NCBI GenBank assembly: GCA_913057775.1
Contig: CAJXOG010000002.1
Coordinates: 124,001-188,000 of the forward strand
DNA: 64,000 nucleotides
DNA from: an uncultured Fodinibius sp.
GTDB lineage: Bacteria > Bacteroidota > Rhodothermia > Balneolales > Balneolaceae
Reading direction: 5' to 3'
The position numbers and the translations under genes were made by a program. The notes beneath the pieces were generated by a model. That model searched no databases. It saw only the letters and a list, made by a program, of their open reading frames with translations, and was not told the origin of the DNA. Below are positions 1 to 64,000 of the stretch, piece by piece; position 1 is the first letter of the stretch, and each line of letters begins with the position of its first letter.

Positions 1-1085
1 CATAAACCCAGTGTTTTGAGCGCGACTGATTTCCCGCCGGCATTGGGACCTGTAATCACGAGACAGTGCTCATCTTCGGTAAGCTCCATATTCAGCGGAA
101 CTACTTTCTCCTTTTTTTCTTCGGGAAGTTGAAGGTTTTTAAGGAGCAAAAGTGGATTGTACGCTTCTTTCAGATACAGGTGATCGGATTCTGAAATGAC
201 AGGCACAAATCCATCCAGATCGATACTGAGTTGTGCTTTGGCCGAAATAATATCAAAGGTAGTAAGGGTTTCCAGGTTTTGGCGGATGGAATCTCGCTGA
301 TGACGTACGTGCGTGGTTAGCTCACGGAGTATGCGTTCGATCTCCTGCTTTTCCTCGGATTCGAGCTGACGAATTTCATTATTGATTTCCAGTGCTTCCA
401 CCGGTTCCAGGTAAACCGTTTGTCCCGATGAAGAAACGTCATGCACAAAACCCTGCACTTTACGCTTGTATTCGACTTGAACGGGAATCACCATACGACC
501 ATTGCGGATGGTAGCGCCTTCATCAGAGGTCATCCCCTTCTTGGAGAGATTGCCCATCACCCGGTTGATCGTTGTGCGGAGATCATTTTTTCGCTTATTA
601 ATATTGTTTCTTATGGATTGCAGCTTGGGACTGGCATCGTTTCGAAGTTCGCCATTTTCGGTAAGTACATCCTGAAGAGTTTCTTCCAAATCTTTCAGTG
701 GAATAAGACCTACTGAAATGTCTTTGAGAGCTGAATAGTGCTCCTTTCTCTGATCGATGTATGATTTGACGACGCGCGCGGTAATACTGAGTTCTAGAAT
801 TTCCACAAAAGCATTTAAGGGAATAATGCTATTTTCGGGTCGGGCTTTATCAAGATAGTCGCGAACATCATGTAAATTGCGAAGCGGAAAGGCCGAGTCG
901 TTGAGCAGTAAATCCGTCATTTCTTTGACTTGGGCCAGCCTGCGTTCAATAACCTGTCGGTCGGAAAAAGGCATTAGGGATTTGAGCTGCTCTCGGGCCA
1001 TACCTGACTGTGCTTTTTTGACTGTGGCCTCACGAATCGACTCAAATCCAATTTTATCGCTCAGATGTTCCGGGTGTAAATGCAT
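1..1085 (-). CDS. mutS2: Endonuclease MutS2, N-terminal part (runs off the left edge)
   Basis: Reverse-strand reading from the ATG at 1085 gives 361 codons without a stop before the window ends. The translation starts MHLHPEHLSDKIGF, continues through a long helical core (MutS domain III/clamp type) and reaches a Walker A loop, GPNAGGKS, about ten residues before the edge. That loop form, together with the motif VHDVSSSGQTVYLEP upstream of it, is characteristic of MutS2 rather than the mismatch-repair MutS, because the mismatch-recognition N-terminal domain is absent. MutS2 proteins act on branched DNA or on collided ribosomes. The ATPase remainder and the expected C-terminal Smr nuclease domain lie outside the window and cannot be checked. 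Family assignment is firm; the cellular role is from the family. Confidence 0.93.
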   Translation of the reverse strand, partial: MHLHPEHLSDKIGFESIREATVKKAQSGMAREQLKSLMPFSDRQVIERRLAQVKEMTDLLLNDSAFPLRNLHDVRDYLDKARPENSIIPLNAFVEILELSITARVVKSYIDQRKEHYSALKDISVGLIPLKDLEETLQDVLTENGELRNDASPKLQSIRNNINKRKNDLRTTINRVMGNLSKKGMTSDEGATIRNGRMVIPVQVEYKRKVQGFVHDVSSSGQTVYLEPVEALEINNEIRQLESEEKQEIERILRELTTHVRHQRDSIRQNLETLTTFDIISAKAQLSIDLDGFVPVISESDHLYLKEAYNPLLLLKNLQLPEEKKEKVVPLNMELTEDEHCLVITGPNAGGKSVALKTLGL

Positions 1086-1103
1086 ATTTTATTTGTTTCG
1101 TAT

Positions 1104-1137
1104 CATCCTGATTGGAAAGATTCCGGAATCAGGATCT
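1104..1137. repeat. REP-like half palindrome upstream of mutS2
   Basis: Nine-base arms ATCCTGATT (1105-1113) and AATCAGGAT (1127-1135) are perfectly complementary around a 13-base loop. The sequence CATCCTGA...TCAGGATCTG resembles one arm of the larger palindrome at 10985-11053, so it may be a remnant of the same interspersed family. It lies just upstream of the mutS2 start and could also fold in that mRNA leader. Confidence 0.4.
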
Positions 1138-1275
1138 GTAAATGTATAAGTAGATTGATAGTTTCAGATTGTCCATAATATAAGCTTCTTGCCGCGGAAA
1201 TGATGAATTTGAAAAGAGTAAAATAATTGTTAATTCCACGGGGAGATTCAGTTAATAATAATTATCGAAATTGAT

Positions 1276-2061
1276 ATGAAATTACCGATTTACCAGGTTG
1301 ATTCCTTTGCTTCAGAACCTTTTGAGGGAAACCCCGCTGCCGTATGTCCATTGAATGATTGGCTGCCTGATGGGTTGATGCAACAGATAGCCATGGAAAA
1401 TAATCTCTCTGAAACGGCTTTTTTTGTCGAGCAGGATGAGGACTATCGGCTGAGATGGTTTACTCCTACCACCGAAGTGGACCTGTGCGGACACGCGACA
1501 CTGGCTTCGGCACATGTACTTTTTGAGCATCTCAATTATGATCAGCTAATCATTCGGTTTGATTCCAACAGTGGTGAGCTGAAGGTCCGAAAAGAAGAAG
1601 GGCGGTTGGTGATGAACTTTCCGGTCGCGGCATTAAATAGGACAGAGGTTCCCGATTTTTTAGAGGAGGGTGTAGGTGTTTCCGCTAAAGAGCTCTATCG
1701 CGATACTGATTATTTGTATGTGATAGAATCTGAAGAGCAAGTCCGCAATTTAGCTCCGGATATACGAGCGATGGCCAAGGCCGATGTGCGCGGAATTATT
1801 GTTACGGCGGCTGCTGATGGCCATGGTTATGACTTTGTATCGCGATTTTTTGCTCCTAATGCCGGTGTTGATGAAGATCCGGTGACAGGCTCGGCCCATA
1901 CCATGTTGACGCCATATTGGAGTAGGCGGTTAGGGAAAAAGAAGTTGGTTGGCAGGCAAGTATCACAGCGCGGGGGCACGGTGTATTGTCATCATAAAGG
2001 GGATCGGGTTGAAATTTCAGGGGAAGCCTGTACCGTGATGCAAGGAGAGATGGCGATATGA
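1276..2061 (+). CDS. PhzF-family isomerase/epimerase-like protein
   Basis: The 261-residue protein has the two-lobed PhzF/diaminopimelate epimerase-like fold signatures: an N-terminal FEGNPAAVCPL segment, the MENNLSETAFF segment carrying the family's catalytic glutamate, GHATLASAHVLFEHL, and a C-terminal DEDPVTGSAHTMLTPYW repeat of the same lobe pattern. PhzF proteins isomerise small acidic substrates; outside phenazine clusters the substrate is usually unknown, and no phenazine genes are present here. The stop codon overlaps the start of the TauE-like gene by four bases (ATGA type), so the two are almost certainly co-transcribed and translationally coupled. Length is slightly short of the usual 260-300. 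Confidence 0.9.
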   Translation: MKLPIYQVDSFASEPFEGNPAAVCPLNDWLPDGLMQQIAMENNLSETAFFVEQDEDYRLRWFTPTTEVDLCGHATLASAHVLFEHLNYDQLIIRFDSNSGELKVRKEEGRLVMNFPVAALNRTEVPDFLEEGVGVSAKELYRDTDYLYVIESEEQVRNLAPDIRAMAKADVRGIIVTAAADGHGYDFVSRFFAPNAGVDEDPVTGSAHTMLTPYWSRRLGKKKLVGRQVSQRGGTVYCHHKGDRVEISGEACTVMQGEMAI

Positions 2062-2870
2062 TGGAATTATTGGTTCTTTTGCTATTGGGGGTTTTGGCAG
2101 GCATTGTGGCAGGCCTTTTTGGCTTGGGCGGTGGTATCCTGTTCACCCCTATTTTGTTCATCGTATTTAGCGATGCCGGGATTGAAAATCCTGTTGTTTT
2201 AACTATTGGGAGTTCGCTTTTCTGTACTTTTATTGCGGCCTTTGGGAGCTCACTCCGGCAGTATCAGCAAAAGAATTTTTATTGGTCAGAGGGTATAACA
2301 ATTGGCCTGATGGGAGCGGGAGGGGTGTACTTGGGCAAGCTTGTAATTACATCCCCATACTACAGCCAGCAGGAGTTTGTCATCTTTTTTAGTCTGCTGT
2401 TATTATATGTGGCTTACATGTTTTATCGCCGGGGTGCGCGAAATCAAAAAGAAATTGATCAAAATGATACGCCCATAACGTTAACGCAGTCATTTGCAAC
2501 GGGCGGATTGGGTGGCTTTGTGGCGGCCTTGGCTGGTATTGGCGGTGGAGGAGTGATGGTGCCGCTGATGAATCTGATCTTTAAAAAAAGGTTTGCTCGC
2601 GCAGTCAGTATTTCTTCTCTGGCTATTGTTTTGATTTCCCTTTCAGGTTGGGTCCAGCTCGGATTGACTGAAAATGGAATAGGAACACTTACGGAATTTC
2701 ACTGGGGTTATGTGGATTTTGGAGCGGCTTTTCCGCTGGCGGTTGGGGGTTTGGCCGGTGGATTTGTTGGGGCTTTGTTCAATCTGAAGATTAATCGTCG
2801 CTATTTACAGTATGCCTTTTCGGTATTGGCTATTGCAATGGCGGTTAAATTGATTGTCGAAGTTTTTTGA
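2058..2870 (+). CDS. TauE/SafE-family membrane transporter (sulfite/anion exporter-like)
   Basis: The 270-residue protein is almost entirely hydrophobic, with about eight predicted membrane segments arranged as two homologous halves. Each half begins with a glycine-rich loop: GLFGLGGGILFTPILF near residue 20 and ALAGIGGGGVMVPLMN near residue 160, the hallmark of the TauE/SafE family. Members move sulfite, sulfoacetate or other organic anions across the inner membrane; the substrate here cannot be read from sequence. It is translationally coupled to the upstream PhzF-like gene, and transcription probably ends at the hairpin at 2924-2953. Confidence 0.9.
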   Translation: MMELLVLLLLGVLAGIVAGLFGLGGGILFTPILFIVFSDAGIENPVVLTIGSSLFCTFIAAFGSSLRQYQQKNFYWSEGITIGLMGAGGVYLGKLVITSPYYSQQEFVIFFSLLLLYVAYMFYRRGARNQKEIDQNDTPITLTQSFATGGLGGFVAALAGIGGGGVMVPLMNLIFKKRFARAVSISSLAIVLISLSGWVQLGLTENGIGTLTEFHWGYVDFGAAFPLAVGGLAGGFVGALFNLKINRRYLQYAFSVLAIAMAVKLIVEVF

Positions 2871-2922
2871 TTGGAAAAAGTATGCTCATTGTAATGGATA
2901 GTCATTAATCAAGTCAATGGTA

Positions 2923-2990
2923 AAAAAGGAGTCCCGATCAAAGGACTCCTTTTCTTTTTATAGCAATTAAAATACCAGAGTAAAGAGATT
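2923..2990. repeat. 68-bp direct repeat, copy 1 (terminator plus flank)
   Basis: This segment matches 5864-5931 in the same orientation at 65 of 68 positions. It contains the terminator hairpin and about 37 bases of flank. In copy 2 the flank forms a second small hairpin (AATCCC with GGGATT on the minus strand); here both arms are altered (AATCTC and GGTATT), so this copy looks degenerate. It lies immediately downstream of the S9 peptidase stop. Confidence 0.85.
2924..2953. terminator. Bidirectional rho-independent terminator between tauE-like and S9 peptidase genes
   Basis: An 11-bp stem, AAAAGGAGTCC (2924-2934) with GGACTCCTTTT (2943-2953), closes an 8-base loop CGATCAAA. It has T runs on both strands, so it can end the rightward phzF-like/tauE-like pair and the leftward peptidase gene. 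It is part of the 68-bp repeat at 2923-2990. Confidence 0.85.
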
Positions 2991-2996
2991 TTAAAA

Positions 2997-5738
2997 TTAC
3001 TCGTTTTCCTGCTCTTCTTTTTCCTGCATTGCCGGTCGTTCCAAATAGGGGAGCCCATCTGTAATCCATTCCGGAGCTTCTTTTCCAAGCAGATAATGTT
3101 CATGCCATTCAAAGGCGCGGGTGGCGTAGTCTATTTGATTTTCTTCGCGCGCCAGACCGTGATTTTCCCCTTCATATACCAGCATTACAAAGGGATTCTG
3201 CATGCGGCGCATGGTGTTGTAGAGTTCTACTCCTTGGTTAAAATCGACCGCCCCATCGTCAGTACCAAACTCAACAAGCAGGGGTGTTTTAACTCCTTCC
3301 ATATTAAATATGGGTGAGTTATCTACAAAGTTATCCCAGTCTTTCCACCAGGGATCAGGGAAGCGTCCTTGACTGGTTTCAAAAATTCGGGCGTCAGTCG
3401 TACCGGTATTCCAGTAGATCGAATTGTACATGCTGATCATATTTGTAAGCGGTGCACCGGCTATAGCCGAATTAAACAAGTCGGTTTGCGTAATAATGAA
3501 CGTGGTTTGATAAGCTCCCCACGAGTGACCGGTAAGTCCGATCTGTTCCTCGTTGATCATGCCGGTTTCGATGACCTTTTCTACAGCCGGAACGACGCTT
3601 TCAACGGCCGATACTCCAGGATCACTCAACTCATATGTGATATCCGGAAGAAAGACAAAGTACCCTTCAGAGGAAAACCTGCGAGCGTTGTAAGGGCTTT
3701 TTTTCGAAGGCATACTATAGCTGTGCATCGACTGTGATAGCTTTTCATAAATATAGGTGATCATCGGATAGCTTTTGTCGGGATCATAGTTTGCGGGATA
3801 AAGCAAACGCCCCTCAAGCTCCTCACCATTTTCGTTGGTAAAGGTAATCAGTTCATCATCAGCCCAGTAATAGTTGTCCTGCTGGGGATTGGTATACGTA
3901 AGTGCAACAGGATCATTAAAGTCATAACCCACATGAAAGTAGTCGGGGGAATTGGTAGCTGACTGTTGCTGATAAACAAAATTTTGGGTTGAGTCGGCTT
4001 TGGCAAGACTACTGTACATTTTGGAATCATAAATTAATGTCTCAGCAGTTTGGCTGTCGTCGATACGAGCATATCCACGATCTTTTGTTTTATCCCCATA
4101 CATTGAAAAGTAGATGTTCTCTTCTGGTGCTATCCCATCATTATCATACTCAAATCTGACTTGGCGATATCGGATCTTGTCTTTATGGCCTTCTGTGATT
4201 TTTTGGTGCTTGCTGCCATCCGCCCAAACCTTATAGGTATTATATTGATCATAAAGCAGCATCCACGAGTCGTCTTCCGCCCATTCACCTGTTCCGAATG
4301 GCCTGCGGTGTTCGCGGCCATTGACGTTTGTAAAGTTCTCGAAACGTGTGTCAATATCTTTTGTCAAATTAAGATGTTGTTCGTTTTCAATATCGTAGGT
4401 CCACCAGTTTTGATTTTTGAAATACAATAGGTATTTGCCATCGGGTGATGTGCGGACTTGTTCGTGCCGCTCCAGAATTTGTTGAGATTCACCGGTGTTA
4501 ACATCTATCAAATAAATGTCCCGCCAGTTTTCTTCGAATGCCGGCTCGTAGGGGTGCGGATCGTATGCTACAGCATGTTGTTGGTTGCCGGTAAGTTGTA
4601 ACTGTTCAAATTGTTCGGTGCCGAGCTGAACAAATGTCTTTTCATCAAGATGCCAGGCCGAGAGGTGGTTATCTTCTTTAAGCTGATTGACCAATACTTC
4701 TTGTTTGGGTTGGATATCATCGTCCTGCCAGTGCCAAACCTCTACATTTGTAGGATCAAGTTCATCTTTAGATTCCTCTTTGGCTGTGTCAGGTTTCGTG
4801 GCTTTTTCCCACTCTTTAATGCCGAAAAACAGGCTATTACCGTCTTCTGACCATTTAAGTGATCGGTAATCGACAATACGAAAATCATCTGGAAAACTAT
4901 CGCTTTTCTGTTGATTAAATGTGAATCGCTTGGGAGTGGTATTAAGGTTTTTGAATGCTATAATGCGGTGAGTGGACTCTTCATAATTCTCGTTGTCTTC
5001 TGCTTTTAGGAACGCCAATGCATTTTTATCCTCATGCCAACTAAGATCTTTATAGTTTGTTGTATCACTGTCTAAAACGGTTATCCGATTGGAGGGTAAG
5101 TCATAGAGATGTACGCCGTTTCCAAGTTTTTCGTTTGATTCAAGCAGAACAGCCAGCTTTGATCCGCTATCGTTAAAGGCAAATTCCGAAACATTGCCAA
5201 TTAGCTGATTTGTCTTCCGGGAGAGGTCACGCAAGATCAGGTCAGTGCCATCATTCTCGACTTCTTCAGGCTTATATTTTTTCATAGCCAAGTATCGCCC
5301 ATCATCAGAAAAAGTGTATTCTTGTATATTTTGAAAGGTATCAACGTTGGCGGTTTCTAAATTCATCAGTCCCAATTTGAAGCGAACCTTCTTTTTCTGT
5401 TCCTCGAGCTGTTCCTTTTTATCCTCGGAAACACCAATTAGAAAAGCAGCCCACTTGTTGTTTTGAGAAAAACTTACCCTTTCTCCATGCATAAATTTAT
5501 GTTCATCAGTAGAGTCCGCTCCGACCTCTTTGATGATTAACCATCCATCGCCATCTTCCAGGCTTATGTTATAAGTAAACCAGTTACCGTCTGCAGAAAG
5601 CTCGGTTGATGAAACGTATTGCCACTGATCATAGTCTTCAGGCTCAAGTTTCTGCTTTTGATTTTGAGCTGTGAGCGAATGGACGGAAAAGAGGAAAGTT
5701 ACGACCGTAAGAAAACAAAGCTTTGAAAACCGCATCAT
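2997..5738 (-). CDS. Secreted S9-family (prolyl oligopeptidase-type) serine peptidase
   Basis: The 913-residue product begins with a signal peptide (MMRFSKLCFLTVVTFLFS..., likely cleaved after LTAQ), so it is exported. The first ~640 residues carry WD/propeller-like repeats (for example 'SPDGKYLLYF', 'SEDGNSLFFG'), the gating propeller of the family. The C-terminal alpha/beta hydrolase has the nucleophile elbow GHSWGAY (Ser739), an acid in FGTDDGAV (Asp828) and the histidine in GENHGLA (His860). Close relatives are annotated as S9 peptidases, probably degrading peptides in the periplasm or medium. It stands alone between the dcw operon and the tauE-like pair, and it is bracketed by the two copies of a 68-bp repeat, which suggests the locus was rearranged or the gene inserted. 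Confidence 0.93.
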   Translation of the reverse strand: MMRFSKLCFLTVVTFLFSVHSLTAQNQKQKLEPEDYDQWQYVSSTELSADGNWFTYNISLEDGDGWLIIKEVGADSTDEHKFMHGERVSFSQNNKWAAFLIGVSEDKKEQLEEQKKKVRFKLGLMNLETANVDTFQNIQEYTFSDDGRYLAMKKYKPEEVENDGTDLILRDLSRKTNQLIGNVSEFAFNDSGSKLAVLLESNEKLGNGVHLYDLPSNRITVLDSDTTNYKDLSWHEDKNALAFLKAEDNENYEESTHRIIAFKNLNTTPKRFTFNQQKSDSFPDDFRIVDYRSLKWSEDGNSLFFGIKEWEKATKPDTAKEESKDELDPTNVEVWHWQDDDIQPKQEVLVNQLKEDNHLSAWHLDEKTFVQLGTEQFEQLQLTGNQQHAVAYDPHPYEPAFEENWRDIYLIDVNTGESQQILERHEQVRTSPDGKYLLYFKNQNWWTYDIENEQHLNLTKDIDTRFENFTNVNGREHRRPFGTGEWAEDDSWMLLYDQYNTYKVWADGSKHQKITEGHKDKIRYRQVRFEYDNDGIAPEENIYFSMYGDKTKDRGYARIDDSQTAETLIYDSKMYSSLAKADSTQNFVYQQQSATNSPDYFHVGYDFNDPVALTYTNPQQDNYYWADDELITFTNENGEELEGRLLYPANYDPDKSYPMITYIYEKLSQSMHSYSMPSKKSPYNARRFSSEGYFVFLPDITYELSDPGVSAVESVVPAVEKVIETGMINEEQIGLTGHSWGAYQTTFIITQTDLFNSAIAGAPLTNMISMYNSIYWNTGTTDARIFETSQGRFPDPWWKDWDNFVDNSPIFNMEGVKTPLLVEFGTDDGAVDFNQGVELYNTMRRMQNPFVMLVYEGENHGLAREENQIDYATRAFEWHEHYLLGKEAPEWITDGLPYLERPAMQEKEEQENE

Positions 5739-5863
5739 GTTGGCTTTTGTTGAGTGTTAAAGTTTTAACAGTACAGAAATTGATTCTTTATGAAAAACAG
5801 TTCTTGGGTACGAGTATACTTAAAGTTTGTTATATAGATAAAGTTTTAAAGGAAATGAAAAAT

Positions 5864-5931
5864 AAAAAGGAGTCCCGATCAAAGGACTCCTTTTCTTTTT
5901 ATAGCAATCAAAATCCCAGAGTAAAGGGATT
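5864..5931. repeat. 68-bp direct repeat, copy 2, carrying the ftsZ operon terminator
   Basis: This near-identical copy of 2923-2990 sits downstream of ftsZ. On the minus strand it reads a small hairpin (AATCCC, 8-base loop, GGGATT), then the strong stem AAAAGGAGTCC / GGACTCCTTTT (5865-5894 on the plus strand) followed by T residues, so it should terminate the dcw operon. Both hairpins are intact here, which makes this the likelier ancestral copy. Confidence 0.85.
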
Positions 5932-5999
5932 AAATGAAACTGGTAGTTACCAGCCATTTGTTAGGTACATAGCAATCTAAGCAGGATTCATATCAACGG

Positions 6000-7328
6000 T
6001 TAATCCATTATTTTGCGCAGGAATGCCGGCTGATCAGAATCAGTTTTGTCGATTCGTTCGCGGCGATTGTTAAGCAGTTCGTTGCTTTTCTCCTGCTCGT
6101 CCTGCATTTCTTTTTCTTCCTTCTCATCATCGTTGAGAGGACGCACGTTTTTAAGTCCGCGTCGGTGGAATGCCGGCTGGTCCATCTGCTTGAGGTTTTT
6201 CTCCCCTTTATAGAACGGTTCGTTGGTAGCAGAATACCGACTGTGGCCAGTAACATCACTGGCTTTTGGCATATCCAGTTTGTCATCGTCTGCTTTCTGT
6301 TGAGTTCCTTTCTTTTGCGCATTGGGAGCGACCCGAGCTTCTTTGTTGCTTTTCGCCAGATCAAAACCAGTAGCGATAACGGTAACTCGCAGTTCATCAT
6401 CAAAGCTTTCGTCGAGTACGGTACCAAGAATAATCTCAGCGTCCTCACCGGCTTCTTGCTGGATGATGCTGGTTGCCGTATTGGTTTCCTGCATTCCGAG
6501 ATTTGCCCCGGATGAAATGTTCACCAATACATTGCGTGCTCCATTGATGCTTACGCCATCGAGCAGCGGCGAATTAATGGCTTCACGAGCTGCAATTTCA
6601 GCGCGATCTTCTCCTGTTGCGTTTGCAGCACCCATGATGGCGGCGCCACCGTCGAGCATGGTTGTACGAACATCGGCAAAGTCAAGGTTAATAAGTCCGG
6701 GCATCAGAATAAGGTCCGAAATACCACGTGTTGCATTATATAGCACTTGATTGGCCTGCTCAAAAGCTTCAAGCAGTGTGGTATCCTCATCAGCGATATC
6801 CATCAAACGCTCATTGGGAATCACAATTACGGTATCACTGTTTTTCTTGAGCTCGGTTATACCTTCAAGGGCGTATTTCATGCGCTTGGGACCTTCACAG
6901 TCAAATGGAGTCGTTACAATACCGACTGTTAAAATGCCTTTGCGTTTGGCAATACCTGATACGACAGGAGCACCGCCTGTTCCGGTTCCACCACCCATGC
7001 CGGCCGTAACAAAGATCATATCGGCGCCTTCGATGGCTTCTTCAATTTCGTGTCGATTTTCTTCTACGGCCTCTCTTCCAATCTCGGGTCGTGCCCCTGC
7101 ACCGAGTCCGTTGGTAAGGTTGGCACCCACCTGGATGGTAAGATCAGCCATGCTGTTTTTTAATGCCTGTGCATCAGTGTTAAGAGCGATATACTCCACA
7201 CTTGTCAGGCCTTTTTCGATCATGTTGTTAACGGCATTACCTCCGCCGCCTCCAACACCTATCACTTTTATTTTCGCATTGTCTTGACCGTCGATGTCAA
7301 AACTAAAACGAGAGTTTAGGTTAGACAT
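6000..7328 (-). CDS. ftsZ: Cell division GTPase FtsZ
   Basis: The 442-residue tubulin homologue forms the division ring. The GTP-binding signature GGGTGTG is at 112-118, the nucleotide loop GVGGGGGNAV near 24-33, and the T7 loop NLDFADVRTTM near residue 214. After the globular domain (to about residue 320) comes a charged linker and a C-terminal peptide, DQPAFLRKIMD, which would bind FtsA at the membrane. A near copy, DQPAFHRRG, occurs in the linker at about 383-391. The start is well supported by AAAGGAG eight bases upstream of the ATG. It is the last gene of the dcw operon, following ftsA by 99 bp, and is followed by the repeat-borne terminator. Confidence 0.98.
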   Translation of the reverse strand: MSNLNSRFSFDIDGQDNAKIKVIGVGGGGGNAVNNMIEKGLTSVEYIALNTDAQALKNSMADLTIQVGANLTNGLGAGARPEIGREAVEENRHEIEEAIEGADMIFVTAGMGGGTGTGGAPVVSGIAKRKGILTVGIVTTPFDCEGPKRMKYALEGITELKKNSDTVIVIPNERLMDIADEDTTLLEAFEQANQVLYNATRGISDLILMPGLINLDFADVRTTMLDGGAAIMGAANATGEDRAEIAAREAINSPLLDGVSINGARNVLVNISSGANLGMQETNTATSIIQQEAGEDAEIILGTVLDESFDDELRVTVIATGFDLAKSNKEARVAPNAQKKGTQQKADDDKLDMPKASDVTGHSRYSATNEPFYKGEKNLKQMDQPAFHRRGLKNVRPLNDDEKEEKEMQDEQEKSNELLNNRRERIDKTDSDQPAFLRKIMD

Positions 7329-7427
7329 AATATTTACTCCTTTTTTAGATTGCTGTGTACTGTTTATTGCTATTTGATTGCTATATGTTTTCTCTTTGTG
7401 ACAGCAGATATGGCTGCCGGCATTTTT

Positions 7428-8705
7428 TTAAAGTTCTTTGAACCAGCTCTTCATCCGTTCCGCGATGCGATTCATTACTTTCTCCACGCTCGATCCTTTG
7501 GTGGATGATGGAACAATAGCCTGGTTTGTAGGGCCGGAACCGGTCTTGATAGCATGCATAACCAGTCCCACACCCGTTGCATAAATTGGGTTATTCACTT
7601 CTTCAATAAGTCCGCCGCTGAGTCCGATCGGCTTGCCAATTTTGGCATCCATGCCCAGTATTTCGTTGGCCAGGGGACAGACATTGTTAATCAACGAGCC
7701 GCCGCCGCTGAGTACTACCCCAGCGCTTAGATTATCGGCATAGCCACTTCGTTTTACTTCGATGGCAACAATTTCCAGAATCTCCTCCATGCGGGCCTGT
7801 ATAATTTTGCCAAGAATGCTTTTTGTAATTTCCTTCGGTGGACGTCCCGCAATGCCGGGCACGGTAATCGCTTCATCTTCCTCAATCATATCCACATAGG
7901 CTTCGCCGTGCTCGCGCTTCAGTTTTTCGGCTTGATCATCAAGCACGCTCAAACCAACGCGAATGTCATCCGTCACTTTTTTTCCTGCAATCGCAATCAC
8001 AGCTGTATGGCGGATGGTGTTATCTTGAAAGATAGCTACATCTGTAGTGCCGCCTCCGATATCCACCAGTACTACACCGGCTTCTTTTTCTTCTTCATCA
8101 AGCACAGAATAGGAAGAGGCAAGCGGCTCCAGAATAATATCGGCGACTTGGTAGCCGGCTCGTTCAACACATCTGTAGATATTTTTGGCGGCAGAAACAA
8201 GCCCTGTAATAATGTGGACTTCGGCCTCCATGCGCATGCCGCTCATGCCCACGGGATCACTGATACCGTCTTGGCCGTCAACGACGAATTCCTGCGGGAT
8301 TACGTGGATGATCTGTTGATCAGTTGGCAGCATAATGCGCTGGCAATCTTCAAGCAGGCGTTCAACATCATCTACTGTAATTTCATTATCGCGGTTGTTG
8401 ATAGTGATTACACCCTTGCTGCGCATACTGCGGATATGGTCTCCGGCAATACCCACGTTTACGGAATTTACTTCGATTCCGGAAGCCAGCTGGGCCTGCT
8501 CAACAGCCGTTTGAATGGCATTTACCGTTTTGTCGATATTTACAACTACGCCGCGATTCAATCCATCGCTTGGTGCTTTGCCTACTCCCAGGATATTTAT
8601 TCTGTCCTGTGGATCGATGGATGCAACAATCGCGCATACTTTTGTAGTGCCAATATCCAGACCAACAACAATTCTATCTTCTTGTTCTTCCATAATGTTA
8701 TCCAC
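7428..8705 (-). CDS. ftsA: Cell division protein FtsA
   Basis: The 425-residue actin-like ATPase tethers FtsZ to the membrane. It shows the phosphate-1 motif VGLDIGTTKVCAIV, the SHS2-type insertion around residues 85-165, the phosphate-2 motif VVLVDIGGGTTDVAIF and the adenosine-loop segment AGVVLSGGGSLI. The C-terminus (VEKVMNRIAERMKSWFKEL) forms an amphipathic helix typical of FtsA membrane anchoring. A second ATG four codons in (MEEQEDRIVVG) is an equally plausible start. It is 30 bp downstream of ftsQ and upstream of ftsZ, the usual order. Confidence 0.97.
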   Translation of the reverse strand: MDNIMEEQEDRIVVGLDIGTTKVCAIVASIDPQDRINILGVGKAPSDGLNRGVVVNIDKTVNAIQTAVEQAQLASGIEVNSVNVGIAGDHIRSMRSKGVITINNRDNEITVDDVERLLEDCQRIMLPTDQQIIHVIPQEFVVDGQDGISDPVGMSGMRMEAEVHIITGLVSAAKNIYRCVERAGYQVADIILEPLASSYSVLDEEEKEAGVVLVDIGGGTTDVAIFQDNTIRHTAVIAIAGKKVTDDIRVGLSVLDDQAEKLKREHGEAYVDMIEEDEAITVPGIAGRPPKEITKSILGKIIQARMEEILEIVAIEVKRSGYADNLSAGVVLSGGGSLINNVCPLANEILGMDAKIGKPIGLSGGLIEEVNNPIYATGVGLVMHAIKTGSGPTNQAIVPSSTKGSSVEKVMNRIAERMKSWFKEL

Positions 8706-8735
8706 GTACTATTATGTGATTGATTAAACCCATTA

Positions 8736-9482
8736 TTATTCGCGCGTTACGATCTGTCCTTCAAATCTCAGATCGACTGAACGCATTTTTTTAATTCCTT
8801 TTTGTTTGATGACTTCACCATAAAATGCTTCCCAGTTGCGAAGTCGAGTATCAAAATCTCCTTTACCAAAAATTAGCTTAACGCCATTCTGATTTGTCAA
8901 TGCGACAATCCCATCATTGGACGAAGACCATGCTATTTCACTTATCGTAGCATCAGCGACATTATTACTGCGAACAGCTGTTAAAAAATCCGAAACCGTT
9001 TTAAAAGCTTTACTCTGCAGTGTATCTCCCATTGGTGTAGCGCTAAATCCATAGAGAATTGGTACATCAACTGTTTTTCCTGGCACAATAGGTAGCTTGA
9101 TTCCTTCGCTGTCTACATAAATTTTCTTCTTATCATCTGCTAACAAGGCAACGGGCTGGCGTTCAGTAATACTGATATTGATTGTACCGTTTGGTTCTAC
9201 ACTGATGTCGGCCTGTTTGACATATGGCAATTCCTCAAATCGATTTCTGATTTCTCCAAAATTCATGCTGTCGGGATTAATGCCGGTTGGAACTTCTACC
9301 AATTGCAGATCTTGTACCGACACAAAATCATTGCCCTCAAACTGAACGCCCTGTACTTTCATTGTTGAGTTCCAGTAAAGTCCGGCCATAACTGCTAAAC
9401 CCAGCACGAATACGGCACCGGCAATCCATGGCCAGGCGTTCTTACTGTTTTGGGATTCGGTATGTTGCTCGTTTTCAGTCAT
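8736..9482 (-). CDS. ftsQ: Cell division protein FtsQ/DivIB
   Basis: The 248-residue bitopic protein has a short cytoplasmic N-terminus, one membrane helix (WPWIAGAVFVLGLAVMAGLYW, about 18-38) and a periplasmic POTRA domain (VQGVQFEGNDFVSVQDLQ...) followed by the beta domain. FtsQ/DivIB links early and late divisome parts through FtsL and FtsB. Sequence conservation in this family is low, so the call rests on topology, the POTRA start and its place between murC and ftsA. Confidence 0.9.
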   Translation of the reverse strand: MTENEQHTESQNSKNAWPWIAGAVFVLGLAVMAGLYWNSTMKVQGVQFEGNDFVSVQDLQLVEVPTGINPDSMNFGEIRNRFEELPYVKQADISVEPNGTINISITERQPVALLADDKKKIYVDSEGIKLPIVPGKTVDVPILYGFSATPMGDTLQSKAFKTVSDFLTAVRSNNVADATISEIAWSSSNDGIVALTNQNGVKLIFGKGDFDTRLRNWEAFYGEVIKQKGIKKMRSVDLRFEGQIVTRE

Positions 9483-9533
9483 TTAGTTGATTAAAAAATT
9501 TGTGTAATCCTGAATTCGTTTTCAGTATCTATA

Positions 9534-10958
9534 TTATTTCAATTTTGATATTCCTGCATCCAGTGCTTCTACAAATTGTTCGCCGTATTTGTAAATGTCG
9601 CCGGCCCCCATGGTTATAACTACATCACCCGCTTCTACAATATCTTTTAGCTTTACCGGCAAGTCGTTTTTGTCTTCTATATAATGCACTTTCTGATGCC
9701 CGTACTCCTTGGCTACATCAGAAATAAGTTTGCCGGTAACGCCTTCAATTGGTTCTTCGCGGGACGGATATACATCGGTGATGACACACACTTCGGCATC
9801 GAAAAATGAAAGCCCAAATTCTTTGTAAAGTTCTTGTGTTCGCGAATACAAATGAGGCTGAAAAACGGCTACGATGCGACGATCTTTCCACCCTTGTCGT
9901 GCCGCATCCAGCGTTGCCTGTACTTCTGTAGGATGATGTGCATAATCATCAATTACGATCACACCGTCTTGTTCGGTCTTCAATTGGAAACGCCGGAAAA
10001 CACCTTCAAATCGTTCAAGTCCGGACTTTATATCTTTGAAATTGATATCCAGTTCGAGTCCCACTGCAACTGCGGCCAGCGCATTTTTCACATTATGTTT
10101 GCCGGGGGCTTGGAGATTAATTTCACCAAGTTCTTCCCCTTCTTTCAGAACCGTAAATTTGCTATTAAAGTGATCGATCTCGATATCAATCGCCCGGATT
10201 TGCGCTTGGGGCGTTAATCCATAAGTGGTGGTGCGACGTTCAATATCAGGGATGATGCTTCGCACATTGGGATCATCCAGACAAAGTACCACGGCACCGT
10301 AAAAAGGAACTTTATTGGCAAATTCTATAAAAGCTTCTTTGACGTCTTCCAGGTTGTCATAAATATCCAGATGTTCGGCTTCGATATTGGTGATAACGCT
10401 TAAGCTCGGAGTAAGTCGTAAAAATGTCCGGTCGAATTCATCTGCTTCAACAACAATAATATCACCCTTTCCAACCACAGCGTTGGTTTTCGAAAAGCTG
10501 TGTACTTTTCCGCCTACCATTATGGTCGGATCAAAACTGCCGTCTTGGATAACATGACCAATCATGGTTGTGGTAGTAGTCTTACCGTGAGTACCAGCTA
10601 CGCCAACGCCATATTTCATACGCATGAGCTCGGCCAGCATTTCAGCACGCTTTATCACCGGAATTCCTTTATCGAGTGCGGCGCTGGTTTCGATATTTTC
10701 TTCAGCTTTAACTGCACTGGTGTACACAACCACATCGGCTCCCTCGATATTTTTAGCATCATGACCGATGGATATTTCGGCACCGAGTTCTTGTAGTCTC
10801 TCAATGGTTTCGCCCATGTTGGCATCCGAACCGGTAATGTGATATCCTTTTTGAAGCAATATCTCAGCCATGCCGCTCATACCGATGCCGCCAATCCCGA
10901 CCATGTGGATATGGCGGGTTCTGCCAAAAATAGGTTGTGTTTGTATTTGCGTACTCAT
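9534..10958 (-). CDS. murC: UDP-N-acetylmuramate--L-alanine ligase MurC
   Basis: The 474-residue enzyme adds L-alanine to UDP-MurNAc using ATP, the first step of stem peptide synthesis in the cytoplasm. The N-terminal UDP-binding loop is HMVGIGGIGMSGMAEIL; the Mur-ligase P-loop is AGTHGKTTTTTMIG near residue 118; and VIDDYAHHPTEVQATLDAARQ near residue 330 is the MurC-specific domain 3 motif. It lies between murG and ftsQ, separated from murG by a REP-like palindrome. Confidence 0.98.
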   Translation of the reverse strand: MSTQIQTQPIFGRTRHIHMVGIGGIGMSGMAEILLQKGYHITGSDANMGETIERLQELGAEISIGHDAKNIEGADVVVYTSAVKAEENIETSAALDKGIPVIKRAEMLAELMRMKYGVGVAGTHGKTTTTTMIGHVIQDGSFDPTIMVGGKVHSFSKTNAVVGKGDIIVVEADEFDRTFLRLTPSLSVITNIEAEHLDIYDNLEDVKEAFIEFANKVPFYGAVVLCLDDPNVRSIIPDIERRTTTYGLTPQAQIRAIDIEIDHFNSKFTVLKEGEELGEINLQAPGKHNVKNALAAVAVGLELDINFKDIKSGLERFEGVFRRFQLKTEQDGVIVIDDYAHHPTEVQATLDAARQGWKDRRIVAVFQPHLYSRTQELYKEFGLSFFDAEVCVITDVYPSREEPIEGVTGKLISDVAKEYGHQKVHYIEDKNDLPVKLKDIVEAGDVVITMGAGDIYKYGEQFVEALDAGISKLK

Positions 10959-10984
10959 TTTTATGTTTACTTTATCTCGTACAT

Positions 10985-11053
10985 GTCATGCTGAACTTAT
11001 TTCAGCATCTATTAAAATGGATCATTTAGATCCTGAAATAAATTCCGGATGAC
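10985..11053. repeat. REP-like palindrome between murG and murC
   Basis: Two 26-base arms (10985-11010 and 11028-11053) are complementary at 22 of 26 positions around a 17-base loop. The arm begins GTCATGCTGAA and ends CAGCATCT, a layout seen in interspersed palindromes of many Bacteroidota. Each arm is itself partly self-complementary. It fills most of the murG-murC gap and would form a large hairpin in the dcw transcript; there is no T tract, so termination is not implied. Confidence 0.8.
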
Positions 11054-11054
11054 A

Positions 11055-12224
11055 TTAATTTTGTTCTTTATTTCCGACTAATTTTAGAGTTTCAGTTGCT
11101 ATTTCTTCGGCAGCATTGGGTCGAGCTAAGTTTTTAGCTGCTTTGCTCATTTCTGTAAGTTGTTTTTCGTCATCAATAATTTCTTGAACGACCTTTGCCA
11201 GTCTTTTTTCTAGTTCATCGTCAGCCACCAATTTCGCAGCGCCGTTAACAACCATAGATTGCGCATTTTTAGTCTGGTGATCACCTGCTACGTTGGGTGA
11301 CGGTACAAGAATACTCGGTTTCCCGGTTAGAGCGAGCTCCGAACAGGAGAGAGCTCCGGCTCTGCTTATCACCAAATCTGCTGCCGTATAGGCAGCTGGC
11401 ATATCATGGATAAAATCTTTAAGCCTCAAATGTTCAAAGTTCTGTGGTTTTATATCCTTGCGGAGCTTATCATAATAGCGTTTCCCGCACTGCCAGATAA
11501 TTTGAAGTCCTAAATCGTTATGCAGTGTTTCAATATGCTGCTGCATTGCATCATTGATGCTTTTGGCACCACCACTCCCGCCCAGTATTAACAGCGTTTT
11601 TTTGTCGTTGCTAAAATTAAATGCTTTTAGTGCCTCTTTACGGTTTACCCCGCGGAGGGACTTTCTTGTGGGATTGCCGGCCAGTTGTGTTCTTTCCTTT
11701 GCGAAATATTTTTCGGCTTCATCAAAAGCGGTAAAAATAAGTGCGGCATTTTTGCCCAGCATACGGTTGGTTACTCCCGGGAAACTGTTTTGCTCCTGGA
11801 TAATAAGAGGAACATCCATTTTGGTTGCCACCCATCCTACAGGTCCGGCAACATATCCACCGCATGAGATTACTACATCAGGGGTAAACTTTTTGATGAT
11901 TACCAAGCTTTGAATAATACTTGTTGCCAATTTTATTGGAAACAGCAGGTTCTTAAAAGTAAATCGCCGGTGAAATCCACTAATCCAGATGCTGGTAATA
12001 TTATACCCCGCTTTGGATACCGTATCCCATTCCATATGGTTTTTAGTACCGGCAAAAAGAATTTCAGTATCGGTAGAGGAATCCCGCAGTGCATTGGCAA
12101 TGGCGATGGCCGGATATACATGACCACCAGTACCTCCGGCTGCTATGAGCACTTTTATTTTGCCCATAGCAGCGGAGTCTGGTTTGTCCTGTGATGATAT
12201 GTTCTTTGTTACAGCACTATGCAT
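11055..12224 (-). CDS. murG: Undecaprenyldiphospho-muramoylpentapeptide GlcNAc transferase MurG
   Basis: The 389-residue glycosyltransferase converts lipid I to lipid II at the inner face of the membrane. It carries the first glycine loop AAGGTGGHVYPAIA and the second lobe motifs ILGGSGGAKSIND and SRAGALSCSELALTGKPSILVPSP. The listed start overlaps the end of ftsW by eight bases; an internal ATG at 12167 (MGKIKVLIAAGG) matches where most MurG proteins begin, so the first 19 residues may not be translated. It is co-transcribed with ftsW and murC. Confidence 0.97.
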   Translation of the reverse strand: MHSAVTKNISSQDKPDSAAMGKIKVLIAAGGTGGHVYPAIAIANALRDSSTDTEILFAGTKNHMEWDTVSKAGYNITSIWISGFHRRFTFKNLLFPIKLATSIIQSLVIIKKFTPDVVISCGGYVAGPVGWVATKMDVPLIIQEQNSFPGVTNRMLGKNAALIFTAFDEAEKYFAKERTQLAGNPTRKSLRGVNRKEALKAFNFSNDKKTLLILGGSGGAKSINDAMQQHIETLHNDLGLQIIWQCGKRYYDKLRKDIKPQNFEHLRLKDFIHDMPAAYTAADLVISRAGALSCSELALTGKPSILVPSPNVAGDHQTKNAQSMVVNGAAKLVADDELEKRLAKVVQEIIDDEKQLTEMSKAAKNLARPNAAEEIATETLKLVGNKEQN

Positions 12225-13407
12225 AAAACACTGCTTTTTTACTGCTGTCGTATTTTGAAATATTCATGAGAATACCAACCATAATTCCGGCAAAAAGAAT
12301 ATTAGTCCCACCATAACTCACAAAGGGCATGGGCAGTCCTGTAACCGGAAGCAATCCACTGGCAACGCCGGCATTAATAAATCCATACAGCACAATCGTA
12401 AGGGTACAACCCACGGCAATAAGCATTCCCATAATATCGGGAGCGTTTTTGGCGATTTTTGCAATACCGCGGAATAGGATGATTGTAAATATCAGTATGA
12501 CTAATCCAGAGCCAAATAGCCCGTACTCCTCAGCTATGATGGCGAATATGAAATCGTTATAAGGGGCCGGAAGGAAATTTCGCTGGGTACTTTTGCCCAT
12601 GCCAACACCAAATAATTCGCCTTTTGCGATGGCTATGTGGGCCTGTTGCGCCTGATATCCGTCTTCGATATTAAATTTGGTACTGTTAATTTCTACCACT
12701 TGATCTACGTACTGATCGATACGGCTCTGTCGTTCGGGAGATTGCCAAATTAAAACACTGGCTCCTATAGCGCCGATAAGAATTAGTGTACTTAGCTGCA
12801 TCATGCTAATGCGTCCGACAAACATGACTAGCAGTGAAAGTGAAAACAATAGAGCGGCAGTGCTGAAATCTTCAATTCCAATCAGGCCGCAGGTGATAAC
12901 TACCCAAAACATGATGGGTAGAAATGCACGTTTAAAATCTTTTATATAGTCTTGCTTCTGCTCCAATAAAACCGATATATGAATCAACAGGGCAGGTATT
13001 GCAAAGGACGCTGGCTGGAATGAAACACCGCCAATCGTTAGTGATCTTTTGGCCCCAAATACTTCATTTCCGAAGACCATGACGGCAATTAACAGTATCC
13101 AGCTAAATAGTACGCCCAATCGGCTAAATTTGGCCAGGATATGATAGTCAATCTTCGAAACGATGAGCATGGCCAGAAAAGCGATACCTACCTTTACAGC
13201 ATGACCTGCAACCAGGCTGCCGGCCGTAGTATGTTTGGCTTCGGCAAAAAAGGCAATAGATGAATACACGGCCAGAACACCAAATATCATCAGTAGAATC
13301 ACTGATACCAGCAGGACACGATCACTCCCTTGCTTAGGGGTGTCAATGTCATCTGTACTGGTGCCCAGTATGGATGATATATTTTTATTTGGTGTTGTAT
13401 ATAGCAT
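12217..13407 (-). CDS. ftsW: Lipid II polymerase / cell division protein FtsW
   Basis: The 396-residue SEDS-family membrane protein has about ten hydrophobic segments. It contains the conserved extracellular-loop region with QAHIAIAKGELFGVGMGKSTQRNFLPAPYNDFIFAI (split here by key residues GVGMGKS and YNDFIFA), which is diagnostic for FtsW/RodA. SEDS proteins polymerise glycan from lipid II together with a class B penicillin-binding protein, here FtsI of the same operon. Its place between murD and murG supports FtsW rather than RodA. Confidence 0.95.
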   Translation of the reverse strand: MLYTTPNKNISSILGTSTDDIDTPKQGSDRVLLVSVILLMIFGVLAVYSSIAFFAEAKHTTAGSLVAGHAVKVGIAFLAMLIVSKIDYHILAKFSRLGVLFSWILLIAVMVFGNEVFGAKRSLTIGGVSFQPASFAIPALLIHISVLLEQKQDYIKDFKRAFLPIMFWVVITCGLIGIEDFSTAALLFSLSLLVMFVGRISMMQLSTLILIGAIGASVLIWQSPERQSRIDQYVDQVVEINSTKFNIEDGYQAQQAHIAIAKGELFGVGMGKSTQRNFLPAPYNDFIFAIIAEEYGLFGSGLVILIFTIILFRGIAKIAKNAPDIMGMLIAVGCTLTIVLYGFINAGVASGLLPVTGLPMPFVSYGGTNILFAGIMVGILMNISKYDSSKKAVFYA

Positions 13408-13418
13408 AATTTCTGTTT

Positions 13419-13478
13419 TTCAGTCTTCAGCTTTCAGCTATCTGATGATATGTAGATAGCTGAAAACTCAAGGCTGAA
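13419..13478. repeat. REP-like palindrome between murD and ftsW
   Basis: Two 25-base arms (13419-13443 and 13454-13478) match at 22 of 25 positions around a 10-base loop. The arm motif TTCAGTCTTCAGCTTTCAGC is different from the murC-murG palindrome, so this is a second repeat family inside the same operon. Confidence 0.78.
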
Positions 13479-13481
13479 TTC

Positions 13482-14849
13482 TTAAAGTCGATTTACTGCT
13501 TTTTTGAATTCATTGCCTCGGTGTTCATAATTGTCGTACATGTCAAAAGAGGAGCATGCCGGACTTAGCAAAACAACTTCCCCGCGCTTGGCTACCTCTT
13601 TGGCTGATCGTACTGCGTTATTCATGTCTTCAGCAGTTTTGAAATGAGGAACTACGGATTTTAACTGCTCTTCAATCATTGGTCGGGCCTCACCTATCGC
13701 AATAATAGTGTGAACCTTTTCTCGGATCTGTTCGACCAACTCTGAGTAATCATTTCCTTTATCACGTCCGCCCAGAATTATCGTCATGGGAACGTCAAAA
13801 CTGTCCAGGGCATACCACACGGCATTGATATTGGTTGCCTTGCTATCGTTGATGTATTTAACACCCTTAACAGTCCGTACCAATTCAAGACGATGTTCCA
13901 CACCTTCAAAAGTGCGAAGGCTTTCACGGATAACATCACTTTTGATTTCGGAAGCACGAGCGGCAAGAGCCGTAGCAAGTCCATTGCTTAAATTATGCTT
14001 ACCAGAAAGATTGACGTCACGAGTTGGCATTAATACCTCTTCTTCTTTGTTGATTTTTAAGATGATGTTTTGATTTCGAACAAAAGCTCCGTCTGTTTCT
14101 GAAAAATCTTCGTTGGTTGAAAAGGGCAGAAGCCGGGGGGCATCTTCTTTTTTTTTAAGCGAATCTACATGCCCGGCAATAGTTGGATCATCATAGTTAT
14201 AGATGAACCAATCGTCCCCAGTTTGGTTTTCGATAATTCGGAATTTCGATTTTGCATAGCTCGAAAAATTATGATTATATCGATCCAGGTGATCAGCCGT
14301 AATATTTAACAACACACTTATATGTGGATGGAAGCTATCTATATGATCCAGCTGGAAACTGCTGACTTCCAGCAAGGCTTCATTGTTTTCTGATGTTTGA
14401 TCAACCTTATCAGAGAATGCATATCCGATATTACCGCCAGTTATATGTCCACGATCAGCTTTTTTCCAAGTATGATCCAGCCAATTTGTTACTGTTGTCT
14501 TACCGTTGCTGCCGGTTACAGCTACAATTGGACTTTTATTAAACCAGCTTGCTATTTCGATCTCTGAAAACACTTCTTTTCCATTATTTAGATACTTCTG
14601 CACCAAGGGAGCTTGTGAGGGTACGCCGGGACTGATGGCTATAAATTCTGCTTCTTCTGCTTTGTCCGTATGCCCATTTTCTTCAAAATCTATATCCAGG
14701 GTGTTTAGTTGTTCCTTTACAGAATCAGCAATAGATCCGTGATCACTCACAAACACATTAGCTCCTTTTCGTTTTAACAGCGATGCCACAGCCAGTCCGC
14801 TTCGGGCGGCTCCCACAACAACGATATGTTTGTTTGCAACTTCTCTCAT
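13482..14849 (-). CDS. murD: UDP-N-acetylmuramoylalanine--D-glutamate ligase MurD
   Basis: The 455-residue enzyme adds D-glutamate to UDP-MurNAc-L-Ala. It shows the N-terminal dinucleotide-like loop VVGAARSGLAVASLL, the P-loop TGSNGKTTVTNWL near 114 and the domain 3 segment YINDSKATNINAVWYALDSF with the conserved DSKATN. The start overlaps the mraY stop by four bases, so translation is coupled. Length is normal for the family. Confidence 0.97.
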   Translation of the reverse strand: MREVANKHIVVVGAARSGLAVASLLKRKGANVFVSDHGSIADSVKEQLNTLDIDFEENGHTDKAEEAEFIAISPGVPSQAPLVQKYLNNGKEVFSEIEIASWFNKSPIVAVTGSNGKTTVTNWLDHTWKKADRGHITGGNIGYAFSDKVDQTSENNEALLEVSSFQLDHIDSFHPHISVLLNITADHLDRYNHNFSSYAKSKFRIIENQTGDDWFIYNYDDPTIAGHVDSLKKKEDAPRLLPFSTNEDFSETDGAFVRNQNIILKINKEEEVLMPTRDVNLSGKHNLSNGLATALAARASEIKSDVIRESLRTFEGVEHRLELVRTVKGVKYINDSKATNINAVWYALDSFDVPMTIILGGRDKGNDYSELVEQIREKVHTIIAIGEARPMIEEQLKSVVPHFKTAEDMNNAVRSAKEVAKRGEVVLLSPACSSFDMYDNYEHRGNEFKKAVNRL

Positions 14850-15982
14850 CGCAGCTTAAGGGTTAAGAGGCTCAGAATTCCAAGGAGCACGGCAATAATC
14901 CAAAAGCGTATTACAATTTTAGATTCCGGTAGTCCTTTTTTCTCAAAGTGATGGTGAATTGGTGTCATCAAAAAGACCCGTTTACCCTCACCGAATTTCC
15001 GCTTTGTATATTTGAAATAGGTTGTCTGAATAATTACTGAAACGGTTTCGACAAAAAAGATTCCACAAATAATGGGTAGTAACAGCTCTTTGTGCAGCAT
15101 TAAGGCCAGAGCTCCAAAAGATCCACCCAGTGCCAGGGATCCGGTATCCCCCATAAATACAGAGGCGGGATGGGCATTGTACCACAAAAAGCCCATGCAA
15201 GCGCCCACCAGTGATGCCGCAAAAATGGTCAATTCTCCGGCTCCCGGCAGATAGATGATATCAAGGAAATCTGAGAAGTCGGTTCGGCCGGATACATAAG
15301 CAAAAATGCCGAGAATTAGTCCCGCAATAGCTGATGTGCCAGCTGCAAGGCCATCAAGTCCATCGGTTAAGTTAACTGCGTTGCTCACAGCTGTTATCAC
15401 AAAAATGACCATGGGGATATAAATAACCCAGCCAAGTGCTTCGCCCAATACGGCGTAATCTATGTTTACATTTTTTAGGAATGGCACTGTAGACAGCGTA
15501 TTAAATTCCTGAAATTCCGGCCAGAAGTAGAGGGTAAGTCCAAGCAATAAGCCTACGGTAATTTGTCCTGCTACTTTGAGCTTGCCGCTTAAACCTGATT
15601 TATCTTTCTTAACTACTTTTATATAGTCATCAGCAAAGCCGACTACACCCAGAATGAATGTGACGAGGATAATCATCCAAGTGTAAATGCTATCCATCTT
15701 CATCCAAAAAGCTGCCGGAATGAGGATGGCCAGCAGGATTATTAGTCCACCCATGGTAGGGGTATGTGCCTTGCCAAGATGGGTATCCAGTCCAATATCT
15801 TCGCGAATAACTTCGCGCAGCTGCATCTTTTCGAGCCATTCAATGATGCGTCGGCCAATCATGACGCTGATAAACAGAGCCATAGCTGCAGCAATAGCGG
15901 CCCGTGTAGTAATAAATTCAAATGCACCAAAGCCGGGCGGCTGATAGTTAACTTCTAACCAATGTAAGAGTTCGTATAGCAT
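14846..15982 (-). CDS. mraY: Phospho-N-acetylmuramoyl-pentapeptide transferase MraY
   Basis: The 378-residue polytopic enzyme makes lipid I from UDP-MurNAc-pentapeptide and undecaprenyl phosphate. Active-site motifs are present: FADDYIKVVKK (metal-binding aspartates) near 118, NLTDGLDGLA near 207, FMGDTGSLALGG near 278 and PIHHHFEKKG near 345. The insertion between TM helices (residues about 150-185) is longer than in E. coli, as common in Bacteroidota-type MraY. Its start abuts the murE stop, with no murF gene between them. Confidence 0.97.
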   Translation of the reverse strand: MLYELLHWLEVNYQPPGFGAFEFITTRAAIAAAMALFISVMIGRRIIEWLEKMQLREVIREDIGLDTHLGKAHTPTMGGLIILLAILIPAAFWMKMDSIYTWMIILVTFILGVVGFADDYIKVVKKDKSGLSGKLKVAGQITVGLLLGLTLYFWPEFQEFNTLSTVPFLKNVNIDYAVLGEALGWVIYIPMVIFVITAVSNAVNLTDGLDGLAAGTSAIAGLILGIFAYVSGRTDFSDFLDIIYLPGAGELTIFAASLVGACMGFLWYNAHPASVFMGDTGSLALGGSFGALALMLHKELLLPIICGIFFVETVSVIIQTTYFKYTKRKFGEGKRVFLMTPIHHHFEKKGLPESKIVIRFWIIAVLLGILSLLTLKLR

Positions 15983-17463
15983 CAGGTATCCTCATTTTTG
16001 GGATTCATATTTCTGCTACCTAATGCTGCACGAGCAATGGCACGGTCGTCAAAATCATGACGCTCACCCGCAACTTCCTGATAGGTTTCGTGCCCTTTGC
16101 CGGCAATTAAAATCATGGTATTAGCGTCTGCATTCTTAATAGCTTCTTCAATAGCTTTTTTACGGTCGGTTATGCGTGTAATGGATTGTGGATTATCAAA
16201 TCCTCCCATTATTTCATCGATAATGGCATCGGGATTTTCGTTGCGAGGATTGTCGGAAGTGACGGTAACTTTATCACCATATATTTCAGCGATTGTTGCC
16301 ATTTTCGGTCGCTTGGTTTTATCACGGTTGCCCCCACATCCAAAAACAATATGTAGCGTTCTTCCCTTGGTTTTGATGTCAGCCAGTGTTGAGGCCACAT
16401 TTTCCAACGCATCGGGGGTGTGAGCATAATCCACGAGGACTACGGGCTTTCCTTCTTTGCCTGAACCTTCAACCCTTTCCAGTCTACCGGCTGCTCCGGC
16501 AGAAGCTTCCAAAGCATTTTTGACTTCTTCATTTTCATATCCCATTGAGCGACATATCAAAAAGGCCTGGCTTAAATTATAAGCGTTGAATGTGCCTACC
16601 AGTGGACTTTCAATCATTATTTTGTCAATGCGAAGGACCAGGCCATCCATCGTATTTGAAAGCACCTGGCAATCAACTTCAAGGGCTTGATTAAAACTGA
16701 AGTCAATGATGCGGGCAGGGCAGTCCATTACAATAAAACTGGCATAATCGTCGTCTCCGTTAATAATTGCAGTTGCATCTGGATCAAGGCTATCGAATAA
16801 TTTCTTTTTTGATTTTGCATATGACTCCAGGTTATCGTGATAATCCAGATGGTCGTGACTGAGATTGGTAAATGCCGCAATCTGGAAGTCGACTCCATGA
16901 ACCCGTTGCTGATCGAGCGCATGCGATGAAACCTCCATCGCCAAGTGGGTTGATCCGGCCTCCACCATTTGAGCCATATCGCTGGCTAATTCAATGGGAT
17001 CTGAAGTCGTAAGCTTACTTTCTATCTCATGGTCGCCAACGCGTTTTGCAATCGTTCCCAACAGGGATGGTTTGGCTCCCAGTTTTTGTAGTGTCTGATA
17101 AACCAGATTGGCAACTGTCGTTTTACCATTGGTTCCGGTTATACCGATAAGCGTCAATTTATTAGCGGGATTGCCATAAAATGCCTGTGCAAGTGGGCCA
17201 ATCAGTGAGCGTGTATCTGAAACTTTAACAACGCACACTTCATCATTAGAATGAAATGGATCTTCGCATATAATTACAGAAGCGCCTTTGGCAATGGCAT
17301 CATCAATAAATGAGTGCCCATCAACTTGGAAGCCTTTGATAGCAATAAACACATCATCTGCTTCAACCTTACGGGAATCCTGACGGAGCATACCGATATC
17401 ATTAGGCTCCGGTCCGGAGACATCGTTAGGTTTACAAAGCGATATGAGTTTATCGAATGTCAC
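15982..17463 (-). CDS. murE: UDP-MurNAc-tripeptide ligase MurE (meso-DAP type)
   Basis: The 493-residue ligase adds the third stem residue. The P-loop GTNGKTT is at 110-116. The specificity motif DNPR (404-407) is visible; in characterised MurE enzymes this marks use of meso-diaminopimelate rather than lysine, so a DAP-type peptidoglycan is inferred. GKGHETYQ near the C-terminus is also typical. Its start overlaps the ftsI stop by four bases and its stop touches the mraY start, so the three are translationally linked. Confidence 0.97.
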   Translation of the reverse strand: MTFDKLISLCKPNDVSGPEPNDIGMLRQDSRKVEADDVFIAIKGFQVDGHSFIDDAIAKGASVIICEDPFHSNDEVCVVKVSDTRSLIGPLAQAFYGNPANKLTLIGITGTNGKTTVANLVYQTLQKLGAKPSLLGTIAKRVGDHEIESKLTTSDPIELASDMAQMVEAGSTHLAMEVSSHALDQQRVHGVDFQIAAFTNLSHDHLDYHDNLESYAKSKKKLFDSLDPDATAIINGDDDYASFIVMDCPARIIDFSFNQALEVDCQVLSNTMDGLVLRIDKIMIESPLVGTFNAYNLSQAFLICRSMGYENEEVKNALEASAGAAGRLERVEGSGKEGKPVVLVDYAHTPDALENVASTLADIKTKGRTLHIVFGCGGNRDKTKRPKMATIAEIYGDKVTVTSDNPRNENPDAIIDEIMGGFDNPQSITRITDRKKAIEEAIKNADANTMILIAGKGHETYQEVAGERHDFDDRAIARAALGSRNMNPKNEDT

Positions 17464-19625
17464 TCGGTTGATTTATTTGATGTTAGTGATTTCAATGGTT
17501 TTGCTTTGCCGCGGATGGTAACGGTTCGTCCCTGTTTCATCATATCACCGGGACGTGGGAATTGCGTATATATTGTTCCCGAGCCAATTATTTCGGTTTC
17601 AAAACCGCGGTTATTTAGCAGTACCATTGCTTTTCGCATACTCATTCCACCCACATCAGGAATCAGAGAATATCCATCGGGTAACTCTTGTACTTCTGTT
17701 TCGGCAATGGTGTTGGATAGCGTTAATTTTATCTTATCAGTTGGCTTTAATTCTGTGCCACTTTCAGGTTGTTGCTCTGTAATCCAATCTCCGTTACCTT
17801 CTAACTGGTAGGGCAACTGTTGGTTCTGTAACAGCGCTTTGGCATCCTTTTTTGTTAACCCTTTAAGATTGGGAGCAAAAGCCCAAACCTCATCTTCTTG
17901 CTCTTTTTGCAAAATTTGTTTTTCAATCTCATTATCGAGTCCCGCAATGCGTTTAGCTGTTTTTCTGAAGATAGGTCCTGCAGTAACACCACCGTATGGC
18001 GGATAGGTATCGGGATCATCAAGTACAATCAGGCACACGTATTTGGGGTCTTCAGCCGGAAATACCCCTACAAAAGAAGAGCGATATTCATTGCGATATC
18101 TTCCATCGATATATTTTTGGGCCGTACCGGTTTTGCCTACAATAGAAAGTCCGTCAACTTGGGCATATTCAGCGGTACCCGAATCAGAAACCACATCCTT
18201 GAAAATGGGATACAGCTTATTGATAGTAGATTTCTCGGCAATTTTTCGTACGGGCACTTGATTACTTTTCTGAACGACTTGGCCTTGGCTGTTTGTAATC
18301 TTTTCTACCAAATAGGGACGCATCATTGTTCCCTCATTGGCAAAGGCAGCATATGCTTGTGCAATCTGAATGGGGGTTGCTTGTACTTCGTATCCAATCG
18401 ACATCCAGGGTAGGGTAACCTGACTCCATTCGTACGGTTTTGGAAGTCGTCCGCTCTCTTCGTTGGGAAGATCGATATTTGTGAGGGTACCAAACCCAAG
18501 ATTACGCGCATATTGGTAGAACGCATCTTTTGACAGGCGCATGGCGATTTGGGCTGTGGCCACGTTGGATGATTTTTGGATCACTTCGGGGAACGAAAGC
18601 GTTCCCATTGGTTCGTGGTCACGCATCCATTGCCCGTGTATCAGTGTTTTGCCGTCTTCAGGTGTTTCAAACTGCTCATCAAACTGTACCTTGTCTTGTT
18701 CAACGGCCGCTATGGATGTGACGAGTTTAAAAGTGGAGCCGGGCTCGATCATATCCGAGATCGCAAAGTTCCTGCGGTTCGTGCTATTAAGGGAGGCAGG
18801 ATTATTGGGATTGAATGTGGGATAATTAGCCATCGCTTTAATGGCTCCTGTTTGGGGATCCATAACAATAGCCGAACCGCTGGTGGATCTGGTTTTGTCA
18901 ATCCCGGCTTTAAGTTCTTCTTCTAAAATAGCTTGTATGTGAGAATCAATGGTAGTGTGCAGCGAATGTCCTTGCTGCGGTTGCTTGCGAGGAGCTCCCA
19001 GGTAAGCATAAATATTTCCGTTTCGATCACGACGAACTTGCTGTACACCATCTTCACCACGAAGCTGGTTGTCATATTCTTTTTCAAGACCTGTCATGCC
19101 GTCAAGGTCATAATTTACAAACCCAAGGGTATGGGCTGCCAATGTTCCAAAATTGTACTTTCGCTTATATTCCTCTTCCAGGATGACACCCCGAATATTG
19201 AGTTGGCGGAGGGCCTTATGCGTTTCAGTATCAATGCTTTTATTTAAGACAACATATCGTGACCGGTTAGGGGCCTGCTTAATTTTTTGCTGATAAAACC
19301 TTGAGGATCTACCTGTATATTTAGCAAGGGTATCGCAGATTTGACCAATTTGCGTACTAGTTAGCCCTTCTATTTTAGGATCAATGGCCGATTTATATAC
19401 TACGTTGTTTGTTGCAAGCAGACTGCCATCTTGATCATAGATATTGCCCCGTTGTGCCGGTATGGAGATATAATCAATAGCCTGTTCATTCCAGAGGTTG
19501 CGTAGCTCATCCCCCTCCACAAAATTGACGCGGAAAAGCTGTAGTCCTATTGCGAAAGGTATCAATAGTACAAGGCCAAAGGCCATAAACATCCGGTTTA
19601 ATATGGCAGAACGAGTATTTTTCAT
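17460..19625 (-). CDS. ftsI: Septal penicillin-binding protein (FtsI/SpoVD type) with two PASTA domains
   Basis: The 721-residue class B transpeptidase cross-links septal peptidoglycan. One N-terminal membrane helix (about 12-32) is followed by the dimerisation/pedestal region and the transpeptidase with SxxK (Ser297-Lys300), SSN (352-354) and KTG (498-500). Unusually for an FtsI of Gram-negative type, two PASTA repeats follow (about 583-638 and 653-706), as in SpoVD or PBP2x. PASTA domains bind peptidoglycan or lipid II in other systems. It is adjacent to the FtsL-like gene upstream and overlaps murE by four bases. Confidence 0.95.
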   Translation of the reverse strand: MKNTRSAILNRMFMAFGLVLLIPFAIGLQLFRVNFVEGDELRNLWNEQAIDYISIPAQRGNIYDQDGSLLATNNVVYKSAIDPKIEGLTSTQIGQICDTLAKYTGRSSRFYQQKIKQAPNRSRYVVLNKSIDTETHKALRQLNIRGVILEEEYKRKYNFGTLAAHTLGFVNYDLDGMTGLEKEYDNQLRGEDGVQQVRRDRNGNIYAYLGAPRKQPQQGHSLHTTIDSHIQAILEEELKAGIDKTRSTSGSAIVMDPQTGAIKAMANYPTFNPNNPASLNSTNRRNFAISDMIEPGSTFKLVTSIAAVEQDKVQFDEQFETPEDGKTLIHGQWMRDHEPMGTLSFPEVIQKSSNVATAQIAMRLSKDAFYQYARNLGFGTLTNIDLPNEESGRLPKPYEWSQVTLPWMSIGYEVQATPIQIAQAYAAFANEGTMMRPYLVEKITNSQGQVVQKSNQVPVRKIAEKSTINKLYPIFKDVVSDSGTAEYAQVDGLSIVGKTGTAQKYIDGRYRNEYRSSFVGVFPAEDPKYVCLIVLDDPDTYPPYGGVTAGPIFRKTAKRIAGLDNEIEKQILQKEQEDEVWAFAPNLKGLTKKDAKALLQNQQLPYQLEGNGDWITEQQPESGTELKPTDKIKLTLSNTIAETEVQELPDGYSLIPDVGGMSMRKAMVLLNNRGFETEIIGSGTIYTQFPRPGDMMKQGRTVTIRGKAKPLKSLTSNKSTE

Positions 19626-20054
19626 CTACTTTTCCACCTCAATTACTTTTTCAGCTGGGCCACCATTGATGAAACCCGCTTCTTGGGCATTTTCATAAAT
19701 CTCGGCAGGACCAATCATCCGATCATAAATAAGTTTATAGTCGGTATGCATTCGATGAACGCGATTATATTCGGCCTCAAGCTGATTGACCTCACGCAGC
19801 AGTTGCTGGGTGGCGAATACATGATTGAGGTAAAGAATACCCAGGGCCCCTAATACGATAGCACCAACAATTACTTTCCATGGTTTCAGCTTGGGAAGAG
19901 ATATGCCCTTTTTCTTTTTGGCTGATCCATTTGTTCGTTTATTTCCGTTAGTTCCGTTAATAAGAATACGGTTAGATGAACGCGACGACTTTTTGTTATT
20001 AGATCGCCGGTTCTTCTTAACCTTATCTTTTTTCATCGGAGATTTTATAAGCAT
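19626..20054 (-). CDS. ftsL: FtsL-like division protein
   Basis: This 142-residue protein has a highly basic N-terminus (Lys/Arg/Asn/Ser-rich, residues 1-50), one membrane helix (VIVGAIVLGALGILYLNHVF) and a periplasmic coiled coil (LLREVNQLEAEYNRVHRM). Sequence similarity among FtsL proteins is too weak for a motif call. The call rests on topology, on the position between rsmH and ftsI where FtsL is found in dcw operons, and on the one-base gaps to its neighbours. Confidence 0.82.
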   Translation of the reverse strand: MLIKSPMKKDKVKKNRRSNNKKSSRSSNRILINGTNGNKRTNGSAKKKKGISLPKLKPWKVIVGAIVLGALGILYLNHVFATQQLLREVNQLEAEYNRVHRMHTDYKLIYDRMIGPAEIYENAQEAGFINGGPAEKVIEVEK

Positions 20055-20055
20055 A

Positions 20056-21006
20056 TCAATTCACCTCCGGCACTTCTATTTTTTGGGCAACACGCATTTT
20101 TGCACTTCTTGATGCAGGGTTTTCTTCAATTTCTTCTTCTGTGGGACGAATGATACCGCCGGAAATTTCTTCTATGGGAGTTAGCGGATTGCCGTAAAAG
20201 TCTTTCTCAATTTTGCCCTCATGATTGCCCGCTTTAAAAAACCTCTTGACGATACGATCTTCCAGCGAGTGATAGCTTATGGCAACAATGCGTCCATCCA
20301 TTTTAAGTACGTCAAGTGATTGCTCGAGTACCTTGCGGAGCATATCCAGCTCGCGGTTAACTTCAATTCGGATCCCTTGAAAAACCCGAGCTACACTTTT
20401 GATCTGGTATTGGCCCTTAACTACGGCCTCCACAGCATCGCGAAGTTCAGTAGTGGTTTCAATGGGACGCCGGTCGATAATTTCGCTTGCGATTTTACGG
20501 CTGTTGCGCTCTTCGCCATAGTGATAAATGACATCGCGAAGATCTTCGTAGGAGTATTCGTTCACCACCTGGTATGCTGTAATACCGCGGAGGTTACTCA
20601 TGCGCATATCGAGCGGTCCTTCTTTTTGAAAGGTAAATCCGCGCTCAGCTTCTTTTATCTGATGTGTTGAAAGCCCCAAGTCAAGAAGGATTCCGGCTAC
20701 CTCCCCATGGAGTTCTGGGGGTAATAGCCTGGAGAGGTAACCGAAATTGCCTTTTATGGAAGAAAATCGTTTGTCATCGCCAATGCGCTCATTTGCTGCT
20801 GCAAGGGCTTCGTCATCCTGATCAATACCAATAAGCTGGGCGTCTTCGTTTAAATGAGTTAACAATGCCAGGCTGTGTCCACCACCGCCAAGCGTAGCAT
20901 CGATATAGATCCCGCTGGAATCCGTAATCAAATGCTCTACGGATTCTTCCAGCAGTACCGGTTGATGCTCATGATATGTATCATTGTTCGTCATTATGGT
21001 TGTCAT
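20056..21006 (-). CDS. rsmH: 16S rRNA m4C1402 methyltransferase RsmH (MraW)
   Basis: The protein carries YIDATLGGGGHSLALL, the AdoMet-binding motif of the family, the LLDLGLSTHQI segment and the RsmH signature GPLDMRMS followed by VARVFQGIRIEVNREL and ISYHSLEDRIVKRFF. RsmH methylates N4 of C1402 in 16S rRNA. Starts in this frame are GTG at 21012, ATG at 21006 and ATG at 20994; 21006 is chosen because GGGTG lies just upstream. All three lie inside the 3' end of mraZ, so the genes overlap and are coupled. Confidence 0.97.
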   Translation of the reverse strand: MTTIMTNNDTYHEHQPVLLEESVEHLITDSSGIYIDATLGGGGHSLALLTHLNEDAQLIGIDQDDEALAAANERIGDDKRFSSIKGNFGYLSRLLPPELHGEVAGILLDLGLSTHQIKEAERGFTFQKEGPLDMRMSNLRGITAYQVVNEYSYEDLRDVIYHYGEERNSRKIASEIIDRRPIETTTELRDAVEAVVKGQYQIKSVARVFQGIRIEVNRELDMLRKVLEQSLDVLKMDGRIVAISYHSLEDRIVKRFFKAGNHEGKIEKDFYGNPLTPIEEISGGIIRPTEEEIEENPASRSAKMRVAQKIEVPEVN

Positions 21007-21451
21007 CGTCACCCATCACGCGCTCAAAAAGTTCTTGGTACGATTCAAAATCGAGGCCGGAATCAATTTCATCCAGTTTTTCGGGCGACCAGATCTCGAT
21101 ACGTTCGCCGCTACCGATGAAAATGGCTTTGCCATCAATGCCGGCCCAGTCTGTTAATTGTGAAGGGAGAGGAATGCGATTCTGATTATCGAGGTTCACG
21201 TCTTCTGCAAAACGCAGGAAGTTGCGCTTAACTGTGCGACCCTCTTTTGTAAAACTGTTGATCTGGGAGAGCTGATTCTCTACTTTCTGCCATTCATCTT
21301 CTGGGTAGAGATAAAGGCAGGGTTCAAGTCCTCTTAAAATAGTAAAACGCTCTTGCGCCTGGGGGTTGAGGGCTTTACGCAGTTTAGCCGGGAAGCTAAC
21401 GCGTCCTTTATTATCAACACTATGTTCGTATTGACCCTTGAAACTTGGCAT
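20981..21451 (-). CDS. mraZ: Transcriptional regulator MraZ
   Basis: The product begins MPSFKGQYEHSVDNKGRVSF, the usual MraZ start, with two AbrB/SpoVT-like swapped-hairpin domains (about 5-50 and 80-125; second signature VNLDNQNRIPLP). MraZ oligomers bind tandem TGGGN boxes and control the dcw operon. A longer reading from a TTG at 21493 is open, but the ATG at 21451 is preferred: GGGGA lies about seven bases upstream and the family begins here. It is the first gene of the operon, immediately after the matching MraZ boxes. Confidence 0.96.
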   Translation of the reverse strand: MPSFKGQYEHSVDNKGRVSFPAKLRKALNPQAQERFTILRGLEPCLYLYPEDEWQKVENQLSQINSFTKEGRTVKRNFLRFAEDVNLDNQNRIPLPSQLTDWAGIDGKAIFIGSGERIEIWSPEKLDEIDSGLDFESYQELFERVMGDDDNHNDEQ

Positions 21452-21506
21452 ATGGTCCCCAGAATTAACAGCAAATATTATCGAATTCGACAAGTGGATT
21501 TAGAAC

Positions 21507-21562
21507 TCCCACATTCTCCCACTTCACCCCACAATGTACCCCTAAAGGATGTAATTTGTCAA
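21507..21562 (-). promoter_or_regulatory. dcw operon promoter with three MraZ boxes
   Basis: On the minus strand TTGACA (21562-21557) and TACATT (21538-21533) are separated by 18 bases, a sigma70-like promoter. One base further on begin three TGGGN direct repeats, TGGGG (21531-21527), TGGGA (21521-21517) and TGGGA (21511-21507), each separated by exactly five bases. This is the spacing described for MraZ operators in E. coli. The boxes would cover the transcription start, so MraZ should repress its own operon. Confidence 0.85.
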
Positions 21563-22012
21563 GCACTTATTGCAGAAAGGTTTAGAAGAAAGAAATTCTA
21601 GAGAATCGGAGTAAGAAGTTAAACTGGAAAAGATCCTTTTACTGTACTCAGGAGTAGATTTTTGAGTTGTGCGTATATATAAATGTTAGAATATTAGAAA
21701 ATGAGAGAAGAGTGGTAGAGTGTGGAGGAACTTTGACTATTTCTGATCATATTGCCGATTGTGGAGAGAATGAATAGAGTACTGATGGTTTAAAGCTGGT
21801 TTTATTTTTCTGATACTGTGATCACAAAGTAGCGTACTTGGTGGAGCGAGACCTAACACAGGTCACAGCTTTAGTAACTTGCGGGACTTTATGAATATGC
21901 GGTAGGATTATTTTGCTAAGCACTTGAAAGGGATAGAGTCCCTCCACCTACGGACTTTAATTTTGATGATAATATTTGAGAGGAAGTAAAGTATAGAGTA
22001 GTTATAAATAAA
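21563..22012. other. 450-bp gap between mraZ promoter and thr operon terminator
   Basis: No open reading frame of plausible coding character, tRNA, or recognised riboswitch was seen. The region is purine-rich on the plus strand and holds short hairpins such as GGGATAGAGTCCC near 21929-21941 and ACCTaacacAGGT near 21850-21862. A small RNA cannot be excluded; none was recognised. Confidence 0.5.
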
Positions 22013-22042
22013 AAGAGGACCGATCTTCCGACCGGCCCTCTT
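22013..22042 (-). terminator. Rho-independent terminator of the metY-metX-thrA operon
   Basis: In minus-strand RNA a 13-bp stem (two G-U pairs), AAGAGGGCCGGUC with GAUCGGUCCUCUU, closes a GGAA tetraloop and is followed by a U-rich run. It lies downstream of thrA and of the small ORF at 22120-22242. Confidence 0.88.
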
Positions 22043-22119
22043 GTTTTACAGAGTTGACTACCCCAATAGCCACTCTATGTATAGATGTAATTAGCTGCTG
22101 TAGATTGTTGAGCTCTCCC

Positions 22120-22242
22120 TCAACGGGTTTTTGAATGTCCTTCTTCCGTAGAGTTATTGATGATGTCCATCTTCTCTTGCAATTCTTGACAAATAGTCTT
22201 TAGCTCTTGTTTGAGAACAGTCTTGTTATTTTTCTTTTCCAT
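22120..22242 (-). CDS. Possible 40-residue charged peptide at the end of the thr operon
   Basis: Starting at an ATG preceded by an A-rich leader, the frame reads MEKKNNKTVLKQELKTIC and ends HSKTR, lysine/glutamate-rich with helix-forming character. A longer start at 22305 exists but has no ribosome site. It lies 140 bp after the thrA stop and before the operon terminator, so it could be the last gene of the transcript. No family was recognised; it may be a chance ORF. Confidence 0.35.
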   Translation of the reverse strand: MEKKNNKTVLKQELKTICQELQEKMDIINNSTEEGHSKTR

Positions 22243-22381
22243 AATATTTATTTTTTTTCTTGGAAGTTGGGTGTTAAGGACATTCTGTCTTGTGTCTGTT
22301 ACCATGTTATTGAATACGTGGATAAAAAACAGGTATTTAAGAGCAATCTAACCTTGGTTAAAAACTCTTATAGAATGTTAA

Positions 22382-24799
22382 TTAGTATTGGGTTAGTCGA
22401 TTTGCAGTTTTAATAATATCGTTAAGTACACCAGATGCGGTAACTTCTTTACCGGCACCCGGGCCTTGAATAACCAGAGGCGTATGATTATAAAAATCCG
22501 AATAGATTTGGATTAGATTGTCGGTCCCTTTAAGCTGCCCGAGCGGAGAATCCTTTGGAACCGATTCGATACCGATCGTTATATTTCCATCTTTTAGTTT
22601 GCCAGTGTAGCGGAGTGTTTCATTTCGATTTTTTGCTTTTTGGATGTGTTGTTTCCATTTGCTGTCATATTCGGATAGCTTTTCCAAGAAAATATTGTCG
22701 TCAACATTTTTCAATTTCTCTGGGATCAGTGATTCCACTTGCAGTTCTTCCCGTTCTATTGTGATGCCCAGTGTTCGTGCAAGAGTCAAGAATTTACGGG
22801 CCACATCTTCTCCTGAAAGATCATCACGCGGATCAGGTTCAGCGTATCCCTTTTCGCGGGCGTCGATAATAGCCTTGCTGAATGGAACCCCCTGTTCAAG
22901 CTGATTAAACAGATAGGTCATGGTACCGGAAACAACGCCTGATATTTCAGAAATTTGATTGCCAGTGGATTGTAGATCATTGATGGTAGAGATTACCGGT
23001 AAGCCTGCACCCACTGTTGTTTCGTATCTAAATGAGTTATTATGCTTTTTTGTCAGCTTTTTGAGTTCATCAAAAAATGATTGCTCAAAGGTATTGGCTA
23101 ATTTGCTGGGGGTAACAACATGAATTCCATTGGCAAATAACTTGGGATATAGTCGCGCTACTTCTTCACTGCCGGTAGCATCTACAAAAATCAAGTTTCG
23201 GTGTTTGTTTTTTTTGAGCTTATCCAGCAGAACATCCCACTTTGTTTGCTTGGTCTCATTCCAGTTGAGTTCTGTATCCAAGTTAATTCCATCGGTATTC
23301 CACAGCATTTTGCGACTGTTGCAGGTACCAATAATCCGAAATTGAAAACCAGTAGTTTCCAGTTCACTGAGGTGGTCTAAAAGTGTTTGTCCGACAGCCC
23401 CGGTGCCCGCTACAAAAAGATCGACGGTAGGGTTTGTTTTGGAAATGTTGTTGTTAATTAAGTGCGCTGCCTTACGGGTGTCATCTTCAGGAAGTAGAAA
23501 TGAGATGAATCGTTCGTCGTAGTTTTGTTCGGTGTGAAGTGGCCGAATATTATTTTCGCTAAGTAACGAAATAATCTGGGCAGAGAGCTTGTCATCTTTA
23601 CTAAATTCATTACTGAATTTTTTCAGCTTATATAGATTGTCATCAAGATTAAAGAGCGTACTTTGGTTGGCTGCCCATGTAGAAAGTTGCTCTTTGATTT
23701 CATTAAAAAAGGATTTCTCAAGTAAAAATCGAGCTGCTTCAAATTCGGTTTTTTGTGTAAACTCTATAGGTTTGCTATCGGTATTATCAGCGCTCCATTT
23801 GTGCAGCTGTAGAAACAGATCGTGACCATGCTTTTGATCAATTTGCAGTCTTACAAACGGACCGGTAATGGTGATTGTTTTGAGAGAGCCGTTGGTGTTA
23901 AAGTCTGATGTAATGAGTGTGCCGGGATGTTGGGGATTGTGACTGTTTTTTACTAACACGGTGGTTTTTTTGTTTTGGATGGGTTGAATTGTTTTGGGAT
24001 GGATGACTCGGGCACCATGAGATGAGAGCTCAGCTATATCGCTAAAGCTGAGCTGTTCAATAGATTCTGCATTCGGCACCCATTGTGGATCGGCCGTTAG
24101 AACACCGTCCACATCAGTCCAAATTTCAAGGTGATCGGCATCAAGAGCATCAGCAATAAGTCCGGATGAATAGTCGGAGCCCGATCGCCCGAGCGTAGTA
24201 ATTTGCTGCTGATCGTTAGAGCCGATAAAACCGGTAATTATAGGTACTGCTTTTGACTGTCGAAGAAATTTTTGAATCAGTTTGCGGGTGGCATCACGAT
24301 GCACTCGTGCTTTGCCGAAGGTGGAGTCGGTTTTAATAAAGTGGGATGCTTCGTACGATACCGAATCAATATTATGTTCAGTTAAAGCAGCAGCAAAAAT
24401 TAGTGCTGATGCACGTTCCCCTATCGACAATATGTGATCTTTCCAGGCATTGAAGTTAGTATCCCGTGAATCTTTGTTCTCGAGAGTCATTCTTAGTTCG
24501 ACAAAAAGATCTTGCAGATCACCTCGTTTGGGATGTCCCGGAGATGCCAACTCGTCAAGGATGCGTTGGTGTTGATTCTCAAGCTCATCTAAAATCCGGT
24601 ATGATATATGATTATTTTTGTGACAATGGTCGGACAATTTAATCAGTGTGTCGGTAACTCCGCCAATAGCAGATACAACTACAATAGGATCTGCCTTCTG
24701 CATTCGCTCCCGAACAATTTGAACCGATTGCTGAATGAGTGATGAGTTCTGTAATGATGACCCACCGAATTTGAGAATATGTGTTTCTGAATATGACAT
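22382..24799 (-). CDS. thrA: Bifunctional aspartate kinase / homoserine dehydrogenase
   Basis: The 805-residue fusion carries out the first and third steps of the aspartate pathway. The N-terminal kinase begins ILKFGGSSLQNSSLI and holds FIGSNDQQQITTLGRSGSDYSS (key residues GRSGSD) near 205; a linker/ACT-like region spans about 310-450; the dehydrogenase begins LFVAGTGAVGQTLLD near 463 and includes ISGVVSGTMTYLFNQL and GYAEPDPRDDLSGEDVARK. Its size matches E. coli ThrA (820). It follows metX by five bases, so homoserine made here feeds MetX directly. thrB and thrC are not in the window. Confidence 0.96.
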   Translation of the reverse strand: MSYSETHILKFGGSSLQNSSLIQQSVQIVRERMQKADPIVVVSAIGGVTDTLIKLSDHCHKNNHISYRILDELENQHQRILDELASPGHPKRGDLQDLFVELRMTLENKDSRDTNFNAWKDHILSIGERASALIFAAALTEHNIDSVSYEASHFIKTDSTFGKARVHRDATRKLIQKFLRQSKAVPIITGFIGSNDQQQITTLGRSGSDYSSGLIADALDADHLEIWTDVDGVLTADPQWVPNAESIEQLSFSDIAELSSHGARVIHPKTIQPIQNKKTTVLVKNSHNPQHPGTLITSDFNTNGSLKTITITGPFVRLQIDQKHGHDLFLQLHKWSADNTDSKPIEFTQKTEFEAARFLLEKSFFNEIKEQLSTWAANQSTLFNLDDNLYKLKKFSNEFSKDDKLSAQIISLLSENNIRPLHTEQNYDERFISFLLPEDDTRKAAHLINNNISKTNPTVDLFVAGTGAVGQTLLDHLSELETTGFQFRIIGTCNSRKMLWNTDGINLDTELNWNETKQTKWDVLLDKLKKNKHRNLIFVDATGSEEVARLYPKLFANGIHVVTPSKLANTFEQSFFDELKKLTKKHNNSFRYETTVGAGLPVISTINDLQSTGNQISEISGVVSGTMTYLFNQLEQGVPFSKAIIDAREKGYAEPDPRDDLSGEDVARKFLTLARTLGITIEREELQVESLIPEKLKNVDDNIFLEKLSEYDSKWKQHIQKAKNRNETLRYTGKLKDGNITIGIESVPKDSPLGQLKGTDNLIQIYSDFYNHTPLVIQGPGAGKEVTASGVLNDIIKTANRLTQY

Positions 24800-24804
24800 T
24801 TGAT

Positions 24805-25848
24805 TTACACTGATTGTTCAGATAATTCTGTTTGTAATGATTTTACAATGGAATTGAGTTGCCCGAACTCGATTAAAAAGGCATCGTGCCCGTGTGGAGA
24901 AGAAATCTCTTTATAACGTCCGTTAGGCAATAGGTTTGCCAAGTGCTTGCATTCTTTCGAGGGATAAAGCATGTCGCTGTCGATACCGACAACAATAATT
25001 GGAATAGTCAAGGCCGCAAGTGTTTCTTGAATTCGTGGCCGACCCCGCCTGATATCGTGAGAGTCCATAGCCTGGGTAAGTCGAACGTAGGAGACGGCAT
25101 CAAACCGATCGATGAGTTTTTTACCCTGATAGTTAAGATACGATTCCACCTCGTATTGGGATTGTCCATCCTGTAGGCGTCGTCCGAATTTTTTATCAAA
25201 ATCAGAAGGATGTCGGTAACTGTTCATTGCAATCATACGTGCCAGTGCCAACCCTTTCTTAGGAGGATTTTCTTCGGAGTAAAATCCGTTATTCCAGTTA
25301 GGATCATTGTAAATAGCCTGCCGCTGGGTATGACTAATTCCTATTGCCCAGGGGCGATGTTTTTCTCCCATTCCAACAAGAACAGCCGACTGCGGACGAT
25401 CATCTGTAACGGACCATTCCAAAGCCTGCATGCCGCCCATCGATCCACCGATGACTAACTCGATGCCGGAAATATCCAGTTCATCAAGAAGTTGCTGCTG
25501 GAGCCGTACGATGTCGCGAATGGTTACGTTTGGAAAATCAGCCCGGTATGGTTCTTCAGTTTTTGGGTTAATGGACGTGGGACCACTTGATCCATAGCAG
25601 CTGCCCAAAACATTGGGACAAATAATGAAATGCTCCTTTGGATTGAGGGCTTTATTTGGGCCAAATAATCCTTCAAACCATGTGTCGGCGGAAGTATTTC
25701 CGGTTAGGGCATGGCAGACCAGAATAACATTATTACGCTCGGTATTTAAATCACCCCACGTTTGATATGCTATGGTCGGATCGGGAATCGTAGCTCCGCC
25801 CTCGGTAACAAATGGTTTTTCAAAAGTATGTGATTGCTTGTCGCTCAT
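24805..25848 (-). CDS. metX: Homoserine O-acetyltransferase MetX
   Basis: The 347-residue alpha/beta hydrolase-fold acyltransferase activates homoserine for sulfur addition. The nucleophile elbow is GGSMGGM (Ser136), the acid is in VGIDSDMLYP (Asp292) and the histidine in SPHGHDAFL (His321). The segment NVLGSCYGSSGPTS near 79-92 is typical of MetX. Acetyl rather than succinyl transfer is the usual activity of this subfamily but cannot be proved from sequence. It sits between metY and thrA in a SAM-controlled operon. Confidence 0.95.
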   Translation of the reverse strand: MSDKQSHTFEKPFVTEGGATIPDPTIAYQTWGDLNTERNNVILVCHALTGNTSADTWFEGLFGPNKALNPKEHFIICPNVLGSCYGSSGPTSINPKTEEPYRADFPNVTIRDIVRLQQQLLDELDISGIELVIGGSMGGMQALEWSVTDDRPQSAVLVGMGEKHRPWAIGISHTQRQAIYNDPNWNNGFYSEENPPKKGLALARMIAMNSYRHPSDFDKKFGRRLQDGQSQYEVESYLNYQGKKLIDRFDAVSYVRLTQAMDSHDIRRGRPRIQETLAALTIPIIVVGIDSDMLYPSKECKHLANLLPNGRYKEISSPHGHDAFLIEFGQLNSIVKSLQTELSEQSV

Positions 25849-25922
25849 GATAAAAATGTCATCCTAAGATTGTTTTAATAATCCATCGGATGGCTGAATA
25901 TGCCATCCGATAGGTATCGTTA

Positions 25923-27272
<1,350 letters not shown>

Positions 27273-27339
27273 TTAATTATTATTGGTTGATTTGATTCGG
27301 TCATATCAGTGGTCAATTTTTTTGCTTTGCCAAATAAAA

Positions 27340-27391
27340 AAGCCTCTTCCAAGATCTTGCACCGGTCGGGTAAAGATCTCAGAAGAGGCTT
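27340..27391 (-). terminator. Expression-platform terminator of the SAM-I riboswitch
   Basis: The outer stem AAGCCTCTTC (27382-27391) with GAAGAGGCTT (27340-27349), read on the minus strand, continues into an inner AGATCTT/AAGATCT stem and is followed by TTTTTT. Its 5' arm can pair partly with the aptamer P1 3' strand, as expected for a SAM-off switch, although the antiterminator was not fully worked out. Confidence 0.85.
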
Positions 27392-27419
27392 AGAAAACTC
27401 GAAATGAGTTTGGCCTGTT

Positions 27420-27537
27420 CTCTCATCTTTCCCCGGATAACCGGAGCAGGAAGTGGCACCTTTTCCCCGCAATATTAAATGCGAGACGGTTGCCAAAGCG
27501 TCTTCGGGCCTGATCCCTCAGCTTTTCTGGATAAGAG
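27420..27537 (-). promoter_or_regulatory. SAM-I (S-box) riboswitch upstream of metY
   Basis: Minus-strand sequence matches the SAM-I aptamer in order: P1 5' strand CTCTTATC (27537-27530), GAGGGA..GGCCC, the conserved TTTGGCAACC, GGTGCCACTTCC, and P1 3' strand GATGAGAG (27427-27420). It is followed by an intrinsic terminator and then metY. High S-adenosylmethionine should stop transcription of metY-metX-thrA. Confidence 0.95.
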
Positions 27538-27576
27538 TGCTCACTAAATCAAAAGAACAATCGTATAGAAACTAAA

Positions 27577-27606
27577 AAAGCCCTTCGGGATTGACCGAAG
27601 GGCTTT
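27577..27606 (-). terminator. Terminator/attenuator between leader ORF and SAM-I riboswitch
   Basis: A 12-bp stem, AAAGCCCTTCGG with CCGAAGGGCTTT, closes a six-base loop and is followed on the minus strand by TTTTTT. It ends the M1 peptidase transcript, but it also lies 27 bases after the Cys/Met-rich ORF and before the riboswitch, so it could act as an attenuator for metY. Confidence 0.88.
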
Positions 27607-27633
27607 GAATCTGTTTCACAAGAGTAAAACGAA

Positions 27634-27711
27634 TCAGTCCTCCGGTTGCAGGTGCGGCATACACATGCACATACAACAGAGGCGACAAATATGTTTTTCG
27701 ATTCGTTTCAT
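27634..27711 (-). CDS. 25-residue Cys/Met-rich putative leader peptide
   Basis: The frame ATG (27711) to TGA (27634) encodes MKRIEKHI followed by CRLCCMCMCMP and HLQPED: five Cys and three internal Met within ten codons. A run of codons for the sulfur amino acids directly upstream of a terminator hairpin and of the metY operon is the layout of a translation-controlled attenuator. Codons 2-4 (27700-27708) are perfectly complementary over nine bases to 27627-27635, which starts inside the stop codon, so the ORF is enclosed by a stem that a translating ribosome would open. A weak promoter (TTGTAT, 17 bases, TATGTT; 27737-27765) lies just upstream. The function is inferred. Confidence 0.7.
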   Translation of the reverse strand: MKRIEKHICRLCCMCMCMPHLQPED

Positions 27712-27773
27712 ATCTTGGTTTTTGAATTTCAAATCTAACATAAATGATTATCAGTTGCGATACAAGTATCAAT

Positions 27774-29453
27774 TTATCGAGTTGATACAGAATCCGTTTT
27801 TACATAAAAATCTTTATCGATTTTAAAGTCTCCCGCATTTTTTAGAGAAAGCTCACTTCTTTGCCATCGGTCTGATGAGGGATAGATAAATGTATAGCTG
27901 CCATTGGTTAAAGTGACTTTCAGGGGCATATCAAAATGATCTACATTGGCTTTCCATCTGTAAAATAACACATCATTTTTGATATAATACTGAAAAGTAG
28001 GAATATCAGCATAGTGTACGTATTGATCGAAAACGTCATCGAGATCTTCTCCCGATTGTTCAATAATGTAGCGCTCGATTTGATCGGCGGTTACGATTTG
28101 ATGGCGAAATTCCTTTTGTATTCCCCGAAGAATATTTTTCCAGGTCGAGTCATTATCTACAATCTGACGAATCATATGCAGCATATTATGGGCTTTATTG
28201 TATATATCGCCCGACCCTTCATTATTGAGTCCGTATTCGCCTGTTATAGGTTCTTTATTTTGGATGCCGTCACGCATGCCGCGGGCATATTCAGCCCCAG
28301 CTTCTTTTCCGAACTGACATTCGGTATAGATAGATTCTGAATAACTGGTAAATCCTTCGTGAACCCACATATCGGCCACATCATTGGTGGTGATGCTATT
28401 GCCCCACCACTCGTGGGCTGCTTCGTGAATGATGATGAAGTCCCATTTTAATCCCCAGCCCGATCCGGAAAGATCTTTTCCGAGATACCCATTTTGATAT
28501 TCATTTCCATAGGCCACTGCACTTTGGTGTTCCATTCCCAGATGAGGAGTTTCCACTAATTTAAAGCTGTCTGCATAAAAGGGATAGGGGCCAAACCAAT
28601 CTTCAAAACACTGCATCATTGGTTTAACTTGCTGAAATTGCTCTTTTGCTTTTTCCAGGTTGTGTTCCAACACCCAATAACTTAGATCCAGCTTGCCGTT
28701 TTTACCCTCGTAAGTATCTTTGAAATTTACGTAGTTGCCGGCATTTACGGCTATGTTATAGTTATTTATGGGATTCGATACAAACCAGCTCCAAGTGGTC
28801 ATGCCATTATTGTGCTGGGTGGTGTCGCGCAGACGTCCGTTGGAAACGTTCTTGATATTGCTAGGCACTGTAATATTGATACTCATGCTGTCGGGTTCTG
28901 CGGATTGATGATCCTTGTTGGGCCACCAGACGCTGGCACCCAATCCCTGGTTGGCAGTGGCAATAAATGGGTTGCCGAGTGAATCCTGTTTCCAGACAAA
29001 ACCACCGTCCCAAGGTGCATTTTCGGCTACCTTCGGCTTCCCTTGATAATAAACCGAGATGGTATAGAGCGAATCTTTTTTGAGGTTATCGGGCATATCC
29101 ACCATATAGGCGTAACTGTTTTTGGCTCGATTATAATCAAGCGATTGACCGTTTTGGGTTATCTGATCGATGTTAAGCGGATCTTGCAGATCAATCTGCA
29201 TGCGCTTCGGTTCTTTATCAACGCGGTAGGTGATATTATTATACCCGGTGATGGAAGAGTCTTCCGGCTGGACCGTAACATTGAGATCGTAAAAGACCAC
29301 ATCCCACCAGCCGCGCTCGGCGGTAATTGAACCGCGAAGCGAGTCTTTTGTCGTAGCAAGTACACCGGAGTCTTGAGCTAAGATCGGGGATGATAGTAAA
29401 ATAGAAGTAAAAAGTCCGACAAGAATTGCTAATGTTTTAGAAAAATAAGTCAT
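27774..29453 (-). CDS. Secreted M1-family zinc aminopeptidase
   Basis: From the ATG at 29453 the 559-residue product begins with a signal peptide (MTYFSKTLAILVGLFTSILL, cleavage near ILAQ). An N-terminal beta domain with FYDLNVTVQPEDSSITG leads to the catalytic domain with HEAAHEWWGN (zinc ligands His343 and His347) and the downstream glutamate in WVHEGFTSYSE; TPHLGMEHQSAVAYG matches the GxMEN-like substrate loop in an altered form. The C-terminal ERAP-type domain is missing, as in many Bacteroidota M1 peptidases. An upstream in-frame ATG at 29543 would add 30 basic residues overlapping era and is rejected. era lies 48 bp upstream. Confidence 0.93.
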   Translation of the reverse strand: MTYFSKTLAILVGLFTSILLSSPILAQDSGVLATTKDSLRGSITAERGWWDVVFYDLNVTVQPEDSSITGYNNITYRVDKEPKRMQIDLQDPLNIDQITQNGQSLDYNRAKNSYAYMVDMPDNLKKDSLYTISVYYQGKPKVAENAPWDGGFVWKQDSLGNPFIATANQGLGASVWWPNKDHQSAEPDSMSINITVPSNIKNVSNGRLRDTTQHNNGMTTWSWFVSNPINNYNIAVNAGNYVNFKDTYEGKNGKLDLSYWVLEHNLEKAKEQFQQVKPMMQCFEDWFGPYPFYADSFKLVETPHLGMEHQSAVAYGNEYQNGYLGKDLSGSGWGLKWDFIIIHEAAHEWWGNSITTNDVADMWVHEGFTSYSESIYTECQFGKEAGAEYARGMRDGIQNKEPITGEYGLNNEGSGDIYNKAHNMLHMIRQIVDNDSTWKNILRGIQKEFRHQIVTADQIERYIIEQSGEDLDDVFDQYVHYADIPTFQYYIKNDVLFYRWKANVDHFDMPLKVTLTNGSYTFIYPSSDRWQRSELSLKNAGDFKIDKDFYVKTDSVSTR

Positions 29454-29500
29454 AAAAGTAATTAATATTTTAAGAGCTTTACCGCGTCTTCTATTGCTGA

Positions 29501-30388
29501 TCAGTATCCATAATGCCGAACGCGGCTGGGATCTTCGCGCCACTTTTCACGTACTTTTACATGAAGATCCAGGTATATTTTTTTGTCTACAAAATCCTCT
29601 ATTACCTCCCGGGCATTCTTTCCCAGTTTTTTAATGGCTTTTCCGCCTTTGCCAATAAGGATTCCTTTTTGCGAATTGCGATTCACGATTATATCGGCAC
29701 TGATGTAGTCCAGGTCGTCGCGCTCATCATACTGTACAATATCGATGGTAGAGGAATACGGGATTTCCTGATGGTAAAGCAAGAATAATTGTTCGCGAAC
29801 CATCTCCGCCACAAAAAATCGCACCGGTTGCTCACTTAGCATGTCCTTGGGATAGAAGGGAGGTCCCGGTTTAATATTATCTTTAATATGATCCATAAGG
29901 TTTTGCAGCCCTTTTCCATTAAGAGCCGAGACAAAGAACGTGTCGTCAAAATCGAACTCATCCTCGATTTTACGGGCAACTCCTTCAGCTTCCTGATCGG
30001 TAACTTTGTCAATTTTATTGATGATCAGAAATATCTGCTTGTTCTTCATAGAGGAGAACATCTTGTAAATGCGTCCCGGTATGTTGTGATCCTTTACATC
30101 TACAATTAATAGCAGGATATCGGCATCTGTCCGGGCACGATCTACCGTTTTCATCATCGCTTTCTGGAGTTCATACTTAGGATCGATGACCCCGGGGGTA
30201 TCCAGAAAAATAATCTGCATATCTTCTTCGGAGTGAATCCCAATAATTTGATGGCGCGTGGTCTGTGGTTTGTGTGTGGTGATCGAAATTTTGTTACCTA
30301 ACAGGCGGTTCATCAATGTGGATTTCCCAGCATTGGGTTTGCCTAATATAGCAACATATCCGGAGCGGTGTTGTTCGGTATTTTCCAT
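29501..30388 (-). CDS. era: Ribosome-assembly GTPase Era
   Basis: The 295-residue protein has GTPase motifs GKPNAGKS (16-23), DTPGV (G3) and NKID (G4), then a C-terminal KH domain with GILIGKGGKAIKKLG. It also shows the switch I-linked THKPQTTRHQIIG typical of Era. Era binds the 3' end of 16S rRNA during 30S assembly. It is 51 bp downstream of pdxJ in the same direction. Confidence 0.97.
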   Translation of the reverse strand: MENTEQHRSGYVAILGKPNAGKSTLMNRLLGNKISITTHKPQTTRHQIIGIHSEEDMQIIFLDTPGVIDPKYELQKAMMKTVDRARTDADILLLIVDVKDHNIPGRIYKMFSSMKNKQIFLIINKIDKVTDQEAEGVARKIEDEFDFDDTFFVSALNGKGLQNLMDHIKDNIKPGPPFYPKDMLSEQPVRFFVAEMVREQLFLLYHQEIPYSSTIDIVQYDERDDLDYISADIIVNRNSQKGILIGKGGKAIKKLGKNAREVIEDFVDKKIYLDLHVKVREKWREDPSRVRHYGY

Positions 30389-30439
30389 AGTTGAGGGTTG
30401 GCGGATCGCAATAATTAAGTTTTTAATACGATAGATTTA

Positions 30440-31165
30440 TCATTCAGCATTCTGCATGATCGCTGTAAATTTTTTGACGGTATTATCAAGTCCAAAAAAC
30501 AAAGCAGAGGATACCAGAGCATGTCCAATACTAATATCGTTTAGGTGAGGCACGGTTTCAACAAGGGGCGCCAGGTTATCAAGATTCAGTCCATGCCCGG
30601 CATTTACTTTCATGTTCAGGCTATGGGCTAGTTCAGCGCCTTCTTTTAGCCGGCTTAATTCGTGATTTCGGTCGGCTTCAGTCGTTGCATTCGCGTAGGT
30701 GCCAGTATGCAGCTCGATGGCGTCGCTGCCCAGTTTGGCGGCTAACTCAATATCTTTTTCATTAGGATCAACAAAAAGACTGATTGCAATATTGGTATCC
30801 TCATAAGCTGGAAAAACCCGGTCGCGAAAATCCTCAAAAACTGTTTTCATATCGAGCCCACCCTCGGTGGTGAGTTCTTCGCGACTCTCGGGAACAAGAG
30901 TTATCAATTCTGGATTTACATCCTTGCTGATGGTCAGCATTTCGTCGGTGGCGGCCATCTCAAAGTCAAGGTTGCCGGTGACCGTTTCTTTTAATCGATA
31001 TACATCTTCTGTTTTAATATGACGTCGATCTTTGCGCAGATGAAAAACGATACCCGAGGCTCCGGATTGCTCGCACACTTTGGCCGCTTCAGCAGGATCG
31101 GGATAACCTTCGCCACGTGCATTCCGGAGAGTGGCAACGTGATCAACATTTACCAAAAGTTGCAT
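30440..31165 (-). CDS. pdxJ: Pyridoxine 5'-phosphate synthase PdxJ
   Basis: The 241-residue TIM-barrel enzyme condenses deoxyxylulose 5-phosphate with aminoacetone phosphate in DXP-dependent vitamin B6 synthesis. Family motifs include LLVNVDHVATLRNARG at the start, FHLRKDRRHI, VTLVPE-type LVPESREELTTEGG, ELHTGTYA and NAGHGLNLDNL. Length is standard. It is divergent from the NlpC lipoprotein gene across a 95-bp gap. Confidence 0.97.
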   Translation of the reverse strand: MQLLVNVDHVATLRNARGEGYPDPAEAAKVCEQSGASGIVFHLRKDRRHIKTEDVYRLKETVTGNLDFEMAATDEMLTISKDVNPELITLVPESREELTTEGGLDMKTVFEDFRDRVFPAYEDTNIAISLFVDPNEKDIELAAKLGSDAIELHTGTYANATTEADRNHELSRLKEGAELAHSLNMKVNAGHGLNLDNLAPLVETVPHLNDISIGHALVSSALFFGLDNTVKKFTAIMQNAE

Positions 31166-31260
31166 CGTAATAAAAACACTTAATTTAAGGTTGTCTTTAA
31201 ACCCTTAAATATAGATCATTTAAAGGAGATTGTAAGTTCAAAATTTAGAAATCACAGGGA

Positions 31261-31845
31261 ATGCATCTACAGAAGCTTTTCGTAATTATTATGATTGGAG
31301 GATTAGTCGCGGCTTGTGGCGTTGTCCCGCGATCTTCGCAGCCTCCTGCTGTTTCCGGAGGGGATAAGAATCCTGTCCAGACAGGAGGAGGGACTTCTTC
31401 ATCCAATGTTGAGGATGATACGGTGTCATCTGATGAATCATCGAATTCGAATGCGGCTATGGCTGTATCATCACTAAATGAGGCCAAAGCATCGTTAATG
31501 CAGGCGTATCGCGAATGGAAAGGCACGCCGTATGTGTTAGGAGGAGCATCACCCGAAGGAGTCGACTGTTCCCGCTTAGTCAATATTGTTTTTGATGATT
31601 ATTTCGGAATTGATCTGCCTACAAATACCAAAGAACAGTTAAATGTAGGGAAAGGAATACGTCGGGCTGCGGTACGAACCGGCGACCTGGTTTTTTTCAG
31701 AACTGGCCGCAAAACCCTGCATGTTGGCATTGCCGTAAATAGCGGTGAGTTTCTTCATGCCTCAACCTCAAACGGGGTGATGATTAGCAAACTCGGTAAA
31801 AGCTATTGGCGAAATCGCTTTCTGGCAGCCCGACGTGTTTTGTAA
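31261..31845 (+). CDS. NlpC/P60-family lipoprotein (peptidoglycan endopeptidase-like)
   Basis: The 194-residue product has a lipoprotein signal ending LVAAC (Cys19), a Ser/Gly-rich spacer to about residue 70, and an NlpC/P60 domain with GASPEGVDCSRLV (catalytic Cys103) and TLHVGIAV (His154). Such proteins cleave within peptidoglycan stem peptides and are held at the outer membrane. The start is the ATG at 31261 with GGGA immediately upstream. It is a single gene facing away from pdxJ. Confidence 0.92.
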   Translation: MHLQKLFVIIMIGGLVAACGVVPRSSQPPAVSGGDKNPVQTGGGTSSSNVEDDTVSSDESSNSNAAMAVSSLNEAKASLMQAYREWKGTPYVLGGASPEGVDCSRLVNIVFDDYFGIDLPTNTKEQLNVGKGIRRAAVRTGDLVFFRTGRKTLHVGIAVNSGEFLHASTSNGVMISKLGKSYWRNRFLAARRVL

Positions 31846-31860
31846 ATGGTGCAATAAAAA

Positions 31861-32253
31861 TTAGGCAACAGCTGTTTCAATTCCTTTAGGATTTGACCCA
31901 TACCGATTTGATCCGGCCTGACTGTCTTGAACCAAAAAGACAAGCAAAACGATAAATCCAATTACCGGTACAAGGCTGATAAGCAGCCACCAGCCGCTGC
32001 GTCCCGTATCATGTAGCCTGCGAACACCTACGGCTAAACTGGGAATGAATACGCCTAAGGAGTAAATGCCCAGTATGCCCGAGAGAAGAAGTCCCAAGCT
32101 TGACTCTGGATTCATTCCAGCGACCATAAATAAAACGGCCTGCAATCCCATAACAATAAGAAGGTTGACTAACGTAAACATCCAGTATTCTTTACGTCGT
32201 GCACGACCCTCAAATTCAGTGTAATTTTTAAGTACTTTGATATACCATTCCAT
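31861..32253 (-). CDS. DUF805-family membrane protein
   Basis: From the ATG at 32253 the protein (MEWYIKVLKNYTEFEGRARRKEYW...) has the DUF805 N-terminal pattern, three to four membrane helices, the GVRRLHDTGRSGWWLL motif and a short tail SNRYGSNPKG. The function of the family is unknown. A longer start at 32394 adds 47 hydrophobic residues not seen in the family and is not preferred. It is convergent with the NlpC gene (15 bp between stops). Confidence 0.88.
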   Translation of the reverse strand: MEWYIKVLKNYTEFEGRARRKEYWMFTLVNLLIVMGLQAVLFMVAGMNPESSLGLLLSGILGIYSLGVFIPSLAVGVRRLHDTGRSGWWLLISLVPVIGFIVLLVFLVQDSQAGSNRYGSNPKGIETAVA

Positions 32254-32423
32254 AAGCTCCCCGTATTTATTTTGATTATGTAGTATTTGTATCCCAATAC
32301 AATTAATTATTAACCAATAATAGAAGAAAAGACTAAAGGTGCAAGTTACCGGGTACTGCAAACCAAATATATGATTTGTACTTTTGTCATACATATAAAC
32401 AATACATTCACGAAATACACCTT

Positions 32424-32612
32424 ATGGTCATTATTATTCTGAGTATAGTTTTAGGTATTGCTGCTCTGCTTTGGATATGGAAAGTGCCTATCCAGAAAAC
32501 AGTGATTGCAATGAAAAAGAATGGCAGCAGTGCTGTTGAAGCTTACAGTGTTGTGGTTATACTCTTATTGATTATGGCTGGAACTGTATACATGATTGCC
32601 CAAGTCGTATAA
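32424..32612 (+). CDS. Small membrane protein, hypothetical
   Basis: The 62-residue frame from the ATG at 32424 encodes two hydrophobic helices (VIIILSIVLGIAALLWIW and SVVVILLLIMAGTVYMIA) joined by a basic loop. No family was recognised. It ends two bases before the DUF3127 stop on the opposite strand. Coding seems likely from composition and spacing, but this is not certain. Confidence 0.6.
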   Translation: MVIIILSIVLGIAALLWIWKVPIQKTVIAMKKNGSSAVEAYSVVVILLLIMAGTVYMIAQVV

Positions 32613-32614
32613 CC

Positions 32615-32965
32615 TTAAAAAGGTACGTCGTGATCCATATTGGACATATCAATGACGTTTTCATCGGGATCATTTTCCTGTGAGCCGACCTCGTCACCGC
32701 GTTCCACTTTCCACGCTTTTACATCGGTATACCAATTTCCTTTGTACTCCCGGCTTTGGATATCAACGTATACCGTTACTTCTTCTCCCTCTTGTACGTT
32801 GAACTGATCAATTTTATCACCCCACTGCGTAATACAAATTTTCTTGGGATATTTGCCGGGGGTCTCGAGAATAAAATCCTGTTTTTTCCACGGTCCGTTT
32901 TTACCCTGACCGGATTGTTCTTCCAGTATTTCGACCACTTCGCCCTTCACTTTCAGCTCATCCAT
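32615..32965 (-). CDS. DUF3127-family OB-fold-like protein
   Basis: The 116-residue protein starts MDELKVKGEVVEILEEQSG, contains WKKQDFILETPGKYPKKICITQWGDK and a beta-strand region, and has an acidic tail ending DHDVPF. This matches DUF3127, a Bacteroidota family resembling single-strand DNA-binding OB folds, including the acidic SSB-like C-terminus. DNA binding is an inference, not shown. Confidence 0.88.
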   Translation of the reverse strand: MDELKVKGEVVEILEEQSGQGKNGPWKKQDFILETPGKYPKKICITQWGDKIDQFNVQEGEEVTVYVDIQSREYKGNWYTDVKAWKVERGDEVGSQENDPDENVIDMSNMDHDVPF

Positions 32966-33047
32966 AGTAACTCATTACAGCATTTACTTTTTTATTGTGA
33001 TTATTGAGGATAGGGATGACTGCTGATTATATCAATATTAATATGAC

Positions 33048-33977
33048 TTATTTATTGGGTGATTTAGTGGCAAAGCTCATGGCCGGGTAGTCAGTCATGG
33101 CATAGCTGACATCAGCATTTTTATCAATATCAATGACTTTCATCGTTGTTTTTCCGCCATTTTTAAGGTCCTCGGTATGCATCTCCATAATCATTCCATG
33201 CGGATAGTCTTCGGGAATTTTACCCTTCAACTGTTTGGCGTTGGCATTGGCTTGAAAGAGATTATTTATTCCGAATTCGGTATCACGGCTTACCCATACT
33301 TCAATGATTTCACTGTCCGTATCCGACCGATAGCCATCGCATTGATATCCCAGGATATTTTTGCTGCCTATTTTTTTATAATTCTGCCATTCATCCACTT
33401 CATCCCAGTTGACCTCCTCCTGATAAAGTGAATCCGAATCTGCTGATTCAAAATTTTGCTGCCAGTCATAAGCAAAGGAAAACTTGTCGTTTTCATTACT
33501 CATAAGCATCAGCATGGCGGCATTCTTAAAATCATAGATGATAAAAAGGTCGCCCTCTTGCTTTTGCATATCTTCGGATTCAAATCGAGTGCCGGTATAC
33601 ATTGCATCATCATGAAAATGCATAGCCATCATAACCGGTGGTTCGGCCTCTCCATCTGTCCTAATCGTTTGTATTTCCATAGTGGATATGATGTTGAAGT
33701 GATATGCGTCTTCAGTTTTGACGTTACTGCCTATGGTAAACGGTAATTGCATCCCATTGCTACTGTCGGGAGTAAATTCCCCAAATATGGAATTCCAAGA
33801 GCGCTCAACAGCACGTTGTGCTGCCTGCTCCACTTGTTCGGTAAGTTTTTCTTCGGCCTTTTGTTCGGCTGCTTCTTTTGCTTTTTTCTTGAGCCGGTTC
33901 AGGAGTTGGGCTTCAGCATTGATGCTGAAAATGCCTGATAAAAAGACGGCTGCTAAAATTGATATTGCGTATTTCAT
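33048..33977 (-). CDS. DUF4412-family exported protein
   Basis: From the ATG at 33977 the product has a signal peptide (MKYAISILAAVFLSGIFSI, cleaved near AEAQ) and a charged coiled coil (LKKKAKEAAEQKAEEKLTEQ). It is followed by a beta-rich DUF4412 domain with YQCDGYRSDTDSEIIEVWVS. The longer start at 34040 would place 21 residues before the signal and is rejected. Its function is unknown; it probably sits in the periplasm. Confidence 0.85.
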   Translation of the reverse strand: MKYAISILAAVFLSGIFSINAEAQLLNRLKKKAKEAAEQKAEEKLTEQVEQAAQRAVERSWNSIFGEFTPDSSNGMQLPFTIGSNVKTEDAYHFNIISTMEIQTIRTDGEAEPPVMMAMHFHDDAMYTGTRFESEDMQKQEGDLFIIYDFKNAAMLMLMSNENDKFSFAYDWQQNFESADSDSLYQEEVNWDEVDEWQNYKKIGSKNILGYQCDGYRSDTDSEIIEVWVSRDTEFGINNLFQANANAKQLKGKIPEDYPHGMIMEMHTEDLKNGGKTTMKVIDIDKNADVSYAMTDYPAMSFATKSPNK

Positions 33978-34203
33978 GGCTCTCTTGTCCTCGGGTTTAT
34001 TGGTTTTACAGCTGAATTTTAAATCTACATTAAAAAACAATTATTCACTATTAATTATAGTTTGGCAGTGAAAAATTAGTTCCTGTAAAAAAGTATTATT
34101 AAAATAAAAGCAGTAAGAATTCTGACTTTTGGGATAGTGATTTATTACTTTAAAATATAGTTGGCTAATGGCAGGAATTATCCCAAAGCTAAAGTAGTGT
34201 GCA

Positions 34204-35802
34204 ATGGACTCGCGGCTTATAACATTTTTTCAAAAGAAGAACGCTTATCCCCATCATCCTGAAATGGTTGAGCATGTGCAGACGCATATCTCGCATGTAT
34301 TTTTGGCTCCTCCGTACGTGTATAAATTTAAAAAGTCAGTGGATTTTGGTTTTTTGGATTACAGCTCACTTGAGAAACGAAAGGAATATTGCCACCGTGA
34401 GGTTGAGTTGAACCGAAGGCTCTCGGATGATATTTACCTGGGAGTGGTATCAATCATTAAAGAGGCCGACTCGTTTCGGATATCTGATGATCTGCTGCAA
34501 TCCGATTCAGTGGTTGAATACGCGGTAATGATGAAGCAGCTGGCCGAAGAATACTTTTTGCACAGCTATCTTGAAAGCGGTACGCTTACAAACTCACATC
34601 TCGATCGCGTAGCGGATAAACTGGCTGAATTTTATAATAACCAGCAGCCCGATGAACAGGTTTTACAGTATGGACAAATTGAGAGTATCAAGGTAAACAC
34701 GGATGAAAACTTTGAGCAGACCAAAGCTTTTATCGGCAAAACGATTGATAGTAACACATTCCGGGCGATCCAATATTTTACCAATAAGTATTTTGAACGT
34801 CGCAAAGAGCTTTTTGAACGCCGAATTGCTCAAAAACGTATCGTCGACGGTCATGGCGATCTACATCTCGAACATATTCATATTACACCGGAGAAGGTTC
34901 AGATTTATGATTGTATCGAATTCAACGACCGCTTTCGCTATGGAGATCTTGCTGCGGATTTAGCATTTCTTGCCATGGATCTGGATTTCAATAATTGCTG
35001 GCAGGAAGAGCGCTATTTTATTGATCAGATGGCCCAAAAACTGGATGACTCCGATCTGCTGGAGATTACTGATTTTTATAAGTGTTATCGTGCCTATGTA
35101 AAGGGCAAGGTTAAAAGTTTACAAAGTGGAGAGGAGGAAGTGCCACAAGCTGATCGTGAGAAAGCGGAACAAACAGCTTTAGCATATTTTGATCTGTCCC
35201 TGCGGTATGCACTGCTGGGATCAAAGCCTATAGTGCTGATATTTATGGGTGGTGTTGGAACAGGGAAGACAACGCTTGCCAAACATTTTGAGCAAAAATT
35301 TAATATCCATCGATTTTCCTCTGATCACATAAGAAAATCCATGGCCGGAGTTGATCTGCAAAAAAGAACGCCGGCAGAAAAGCGCGATGAGTTGTATACC
35401 CCGTCGATATCGGAGCAAACCTATCAAACGCTTTTTGATAAAATGGAGCAGCACGCTGGAAAGGGTAAAAGCGTGATTCTGGATGCCACGTTTAGTAGCA
35501 GGATGTCTCGGGAAAAGCTTTTACAGAAGTTCCAGGAGCTGGAAATCGACTATCTTTTTGTGGAAGCTAAAGCACCTGATGAGGTAGTAAAGTCGCGTTT
35601 GAATCAGCGCGACCAACAGGATGATGTCGTTTCAGATGCCCGCCTGGAGGATTTTGAAATCCTTAAAAAACGATACAGCTCACCAAGTGAAATTGCGGAT
35701 GAAAACATTACTTCCATTCAGACAGACCAACCAGTCGAAGAGACAATAAGGACATTATATTTTGAGCTGGCTGATAGGAATATAACCAGCATAAATAACT
35801 AA
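34204..35802 (+). CDS. APH-like kinase fused to a P-loop kinase domain
   Basis: The 532-residue protein begins with an aminoglycoside-phosphotransferase-like fold (FLAPPYVYKFKKSVDFGFLDYSS) that holds the kinase motif VDGHGDLHLEHIHI and YDCIEFNDRFRYGDLAADLAFLAMDL (catalytic-loop D and metal-binding D pattern). From about residue 340 a separate P-loop domain reads FMGGVGTGKTTLAKHF. Relatives are annotated as bifunctional aminoglycoside phosphotransferase/ATP-binding proteins; the true substrate is unknown and resistance is not implied. Its stop overlaps the stop of the lipoprotein on the other strand. Confidence 0.88.
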   Translation: MDSRLITFFQKKNAYPHHPEMVEHVQTHISHVFLAPPYVYKFKKSVDFGFLDYSSLEKRKEYCHREVELNRRLSDDIYLGVVSIIKEADSFRISDDLLQSDSVVEYAVMMKQLAEEYFLHSYLESGTLTNSHLDRVADKLAEFYNNQQPDEQVLQYGQIESIKVNTDENFEQTKAFIGKTIDSNTFRAIQYFTNKYFERRKELFERRIAQKRIVDGHGDLHLEHIHITPEKVQIYDCIEFNDRFRYGDLAADLAFLAMDLDFNNCWQEERYFIDQMAQKLDDSDLLEITDFYKCYRAYVKGKVKSLQSGEEEVPQADREKAEQTALAYFDLSLRYALLGSKPIVLIFMGGVGTGKTTLAKHFEQKFNIHRFSSDHIRKSMAGVDLQKRTPAEKRDELYTPSISEQTYQTLFDKMEQHAGKGKSVILDATFSSRMSREKLLQKFQELEIDYLFVEAKAPDEVVKSRLNQRDQQDDVVSDARLEDFEILKKRYSSPSEIADENITSIQTDQPVEETIRTLYFELADRNITSINN

Positions 35803-36248
35803 TTTCTGCTGTAGTATATCTGTTGATGGGGATATTCTTTGGCCACTTCTACCAGCTTATTCCATCCACTTTTAACGGGACTATTCTTTCCACCTGAATT
35901 TTCAACTTGGGTTCCACTGCCTAATTGAGCATGAAAATGGATACTGGAATCTTTGACCGAAGCAGTAATTTTCATCGAATAGCTTCCCCACACGCCAAAC
36001 ATGAGTGGGCCAAAAGTTCTGTATTTTGTTTCCAGGGTAAGCGGTTTTTGGTTTGATCGAATAACAGTAAACCCCTTATTGCCGAAGTGTTTCTGTAAAT
36101 TCCTGTAGGCAATATTTGGATTTTCATCAATGGTGAGGATAACACGGTCGGCTTGATCCATCATTTGTGGAGCAGGCTCAGCCGGCGGGAGTGACGAAGC
36201 GCAAGAAATAATGGTAATGGCTATAAGGGTTATACCTATTGCACGCAT
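35799..36248 (-). CDS. Small lipoprotein, hypothetical
   Basis: The 149-residue protein has a lipoprotein signal, MRAIGITLIAITIISC (Cys16), and a mixed domain with no recognised motif (NIAYRNLQKHFGNKGF). It probably sits in the periplasm facing the outer or inner membrane. It converges with the kinase fusion, with overlapping stop codons. Confidence 0.75.
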   Translation of the reverse strand: MRAIGITLIAITIISCASSLPPAEPAPQMMDQADRVILTIDENPNIAYRNLQKHFGNKGFTVIRSNQKPLTLETKYRTFGPLMFGVWGSYSMKITASVKDSSIHFHAQLGSGTQVENSGGKNSPVKSGWNKLVEVAKEYPHQQIYYSRN

Positions 36249-36428
36249 GTATCAAATGTATATTGTGGAAAGTGAATTTTAATGTACGATAAATTAATAA
36301 ATGTATAAATGGATTTGTAAGATCAAGTGGTCGAGGAGATCGAAAACGAGTTATCAGCAAATATTGCAGGTAATACTTTCATTGTCCTATTTGGATATTT
36401 TGGTGTGTTAAGGAAGTGAATTAACCAT

Positions 36429-36920
36429 TTAATGGTGTTTCTTTTCTAAAATATTTGAAGCTTTGGTAACTGCTTCTTTTGTCGCAAATCCTTTCTTCTT
36501 GTCTACTCGTACCAAATGATCCTGTTGGGATTCTAAGAATTCAGCTTCATCATCAATAATGACATATGAAGTAATTTTAGGTGAGTTATTTTGTAGCCAA
36601 TGTTGGATTTCATGTCCTCTGCAATAATTATTTTTATCCTGTTGCGGAGCATATGAGCTGGTGACATCTTTGATGAGTTTTGAGGGAATCTCATTAGATG
36701 CAAAGAATTCTTTAAGTTGCTCAATATTGTATTCGTGCCGCCATGAAGATGTGATAATTATCCTTGCACCATAGTGCTCGCAAAGCAGGGAAATATGTTT
36801 ACAAGCGGTAGGATCCCATTTCTTATTTGTTGCCTTGCCAGACGCTATTTTCTGGCGTTTCAAGTGGTTAATTGTATTTAAGACCCCGTCAATATCAAGA
36901 AAGATTATATTTTTGACCAT
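36429..36920 (-). CDS. HAD-family phosphatase-like protein (HAD_SAK type)
   Basis: The 163-residue protein begins FLDIDGVLNT, the HAD motif I with both aspartates, followed by ITSSWRHEYN (motif II, Ser/Thr) and VIIDDEAEF (motif IV acids). The order and short cap match the HAD domain named for Swiss-army-knife RNA repair proteins. No other RNA repair gene is adjacent, so the role is unknown. Confidence 0.82.
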   Translation of the reverse strand: MVKNIIFLDIDGVLNTINHLKRQKIASGKATNKKWDPTACKHISLLCEHYGARIIITSSWRHEYNIEQLKEFFASNEIPSKLIKDVTSSYAPQQDKNNYCRGHEIQHWLQNNSPKITSYVIIDDEAEFLESQQDHLVRVDKKKGFATKEAVTKASNILEKKHH

Positions 36921-37163
36921 CCATCAGATGAGCTATTAGAAGTAAATATTTAAATAATGAACGATGAGATAAAAAGCCAAAAAAACAACAGTAGAGTACC
37001 AGGAGCTTCCGCTTATGGTTATCACTCTTTTAAATACTAGTATTAAGTTTTCTTTTGATCTCTTAAAATATCTTTAGGGGAGAAGGGCATTAATATTGGA
37101 TAAAAACAGGATTGCTTTCACCAAAAAATAAATCTACAAGTCAATAACTTGCAGGGCATATAG
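36921..37163. other. Gap before tRNA-Leu; nothing recognised
   Basis: The region is AT-rich with no convincing ORF, repeat or strong hairpin. It may contain the 3' trailer of the tRNA transcript. Confidence 0.5.
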
Positions 37164-37248
37164 TGCCCAAGAAAGGACTCGAACCTTCACGGGGATAATC
37201 CCCACATGCTCCTGAAGCATGCGCGTCTACCAATTCCGCCACTTGGGC
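37164..37248 (-). tRNA. tRNA-Leu (anticodon CAG)
   Basis: Minus-strand sequence forms a complete class II tRNA: acceptor arm GCCCAAG / CTTGGGC, D loop with GGTAGACG, anticodon stem CATGC / GCATG with loop TTCAGGA (anticodon CAG), a variable arm GGGGATTATCCCC, and T arm with GGTTCGAGTCC. The 3' CCA is not encoded. Leu(CAG) reads CUG. Confidence 0.97.
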
Positions 37249-37371
37249 AAATAAGAAACAGCTTTTGAAGAGCCACAAATATAGCAGTTTTCATCACTAA
37301 TTTGAAACACGTTCGCGGGTTTTTATTTAGTATGTGTCCGGTCTACCGACGTGTTTGGAGCGGTGGGTTTA

Positions 37372-38505
37372 TCAGTTGTCTTCAGTCACAAAGTTCCAGC
37401 GATATCGTTCACCGAGCTCATTGCCGGCCAGGTCGGTGACGGAAGCACTGATGACAGCGATGTAGTATTCCCGGTCGCGCAGGTCTACATTCGGGATAAA
37501 CCGGGCGGTATTATTTGTGTAGTCTACCGATCCCGAAACTTGTAGAAATCCTGTGCTGTGGCTTTCGTAGAGTATAAATGTTTCATTATTGATCGTAGCC
37601 GGGTCCATAGGTTCATTGAAGGTGGCCGTTATTAGGATATCATCATCAACGTTGCTTTCATTGTTGCGGGGATTTGTGGAAAGCACGCGGGGTGGTGTTC
37701 GGTCAATCACTTTAGTAGTGAAGGTCCAGCTGTGTTTTTGATCGGGCGAATGCCCGAATTGGTCTTCAATGTCCACGGTTATGGTTGCCGTAAATTCGGT
37801 GCCGTCCTGCAGTGCACCGGATGGATTAAATTTGGCGGTAGCGGTGGATTCGGCATAGCTAACTGAGCCGGTAACAATGCTGCCGTTATCGTTTTGTACG
37901 TAGAAGGTGTTGCTGTTGATGGTTTCGGGATTCAGTTTTTTGCTGAACTGAACTAAGATATTTTTGTTGAGATCAATATCGGTGGCACCGTTTCGCGGTT
38001 TGGTGGCAGTAACGGAGGGCGGGTTCCGCTCTTCTTCGGACAGGGGACGTGTGGTAAAGTTCCAAGCATATTCCTGGTCCATGTTGTTACCCTGCGTATC
38101 AGCAATAAGGGGGGATAAGGTAGAGGTGATCACTTTGCTTCTGTCAAACTCCTGGGCTGGTATAAAGGTAATGATGCTGTCACTAATTGAGAATGTCCCG
38201 GATACAACAGCCGTATCTTCACGAATAATAAAAGTGCTTTCATTGACGGTGGCCGAGTCGATGACAGTGTTGAAACTTACTTGTATGGGGGTATCAAGTT
38301 CAATGTCTCGGGCATCATCGAGGGGTTGTGTTTCTACGACCTGAACTTGTACGGGGGTCGGGCTTCCATCCAGGGAATCAGCAAGACTGGGAAGTTTTTG
38401 TTCCTTACAACCTGCTGTGATAAGGATTGCAAGGATACCTATTGCAAAGATGAATTTGTTGTTTAAATAGCGGACAGCTTTAGCCGCTCTTTTTCGTTGG
38501 TGCAT
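37372..38505 (-). CDS. Lipoprotein with three bacterial Ig-like (Big_5/SbsA type) domains
   Basis: The 377-residue product has a lipoprotein signal ending ITAGC (Cys33). It then has three tandem repeats of about 105 residues, each starting with a 'P..V....P.....DID' pattern and holding 'FN..MDPATIN..TF' (approximately 52-155, 161-268 and 270-377). This matches the SbsA Ig-like domain used in surface and adhesion proteins. It probably extends from the outer membrane. The ligand is unknown. Confidence 0.88.
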   Translation of the reverse strand: MHQRKRAAKAVRYLNNKFIFAIGILAILITAGCKEQKLPSLADSLDGSPTPVQVQVVETQPLDDARDIELDTPIQVSFNTVIDSATVNESTFIIREDTAVVSGTFSISDSIITFIPAQEFDRSKVITSTLSPLIADTQGNNMDQEYAWNFTTRPLSEEERNPPSVTATKPRNGATDIDLNKNILVQFSKKLNPETINSNTFYVQNDNGSIVTGSVSYAESTATAKFNPSGALQDGTEFTATITVDIEDQFGHSPDQKHSWTFTTKVIDRTPPRVLSTNPRNNESNVDDDILITATFNEPMDPATINNETFILYESHSTGFLQVSGSVDYTNNTARFIPNVDLRDREYYIAVISASVTDLAGNELGERYRWNFVTEDN

Positions 38506-38764
38506 ACCCCTATCCCCCTAGGTTAAATTTTTGGGCCAATATTTTTGATACCTTAATCCAAAAATAAGTTTAATTTCTATATCGGGAGTGAGGTTTTGCA
38601 GTGAATGTTCGTAGATGAATGTACTACAATGGTTAGTGGGATTGTAGATGAAGGATGACTTATATTTGTATTGATGGGGTTTTGCGGATAAATAAGCCTA
38701 TCCCAAAAAGAGTAACGCAAACTATGCGAATTAAGGGCTGAGTAGAAGAAAGGGCATAAAATAA

Positions 38765-38790
38765 AAAAGCCCGCTATAAAGCGGGCTTTT
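38765..38790. terminator. Terminator downstream of the cold-shock gene
   Basis: The stem AAAAGCCCGC (38765-38774) with GCGGGCTTTT (38781-38790) and a six-base loop TATAAA is followed on the minus strand by T residues. It ends the cold-shock transcript. The 38506-38764 gap next to it holds nothing else recognised. Confidence 0.85.
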
Positions 38791-38813
38791 AAAATCCAAT
38801 AAAAATCTCGGAT

Positions 38814-39029
38814 CTATTTGTAATCCAGGCTGGTTACGTTCGTAGCACTTAAGCCTTTGGGAGTCTCTTCTACCTCAAACTCAACGGCTTCGCCGTCTTC
38901 AAGTCCTTGGTTGTAATCGAGGTTCTCGACATTGTTTCTGTGGACAAAAATATCATCGCCGCCCTCGTCAGGTGCAATAAATCCAAATCCTTTTTTAGTG
39001 TCGAAGAACTTTATTTTTCCTTGTTTCAT
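38814..39029 (-). CDS. Cold-shock/RNA-chaperone protein of the CspA family
   Basis: The 71-residue OB-fold protein has RNP1 (KKGFGFIAPD) and RNP2 (DIFVHRNNV) and an acidic middle typical of the family. Such proteins melt RNA structure, often at low temperature. A long leader (at least 100 bases of non-coding sequence) lies upstream, as is common for thermosensitive csp mRNAs. It is monocistronic, with its own terminator. Confidence 0.96.
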   Translation of the reverse strand: MKQGKIKFFDTKKGFGFIAPDEGGDDIFVHRNNVENLDYNQGLEDGEAVEFEVEETPKGLSATNVTSLDYK

Positions 39030-39203
39030 AACTATAACTGTGTCTTTGTGTACACCTGTCGGCTCTGTCTGATGAAAAGAGTTGAATTAACGCGTCGTTT
39101 CAAAGAAGTAACTTACTAGGTGGGTAATTAAATATAACGATGCAAGGTAATGCTATTTGAGCACAATACCTATTTATTATCTTAGATATTTTACAGCCGG
39201 CAT

Positions 39204-40409
39204 TTATTGGGGGTGATTTTTAGTGTCAAAAACGGCCCGCATCATCCGTTTGTATTCTTCGGTGAGGAATACATCGCGGCGTGCCATCATTGCCTCCATT
39301 GCTTCAAGGGCCTTATCCAGGCGATATGTTTGAATGACGTTGGAGCCGACCCAGCTGAACGATGGAATAAGCTTGGGAGGAAAATCATTCGAAAAGATAT
39401 TACAGCTGACCCCACAGATCGTACCGGTATTGAGCTGTGTGTTGATGGCTGTTTTGGAATGATCGCCCATTACTGTTCCAAAAAACTGCTGGTTTGTTTC
39501 CAGCTCCTGCCCATCAGACCAATCGGGAATACGTATGGTGCTGTAGTTATTTTTCAGGTTTGAGGTGTTGGTGTCGGCTCCCAAATTGCACCACTGACCA
39601 ATGATGGAGTTGCCGACAAATCCGTCGTGACCTTTATTACTGTAAGAGTGGAATATGGAGTTATCGACTTCGCCTCCAACCTTGCAGACCGGGCCGATAG
39701 TGGTATCCTCATAAATTTTTGCGCCCATTTTGATGGTAGCGTCTTTGCAGATGGCCACTGGTCCCCGGATGTGAGATCCGGACATAACAGTTGCATTTTT
39801 ACCGATGAAAATAGGTCCCTTTGAAGCATTGAGTACACAACCGGCTTCGATTGTGGCACCATCTTGTATGTATATCTTGTCCTTTTTTTCAAGCACGGCG
39901 TGATCCGAAACGGTGCCGCTAATAGTACTATTTATTCCCAGCAATTCAATATCTCGAACAATTTCTTGGCCGTTCAGCTGGAACAGATCCCACAGGTTGC
40001 TGATGGATAAAAAATCATTAGATTCCAGCACAAAAAGGGTGTTGAAATCAGGTTCACCACTTTCAATCCATTGCCCGGAGGTTGCACCATCTACTTTGGC
40101 GGCAATGATCGTCTCTCCGTATGTAAGATATTGACCTTCACTCAAATTGTTGACTTGAGTGACCAGTTGTTCGGTCGGCAGATATCTGCTGTTAATCCAG
40201 ATACAGTTCTCATCTGTTGATATATCACCATCATCAAATATCCCTGTGAACTCCGGACGGATTATTCTATCGATTTTCGTAGGATGTAATGCTTGCTCCC
40301 ATTTCTCTGAAACTGTTAATATACCAATGCGCAGGTCGTCTGTGGGACGTGTTAGAGTAAGGGGATGAAAGGTGGTCAGCTTTTCATCTTCAAAGAAACA
40401 TAGCTGCAT
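39204..40409 (-). CDS. GlmU-like nucleotidyltransferase/acetyltransferase (Bacteroidota type)
   Basis: The 401-residue protein begins MQLCFFEDEKLTTFHPLTLTRP and has an N-terminal sugar-nucleotide region to about residue 180. It is followed by a left-handed hexapeptide beta-helix (repeats such as 'GSHIRGPVAICKDATIKMGAKI'-type turns with GPVAI, GAKIYED, GPVCKVGG). This matches the 'alternative' GlmU family of Bacteroidota, proposed to make UDP-GlcNAc. Its divergent neighbour glmS makes glucosamine-6-phosphate, supporting that role. Activity is inferred. Confidence 0.88.
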   Translation of the reverse strand: MQLCFFEDEKLTTFHPLTLTRPTDDLRIGILTVSEKWEQALHPTKIDRIIRPEFTGIFDDGDISTDENCIWINSRYLPTEQLVTQVNNLSEGQYLTYGETIIAAKVDGATSGQWIESGEPDFNTLFVLESNDFLSISNLWDLFQLNGQEIVRDIELLGINSTISGTVSDHAVLEKKDKIYIQDGATIEAGCVLNASKGPIFIGKNATVMSGSHIRGPVAICKDATIKMGAKIYEDTTIGPVCKVGGEVDNSIFHSYSNKGHDGFVGNSIIGQWCNLGADTNTSNLKNNYSTIRIPDWSDGQELETNQQFFGTVMGDHSKTAINTQLNTGTICGVSCNIFSNDFPPKLIPSFSWVGSNVIQTYRLDKALEAMEAMMARRDVFLTEEYKRMMRAVFDTKNHPQ

Positions 40410-40544
40410 GATTATACCATTTAAATGATTAATTATAATTGTTTCAAAATATCTGCCAGAATGATAACTTTAGTATTGATCAAATCTCAGTCTGAGAGAG
40501 ACAGTATAAGAATCAGGAAACAAATACAATAATAAAAGACATCT

Positions 40545-42389
40545 ATGTGCGGAATTGTAGGATATATAGGAAATAAACAAGCTAGCGATATCATTGTAAA
40601 AGGGCTTGAGCGCCTTGAATATCGCGGATATGACTCTGCGGGTATTGCTTTGCTTAATGGTCAGTTAGACATAAAGAAGGGAAAAGGAAAGGTCCAGAAC
40701 CTTAAGAAAAAGATAAAAGCCGATCCCAGTGAGGGTCTTGTAGGCATTGGACATACGCGCTGGGCTACGCACGGTGCACCCAATGATATAAATTCTCATC
40801 CACATGTTAGTGAATCGGGAAAAATTGCGCTTGTTCACAACGGTATTATTGAGAATTACAATACCTTAAAGAAAGAGCTGAAAAATAAGGGGCGGACGTT
40901 TCATACAGATACCGATACGGAAGTTATTGCTCAACTGATCGAAGAGATTTACGAGAATAACAACGGTGAAGAAATTACATTCGAACAGGCCGTGCAGATG
41001 GCGTTGCAGCAGGTGGTAGGCACGTATGGATTGGCTATTTTGAATGTTGAAGAACCCAATCGCATCATCGTAGCTCGAAAAGGGTCGCCTTTGCTGCTGG
41101 GTATTGGCGACGGTGAAATGTTTATAGCTTCGGATGCTTCGCCCATCGTTGAACACACCAAAAAGGTTATCTATTTGGATGACGGTGAAATGGCCATTGT
41201 TACAAAGGATGGATATGAGGTTAAAACCATCAACGATGTGCCGCTTACGAAGAAAGTCCACGAGCTTGCGATGAGTATTGAAGAGATTGAAAAGGGCGGT
41301 TATCCGCACTTTATGCTCAAGGAGATTTTTGAGCAGCCGCGCGCCATTTCGGATTGTCTTCGGGGACGCATCAATGTAGAAGATCATTCTATACAATTGG
41401 GTGGTATTGCCGATGTTCTGGATAAGGTGGTGAATGCCAATCGCTTGATTATTGCGGCCTGCGGTACCAGTTGGCATGCCGGCCTGGTTGCTGAATATCT
41501 GTTTGAACACCTGGCCAAGCTGTCTGTGGAAGTGGAGTATGCTTCTGAATTCCGATATCGCGAAGCCCTTATTGATGAAGACGACGTAATGCTGGTTATT
41601 TCGCAAAGCGGTGAAACGGCAGATACACTGGCAGCTTTGCGTACCGCAAAAGAACGCGGAGCACTTACGCTGGGCGTTTGTAATGTAGTAGGATCTACCA
41701 TTGCCCGTGATACCGATGCCGGTGTTTATACGCATGCCGGACCGGAGATTGGAGTTGCATCCACCAAAGCGTTTACAACACAGGTTTCAGTGTTGGCAAT
41801 GATGGCTATCCTGCTGGGACAAAAACGAGGCGTGCTTGACGAGGATTATGCGGCGCGACTGATTGAAGAGTTGGATCGTATCCCCGGGAAAGTGCAGAAA
41901 ATTTTGGATAACAGCGATTCTCTTAAAGATATGGCCAGGCTTTTTAGTTATGCGCCGAACTTCTTGTATTTGGGACGAACATACAATTTCCCGGTAGCAT
42001 TAGAGGGTGCATTGAAGCTCAAGGAGATTTCATATATCCATGCGGAAGGGTATCCCGCCGCGGAGATGAAACACGGTCCTATCGCCCTCATCGATGAGAT
42101 GATGCCTGTGGTAGTGGTTGCTGCTACGGATCATACCAATGAGAAGATGATCAGCAATATTGAAGAGGTGAAAGCACGCGAAGGACGTATTATTTCGATA
42201 ACAGGCGAAGACAATGAGGAGGTTATCAATCTTTCTGAGTTTTCTTGTCCAATTCCAGAGACTGAAGATTGTCTTTCCCCAATGCTAACGACCATTCCGT
42301 TACAACTGCTTTCCTATTATATTGCCGTAAATCGCGGTTGTAATGTAGATCAGCCACGAAATCTTGCAAAAAGCGTAACGGTGGAATAA
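40545..42389 (+). CDS. glmS: Glutamine--fructose-6-phosphate aminotransferase GlmS
   Basis: The 614-residue enzyme begins MCGIVGYIG, exposing the catalytic Cys2 of the glutaminase domain after Met removal. It has GHTRWATHG and two SIS domains (CGTSWHAGLVAEYL near 307 and SQSGETADTLAAL), and ends with the family tail PRNLAKSVTVE. It commits fructose-6-phosphate to amino-sugar and cell-wall synthesis. No glmS ribozyme was seen in the 135-bp leader. A terminator follows at 42414-42442. Confidence 0.98.
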   Translation: MCGIVGYIGNKQASDIIVKGLERLEYRGYDSAGIALLNGQLDIKKGKGKVQNLKKKIKADPSEGLVGIGHTRWATHGAPNDINSHPHVSESGKIALVHNGIIENYNTLKKELKNKGRTFHTDTDTEVIAQLIEEIYENNNGEEITFEQAVQMALQQVVGTYGLAILNVEEPNRIIVARKGSPLLLGIGDGEMFIASDASPIVEHTKKVIYLDDGEMAIVTKDGYEVKTINDVPLTKKVHELAMSIEEIEKGGYPHFMLKEIFEQPRAISDCLRGRINVEDHSIQLGGIADVLDKVVNANRLIIAACGTSWHAGLVAEYLFEHLAKLSVEVEYASEFRYREALIDEDDVMLVISQSGETADTLAALRTAKERGALTLGVCNVVGSTIARDTDAGVYTHAGPEIGVASTKAFTTQVSVLAMMAILLGQKRGVLDEDYAARLIEELDRIPGKVQKILDNSDSLKDMARLFSYAPNFLYLGRTYNFPVALEGALKLKEISYIHAEGYPAAEMKHGPIALIDEMMPVVVVAATDHTNEKMISNIEEVKAREGRIISITGEDNEEVINLSEFSCPIPETEDCLSPMLTTIPLQLLSYYIAVNRGCNVDQPRNLAKSVTVE

Positions 42390-42413
42390 TAGCTTAAATA
42401 AAATCAATTTTTT

Positions 42414-42442
42414 AAGGGCAGGGCTGTATAAGCTTTGCCCTT
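42414..42442 (+). terminator. Terminator downstream of glmS
   Basis: AAGGGCA pairs with TGCCCTT, extended inward by two G-U pairs and GCT/AGC around a five-base loop, and a T-rich run follows. It separates glmS from the copper regulator. Confidence 0.85.
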
Positions 42443-42505
42443 TTGTTTTTTTATAGGGTATTTTAGTCGTAAACGATTTCCTAATTTGGCGCGTTTTATT
42501 GATCT

Positions 42506-43075
42506 ATGACGACACTACAAATTAAAAATATGGTATGCGACCGCTGTATTATGATGGTGCAGCAGGTGTTGGAAGATCTGGGATTTGAGGTCGAATCTAT
42601 TGCGCTTGGCAAAGTTGCTATTATTGAAGATATTGAATCTGAAGATCTCGAAAAGATAAGCGAAGAATTGGTCGATAAAGGATTCGAGCTTATTCAAAAG
42701 AACGATAAAGCGTTACTTGAACAGATAAAAGTTCAGCTTATTGACTATATCAAGCATCTGGAAGACTCCGATGAACCTGATAAGGTTTCTACATTTTTAG
42801 AGAGTAATCTGAATTATAATTATAGTTATCTGAGCAAGTATTTTTCAGATTACGGAGGTGTGACTATTGAGAAATATCTCATCAACCTGAAAATAGAACG
42901 GGTTAAAGAGTTGCTTACCTATGATGAATTGACGCTGAGCGAGATCGCATGGAAGCTCAATTACAGTAGCGTGCAATATCTTTCCAATCAGTTTAAAAAG
43001 GTAACTGGAGAAACGGTGAGTTCTTTTCGCAGCCATTCTGATCAGAATAGTCGACAGTCGCTGGATGCTGTATAA
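42506..43075 (+). CDS. HMA-domain AraC-type transcriptional regulator (copper module)
   Basis: The 189-residue protein fuses a heavy-metal-associated-like N-terminal domain (NMVCDRCIMMVQQVLEDLGF, CxxC-type motif at residues 10-13, about 1-70) to an AraC/XylS helix-turn-helix domain (TIEKYLINLKIERVKELL and LSEIAWKLNYSSVQYLSNQFKKVTG, about 105-175). The small N-terminal fold suggests direct sensing of a soft metal such as copper. It is 106 bp upstream of the copper ATPase in the same direction. Its ligand and operator are inferred. Confidence 0.88.
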   Translation: MTTLQIKNMVCDRCIMMVQQVLEDLGFEVESIALGKVAIIEDIESEDLEKISEELVDKGFELIQKNDKALLEQIKVQLIDYIKHLEDSDEPDKVSTFLESNLNYNYSYLSKYFSDYGGVTIEKYLINLKIERVKELLTYDELTLSEIAWKLNYSSVQYLSNQFKKVTGETVSSFRSHSDQNSRQSLDAV

Positions 43076-43181
43076 GCTTCAGCATCCAAAAATATTACAC
43101 ATTTCTTTTAATGGATTGTAAGGGTTGCTTGGCCTATAGCTCTTATACTTAGATGTAATTTAAAATTTAGTAGATACAGTT

Positions 43182-45440
43182 ATGAAAGAGTCACTGCAAA
43201 TCGAAGGAATGCACTGTGCCGGTTGTGCTAACAGCGTAGAAAAAGCCCTTTCTGAGGTCGAGGGGGTTGGTAAAGCCTCAGTTAACTTGGCCACGGAAAA
43301 AGCTTTTGTTGAGTTTGAGAATGGGGAGGTTACCCGTGAAAAATTAAAGGAGGCAGTGCAAAATGCCGGCTATGATATTAAGGAGGAAGCCGACGAAAAA
43401 GAAGATCCGGATGTAACTGGCAAAAAAAAACTTGATGCAGCCTATCACAAGATGTGGTGGTCATGGGCATTGACCATTCCTATTATTTTGCTGATGATCC
43501 CCGAAATGTTTGCAGGCTATGCTCTTGGCGGGGAGTTAGTATATCAGCTGTTGATGATAGGACTTTCCTCGGTTGTGATATTTTATCCCGGTTGGGAAAC
43601 CCTTAAAGGAGCGTGGAAGTCAGCGATTAATCGCTCACCCAATATGGATGTACTTATTGCGATGGGATCGCTGGCAGCATTGGGAACGGGATTTGTAGCC
43701 CTGCTGCATATTTTTGGGATGGCACCGCCTTTCCACAGCTTTGCGGGTATTGCGGGCATGATTATGGCTTTTCATCTTACGGGACGTTATGTCGAGACTA
43801 AAGCGAAGGGTCGTGCTTCTGAAGCGATAAAGAATTTAATGACTCTGGAGGCCAAAGAGGCGACTATCATTCGGAACGGCAAGGAGATGACCATTCCCAT
43901 AAAAGATTTGGAGGTTGATGATGTGATGATTGTTCGGCCGGGTGAAAAAATTCCGACCGATGGCAAGGTTGTCGATGGTGAAAGCAGTGTTGATGAGTCG
44001 CTTGCTACGGGCGAATCGATGCCGGTTCGGAAAGAGAAGGGCGATGAAGTGATCGGGTCGACCATCAACAAAAATGGTACGCTTAAGGTGCAGGCGACCA
44101 AGGTGGGCAGTGAGACTTTTCTAAATCAGATTATTCGAATGGTTGAAGAAGCCCAGAGTTCAAAGGTACCTATACAAGAGTTTGCCGATCGTATTACCGC
44201 TGTTTTTGTCCCGGTTATTATTGGATTAGCACTTACTACATGGGCGGCGTGGATGATATTTCCGGAATTTTTTGGACAGGTTGCGGTCTGGGCATCAGGA
44301 TTTATTCCGTGGGTAAATCCGGGAATGGGATCTGTTGCCTTAGCATTTTATGCGGCCATTGCGGTATTGGTTATTGCATGTCCCTGTGCTTTGGGATTAG
44401 CCACGCCAACGGCCTTGATGGTTGGCACCGGCCTTGGAGCCGAAAACGGTATTTTAATCCGCAAGGGTAAAGCCGTTGAGCTTTTACGGGAAACAGATGT
44501 GATAGTACTCGATAAGACCGGAACGATTACCAAAGGAGAACCTTCCGTTACAGATGTGGAAGTATTATCTGGTTGGGATAAATTAACGATGCTGAAATAT
44601 GCTGCAGCAGCAGAAAGGGGATCCGAGCATCCACTTGGTGAGGCGATTGTTAATCACACCAAAGAAAAAGAAATTGATCTGTGGGACGCGTCAGGATTTG
44701 AAGCCGTTACTGGCAAAGGTATTCGAGCAAAGGTTGAAGGAAGAGAAGTTATTGTTGGTAATAAACCATTATTTGAAGAAGAAAATGTTGAGATCAGTGG
44801 TGATGCAAAAGCTGATATTGAGCAATATGAAGCGCAGGCCAAGACGACTGTTTTGGTTGGAGTAGATGGAGAGTTGGTTGGACTAATAGCTATTGCCGAT
44901 CCTATTAAAGAAGACAGCAAAAAGGCTATAGCTACCATTAAGAAGATGGGGTTTACCCCGGTTATGATTACCGGAGATAACGAACGAACGGCGCGCGCAG
45001 TGGCAAATGAAGTAGGTATTGAGCAGGTGATCGCGGGCGTACTACCGGATCAAAAATCCGATCAGATAAAGCGTCTCCAGGCAAACGGAAAGAAAGTTAT
45101 TATGGTGGGGGATGGTATTAATGATGCTCCTGCATTGACACAGGCCGATGTAGGCATCGCCATCGGTACCGGAACCGACGTGGCTATAGAGTCCGGTGAT
45201 ATTGTGCTCGTAAAAGGAGAGTTGCAATCGGTAGTGCAAGCGATAAAGCTAAGTGAATCTACATTTGAAAAGATAAAGCAAAATCTCTTTTGGGCTTTCT
45301 TTTATAATGTAGTAATGATTCCTCTCGCTATCATGGGGATGATGCATCCTGTTTTGGCTGAAGCTGCCATGGCATTTAGTTCGATAAACGTTGTGTTTAA
45401 TTCCAGGCGACTCCAAAAAACCGACCTTTCCACAAGGTGA
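43182..45440 (+). CDS. copA: Copper-translocating P1B-type ATPase
   Basis: The 752-residue pump has an N-terminal HMA domain with GMHCAGCAN (CxxC), eight membrane helices, the transmembrane metal site ACPCALG (Cys400-Pro-Cys402), the actuator motif TGES, the phosphorylation motif DKTGTITKG (Asp444), the HP motif in SEHPLGEA and the hinge [10 protein letters not shown]. The CPC motif and YN/SS residues in the last helices ([22 protein letters not shown]) indicate Cu+ export. The regulator upstream and the lack of a terminator between them suggest a copper-response unit. Confidence 0.96.
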
Positions 45441-45850
45441 TAAATGCATGTGGATAACTATGTGGAAAACTTGCAGTATATGATTTGTCTGGGAAATCTG
45501 TAACAAAATACCAACATATCTCTCTTGAAAGCACAATCGGGAAGAAAAAGGTAATTAAACACATAGATATCAATGTTGATAACTTGATATTAAAGGAAGG
45601 ATTTATTATTACTTAGTTGCTTTTCCGACAAAATGGAACAATAAATTTTTTGGATATCATTATGAAAGATTGGAAGGCATTAATTTTAAAAATAACATTA
45701 CTGGTGCTGATAGGCATTGTAATGTTTACAGGATAATAAGACGGCTTAATTACAAAGTTTAATTTGAATTGTAATAGCAGAAATACGTATTTGGTATGTA
45801 GTAATCGGCATACGAAAATGTATAATTTAAAAGCGTATTTCTGTGGATAA
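45426..45850. other. Cluster of DnaA-box-like sites (candidate replication origin)
   Basis: Four sites match the DnaA box TTATCCACA on the minus strand within about 400 bp: TGTGGATAA (45449-45457, exact), TGTGGAAAA (45461-45469, one mismatch), TGTTGATAA (45574-45582, one mismatch) and TGTGGATAA (45842-45850, exact). A weaker inverted one, CTTTCCACA, is at 45426-45434. The 400-bp gap is AT-rich and essentially non-coding. Flanking gene orientation is mostly leftward to the left and rightward to the right. Origin function is inferred; dnaA is not in the window. Confidence 0.5.
45662..45736 (+). CDS. Possible 24-residue membrane peptide
   Basis: The frame reads MKDWKALILK then a hydrophobic stretch ITLLVLIGIVMF and ends TG before TAA. 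It has one membrane helix with a basic amphipathic N-terminus. It lies within the DnaA-box region and has a poor ribosome site, so it may be chance. Confidence 0.3.
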   Translation: MKDWKALILKITLLVLIGIVMFTG

Positions 45851-46202
45851 TAAATCAGTAACCGACCTGTCTTACTTGCGCGAAATTGCAATGGGGGACG
45901 ATTCCATTGTTATAGAAACCACCGAAGCATTTCTTGAAGATGCGCCTGCAGCCATCGAAAATATCCGGAAACATTACGAGAGTGAGCAATGGCAAAAGCT
46001 CTACAAAAAAGCCCATAAGATTAAGCCCAACCTAAAATATATGGGGATGGAGCGGGCCCACGAACTTATTTTAACTATTGAGGAACAAGCTAATACGGGG
46101 AAAATATCTGATGATTTAGGAGAGAAAATTTCTGAATTTTGTTCGTTATGTCATCAAGCCCTGGATGAGTTGTCTGATAAAATTGAAGCATTGAAAGCGT
46201 AA
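45843..46202 (+). CDS. Histidine phosphotransfer (Hpt) domain protein
   Basis: The 119-residue all-helical protein has AHKIKPNLKYMG, with the phospho-accepting His58, the signature of Hpt domains that relay phosphate between hybrid kinases and response regulators. No kinase is adjacent. The start is GTG at 45843 (MDNKSVTDLSYLREIA, a typical Hpt beginning), which lies inside an exact DnaA-box match. Confidence 0.85.
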   Translation: MDNKSVTDLSYLREIAMGDDSIVIETTEAFLEDAPAAIENIRKHYESEQWQKLYKKAHKIKPNLKYMGMERAHELILTIEEQANTGKISDDLGEKISEFCSLCHQALDELSDKIEALKA

Positions 46203-46267
46203 CGCCTACAACCTTTGGGAGAATTTTCCGTATTGTAGACAAATTCTCACCAAAACGGACAACTCTT

Positions 46268-46585
46268 ATGATTTGGTCATTATTAGTAAACAGCATCGGG
46301 ATTTTTGTAATAGGCTATATCCTAAAAGGTGTACAGATAAAAAGTTTCTTCACATCGATTGGAGTGGCAATACTTTTGGCAATTATTAATACCCTGGTTA
46401 AACCGATCTTGGTTTTTCTCACATTGCCCATAACGATACTGACATTTGGACTATTTATTCTCGTGATTAATGCCCTAATGTTGATGCTTGTGGACGAGCT
46501 TGTAGAGGGGATGAAGATAAAAAGCTTCGGATGGGCGTTTTTATTTAGCTTGTTGCTAGCAGTGCTAAATTTGGGGTTTTTCTAA
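46268..46585 (+). CDS. Phage-holin-family (4_2 type) membrane protein
   Basis: The 105-residue protein has four hydrophobic helices and the family motif INTLVKPILVFLTLPITILTFGLFILVINALML. Despite the name, this family is widespread in chromosomes with no phage nearby, and no phage gene is seen here. The function is unknown. It converges with the methyltransferase (stops adjacent). Confidence 0.9.
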   Translation: MIWSLLVNSIGIFVIGYILKGVQIKSFFTSIGVAILLAIINTLVKPILVFLTLPITILTFGLFILVINALMLMLVDELVEGMKIKSFGWAFLFSLLLAVLNLGFF

Positions 46586-47197
46586 CTATGCTACATTGGA
46601 GCTCTTGAGGGTGTCCTGTTCTTTGTCAGATTGATTTATTTCGAGGGTATAGATTTTGGCAGGGGGAATATTTAAAAAGACAATCTTTTTATTATGCTTG
46701 TAAGTTTTAACAATCTTTTCCTCAAAGTCACTTTTAAAATCGCCAAATTTCAAGTACTTGAAATAGCTGATATATGCTTTTTGTAAGCAAAGATTAAGTT
46801 TCTTCTCCCAGATCTGCTTGGTTATCCCTTCAGGCATATTTTCGTATGGTAGGCTGGAAAATATAAAATCATACTTTTTTTGGGGATGGAAGTTTAAAAT
46901 ATCAGCATGATGAATACGTACATTATCATTGTGGCGGTACTTTGAACCGATGATTTGATAAAACTTTTTATGGATCTCAACAATGTCTAAAGAATCCTGG
47001 GGACGAAGATGCTTTGTTATCTGTTTGGTCAGTGAACCAGTACCGCCTCCAACTTCAAGGATATTTAACGGTTTGCAGTTTACGCCAGCAAGTTTGTTTT
47101 GTAATTGGGCCACAAGATCTTTGGCCAAAAACTTAGAACTGGGTGCTACTGCTCCAACCTGTTTTAAGTCTTTTAGAAAGTAAAGTAGGTGTTCCAA
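46586..47197 (-). CDS. Class I AdoMet-dependent methyltransferase (phospholipid N-methyltransferase-like)
   Basis: The 203-residue enzyme starts with FLKDLKQVGAVAPSSKFLAKDL, has motif I LNILEVGGGTGSLTKQI, an acidic motif II (VEIHKKFYQII) and FDFIFSSLPYENMP (motif IV). The VGAVAPSS segment and SLPY motif are typical of bacterial PmtA-like or rRNA dimethylase-like proteins; phosphatidylethanolamine methylation is the likelier role but not proved. It diverges from the metalloprotease gene across a 232-bp gap. Confidence 0.82.
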   Translation of the reverse strand: MEHLLYFLKDLKQVGAVAPSSKFLAKDLVAQLQNKLAGVNCKPLNILEVGGGTGSLTKQITKHLRPQDSLDIVEIHKKFYQIIGSKYRHNDNVRIHHADILNFHPQKKYDFIFSSLPYENMPEGITKQIWEKKLNLCLQKAYISYFKYLKFGDFKSDFEEKIVKTYKHNKKIVFLNIPPAKIYTLEINQSDKEQDTLKSSNVA

Positions 47198-47429
47198 TGA
47201 TATCCCTTTGGTTTCTGATGGCTGTTTTAAGGTAACAAAGCTTAAGCAAATTGACTAATCAGAGCGTATGGAATTACTTTAAAATATATCTTGTAAATTA
47301 ATAGGAGTTTGAAAAGGCTGAGGTTGAAATATATTTTTACATCTAATTAACTATTTATAGTTGATTCATTTCGCCACAGCCCTCACTTTAAGACTTGTTA
47401 CAAATTAACATTAAACTAAAAAACCATTT

Positions 47430-49922
47430 ATGAGTTATTCTATCTTCAAGGAATTGAAGCGACTGAGTATTATGGTGTTGTGTGTCGGTTTATTAGGGGC
47501 ATGCGCCAGTACTCAAAACGCTCAAGACCAATCAAAAGGCGGTGGGCCATCATCTCCGGAATCAGATAACGGCATGAAACCGTACAGTGAAGTTATCACT
47601 GACGAGGCAGAGACCGATACCGGATTATTTGATGTCCATAAGATTGATAAGGATTATTTTTATGAAATTCCCGACTCTTTACTTAGCCGTGAAATGTTAC
47701 TTGTTTCCCGCATTGCGGAAACTCAGGATGAAATTGGATATGGCGGCGAAAAGCTGAATACCCAGGTTATCCGTTGGCAAAAGAAAGATGACAAAATACT
47801 GCTTCGTCACGTTTCTTACGAAAATGTAGCCAGCGATTCATTGCCGGTTTACGAAGCGGTTCAAAACTCAAACTTTGAACCAATTATTGCCTCTTTTGAT
47901 GTAAAATCACTTGGTGAGGATTCGTCTGGAGTGGTTATTGATGTTACTAAATTGTATGCCAGTGATATCCCCTCACTTGGATTGCAAAGTGATGAACGAG
48001 AAGAGTATCGTGTACGTCGTTTAGATACCGATCGTTCTTTTATTGAGCACATTAACAGTTATCCGGAGAATATTGAGGCGCGAAATTGGATGACGTATGA
48101 TGCTTCAAATCCGCCTTCAAACTCCTCTACCGGAACAATTTCATTGGAAATAAATCATAGCATGGTCTTGTTGCCTGATGAGAAATGGAAGACCCGGTCC
48201 TATGATCAGCGTGTGGGATATTTTAGCGTTCAGCAAACCGATTATGGTACTGAGCGGCACAAGGCAAACGAGCTTCAATACGTCACACGTTATAAGCTAG
48301 TGCCAAGTGATAAAGAAGCTTACCTGGATGGAGAGCTCGTAGAGCCGGAAAATCCTATTGTTTATTATATCGATCCTGCTACGCCCAAAGAGTGGCGACC
48401 CTATTTAAAGCAGGGTGTTGAAGATTGGCAAAAAGCATTTGAAGCCGCTGGTTTCAAAAATGCGATCATTGCAAAAGATCCGCCCACAGAAGAAGAAAAT
48501 CCCGAGTGGAGCCCCGAAGATGTTCGCTATTCAGTAATACGATACTTTGCTTCAGATATCCAGAATGCCTACGGACCGCATGTACATGATCCCCGTACCG
48601 GCCAGATTTTGGAGAGCGACATCGGTTGGTATCACAATGTGATGAATCTGCTGCGTAACTGGTTCTTTGTACAAACGGCAGCGGCCAATCCCGATGCACG
48701 TGCAGTACAGTTTAAGGATGAGGTGATGGGTGAACTTATACGGTTTGTTTCAGCCCACGAAGTTGGTCACACTATTGGATTGCCACATAACTATGGATCA
48801 AGTTATGCATATCCGGTTGATTCGCTTCGGTCACCGTCCTTTACTTCTGAGCATGGTACAGCGCCATCCATTATGGATTACGCGCGTTTTAACTACATTG
48901 CACAGCCCGGTGACGGCGTGGAGAATTTTCATCCCGCCGTTGGTGAGTACGACAAATGGGCGGTAAAATGGGGCTATACGTGGTTCCCTGAAGATATGAG
49001 TAAAGAGGAAAAAGAAGCTAAACTTAACGAGTGGACTCGTGAGCGTGCTGATAATCCTCTTTATTTCTACGGTCGACAAACTAGCAGCAAGATTGATCCC
49101 CGCTCACAAAATGAGGATCTCGGTAACGATGCCATGAAAGCCAGTGAGCTTGGTATTGCAAACTTGAAGCGCATTACCTCAAACTTGGTTGAGTGGACTG
49201 AACGCGACGGTGCAAATTTTGCAGAGCTCCAAGAGCTATATAATAACGTTGTAGGACAGTGGAACCGATATATGGGCCATGTCACGAAAAACGTAGGTGG
49301 TGTTTATGAAAATCATAAAACCTATAATCAGGAAGGTCCGGTCTACACCTTTGTTCCCCAGGAAACACAGCAGCGAGCAATGGATTTTCTGGTTGACTAT
49401 GGGTTTATGACACCTGATTGGTTATTGAATGATGATGTTCTTAGTCGCATTAATCAATCGACGGTCGTTGATAATATGCGAAGCGCTCAAGTCAGGGTTC
49501 TTAATGATCTTACTGATCCACAGCGCATAGCTCGACTCATCGAGTTTGATGCCCGTTCATCTGAAGATACTTATGATGCTTTTGAGATGATGGATGACGT
49601 TCGAAACGGCATCTGGTCTGAGCTTGATAGCAACAGTATGATCGGGGTGCATCGCCGTAATTTGCAGCGTGCATATCTCGAGCGCATGGAGTACCTAATG
49701 ACAGAAGAGCTCCCTGACATTCCAGAAGCGTTTAAAGACTTTATTGGCTGGACCGACGTAAATGTCAGTCAGTCTGATATTCGTCCGATTGTCAGAAATC
49801 AGCTTCAGATTTTGTTAGATGATGTTCAGAATACGCAAAATCGTGTTCAAGATCGTGCCACAGGGGCACACTTAGCTGATGTCGAAGTGCGTATTGACAA
49901 CATCCTCAATCCGGATGACTAA
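47430..49922 (+). CDS. Metzincin-like zinc metalloprotease lipoprotein (DUF5117/DUF5118/DUF4953 type)
   Basis: The 830-residue product has a lipoprotein signal ending LGAC (Cys25). It carries two beta-rich N-terminal domains to about residue 390 and a zinc site HEVGHTIGLPH (His443, His447, His453), followed by SIMDYARF, the Met-turn. This HExxHxxGxxH plus Met-turn pattern is that of metzincins, in the Bacteroidota DUF5117 architecture. It is probably anchored at the outer membrane. Its substrate is unknown. Confidence 0.9.
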   Translation: MSYSIFKELKRLSIMVLCVGLLGACASTQNAQDQSKGGGPSSPESDNGMKPYSEVITDEAETDTGLFDVHKIDKDYFYEIPDSLLSREMLLVSRIAETQDEIGYGGEKLNTQVIRWQKKDDKILLRHVSYENVASDSLPVYEAVQNSNFEPIIASFDVKSLGEDSSGVVIDVTKLYASDIPSLGLQSDEREEYRVRRLDTDRSFIEHINSYPENIEARNWMTYDASNPPSNSSTGTISLEINHSMVLLPDEKWKTRSYDQRVGYFSVQQTDYGTERHKANELQYVTRYKLVPSDKEAYLDGELVEPENPIVYYIDPATPKEWRPYLKQGVEDWQKAFEAAGFKNAIIAKDPPTEEENPEWSPEDVRYSVIRYFASDIQNAYGPHVHDPRTGQILESDIGWYHNVMNLLRNWFFVQTAAANPDARAVQFKDEVMGELIRFVSAHEVGHTIGLPHNYGSSYAYPVDSLRSPSFTSEHGTAPSIMDYARFNYIAQPGDGVENFHPAVGEYDKWAVKWGYTWFPEDMSKEEKEAKLNEWTRERADNPLYFYGRQTSSKIDPRSQNEDLGNDAMKASELGIANLKRITSNLVEWTERDGANFAELQELYNNVVGQWNRYMGHVTKNVGGVYENHKTYNQEGPVYTFVPQETQQRAMDFLVDYGFMTPDWLLNDDVLSRINQSTVVDNMRSAQVRVLNDLTDPQRIARLIEFDARSSEDTYDAFEMMDDVRNGIWSELDSNSMIGVHRRNLQRAYLERMEYLMTEELPDIPEAFKDFIGWTDVNVSQSDIRPIVRNQLQILLDDVQNTQNRVQDRATGAHLADVEVRIDNILNPDD

Positions 49923-49946
49923 AAGCGATAGTATCTAATTAATTTT

Positions 49947-49977
49947 AAAGCCTCGGTTTATAGCCGGGGCTTTTTTA
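49947..49977 (+). terminator. Terminator downstream of the metalloprotease
   Basis: The stem AAAGCCTCGG (49947-49956) with CCGGGGCTTT (49964-49973), one G-U pair and a seven-base loop, is followed by T residues. It also lies 31 bp beyond the stop of the oppositely directed symporter gene. Confidence 0.85.
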
Positions 49978-50007
49978 TTGGGATAAATTCGCCTGTAGTC
50001 GGGATTA

Positions 50008-51753
50008 TCAGCTTAGGGACTTATCGCTCACTTGATTCCATAGCATACTCACGGTAATACCCACAATAACAACGACTACCGTACCCAGTGGATTTAACCA
50101 CAGGTATTCAATGGCTTTGGTAAACCCTTCGGGACTTTCTTGCCAGGGTAAGATTAGTTGCCAGTTGCCTGTCTCGGGGTGCTCAAAAAGGCGATCAAAG
50201 AAAAAGACGGTAATCATTCCTGAGATGAGTCCGGTTAATGCACCGACTCCGTTTGCACGTTTTACCCAGAGTAGCAGAACAAAAACACCCAGAATAGATC
50301 CGTAGAAATAACTGCCGACTTTGTTTACCAATTCAATAATAGATCGCGTTTCGCCCAAAGCCAGGGCCGCCCCGGTTGCCAGTAATCCCCAGAGCACTGT
50401 CGTAAATCGTGAGGACTTTAAATACCATTTTTCGCTGCGATCTTTGGAATCAAGCCGCTTATACCAATCTACAATGGAGATGGTGGCAAGGGCATTGAGC
50501 TCACTGTCGATACTGGAAAGGGCAGCTGCAAAAATACCGGCTACAATAAGACCAATAATGCCGATAGGGATCTCAGTGAGGATAAAATAAGGCAGGATAT
50601 AGTTCGTATCATTTCTATTGGTTTCGGTAATCTTTTCCTGCCGCTCCAGTTCTGATTCGCGCACTTCGTTAAGATGCTGATCGGCCTCCCGAAAAGCCTC
50701 AGCATTTTCCGCCGTTTTGTTATTAAGTAGATTTAAAGCAGCTTGCCGCCTTTGCATATGCGTAGCCTGATACTCTTGTTGAAGTATTTCCCCGGCAATT
50801 TCAGTCTGCTCCGTTTCGGCTACCGGATCAGTACTGTGAAAAGTTATGGGGGCTGATCCAAAAATGTAGAACACATAAAGCATTACGCCCAATAGTAAGA
50901 TAAAAAACTGCATGGGCACTTTAGCATATGCAGAAAGTAGTAGTGATTTTCGGGCATCGTTCAGCGATTTTGCGGTAAGGTAGCGCTGTACCTGACTTTG
51001 GTCGGTACCAAAATAAGAGAGCATCAAAAAGAGCGCAGCGAAAACACCCGTCCAAATATTATACTTCTCGCTGATGTCGAAGCTGATATCAAGCGCATCC
51101 AGCTTGCCGAGCGTACCGGCAAGGTAGAGCGAGTCAGTAAAATCTACATCCGGTGGCAGCTGATGATGTATCCAGTAAAAGCAAAACGCGAGTCCAAACA
51201 TCATCACCGCCATCTGTTTCACATCGGTGCGAATGACTCCGCTGATGCCGCCGACCATGGTATAAAGCGTTGCCGTAATGCCAATAATAAGGATAGTCGT
51301 CGAAAGCGGAAGATTGAGCAGTATGGCGAGTACATACGACGGAGCCGCGATAATAATCCCTAAACCCAGCCCGCGTGACATCAGAAAAAGAAAGCTGGTA
51401 AAAAGTCGGGTGGAAAGGCCGAAGCGTTCTTCCAACACTTCATAAGCACTAAAATTTTGCAGCTTATTAAAAAATGGAACCAGCGTCATGCAAAGAATGA
51501 TCATGGCAAAAGGTACTGCCAGGTAGATCTGTACAAACCGCATATCCTCAACATATGCCTGGCCCGTAGTACCGATAAATGTAATAGCTGAGGCCTGGGT
51601 TGCCATCACAGAAAGTCCCATGGCCCACCAAGGCATTGAGCGGTTGGCAAGGAAAAAACCCTCAATATTTTCACTCTCCTTGCCGTGACGGGTACCATCC
51701 CAGATGGTATATCCCAGAAATGCGATTAGAACAAGCCAGTCAATCCAGTACAT
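50008..51753 (-). CDS. Sodium:solute symporter (SSS family)
   Basis: The 581-residue polytopic protein carries SSS signatures: N-terminal GFFLANRSMPWWAMGLSVMATQASAITFIGTTGQAYVEDM, the core GISGVIRTDVKQM and YFGTDQSQVQRYL. A charged insertion (about 320-375, coiled and Glu/Gln-rich) is longer than usual. These transporters use sodium to import sugars, amino acids or organic acids; the substrate is not clear. A 38-codon membrane ORF ends six bases upstream of its start. Confidence 0.9.
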   Translation of the reverse strand: MYWIDWLVLIAFLGYTIWDGTRHGKESENIEGFFLANRSMPWWAMGLSVMATQASAITFIGTTGQAYVEDMRFVQIYLAVPFAMIILCMTLVPFFNKLQNFSAYEVLEERFGLSTRLFTSFLFLMSRGLGLGIIIAAPSYVLAILLNLPLSTTILIIGITATLYTMVGGISGVIRTDVKQMAVMMFGLAFCFYWIHHQLPPDVDFTDSLYLAGTLGKLDALDISFDISEKYNIWTGVFAALFLMLSYFGTDQSQVQRYLTAKSLNDARKSLLLSAYAKVPMQFFILLLGVMLYVFYIFGSAPITFHSTDPVAETEQTEIAGEILQQEYQATHMQRRQAALNLLNNKTAENAEAFREADQHLNEVRESELERQEKITETNRNDTNYILPYFILTEIPIGIIGLIVAGIFAAALSSIDSELNALATISIVDWYKRLDSKDRSEKWYLKSSRFTTVLWGLLATGAALALGETRSIIELVNKVGSYFYGSILGVFVLLLWVKRANGVGALTGLISGMITVFFFDRLFEHPETGNWQLILPWQESPEGFTKAIEYLWLNPLGTVVVVIVGITVSMLWNQVSDKSLS

Positions 51754-51759
51754 AACAAA

Positions 51760-51876
51760 TTAAATAGGAAGGTTGAAGAAATATGTGAACAGCCCCAGCA
51801 GCAAGATGTAAGCAAGGCCAATCCAGAATACCCGCCAATAGTTTGGTTGTGGTTTTTCTGATTTTTTCTCCGTCAT
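51760..51876 (-). CDS. 38-residue membrane protein adjoining the SSS symporter
   Basis: The frame from the ATG at 51876 encodes MTEKKSEKPQPNYW followed by one membrane helix (VFWIGLAYILLLGLFTYFF) and a short tail. It stops at 51760-51762, just six bases before the symporter ATG, in the same direction. Small one-helix or two-helix partners next to SSS transporters are known (for example the YhdT-PanF and DUF4212-ActP pairs), which makes this a plausible accessory subunit. No family match can be asserted. Confidence 0.65.
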   Translation of the reverse strand: MTEKKSEKPQPNYWRVFWIGLAYILLLGLFTYFFNLPI

Positions 51877-51903
51877 AATTTGCTCTGGCTTAAAGTTTAC
51901 TTG

Positions 51904-53064
51904 TTATGCATCTCTTGCCACATCCTTTAGCACATCATATAACATAGTAATATCCTGCTCACTATTATAAACATTGGGCGAAATACGCACCGCCGAGCCC
52001 CGCACCGAAACGTGGATGTTGTGTTCATCGAGCTGGTGCTGTAAGGTTTTTAGAGATACAGACGCTGGCAGCCGGATACCAAACATGTGCCCGGCCCGCC
52101 AGTCGGGGTCCTCAATTTGATATCCGTAGTCTGGTAAACCTCTCTCCAGATCGGCTGTTAATTGCTCGCAATACGCCTGGATATTTTGAGGTCTCCAGTC
52201 CAAAATCTGTTTGAGTGCTTCAATCATCATCGGTACTAAAACAAAATTACTGCGTTCGCCCATATCAAATCTTACAGCTCCCGGCTGATAGTCATCTTCA
52301 TAATCCACAAGCCCGCTGAAATCCTCACTGTTCTTGCGTACGATCCAACCTTCCTCGAGAGGAATACCATCTTGTAGCCGCGGCCCCAAATAGCCAAGTG
52401 TTATGGCATAGGGGCCCATCAGCCATTTATAACCGGCACAGATCAGGGCATCGGCCTTAATTTCTTGCACGTCGATGGGCAGCGCGCCAACCGATTGTGT
52501 GCCGTCGATCACAAAGTAAGCGTCGTTATCTCGAGCTTTAGCTCCAATGTTTTTTAGATCAAATAGCGTGCCGTCTGTCCAGTGAATATTCCCTAAGGCA
52601 ACCAGCAGTGTATCAGAATCGATGGCATTCAATATTCTTTCATTCCACTGCTGTCCGCGATCTTCGAAACCTTCCGGTGGATTAACAACTTTTAGCTTAC
52701 AGCTGTGCTCATTACAAAATCGTTTCCAGGCATATACATTACTGGGGAATTGCTCTCCGCTAATTACGATCGTGTTACCTTTGGTAGCATCAATATTGTT
52801 GGCTACCGTAGCAAGTCCGTACGAAACAGCCGGCATAATAGCGATGTCTTTGGCATTGGGAGCATTTACGAGTTCCGCGAAAAGTGATCGCAGGGTATTG
52901 CTGTCTTCAAAAAAGTGATCAGGTGTTGTTTCCCAAGGACGATGTTTCCCTCTAATCCCCTGTATACCGGCTTCTTCCACTTTGTTTAGCAGTGGCGATA
53001 AATAGGAGCAGTTGAGGTAGTGATGATCATCGGGCAATGAAAACAGATCTTTCTGACAGTCCAT
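51904..53064 (-). CDS. Class V aminotransferase (PLP-dependent)
   Basis: The 386-residue protein has the class V fold: substrate/PLP segments near ALGNIHWTDGTLFDL, the aspartate in YFVIDGTQSVGA and the cofactor lysine in ICAGYKWLMGPYA. The family includes cysteine desulfurases, kynureninases and serine:pyruvate-type aminotransferases. Neither a sulfurtransferase cysteine loop nor kynureninase features are obvious, so the substrate is left open. It is 27 bp upstream of the small membrane ORF and may share a transcript with the symporter. Confidence 0.88.
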   Translation of the reverse strand: MDCQKDLFSLPDDHHYLNCSYLSPLLNKVEEAGIQGIRGKHRPWETTPDHFFEDSNTLRSLFAELVNAPNAKDIAIMPAVSYGLATVANNIDATKGNTIVISGEQFPSNVYAWKRFCNEHSCKLKVVNPPEGFEDRGQQWNERILNAIDSDTLLVALGNIHWTDGTLFDLKNIGAKARDNDAYFVIDGTQSVGALPIDVQEIKADALICAGYKWLMGPYAITLGYLGPRLQDGIPLEEGWIVRKNSEDFSGLVDYEDDYQPGAVRFDMGERSNFVLVPMMIEALKQILDWRPQNIQAYCEQLTADLERGLPDYGYQIEDPDWRAGHMFGIRLPASVSLKTLQHQLDEHNIHVSVRGSAVRISPNVYNSEQDITMLYDVLKDVARDA

Positions 53065-53092
53065 CTTGATATTGAATGTTACAAAGTTAAAT

Positions 53093-53136
53093 GTTGAAGG
53101 TTTTTAAGGGTAAACTTTTAATATTCAACCTTCAAC
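53093..53136. repeat. Small inverted repeat at the wbqC 3' end
   Basis: GTTGAAGGTT (53093-53102) is perfectly complementary to AACCTTCAAC (53127-53136), the second arm lying in the last codons of the WbqC gene. It may be a weak terminator or a third interspersed repeat type of the genome. Confidence 0.4.
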
Positions 53137-53802
53137 TTTTTCAACAAGCTGATCCGTTATCCGAAAACTTTCCGGTCCGAATTGAAAGAGTATATCCAAA
53201 ATGCAGCACCAAGGCTCAAATTCCTCAAAATGTTGGTGGTATTCAGGATGTTCAAAGTAAGGGTCACTTTTTTGTTCAGCTTGACGCTGGTAATGCCTAC
53301 TGTCGTATTCCTGGAATAGGGTATCGGCTCCTAACTGTTTTGTCAACAGATCGGGATTAGAATCATAATCAGGAAGCTCACTGGCCAGCTCATAATTAAT
53401 ATCGATATCCATAAAGCGAAATAGTCGCTTTTGTATATAGAGGATGAATTCCATCAGGTAGGTATAATCGTAGGCGGATTTAAAATCAGCCTCAATTTCT
53501 GGCTCGTAAAAATCGTAGTAAATACTGTTTCGGTAGTTATATTCCAGCGTGCGCAGCAGTGGTGTAACCCAGTCCTCGGAATGATCCATGCGGACATCTT
53601 TGACGGCTTTTTTTCGGTCTTCGGTACGGATAGGAATGTTAATCCATTGTGTGCCTTCAGGTGTTCGAATTTGAGCACGGTGAATACGGCTCTTGCGTGA
53701 CCAGCGCTCCACATCCTGCAGAATAATTCGGTCGGCTTGGAGCATGGCAGCCAGATCGTAGAGATTAGGAGCAAATTGTGGTGTTAAAAGAGCAAGCTTC
53801 AT
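53125..53802 (-). CDS. WbqC-family protein
   Basis: The 225-residue protein carries the family pattern LLTPQFAPNLYDLAAMLQADRIILQDVERWSRKSRIHRAQIRTPEGTQWINIPI, and a downstream YNYRNSIYYDFYEPEIEADF. WbqC proteins occur in polysaccharide clusters and Bacteroidota core genomes; the activity is uncharacterised. No polysaccharide genes surround this copy. It is a single gene between the aminotransferase and the GxxExxY unit. Confidence 0.87.
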   Translation of the reverse strand: MKLALLTPQFAPNLYDLAAMLQADRIILQDVERWSRKSRIHRAQIRTPEGTQWINIPIRTEDRKKAVKDVRMDHSEDWVTPLLRTLEYNYRNSIYYDFYEPEIEADFKSAYDYTYLMEFILYIQKRLFRFMDIDINYELASELPDYDSNPDLLTKQLGADTLFQEYDSRHYQRQAEQKSDPYFEHPEYHQHFEEFEPWCCILDILFQFGPESFRITDQLVEKVEG

Positions 53803-53808
53803 TTTCTA

Positions 53809-53840
53809 TTTACCACTAAGTCACTTAAAACACTAAGATT
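53809..53840. repeat. Left terminal inverted repeat of the GxxExxY unit
   Basis: The segment beginning TTTACCACTAAG and ending near CACTAAGAT pairs in inverted orientation with 54421-54452. The core ACCACTAAG is identical, and the remainder keeps the CAC and ACACTAA blocks. Confidence 0.65.
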
Positions 53841-53943
53841 TTACTAAAATGGTGATACAATAATATTGGCTTTATGAATTTAATAAAAGAATTTTTAAAG
53901 GCTGAATTATCAAAAATTTCTGTGTGGAATAAGTGTTTAGTGG

Positions 53944-54357
53944 TCAGTTAATATCTAAATCTGCAAATTTTTGCGTTACAAGTGGAATCATGTCTTCCAC
54001 AATATTTTTGCAATTAAAATTAATAAGTAATCCTTTCGGCTTATTTGCTAATTTCAAATAACTTAACAGCTGAGCTTCACAAATGGGCAGGAGTTGCTCA
54101 ACAGCTTTTAACTCAACTATTATGAGATCATTAATTAGTAGATCTAACTTTAGTTCTTGGTTAAGTAGTTTCCCTTTATAGCAAATCGGAACAGGAACTT
54201 GGGATTCTACATTAAAGCCATGATCCTGTATCTCTTCAATTAGGCATTTCTCATAGATGGATTCAAGTAATCCCGGGCCAAGTTGTTTGTGGACTTCAAT
54301 AGCACAACCAACGATGTCATAAGCAATTTGGTTAACGATCTTCTGTGTAATTTTCAT
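53944..54357 (-). CDS. GxxExxY protein
   Basis: From the ATG at 54357 the protein reads MKITQKIVNQIAYDIVGCAIEVHKQLGPGLLESIYEKCL, containing GLLESIY (the GxxExxY signature), then DLLINDLIIVELKAVEQL and a C-terminal YLKLANKPKGLLINF. The ExxxK-like ELKAV suggests a restriction-endonuclease-like fold, but the function is unknown. It sits between inverted repeats and has no operon partner. A 15-residue longer start at 54402 is open but is not seen in the family. Confidence 0.9.
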   Translation of the reverse strand: MKITQKIVNQIAYDIVGCAIEVHKQLGPGLLESIYEKCLIEEIQDHGFNVESQVPVPICYKGKLLNQELKLDLLINDLIIVELKAVEQLLPICEAQLLSYLKLANKPKGLLINFNCKNIVEDMIPLVTQKFADLDIN

Positions 54358-54420
54358 TATTTCCGACTTATTCTTGGGTTTATGGTAAGATCCAACTTCC
54401 AAAACAATCCTTACAAAATG

Positions 54421-54452
54421 ACTTTAGTGTACTTGGTGTCTTAGTGGTGAAA
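54421..54452. repeat. Right terminal inverted repeat of the GxxExxY unit
   Basis: On the minus strand it begins TTTCACCACTAAGACACC and continues with ACACTAAAG, matching the left repeat at 53809-53840 in inverted orientation, imperfectly. Confidence 0.65.
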
Positions 54453-54541
54453 TAAAAAGAAGATAGTTAGCACAAGTGCCCCATAAGCCTTATTTTTCGA
54501 CGCATTGAACAGAAATTATTTTTAATCCAATTACCCAGATT

Positions 54542-56026
54542 ATGGAAGGTAGTGTACGTGTACGTTTTGCGCCGTCACCCACAGGTTTACTGCATATTGG
54601 TGGGCTCCGGACGGCACTTTATAATTATTTATTTGCGAAGGGCAATGACGGAACGTTTGTGCTCCGTATTGAAGACACCGATCAGGCTCGCTATGTAGAG
54701 GGCGCTGAAGAAGATATCCACCGCTCTTTGAGTTGGGCGGGCATGGAAGTTGATGAAGGTCCGGAAAATTCTGGCGATGTAGGACCGTATCGGCAGAGTG
54801 AGCGCAAAGATATTTACGAAGATTATGCTGAACAGCTTGTAGAGCAAGGCAATGCCTATTACGCATTTGATACCACAGAAGAGCTTGATCAGATGCGGGA
54901 GCGGTTGAAAAAGTCAGGGAATCCGTCGCCCAAGTACGATGCCATTACCAGAATGTCGATGAAAAATAGCCTGACCCTTCCTGAGGAGGAGGTCGAACGC
55001 AAGCTGGATGAAGGCGAAGAATACGTTATTCGTTTGAAAGTGCCGCGACGCGAAACCATCCGTTTTGAAGATGAGGTTCGCGGGTTTGTATCCTTCGAAA
55101 GTAAAGGGTTGGATGATCAGGTGCTGCTTAAATCCGACGGAATGCCGACCTATCACTTAGCGAACGTGGTAGATGATCACCTGATGAAAATTTCGCACGT
55201 AATCCGAGGGGAAGAGTGGCTCAGCAGTACGCCCAAGCACATTTTAATGTACGAATATTTTGGCTGGGAGCCGCCCAAGATGGCGCACTTGCCGTTAATA
55301 ATGTCACCCAGTGGAGGAAAGCTTTCTAAGCGTAAAGCCGAGACTGAAGGGATTCCCATTAATACCAAAGATTATATTGAGCAGAAGTTTGAGCCGGAAG
55401 CGTTAATTAACTTTTTGGCTTATCTGGGATGGAGTCCGGGCGACGATTCGGAGATCCATTCGCTGGAAGAACTTTGTGAGTTGTTCTCACTGGATCGCGT
55501 AAGTAAAGGCGGTGCAGTGTTCGATTATGATAAGCTGATCTGGTACAATGAGCACTATCTGCGTGAAAAGCCGGCTGACGAGCTTTGGCCACGCGTGCAG
55601 GAGATTGCCAAAGAGCACGGTCTTGATCCCGATGAGGACTATATGAAACAGATTATTCCGCTGATGAAAGAGCGTGCCAGTAAGGTTGAGGACTTCGTAA
55701 CGATGGGACGATTTTTCTTTGAGGATCCCGAGGAGTATGAAGACCAAGCGGTTAAGAAGTGGAAAGACAATAGTGCCGAGCTTCTGGAAGCGTATGTCGA
55801 AAAAATTGAAGACCTCGATGAAGATGAGTTCAAGGCCAAGAAGCTTAAAGACAAGATCAAAGAAGTGATCGAAGCTCACGACGTTGGTTTTGGTCCGCTG
55901 ATGATGCCCTTACGTGTTGCCGTATCGGGTATGGGATACGGACCTGATTTAACGCCAACGATTGAATTGCTTGGCAAAGAAACGACTATACGTCGCATAA
56001 AAGCAGCAATTGAAAAGCTGGGATAA
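54542..56026 (+). CDS. gltX: Glutamyl-tRNA synthetase
   Basis: The 494-residue class I synthetase has the HIGH-type motif APSPTGLLHIGGLRTALYNY and the KMSKS-type motif GGKLSKRKAE. The C-terminal anticodon-binding domain (about 340-494) has helical repeats typical of GltX. It is charged with Glu-tRNA formation; whether it also misacylates tRNA-Gln depends on other genes not in view. A terminator follows at 56068-56102. Confidence 0.97.
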   Translation: MEGSVRVRFAPSPTGLLHIGGLRTALYNYLFAKGNDGTFVLRIEDTDQARYVEGAEEDIHRSLSWAGMEVDEGPENSGDVGPYRQSERKDIYEDYAEQLVEQGNAYYAFDTTEELDQMRERLKKSGNPSPKYDAITRMSMKNSLTLPEEEVERKLDEGEEYVIRLKVPRRETIRFEDEVRGFVSFESKGLDDQVLLKSDGMPTYHLANVVDDHLMKISHVIRGEEWLSSTPKHILMYEYFGWEPPKMAHLPLIMSPSGGKLSKRKAETEGIPINTKDYIEQKFEPEALINFLAYLGWSPGDDSEIHSLEELCELFSLDRVSKGGAVFDYDKLIWYNEHYLREKPADELWPRVQEIAKEHGLDPDEDYMKQIIPLMKERASKVEDFVTMGRFFFEDPEEYEDQAVKKWKDNSAELLEAYVEKIEDLDEDEFKAKKLKDKIKEVIEAHDVGFGPLMMPLRVAVSGMGYGPDLTPTIELLGKETTIRRIKAAIEKLG

Positions 56027-56067
56027 TTCACTCATAAATTTATCTCAATTATTTTATTTCTATTTAG

Positions 56068-56102
56068 CCCTGGCAGGAACTTGAATCCTGTCAGGGTTTT
56101 TT
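56068..56102 (+). terminator. Terminator downstream of gltX
   Basis: CCCTGGCAGGA (56068-56078) pairs with TCCTGTCAGGG (56086-56096), one G-U pair and a seven-base loop, followed by TTTTTT. Confidence 0.88.
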
Positions 56103-56241
56103 ATTTAATTATGAACAGTATCTCAAGCATCCTATTAAGGCAACAAATTTTTTTCTGGCAAATTATCTCAGAGATTGTATTTTCATTGATCAAATATGCG
56201 CTTGGCACAGCTAAGTAAAAAATTAATCAAATAGTCAGTTC

Positions 56242-57972
56242 ATGAAGCGTAAAACCCTATTTGTACTTGCCGGACTTTTCTCAGTCTTTCTGTTGATTAA
56301 TTTTGGTTACGCTTCACCCGATGTTGCACAAGCTGCTGAGGAAACTGCTAAAACAGGTATTGAAACAGGTAGTTGGCTCAGTATTTTGCCTCCACTCGTA
56401 GCTATCGGCATTGCGCTTATTTTTCGCCAGGTTCTCTTTGCCTTGTTTCTGGGGATCTGGTGCGGTGCTTTTTTAGCGGGAGATCTTTCATTTGGCGGTG
56501 TGTTTTCCAGCTTTTTTACAGCCCTCGACGGTTATATTGTGCCCGCAACTGCCGATGAAAGTCACATGAGTATTATCATCTTTACTATTCTTATCGGCGG
56601 TATGGTTGGCATTATCACCGATAACGGGGGAACACGAGGCGTTATCGAGCGTGTCACAAGTTTTGTCCGTACCAAAGTGCACGGACAGTTAATGACATCT
56701 CTAATGGGGTTTGTAATCTTTTTTGATGACTATGCCAACACTATGGTAGTGGGCAGTACTATGCGTCCGCTAACTGACAAGCTGCGCATTTCACGAGCCA
56801 AGCTGGCCTATTTGGTAGATGCAACTGCCGCTCCGGTAGCAACAGTAGCCCTTGTTAGTACGTGGATTGGAGCCATGGTCGGTTTCATCTCAGATGCCTC
56901 TTCAAAAATGCCCAATTTTAATGAGTCGGCCTACGCGGTTTTTCTGAGTTCGCTGCCGTATAATTTTTACGCGTTCTTTACGCTTCTTTTTGTGATTTTG
57001 ATCGCGTGGTCGGGACGTGATTTTGCTACTATGCTCACTTCACGTATCAATCTTTATAAGGCGAAGCACAATCCTGAACTCGATACGTATAACCTGTGGA
57101 AGGATAAAATTGAGGATGATGAGAAAACGAAGAAAGTATCGCATTGGTCCAATGCAGTTATTCCCATTATAACGCTTGTCGTAGGAACAATTGGTGGTTT
57201 GTTTATTACAGGAGAGGGAAATTCTATCCAGGCCATTATTGAATCTGCAGATTCTTATAAAGCATTGCTCTGGGGATCGCTTATTTCTGTTACCGCAGCT
57301 ATTATTATGACTCTTTCTCGAAAATTGCTGGAAATTGATGAGATGCTCGAAGGTATGATGGAGGGAATGCATACCATGTTTGATGGGCTTCTTATTTTGG
57401 TGCTGGCGTGGGCGCTCAGTGCGCTTACTGTTGAGCTTGGCACGGCCGATTACCTGATGAGCGTGTTTGGTGAAACGCTCAATCCTTATTGGTTGCCGGC
57501 TATAGTGTTTATTCTCTCAGCTCTTACAGCATTTGCCACGGGTTCGAGCTGGGGTACAATGGGTATCCTAATGCCACTGGTAGTGCCGCTGGCTTGGGAT
57601 ATTGGCAATAATACCGGGCTGGAATATGCAATGACGGCCGAAATTATTTATGCCAGTGTCAGTTCGGTGTTGGCAGGATCGGTTTGGGGTGACCACTGTT
57701 CTCCTATTTCGGATACCACTATTCTCAGCTCTATTGCTACCCAGTGTGATCACGTAGAGCACGTAAATACGCAGCTCCCTTATGCGATGACCGTTGGTGT
57801 AATCAGTGTTATGAGCTTAATTGCAATCATGGTGCTTGGCGTGCCTGCTTGGATTATCTATCCCGCCGGAGTAGTAATTATTGTGGCTATTATCTTTCAG
57901 TTTGGTAAAACTCCTGATCCCGCAGAATATACGCCTGAGGGCAAAGAGGCGGCGAGTACATCGTTGGATTAA
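56242..57972 (+). CDS. NhaC-family Na+/H+ antiporter
   Basis: The 576-residue protein has an N-terminal signal-like helix and about 12 membrane segments. It carries the family motifs FFDDYANTMVVGSTMRPLTDKLRISRAKLAYLVDATAAPVA (key residues FDDYAN, GSTMRP) and TGSSWGTMGILMPL near the C-terminal half, with SVWGDHCSPISDTTILSS. This is the Na_H_antiporter/NhaC family. Substrates may include sodium or organic ions. It is monocistronic, between gltX and the NRDE gene. Confidence 0.92.
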   Translation: MKRKTLFVLAGLFSVFLLINFGYASPDVAQAAEETAKTGIETGSWLSILPPLVAIGIALIFRQVLFALFLGIWCGAFLAGDLSFGGVFSSFFTALDGYIVPATADESHMSIIIFTILIGGMVGIITDNGGTRGVIERVTSFVRTKVHGQLMTSLMGFVIFFDDYANTMVVGSTMRPLTDKLRISRAKLAYLVDATAAPVATVALVSTWIGAMVGFISDASSKMPNFNESAYAVFLSSLPYNFYAFFTLLFVILIAWSGRDFATMLTSRINLYKAKHNPELDTYNLWKDKIEDDEKTKKVSHWSNAVIPIITLVVGTIGGLFITGEGNSIQAIIESADSYKALLWGSLISVTAAIIMTLSRKLLEIDEMLEGMMEGMHTMFDGLLILVLAWALSALTVELGTADYLMSVFGETLNPYWLPAIVFILSALTAFATGSSWGTMGILMPLVVPLAWDIGNNTGLEYAMTAEIIYASVSSVLAGSVWGDHCSPISDTTILSSIATQCDHVEHVNTQLPYAMTVGVISVMSLIAIMVLGVPAWIIYPAGVVIIVAIIFQFGKTPDPAEYTPEGKEAASTSLD

Positions 57973-58061
57973 ACTCGTAGCTTTATCTTTAATTTTAACT
58001 TAGTCAAGACTACAGGCTGTTATAGCACGAGCGTCAGGTTGTGCCATAGTGTTTAAAGAAA

Positions 58062-58832
58062 TTATTTAGTGATAGAAAACTTGTAACGGTTCTCTTCTTC
58101 AATTTCCATTGAGCCTGCTTTAAATCGTCGCTCGGCAAACGTTACTTCTTCATGATCATCAATGAGTAAAACCGTAGAGCAGCGTGTGCCGTAGCCGTCA
58201 CTTTTAATGAAGATCGGGGAAACTTTCTTTTCTACGTCTTTGGGAATTCCGGTATCCGGCAGTTCTTCCGCCGGAGCTTCGCGATCATCAGCTAATAGAT
58301 TAAATAAGGGTTCAGGAGAAATGGAATTGCCATTGACAAGCGACTGTAATTTACTTTTTGCGAGGCGAACTTTTGGCCAGGGGGTTTCCAGAAGATGATT
58401 GCTGAGGCCATATAATCCAGAATCTAAATAATGAATATTGTCTTGTTGGTTGGAGTAATAGCCCAGTTGGTCTAACGATCCCGCCAACAGGTTAAATCCC
58501 ATATACTGTTCAGCTCGGGACTGTAATTCTGGAAGGTAGCCTTGGGCACTTTTATCAGTTTGCAAAAAATCGAGCACTAACTTTCCCCGACTGGGCGGAT
58601 TTTCTTTCTCAATGTAAGGATCGCGGTAATTGGTTATCGCTGAAAACTCTCCTTGCTTGTTAATTCCCATCCAGGTACCGCCGGCTTTTAGATCTTTACC
58701 CGCTAATATGTTGGCGTTCCCATTCCAAAATTGAGCCGCTCGCGAAGGTCGTTCATAGTGTTCATCCCGGTTGGCCGCAAAAATCAACGGATATTGGGGA
58801 TGTTGTTTATATGAGAAAGCAATCAGACACAT
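58062..58832 (-). CDS. NRDE/TANGO2-family protein
   Basis: The 256-residue protein begins MCLIAFSYKQHPQYPLIFAANRDEHYERPS, with the conserved Cys2 and the NRDE motif, and ends with a TRCSTVLLID segment typical of the family. A nucleophile-hydrolase fold with heme-linked roles has been suggested for some members; no enzymatic role is proven here. Confidence 0.88.
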   Translation of the reverse strand: MCLIAFSYKQHPQYPLIFAANRDEHYERPSRAAQFWNGNANILAGKDLKAGGTWMGINKQGEFSAITNYRDPYIEKENPPSRGKLVLDFLQTDKSAQGYLPELQSRAEQYMGFNLLAGSLDQLGYYSNQQDNIHYLDSGLYGLSNHLLETPWPKVRLAKSKLQSLVNGNSISPEPLFNLLADDREAPAEELPDTGIPKDVEKKVSPIFIKSDGYGTRCSTVLLIDDHEEVTFAERRFKAGSMEIEEENRYKFSITK

Positions 58833-58927
58833 TTTTTAATAAGCTTAGGTGGAAAGCAGAAATTTACGTAACAATTTGGCATATTCGAGCATGAACACAA
58901 AAGAAATATCTCACAGCCAAAAACTGC

Positions 58928-61540
58928 ATGTCGATTATACATAGAAATTCTGCGTTTGGAGTCGGGGACTTTATTTTTGTTGCAGTAGGATTGTTATGTG
59001 TGGTTGGATTTTTTTTCGTCTATCCATCACAGGAGCCGCGCAGTGTTATCAAAACAACCATAGCAGAAGATTCGGTCGCTGCATCGGCGAATCAGGTTTT
59101 TCGTGAGTTAGGATATTCTCTTGATGGTTGGCAAGCATCAGATAGTAGATTGCAGAGTAGAACCAACTTACTTGATAGTTTGCAATTTGAAAACGGTCGC
59201 TCGGCATTTATTGATACCGCATCAGACGCTATGCCCCCGGGCTTGAATCCTTACTATTGGGAGGTCAACTTTTCCAATATTGAAACCAGGTCCCAATCTA
59301 CAGGAGATGGAAATGAAAATATTGATGTACGTCTTGATGAGCATGGACGTCTAATTGAATTTTTAAATTCTCAGAATAGTCTGCCCGATCGTCCTGTGCG
59401 TCGAAAGGCTTTAATTCATGCTTTTGAAGCGGAGGCTAATTTAGATTTGTGGAAGACGTTACCCGATTCAGCTTGGGATAAAGTGCTACGGTTTGATTTT
59501 GATGAGGATTATAACAGTAATTCAACTCCCGACTCAGTAGGTATAGCTAATACCGAGCGTTCACATACTTTTCAACGGACGAATATTGAGCGGTTGATGG
59601 ATTACTATTTACAAGCTGGTGGTTGGGAGTCGACTCGATTCGAGTTTTCGGAAATTCAGATTGAAACGGTTCACTCCCAAGCTGTTGCGGATGTGACTGT
59701 TGATGCTGCAGCTCCTATAATGGGGCAGAATCTCCGAATTAAAGCCCGTCTTCTTTCCAGTGGTGCATTGGTAAACCTTGATGCCACCTACAATCCGGAT
59801 GATGCCGAACCCGATATGCCCGGTCTTCTAGAAATTAGCAGGATATCGATAGTACCTCTTTTCGCCCTTGTTTTGATAATCCTGTTTTATTTCCGGATTC
59901 GTTCCCGGGCAATTGATACCCGATCAGCATTGATCGCTGGTATTTTGACAGGATTAATTGTGTCTGGAACAATCTTTTTACGCGAATGGGGAACCCATTC
60001 GTTGCTGGCGGCCAATGTGCAATCCATGGACTTGCTCGGGTTGGCACTTCAGATGGGATTTTCGGGTGCTTTTACTTCGGTGGGTGTGTTTGCGCTATTT
60101 GCTGTCGGAGATTCGATTATGCGCCAGTACTGGCCCCAAAAATTGTACACCTATGACTTTCTCCGCCAGGGAAGTTTTTTTAATAAGCCTATCGGAGAAA
60201 TGATTCTTCGTTCAATGTCACTGACGTTTATTTTATGTGGGATTTGGGCTGTTGCTCTTTCTTTGGCTCCCAATTTATTTTTCGAAATCGAACGCACTTT
60301 TATTGTCCACGAAGCAGCCTGGGCACCTATCTATCTCTTACTAAACAGCTTTTGGTTTAGCTTATTATTTGCTTTATGCATTTTTGCTGTTGGGGCAACG
60401 CAGCTCTATGGTTCTCATAAAAGAAAGTGGCTTGCTTCATTAACTGTGGTTCTTGGTGTTATTTTAATTATACCCACTTTTCAAAATGTTGGCCCGACCA
60501 TTTCGGAGATAATTCTTTTTGGGATATTGGGTATCGCCTTTACTGTTATTTTTCTAAAGTGGGATATTCTGACAGTCTTTTTCACCCATTTTCTTTTTGT
60601 ATTAATACTGGAGTCCTCAAGCGGCTGGGTTGTAAGTGGTTCGCCAGATCTTCCTGCACTCATTCTGTTGTTAATCTTTCTCTCTGCTAATGTTATAGCA
60701 GCAATGTTATTTATTCTAAAGGGAGAGAAGGAACAGTCTCTTTCAGGCTATGTGCCCGATTATGTCGAAGAGCTGGCACAAGAACAGCGAATCAAACAGG
60801 AACTTCGAATTGCGCGTGATGTGCAACAGTCTTTCTTACCTGTAGAAACACCGCGCTTTAAAAATCTGGATTTAGCCGCAATTTGTAAGCCGGCTTACGA
60901 GACGGGCGGTGATTATTATGATTTTGTTAAACTTGATGACCATCGTATCGCAGTAACCATTGGAGATGTAAGTGGCAAAGGAATTCAGGCCGCATTTTAC
61001 ATGACATTCATCAAAGGGATACTTCATAGCCTTTGTCGAGAGATTGATTCACCGGCAGAAATATTGAAGAAAGTAAATCGTTTATTTTATGATAATGCCC
61101 GGCGCGGAACGTTTATCTCGTTAGTTTATGGCATCATTGATCTCCAAAAAAATACCTTTCGATTTGCAAGAGCGGGGCATAATCCCGTGCTCAGAGTGGC
61201 TAGCAAAAAAGGTCTTATTGAGGAGCTTAAGCCCAAAGGAATTGGTATTGGATTATCGAAAGATCGTTTTGATGAGCAGTTGGAAGAAGTTGAGCTTTCT
61301 ATAGAAGAAAACAATGTGCTTGTTCTGTATACTGATGGAATCGTTGAGGCGTTGAGTGAGTCTCAAAACTTTTATGGCACTGATCGATTAAATTCAATGA
61401 TAAAACGAAATGCCCGTAAATCAGCAAAAGAAATTTTAGACCTCTTAGCTCATGATGTGAGATCATTTATTGGCAAGGCTAAACAGCACGATGATATGAC
61501 GATGATGGTCATGAAATTAAAAGATCAGAAAGAAAAATAG
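58928..61540 (+). CDS. SpoIIE/RsbU-type serine phosphatase with membrane sensor domain
   Basis: The 870-residue protein has one N-terminal helix (about 12-32), a large extracytoplasmic region to about residue 300, roughly seven membrane helices (300-610), a coiled segment (ELAQEQRIKQELRIARDVQQSFLP) and a PP2C-like SpoIIE domain (about 640-868). The domain has the metal-binding pattern in YETGGDYYDF, IGDVSGKGIQAAFYM and LYTDGIVEALS. Such phosphatases often act on anti-anti-sigma factors; none is adjacent. The thioredoxin gene follows after nine bases. Confidence 0.9.
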   Translation: MSIIHRNSAFGVGDFIFVAVGLLCVVGFFFVYPSQEPRSVIKTTIAEDSVAASANQVFRELGYSLDGWQASDSRLQSRTNLLDSLQFENGRSAFIDTASDAMPPGLNPYYWEVNFSNIETRSQSTGDGNENIDVRLDEHGRLIEFLNSQNSLPDRPVRRKALIHAFEAEANLDLWKTLPDSAWDKVLRFDFDEDYNSNSTPDSVGIANTERSHTFQRTNIERLMDYYLQAGGWESTRFEFSEIQIETVHSQAVADVTVDAAAPIMGQNLRIKARLLSSGALVNLDATYNPDDAEPDMPGLLEISRISIVPLFALVLIILFYFRIRSRAIDTRSALIAGILTGLIVSGTIFLREWGTHSLLAANVQSMDLLGLALQMGFSGAFTSVGVFALFAVGDSIMRQYWPQKLYTYDFLRQGSFFNKPIGEMILRSMSLTFILCGIWAVALSLAPNLFFEIERTFIVHEAAWAPIYLLLNSFWFSLLFALCIFAVGATQLYGSHKRKWLASLTVVLGVILIIPTFQNVGPTISEIILFGILGIAFTVIFLKWDILTVFFTHFLFVLILESSSGWVVSGSPDLPALILLLIFLSANVIAAMLFILKGEKEQSLSGYVPDYVEELAQEQRIKQELRIARDVQQSFLPVETPRFKNLDLAAICKPAYETGGDYYDFVKLDDHRIAVTIGDVSGKGIQAAFYMTFIKGILHSLCREIDSPAEILKKVNRLFYDNARRGTFISLVYGIIDLQKNTFRFARAGHNPVLRVASKKGLIEELKPKGIGIGLSKDRFDEQLEEVELSIEENNVLVLYTDGIVEALSESQNFYGTDRLNSMIKRNARKSAKEILDLLAHDVRSFIGKAKQHDDMTMMVMKLKDQKEK

Positions 61541-61549
61541 GTACTGTTA

Positions 61550-62065
61550 ATGAAATTAGCATGGAGTAGGAGAGGATTTCTCGTCGGTTTATTTGTATTT
61601 TTTGTGGCAATATATCCTGCGACAGCCCAGCAGAATATTAATTGGAAATCACTCTCTGAAGCCCAAGAGTTGGCTAAAGAAAATGGTAAAAAGATAATGC
61701 TTTTTGCCGAAGCCGAGTGGTGTGGATATTGCCAAAAAATGTATAAAGAGGTGTTTCCCAATCAGACCGTACAAGACAGTCTGCACAAATATTTTTATCC
61801 TGTTAAGGTAGATATCGAATCGGATCAGAAAATTGTATTCAATGGCAGTTCTCTTACCAAACGTCAGTTGGCACGCAAGTTCAGAGTTAGTTCTACGCCC
61901 ACATTTATTTTCCTTGATCAGGATGGTAATACCATAGGGAGACAGCCGGGATTTTTGCCGACTGATATTTTTGATAAACTTGTGGCTTTTGTGGGATCAG
62001 ATTTAACAGGCAAACAATCGTTTAAGCAATACTTGAAGCAACACGGAGTGGATATTAGTCGATAA
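61550..62065 (+). CDS. Exported thioredoxin-fold protein
   Basis: The 171-residue product has a signal peptide (MKLAWSRRGFLVGLFVFFVAI, cleaved near ATAQ). Its thioredoxin fold carries the active site AEWCGYCQKMY (CxxC) and cis-proline VSSTPTFIFLDQDGN. It is likely a periplasmic disulfide reductase or oxidase of the SoxW/DsbE-like group. It is nine bases downstream of the phosphatase gene, so the two are probably co-transcribed. Confidence 0.88.
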   Translation: MKLAWSRRGFLVGLFVFFVAIYPATAQQNINWKSLSEAQELAKENGKKIMLFAEAEWCGYCQKMYKEVFPNQTVQDSLHKYFYPVKVDIESDQKIVFNGSSLTKRQLARKFRVSSTPTFIFLDQDGNTIGRQPGFLPTDIFDKLVAFVGSDLTGKQSFKQYLKQHGVDISR

Positions 62066-62137
62066 TGTGAAAATGTAATGATGTTGAGATATTCTATATA
62101 TTAGGGCAATAGAAATAGAGCATAAAAGGTATTCAAG

Positions 62138-62794
62138 ATGGTATTAAGTCAGGCTGTTGAAGATTATCTGAAAGCGATATATACGCTGGAAACAGAAGAC
62201 AAAGGGGCATCAACAACGAAGATTGCAGATTCCCTGGATGTGTCATCGGCATCGGCTACCAACATGGTGAAACGGCTGGATAAGATGGGACTGGTTGATT
62301 ATGAGTCATACAAAGGGGCACGTTTAACGGATTCGGGCAAGAAGATTGCACTCGAAATTATACGCCACCATCGCTTGCTCGAGCTGTATCTGTTAGAGGT
62401 TATGGGCTATTCCTGGGATGAGGTACACGATGAGGCCGAAAAGTTGGAGCATCATATTTCGGAGCGGTTTGAGGATAAAATTGCCCAACTGCTTGATGAT
62501 CCCACCCACGATCCACACGGTGATCCCATCCCTACTAAAGAGGGATTAATGCCCGAAATGGATGCGAAACCTCTTGTTGATGGAGAAAAAGAGCGAGAGT
62601 ATATAGTCAGCCGGGTAAAAGATCAGAATCCGGAATTACTGCGCTACCTTGAAAAGATCGGCTTGCTACCCGGTATAAAAGTGAGAATAAAAGAAAAAGC
62701 TCCTTTTGATGGGCCGATTACCGTGCTTGTTGAAAATGATAAGCAGGTAGTCGGTAACGATGTTGCGAAGAATATCTTTGTTGCAGAGATGTAA
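62138..62794 (+). CDS. DtxR/MntR-family metal-dependent transcriptional regulator
   Basis: The 218-residue protein has an N-terminal winged helix (LKAIYTLETEDKGASTTKIADSLDVSSASATNMVKRL), the metal-binding dimerisation region (HHRLLELYLLEVMGYSWDEVHDEAEKLEHHISERFEDKI, key residues His/Glu/Asp) and a C-terminal FeoA/SH3-like domain (LLPGIKVRIKEKAPFDG). It likely represses metal uptake genes when Fe or Mn is plentiful. No target operator was identified. Confidence 0.94.
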   Translation: MVLSQAVEDYLKAIYTLETEDKGASTTKIADSLDVSSASATNMVKRLDKMGLVDYESYKGARLTDSGKKIALEIIRHHRLLELYLLEVMGYSWDEVHDEAEKLEHHISERFEDKIAQLLDDPTHDPHGDPIPTKEGLMPEMDAKPLVDGEKEREYIVSRVKDQNPELLRYLEKIGLLPGIKVRIKEKAPFDGPITVLVENDKQVVGNDVAKNIFVAEM

Positions 62795-63053
62795 ATGCTT
62801 TTCCTGAAAATATAAGTTATGCTCTATCTGGAAGAAGTAATATAGATCGAAAAAGAAATTGTTCTATTACTGTAAATAGATAGAAAAAAGGAACCCATCC
62901 TTTTGTAGGTAACTTCTATAAATAGTACAGTTGAAATTATTTGGGCTAAATCCGTATAGCAAGAGAAAAATGGCAGAAACTTTCGTCTTAGTCAGAAGTA
63001 GATGATCAGATTAGCGAACTCTTTTGAGAGGGAAGGCTGATTACCGATGAATA
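62795..63053. other. Gap after the DtxR gene
   Basis: Apart from a weak hairpin (AAAAGGA/TCCTTTT at 62886-62904, without a clear following T run), nothing was recognised in this AT-rich gap. Confidence 0.5.
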
Positions 63054-63085
63054 AAAAAGCCCGTACTTGGGGGTACGGGCTTTTT
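63054..63085. terminator. Bidirectional terminator between dtxR-type and dehydrogenase genes
   Basis: AAAAAGCCCGTAC (63054-63066) pairs with GTACGGGCTTTTT (63073-63085) across a six-base loop. It has T runs on both strands and lies downstream of the leftward dehydrogenase stop. Confidence 0.9.
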
Positions 63086-63118
63086 ATTTATGAACAGATA
63101 AGTTGAAGGTTTATTTAT

Positions 63119-64000
63119 CTATTTATTTTCGAGTATTACTTTAAGCGCTTTCTCTTCAGAAGCATTGCCAAAAGTATCATACGCATCCATTATTTTGTCT
63201 AATTTAAAATGATGGGTGATCAGCTGATCAGGCTCCAGTTCCCCGGATCCTACGGTTTTCATCAGCATAGGGATAGTATAGGTATCAACCAAACCTGTGG
63301 TCATCGTAATATTTTTAATCCACAGTTCTTCCAGCTTAAAGTCTACACTGGTACCGTGTACTCCCACGATAGCAACCTGCCCGCCGGCTTTGACGATATC
63401 CTGGCAGATATCAAAAGTGGCAGGAACACCAACAGCTTCAATGGAAACATCTACCCCTTTTCCATCGGTGAGTTCCAATATTTTGTCGACAGCATTTTCT
63501 TTACCGCTGTTAACGATGTCTGTAGCCCCAAATTCTTTTGATACTTTGAGGCGGTTGTCATCAAGATCAACCATGATGATTTCGGCAGGAGAATAAAACT
63601 GTGCAGTTAATAGTGCAGCCAGACCGATGGGACCGGCACCAACAATGGCCACTACGTCACCCGGTTTTACTTTGCCATTGAGCACGCCCACTTCAAAGCC
63701 CGTGGGTAAAATATCGCTGAGCATTACTAAGGCTTCTTCATCAGCACCTTCCGGGATGTGGTACAGACTTGTGTCGGCATGTGGGATGCGAACATATTCG
63801 GCCTGAGTACCATCAATGAGGTGACCCAGAATCCAGCCGCCGTCTTCACAGTGAGAATACATCTGCCGTTTACAGTTATCACACTTTCCGCAAGCGGTGA
63901 TACAGCTTATAAGTACGTGGTCTCCCTTTTTAAAGTTCGATACTCCGTCACCCACTTCTTCGATAATACCAACTCCTTCGTGGCCGAGCGTTGTTCCATC
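63119..64000 (-). CDS. Zinc-dependent alcohol dehydrogenase family protein (N-terminus beyond window)
   Basis: Reading leftward, the frame is open to the right edge, where the product shows TLGHEGVGIIEEVGDGV. It continues VLISCITACGKCDNCKRQMYSHC (the four-Cys structural zinc loop), the Rossmann loop VAIVGAGPIGLAALL and a C-terminal substrate region. About 294 residues are visible out of about 350. The GHE zinc ligand is present. It is a medium-chain dehydrogenase; substrate unknown. A GTG at 63955 lies within this frame and is an internal codon, not a start. Confidence 0.93.
   Translation of the reverse strand, partial: DGTTLGHEGVGIIEEVGDGVSNFKKGDHVLISCITACGKCDNCKRQMYSHCEDGGWILGHLIDGTQAEYVRIPHADTSLYHIPEGADEEALVMLSDILPTGFEVGVLNGKVKPGDVVAIVGAGPIGLAALLTAQFYSPAEIIMVDLDDNRLKVSKEFGATDIVNSGKENAVDKILELTDGKGVDVSIEAVGVPATFDICQDIVKAGGQVAIVGVHGTSVDFKLEELWIKNITMTTGLVDTYTIPMLMKTVGSGELEPDQLITHHFKLDKIMDAYDTFGNASEEKALKVILENK

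Follow-up and report, generated by a model that had tools for sequence, protein, structure and literature searches.

Sequence evidence for a probable Cys/Met-codon attenuator in series with a SAM-I riboswitch upstream of metY in the Balneolales

Layout of the metY leader

The window analysed here is a stretch of 64,000 nucleotides from an uncultured Fodinibius sp. of the order Balneolales (contig CAJXOG010000002.1, positions 124,001 to 188,000). Its minus strand carries, in the direction of reading, a 25-codon ORF, a first terminator (terminator 1), the motif GTTCTTT, a SAM-I riboswitch, a second terminator-like hairpin and the genes metY-metX-thrA (Table 1). The aptamer at 27537-27420 matches RF00162 over positions 1-108 of 108 with 83.8 bits (gathering score 44.4, E 2.5e-18). 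Terminator 1 has 12 pairs, seven of them G-C, followed by the tail TTTAGTTTCT. The MetY proteins of four same-genus relatives (G003, G004, G008 and G011) are 87-94% identical to that of the window.

A first-pass annotation, made from the letters alone, had described the ORF with its translation, the first terminator and the aptamer, and all of these agree in position with the sequence, the hairpin scan and the RF00162 match. It had also placed a second terminator before metY. A T-run hairpin can indeed be read there by eye, at about 27391-27340; it is absent from the list of the hairpin scan, which covered loops of 3-8 only. Neither the antiterminator nor the boxA-like motif discussed below was part of that annotation. 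No T-box match reaches the gathering score in the window, where only SAM and one tRNA pass, and a T-box reading was therefore set aside. The tRNA gene (37164-37248, minus strand) is the sole other Rfam match above the gathering score in the window.

Table 1. Positions of the leader elements and genes of the metY operon within the window
Feature	Position	Strand	Basis
Promoter-like -7 motif TAGATTTG, TAnnTTTG type	27730..27737	-	Sequence and motif scan; weak
Predicted transcript start	about 27723	-	Placed from the promoter-like -7 motif
Leader ORF, 25 codons and stop, MKRIEKHICRLCCMCMCMPHLQPED, Cys/Met codons 9-18	27634..27711	-	Cys/Met run retained across the order
Start-stop helix, 5′ strand, codons 2-4	27700..27708	-	Conserved within the genus; partner strand 27635-27627
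Antiterminator strand ACCGGAGG, spanning codon 22 (last base) to codon 25 (first base)	27639..27646	-	Base complementarity with 27601-27594 in terminator 1
Start-stop helix, 3′ strand, beginning inside the stop codon	27627..27635	-	Pair count in the genus
Terminator 1	27577..27606	-	Hairpin scan; 27601-27594 is the strand shared with the antiterminator
boxA-like GTTCTTT, between attenuator and aptamer	27552..27558	-	Enrichment against background windows
SAM-I (S-box) riboswitch aptamer	27420..27537	-	RF00162 match
Presumed SAM-I expression-platform terminator, AAGCCTCTTC ... GAAGAGGCTTTTTTATTT	27340..27391, about	-	T-run hairpin read from the sequence
metY, O-acetylhomoserine sulfhydrylase-like	25923..27254	-	PF01053 (Cys_Met_Meta_PP), E 9e-132; exact enzyme name by gene context
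metX, homoserine O-acetyltransferase-like	24805..25848	-	PF00561 (alpha/beta hydrolase); name metX by gene context
thrA-like, aspartokinase-homoserine dehydrogenase	22382..24799	-	PF00696 and PF00742

Occurrence of the leader and of the boxA-like site

The order was sampled with 58 genomes, that of the window included. A whole-genome search finds SAM-I in 54 of them, at 63 loci. Nine of these loci have a homocysteine methyltransferase downstream and are referred to as metH loci. The remaining 54, called non-metH, comprise 44 with MetY at most 1.6 kb downstream and 10 without a reference-protein match (tblastn). Leaders were sought in the 230 bases upstream as frames ending in a stop and containing at least four C or M, two of them C, within 10 residues. 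Such a Cys/Met-rich ORF is found upstream of 47/54 non-metH loci and of 0/9 metH loci. Weaker Cys leaders are visible by eye at three further non-metH loci (G045, G046 and G049), and none is present at the last four (G015, G033, G025 and G055); G025 has a MetY homologue with just 29% identity. In each of the nine genomes that have SAM-I twice, the leader is at the metY copy and absent from the metH copy. The expectation that the ORF would recur in relatives, and with its Cys/Met codons conserved, is thus borne out. MetY makes homocysteine from sulfide, and MetH only converts homocysteine to methionine. A leader with Cys codons at metY and not at metH fits this division. In the four genomes of the order without SAM-I (G026, G031, G042 and G048) the best MetY matches have at most 41% identity; these genomes lack a close MetY whose upstream region could show a leader without SAM-I.

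At four loci in one genus (L021, L039, L029 and L009, from G037, G040, G043 and G057) the ORF ends 22-23 bases before SAM-I and no terminator was found between the two. An arm of the GCCTCTTC type follows SAM-I in 36/63 loci. In many relatives (L020, L011, L047 and others), and not in the window, SAM-I is followed first by an ORF for a small protein, MKSTFNNWYDKKMRATEE..., which we take to be CoA-binding and YccU-like.

The phylum set consists of 54 SAM-I loci among the matches listed, five from family f1 and 49 not belonging to the order. Of the latter, again among the matches listed, 5/49 pass a looser filter (300 bases, stop not required), and one of the five is a true leader. Its family, f23, has 37 SAM-I matches. 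The 30 with oriented loci were examined, and in four of these a leader is present, always together with a terminator and a complementary tail strand, as judged without shuffle controls. In a family of the phylum other than that of the window, L242 (G341) has a Cys/Met leader and SAM-I before a different ORF, MREKRNRSILKAISWRVTGSLDTMLVSF..., with no reference Met protein in the stretch read.

The motif GTTCTTT lies 10-25 bases before SAM-I in 48/63 loci of the order against 1/441 background windows. All 48 are among the 54 non-metH loci, and 0/9 metH loci have it. The boxA-like site goes with metY rather than with the leader, because all four leaderless non-metH loci carry GTTCTTT and no metH locus does. 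Counted by gene, over loci with downstream sequence read and within 45 bases before SAM-I, it is present in the order at 38/44 MetY loci and at 10/10 loci without a reference-protein match, in family f24 at 19/19 MetY and 3/3 MetX loci, in f23 at 14/27 MetY loci and in f6 at 0/4 MetY loci. It is found at 0/12 metH loci of all families counted. Within the same class, f7 has it at 2/2 and f8 at 3/3 loci, and f6, f9, f10, f12, f13 and f15 together at 0/14. The GTTCTTT core recurs in CGTTCTTTGACA and CGTTCTTTTTC, upstream of 16S rRNA in G002 (one copy) and G043 (three copies). The rRNA boxA was taken from these two genomes because the assembly of the window (G000) gave no 16S rRNA match; two of the five relatives searched did. 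The boxA consensus GYTCTTTAANA is gamma-proteobacterial, and non-rRNA genes under boxA control are in print (PMC5725501, in part). The boxA-like GTTCTTT may have a regulatory role at metY leaders.

Antiterminator, terminator 1 and the position of the ribosome

The tail of the leader ORF, ACCGGAGG (27646-27639), is complementary to CCTTCGGT (27601-27594), which belongs to the 5′ arm of terminator 1 and includes the first base of its loop. A terminator is found at 43 of the 47 leader loci, and in 43/43 of these leader-plus-terminator loci the tail or the bases flanking the stop match the terminator arm despite changes in the sequence of the arm (for example CCCTTCGG, CCCTTTT, CCCTCCG, TCCCTCGG and GAACCC). 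The antiterminator statistics refer to these 43 loci and leave out the terminator-less G037, G040, G043 and G057 as well as G045, G046 and G049 with their weak leaders. Measured against dinucleotide shuffles, the energy of the tail/arm duplex has p<=0.05 in 38/43 and p<=0.01 in 18/43 loci; in the other 5/43 the complementarity is not significant. A swap test is stronger than the shuffle test because it preserves the composition of tail and arm. Among 24 genus representatives the true pairs have a mean of -15.0 kcal/mol and permuted pairs one of -11.9 (sd 0.5), and 0/20000 permutations reach the value of the true pairing. Five of the 43 loci pair with their own arm no better than with the mean of the arms of other genera, because the core GCCC is common to many arms. 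Pairing of the ORF tail with the 5′ arm of terminator 1 is thus the predicted decisive switch.

The genus in which no terminator was found bears on another way in which the leader might act, namely by Rho-dependent termination or through RNA stability instead of an intrinsic terminator, as suggested for the cys leaders of mycobacteria. These lack conserved terminators (PMC1262725, in part), and in G037, G040, G043 and G057 the ORF comes directly before boxA and SAM-I. Such a mode of action is unlikely, since the window and 42 other loci combine a terminator ending in a T-run with a complementary tail strand.

Whether a ribosome would set this switch in the required sense depends on where it stands. 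Its leading edge was put at 12 bases past the A site, a single value used for both geometry and constrained folding. With this edge, a ribosome at the stop reaches the antiterminator strand in 43/43 loci, and each of the 43 loci has at least two Cys/Met codons at which a stall leaves that strand free, the latter half of the test being weak because the region searched starts near the end of the run. Constrained folding used the RNA up to the 5′ arm of the terminator with the ribosome footprint blocked. For the window this partial fold gives the full antiterminator (8/8 pairs) with the ribosome at codons 2, 9, 12, 13, 15, 17 and 18, and no antiterminator pair with the ribosome at codons 19 and 21 or at the stop. 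Followed codon by codon, the antiterminator is on at codons 1-2 and 7-18 and off at codons 3-6 and from 19 onwards, so that the change from on to off coincides with the end of the Cys/Met run. The state at codons 1-2 counts against the attenuator reading, as a ribosome there also leaves the antiterminator on. Summed over the 43 loci, a ribosome leaves the antiterminator on at 244/286 Cys/Met codons versus 382/666 other codons, and in 43/43 it is off at the last sense codon.

When the full-length RNA of the window is folded, the terminator prevails, with 11-12 pairs, in each of the stalled states tried. Since it does so in the finished RNA, the switch would have to be kinetic. In the partial fold with no ribosome the window shows no antiterminator pairs, and the antiterminator forms in 21/43 loci; a general protector hairpin is therefore not apparent.

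The first-pass annotation had drawn attention to a nine-base complementarity between codons 2-4 (27708-27700) and 27635-27627, and had expected translation through the Cys/Met run to disrupt that stem. The complementarity is real and the stem is kept in the genus, where it is an accessory helix; the decisive role would pass to the ORF tail and the terminator 5′ arm. As a helix of 12 pairs it has 89.5% of cells paired among the 12 genus members, against 27.8-52.1% when the strands are slid. Its seven two-sided cells are matched by 0/500 shuffles. Three pairs show two-sided change, but 80/500 shuffles reach the same number. Alignment A1, in which the terminator region is misaligned in several rows, served for pair counts of this helix only. 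The helix is not proposed as a general part for the order, where 15/41 loci have p<=0.05; this order-wide test used the wrong start codon for G000, and the genus pair count used the right one. By eye, the start-codon region is complementary to the stop region at L021, L039, L029 and L009.

Proposed mechanism and known systems

In 8/12 genus members (the CLCCMCM type) codons 12, 13, 14 and 16 of the leader ORF are invariably C, C, M and M, with synonymous TGT/TGC changes at codon 13 and variation at codons 5, 9, 10 and 17. The other 4/12 have a longer Cys/Met run in a different layout. Across the order the Cys/Met run, which exceeds chance, is kept while the N- and C-terminal residues, the run length and the spacing vary. 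Such variability argues against a functional small Cys-rich protein, for instance a metal- or thiol-binding one with the terminator as the end of its own gene, although a Cys-rich peptide whose ORF has a terminator, and possibly a promoter, to itself is in that explanation's favour. Met 14 and 16 are moreover as constant as Cys 12 and 13 in those eight members, which metal binding by Cys would not need, and in 43/43 loci the terminator arm has its complement in the ORF tail or around the stop. A small protein is accordingly given very little credence.

Upstream of the leader in the window, only the -7-like TAGATTTG at 27737-27730 was found; its TAnnTTTG type is presumably the Bacteroidota -7 form. 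A full TTG/TAnnTTTR pair occurs upstream in 7/43 loci versus 5/436 background stretches, and the -7-like part, alone or with the full pair, in 15/43 versus 37/436. These counts point weakly to a promoter before the leader ORF. Between terminator 1 and SAM-I no complete TTG-N17-22-TAnnTTTR motif is present in 43/43 loci, and a -7-like match appears in 1/43. A metY start downstream of terminator 1, which the first-pass annotation had held to be incompatible with its proposal, thus finds no complete Bacteroidota-type promoter motif to begin from. Separate transcripts, with terminator 1 ending a short regulatory RNA and a metY promoter in the 39 bases between terminator 1 and the aptamer, are for the same reason most improbable and would leave the antiterminator without purpose.

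Judged by its sequence, the leader has the anatomy of a trp-type attenuator that reads Cys and Met codons and stands in series with SAM-I. The reading of the locus as a ribosome-mediated Cys/Met-codon attenuator followed by a SAM-I riboswitch is given a probability of about 0.8. What the sequences show is the anatomy, its conservation, an antiterminator complementarity that tracks the terminator across genera, and a fitting geometry. The proposal of the first-pass annotation that one transcript is tested twice, first by a Cys/Met attenuator and then by SAM-I, gains support from the order-wide conservation, from the antiterminator that follows its terminator and from the leaderless metH loci. 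We infer the transcript start, translation, stalling, the sensing of charged tRNA and of SAM, and the resulting gate as follows. Transcription would begin just upstream of the 25-codon ORF. With Cys-tRNA and Met-tRNA charged, the ribosome would run on to the stop and cover the tail at 27646-27639, terminator 1 would form and transcription would end. With either Cys-tRNA or Met-tRNA scarce, the ribosome would wait at codons 9-18 and leave the tail free. The exposed tail could then pair with the 5′ arm of terminator 1, allowing transcription to continue. The polymerase would next pass the boxA-like site and meet SAM-I, where high S-adenosylmethionine would end transcription. The predicted outcome is a serial gate, in which metY-metX-thrA is fully expressed only when Cys/Met charging and SAM are both low.

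If this is true, the leader offers a clear example from nature of one pathway governed by a codon-reading attenuator and, in series with it, a metabolite riboswitch. Such a cell could distinguish a lack of amino acid for translation from a lack of methyl donor. The contrast with metH, which has SAM-I alone, makes the serial logic directly testable.

The same kind of leader also occurs away from SAM-I. A Cys/Met pattern search led to sulfite reductase operons, which have a Cys/Met leader in 13/13 loci examined (L260-L272). A terminator with a complementary tail strand is present in 12/13, for example AGGTAGTGG with CCACTACCT, as seen without a shuffle control. In these 12 loci, which do not include L262, GTTCTTT is absent from the 230 bases after the leader ORF. 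A sulfite reductase match was obtained in 18 genomes, and the weak matches G022, G036, G039, G052 and G054 were left out of the leader count. By whole-genome search, all 13 genomes have SAM-I elsewhere and not at sulfite reductase. The first gene of the operon in G006 encodes a rhodanese (Pfam), and at nine further loci the gene start looks similar by eye; at G047 and G050 the leader is directly before sulfite reductase. The genome of the window has no match to this sulfite reductase. Over the 58 genomes the pattern TGYTGYATGTGYATG gives 16 matches versus 1 for the reversed control, ATGTGYATGTGYTGY 15 versus 0 and TGYTGYATGATGTGY 4 versus 2, and in the window's own genome only the metY leader is matched by these three patterns. 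At L188, before a TonB-dependent receptor gene, and at L310, before a CitMHS-family transporter gene, leaders of the same kind are seen by eye; both genes are possibly concerned with the uptake of sulfur compounds. Nine further matches (L184, L186, L304, L305, L307, L309, L312, L313 and L314) look by eye like chance, in coding or non-leader sequence, and were rejected.

The sulfite reductase leaders suggest a sulfur regulon, and the Cys/Met leader resembles a portable unit for the control of sulfur genes, which at metY has been set before SAM-I. A wider view, tentative and rated somewhat below even odds, is that the metY leaders of much of the Bacteroidota are RNA machines of several parts, which in the Balneolales would be the translated Cys/Met attenuator, a boxA that loads NusB-S10, and SAM-I. 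The boxA would be built into many metY SAM-I leaders, and the Cys/Met leader would be a portable module of a sulfur regulon that did not appear in the literature searched. The boxA would load the NusB-S10 antitermination complex on polymerases that survive the first test and would carry them through the long untranslated riboswitch against Rho. If true, the Balneolales would have a sulfur regulon controlled through Cys/Met codons, and boxA may be in use beyond rRNA.

Each of the devices involved is already known. Clues for leader-peptide attenuation before amino-acid operons have been described in a flavobacterium (PMC9723704, in part), and for Bacteroides short ORFs that resemble leader peptides (PMC7366714, in part); leader peptides in the phylum are therefore not new as such. 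No described leader-peptide system of the Balneolales turned up in the open-licence literature searched. Among the open-licence matches listed, titles and abstract openings disclose no Cys/Met leader peptide from the Balneolales, nor one that precedes a SAM riboswitch. The first-pass annotation had thought the two-layer layout undescribed in this lineage, and the same literature is in keeping with that: the serial arrangement of a Cys/Met attenuator with SAM-I, its conservation across the order and the contrast between metY and metH were not found there.

The closest likenesses fall into two groups. Among codon-reading leaders, the uORFC-8-2 leader of cysS in the Rhodobacterales has a tandem-Cys uORF and a terminator with predicted ribosome-mediated attenuation, but it reads Cys codons, precedes a tRNA synthetase gene and belongs to the Alphaproteobacteria, and the part of the source at hand mentions no riboswitch (PMC8632094). 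The leader peptides of Mycobacterium cys operons likewise precede cys genes and have Cys-codon runs close to their stop; they differ in lacking a conserved terminator hairpin, and the portion of the paper used describes Cys runs only and mentions no riboswitch (PMC1262725). Among leaders that combine two signals, that of Salmonella mgtCBR contains two attenuators which work independently and whose signals add up, one being sensed through a proline-codon-rich ORF. Its signals are ATP and proline-charged tRNA, each acting through an ORF, and it lies in another phylum and, as far as the partial text goes, has no SAM riboswitch (PMC3641672). In Xanthomonas a SAM-I that binds uncharged initiator tRNA combines SAM and Met-tRNA status in one met leader, whereas there the expression platform itself binds the tRNA and acts mainly on translation, no ORF being mentioned in the available part (PMC7270179).

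Like plain SAM-I (S-box, RF00162) leaders, that of the window has an aptamer scoring over the gathering threshold and, after it, a terminator-like hairpin and an operon for sulfur assimilation; it differs in having, ahead of these, a second terminator predicted to depend on translation and a boxA-like site. Attenuators of the trp, his, leu and thr type consist of a short ORF with regulatory codons, a terminator and a mutually exclusive antiterminator. The leader described here resembles them in all of these parts and in the geometry of the stalled and the released ribosome, and differs from them in that Cys and Met appear to be read together, in the presence of a riboswitch downstream and in its occurrence in the Balneolales.
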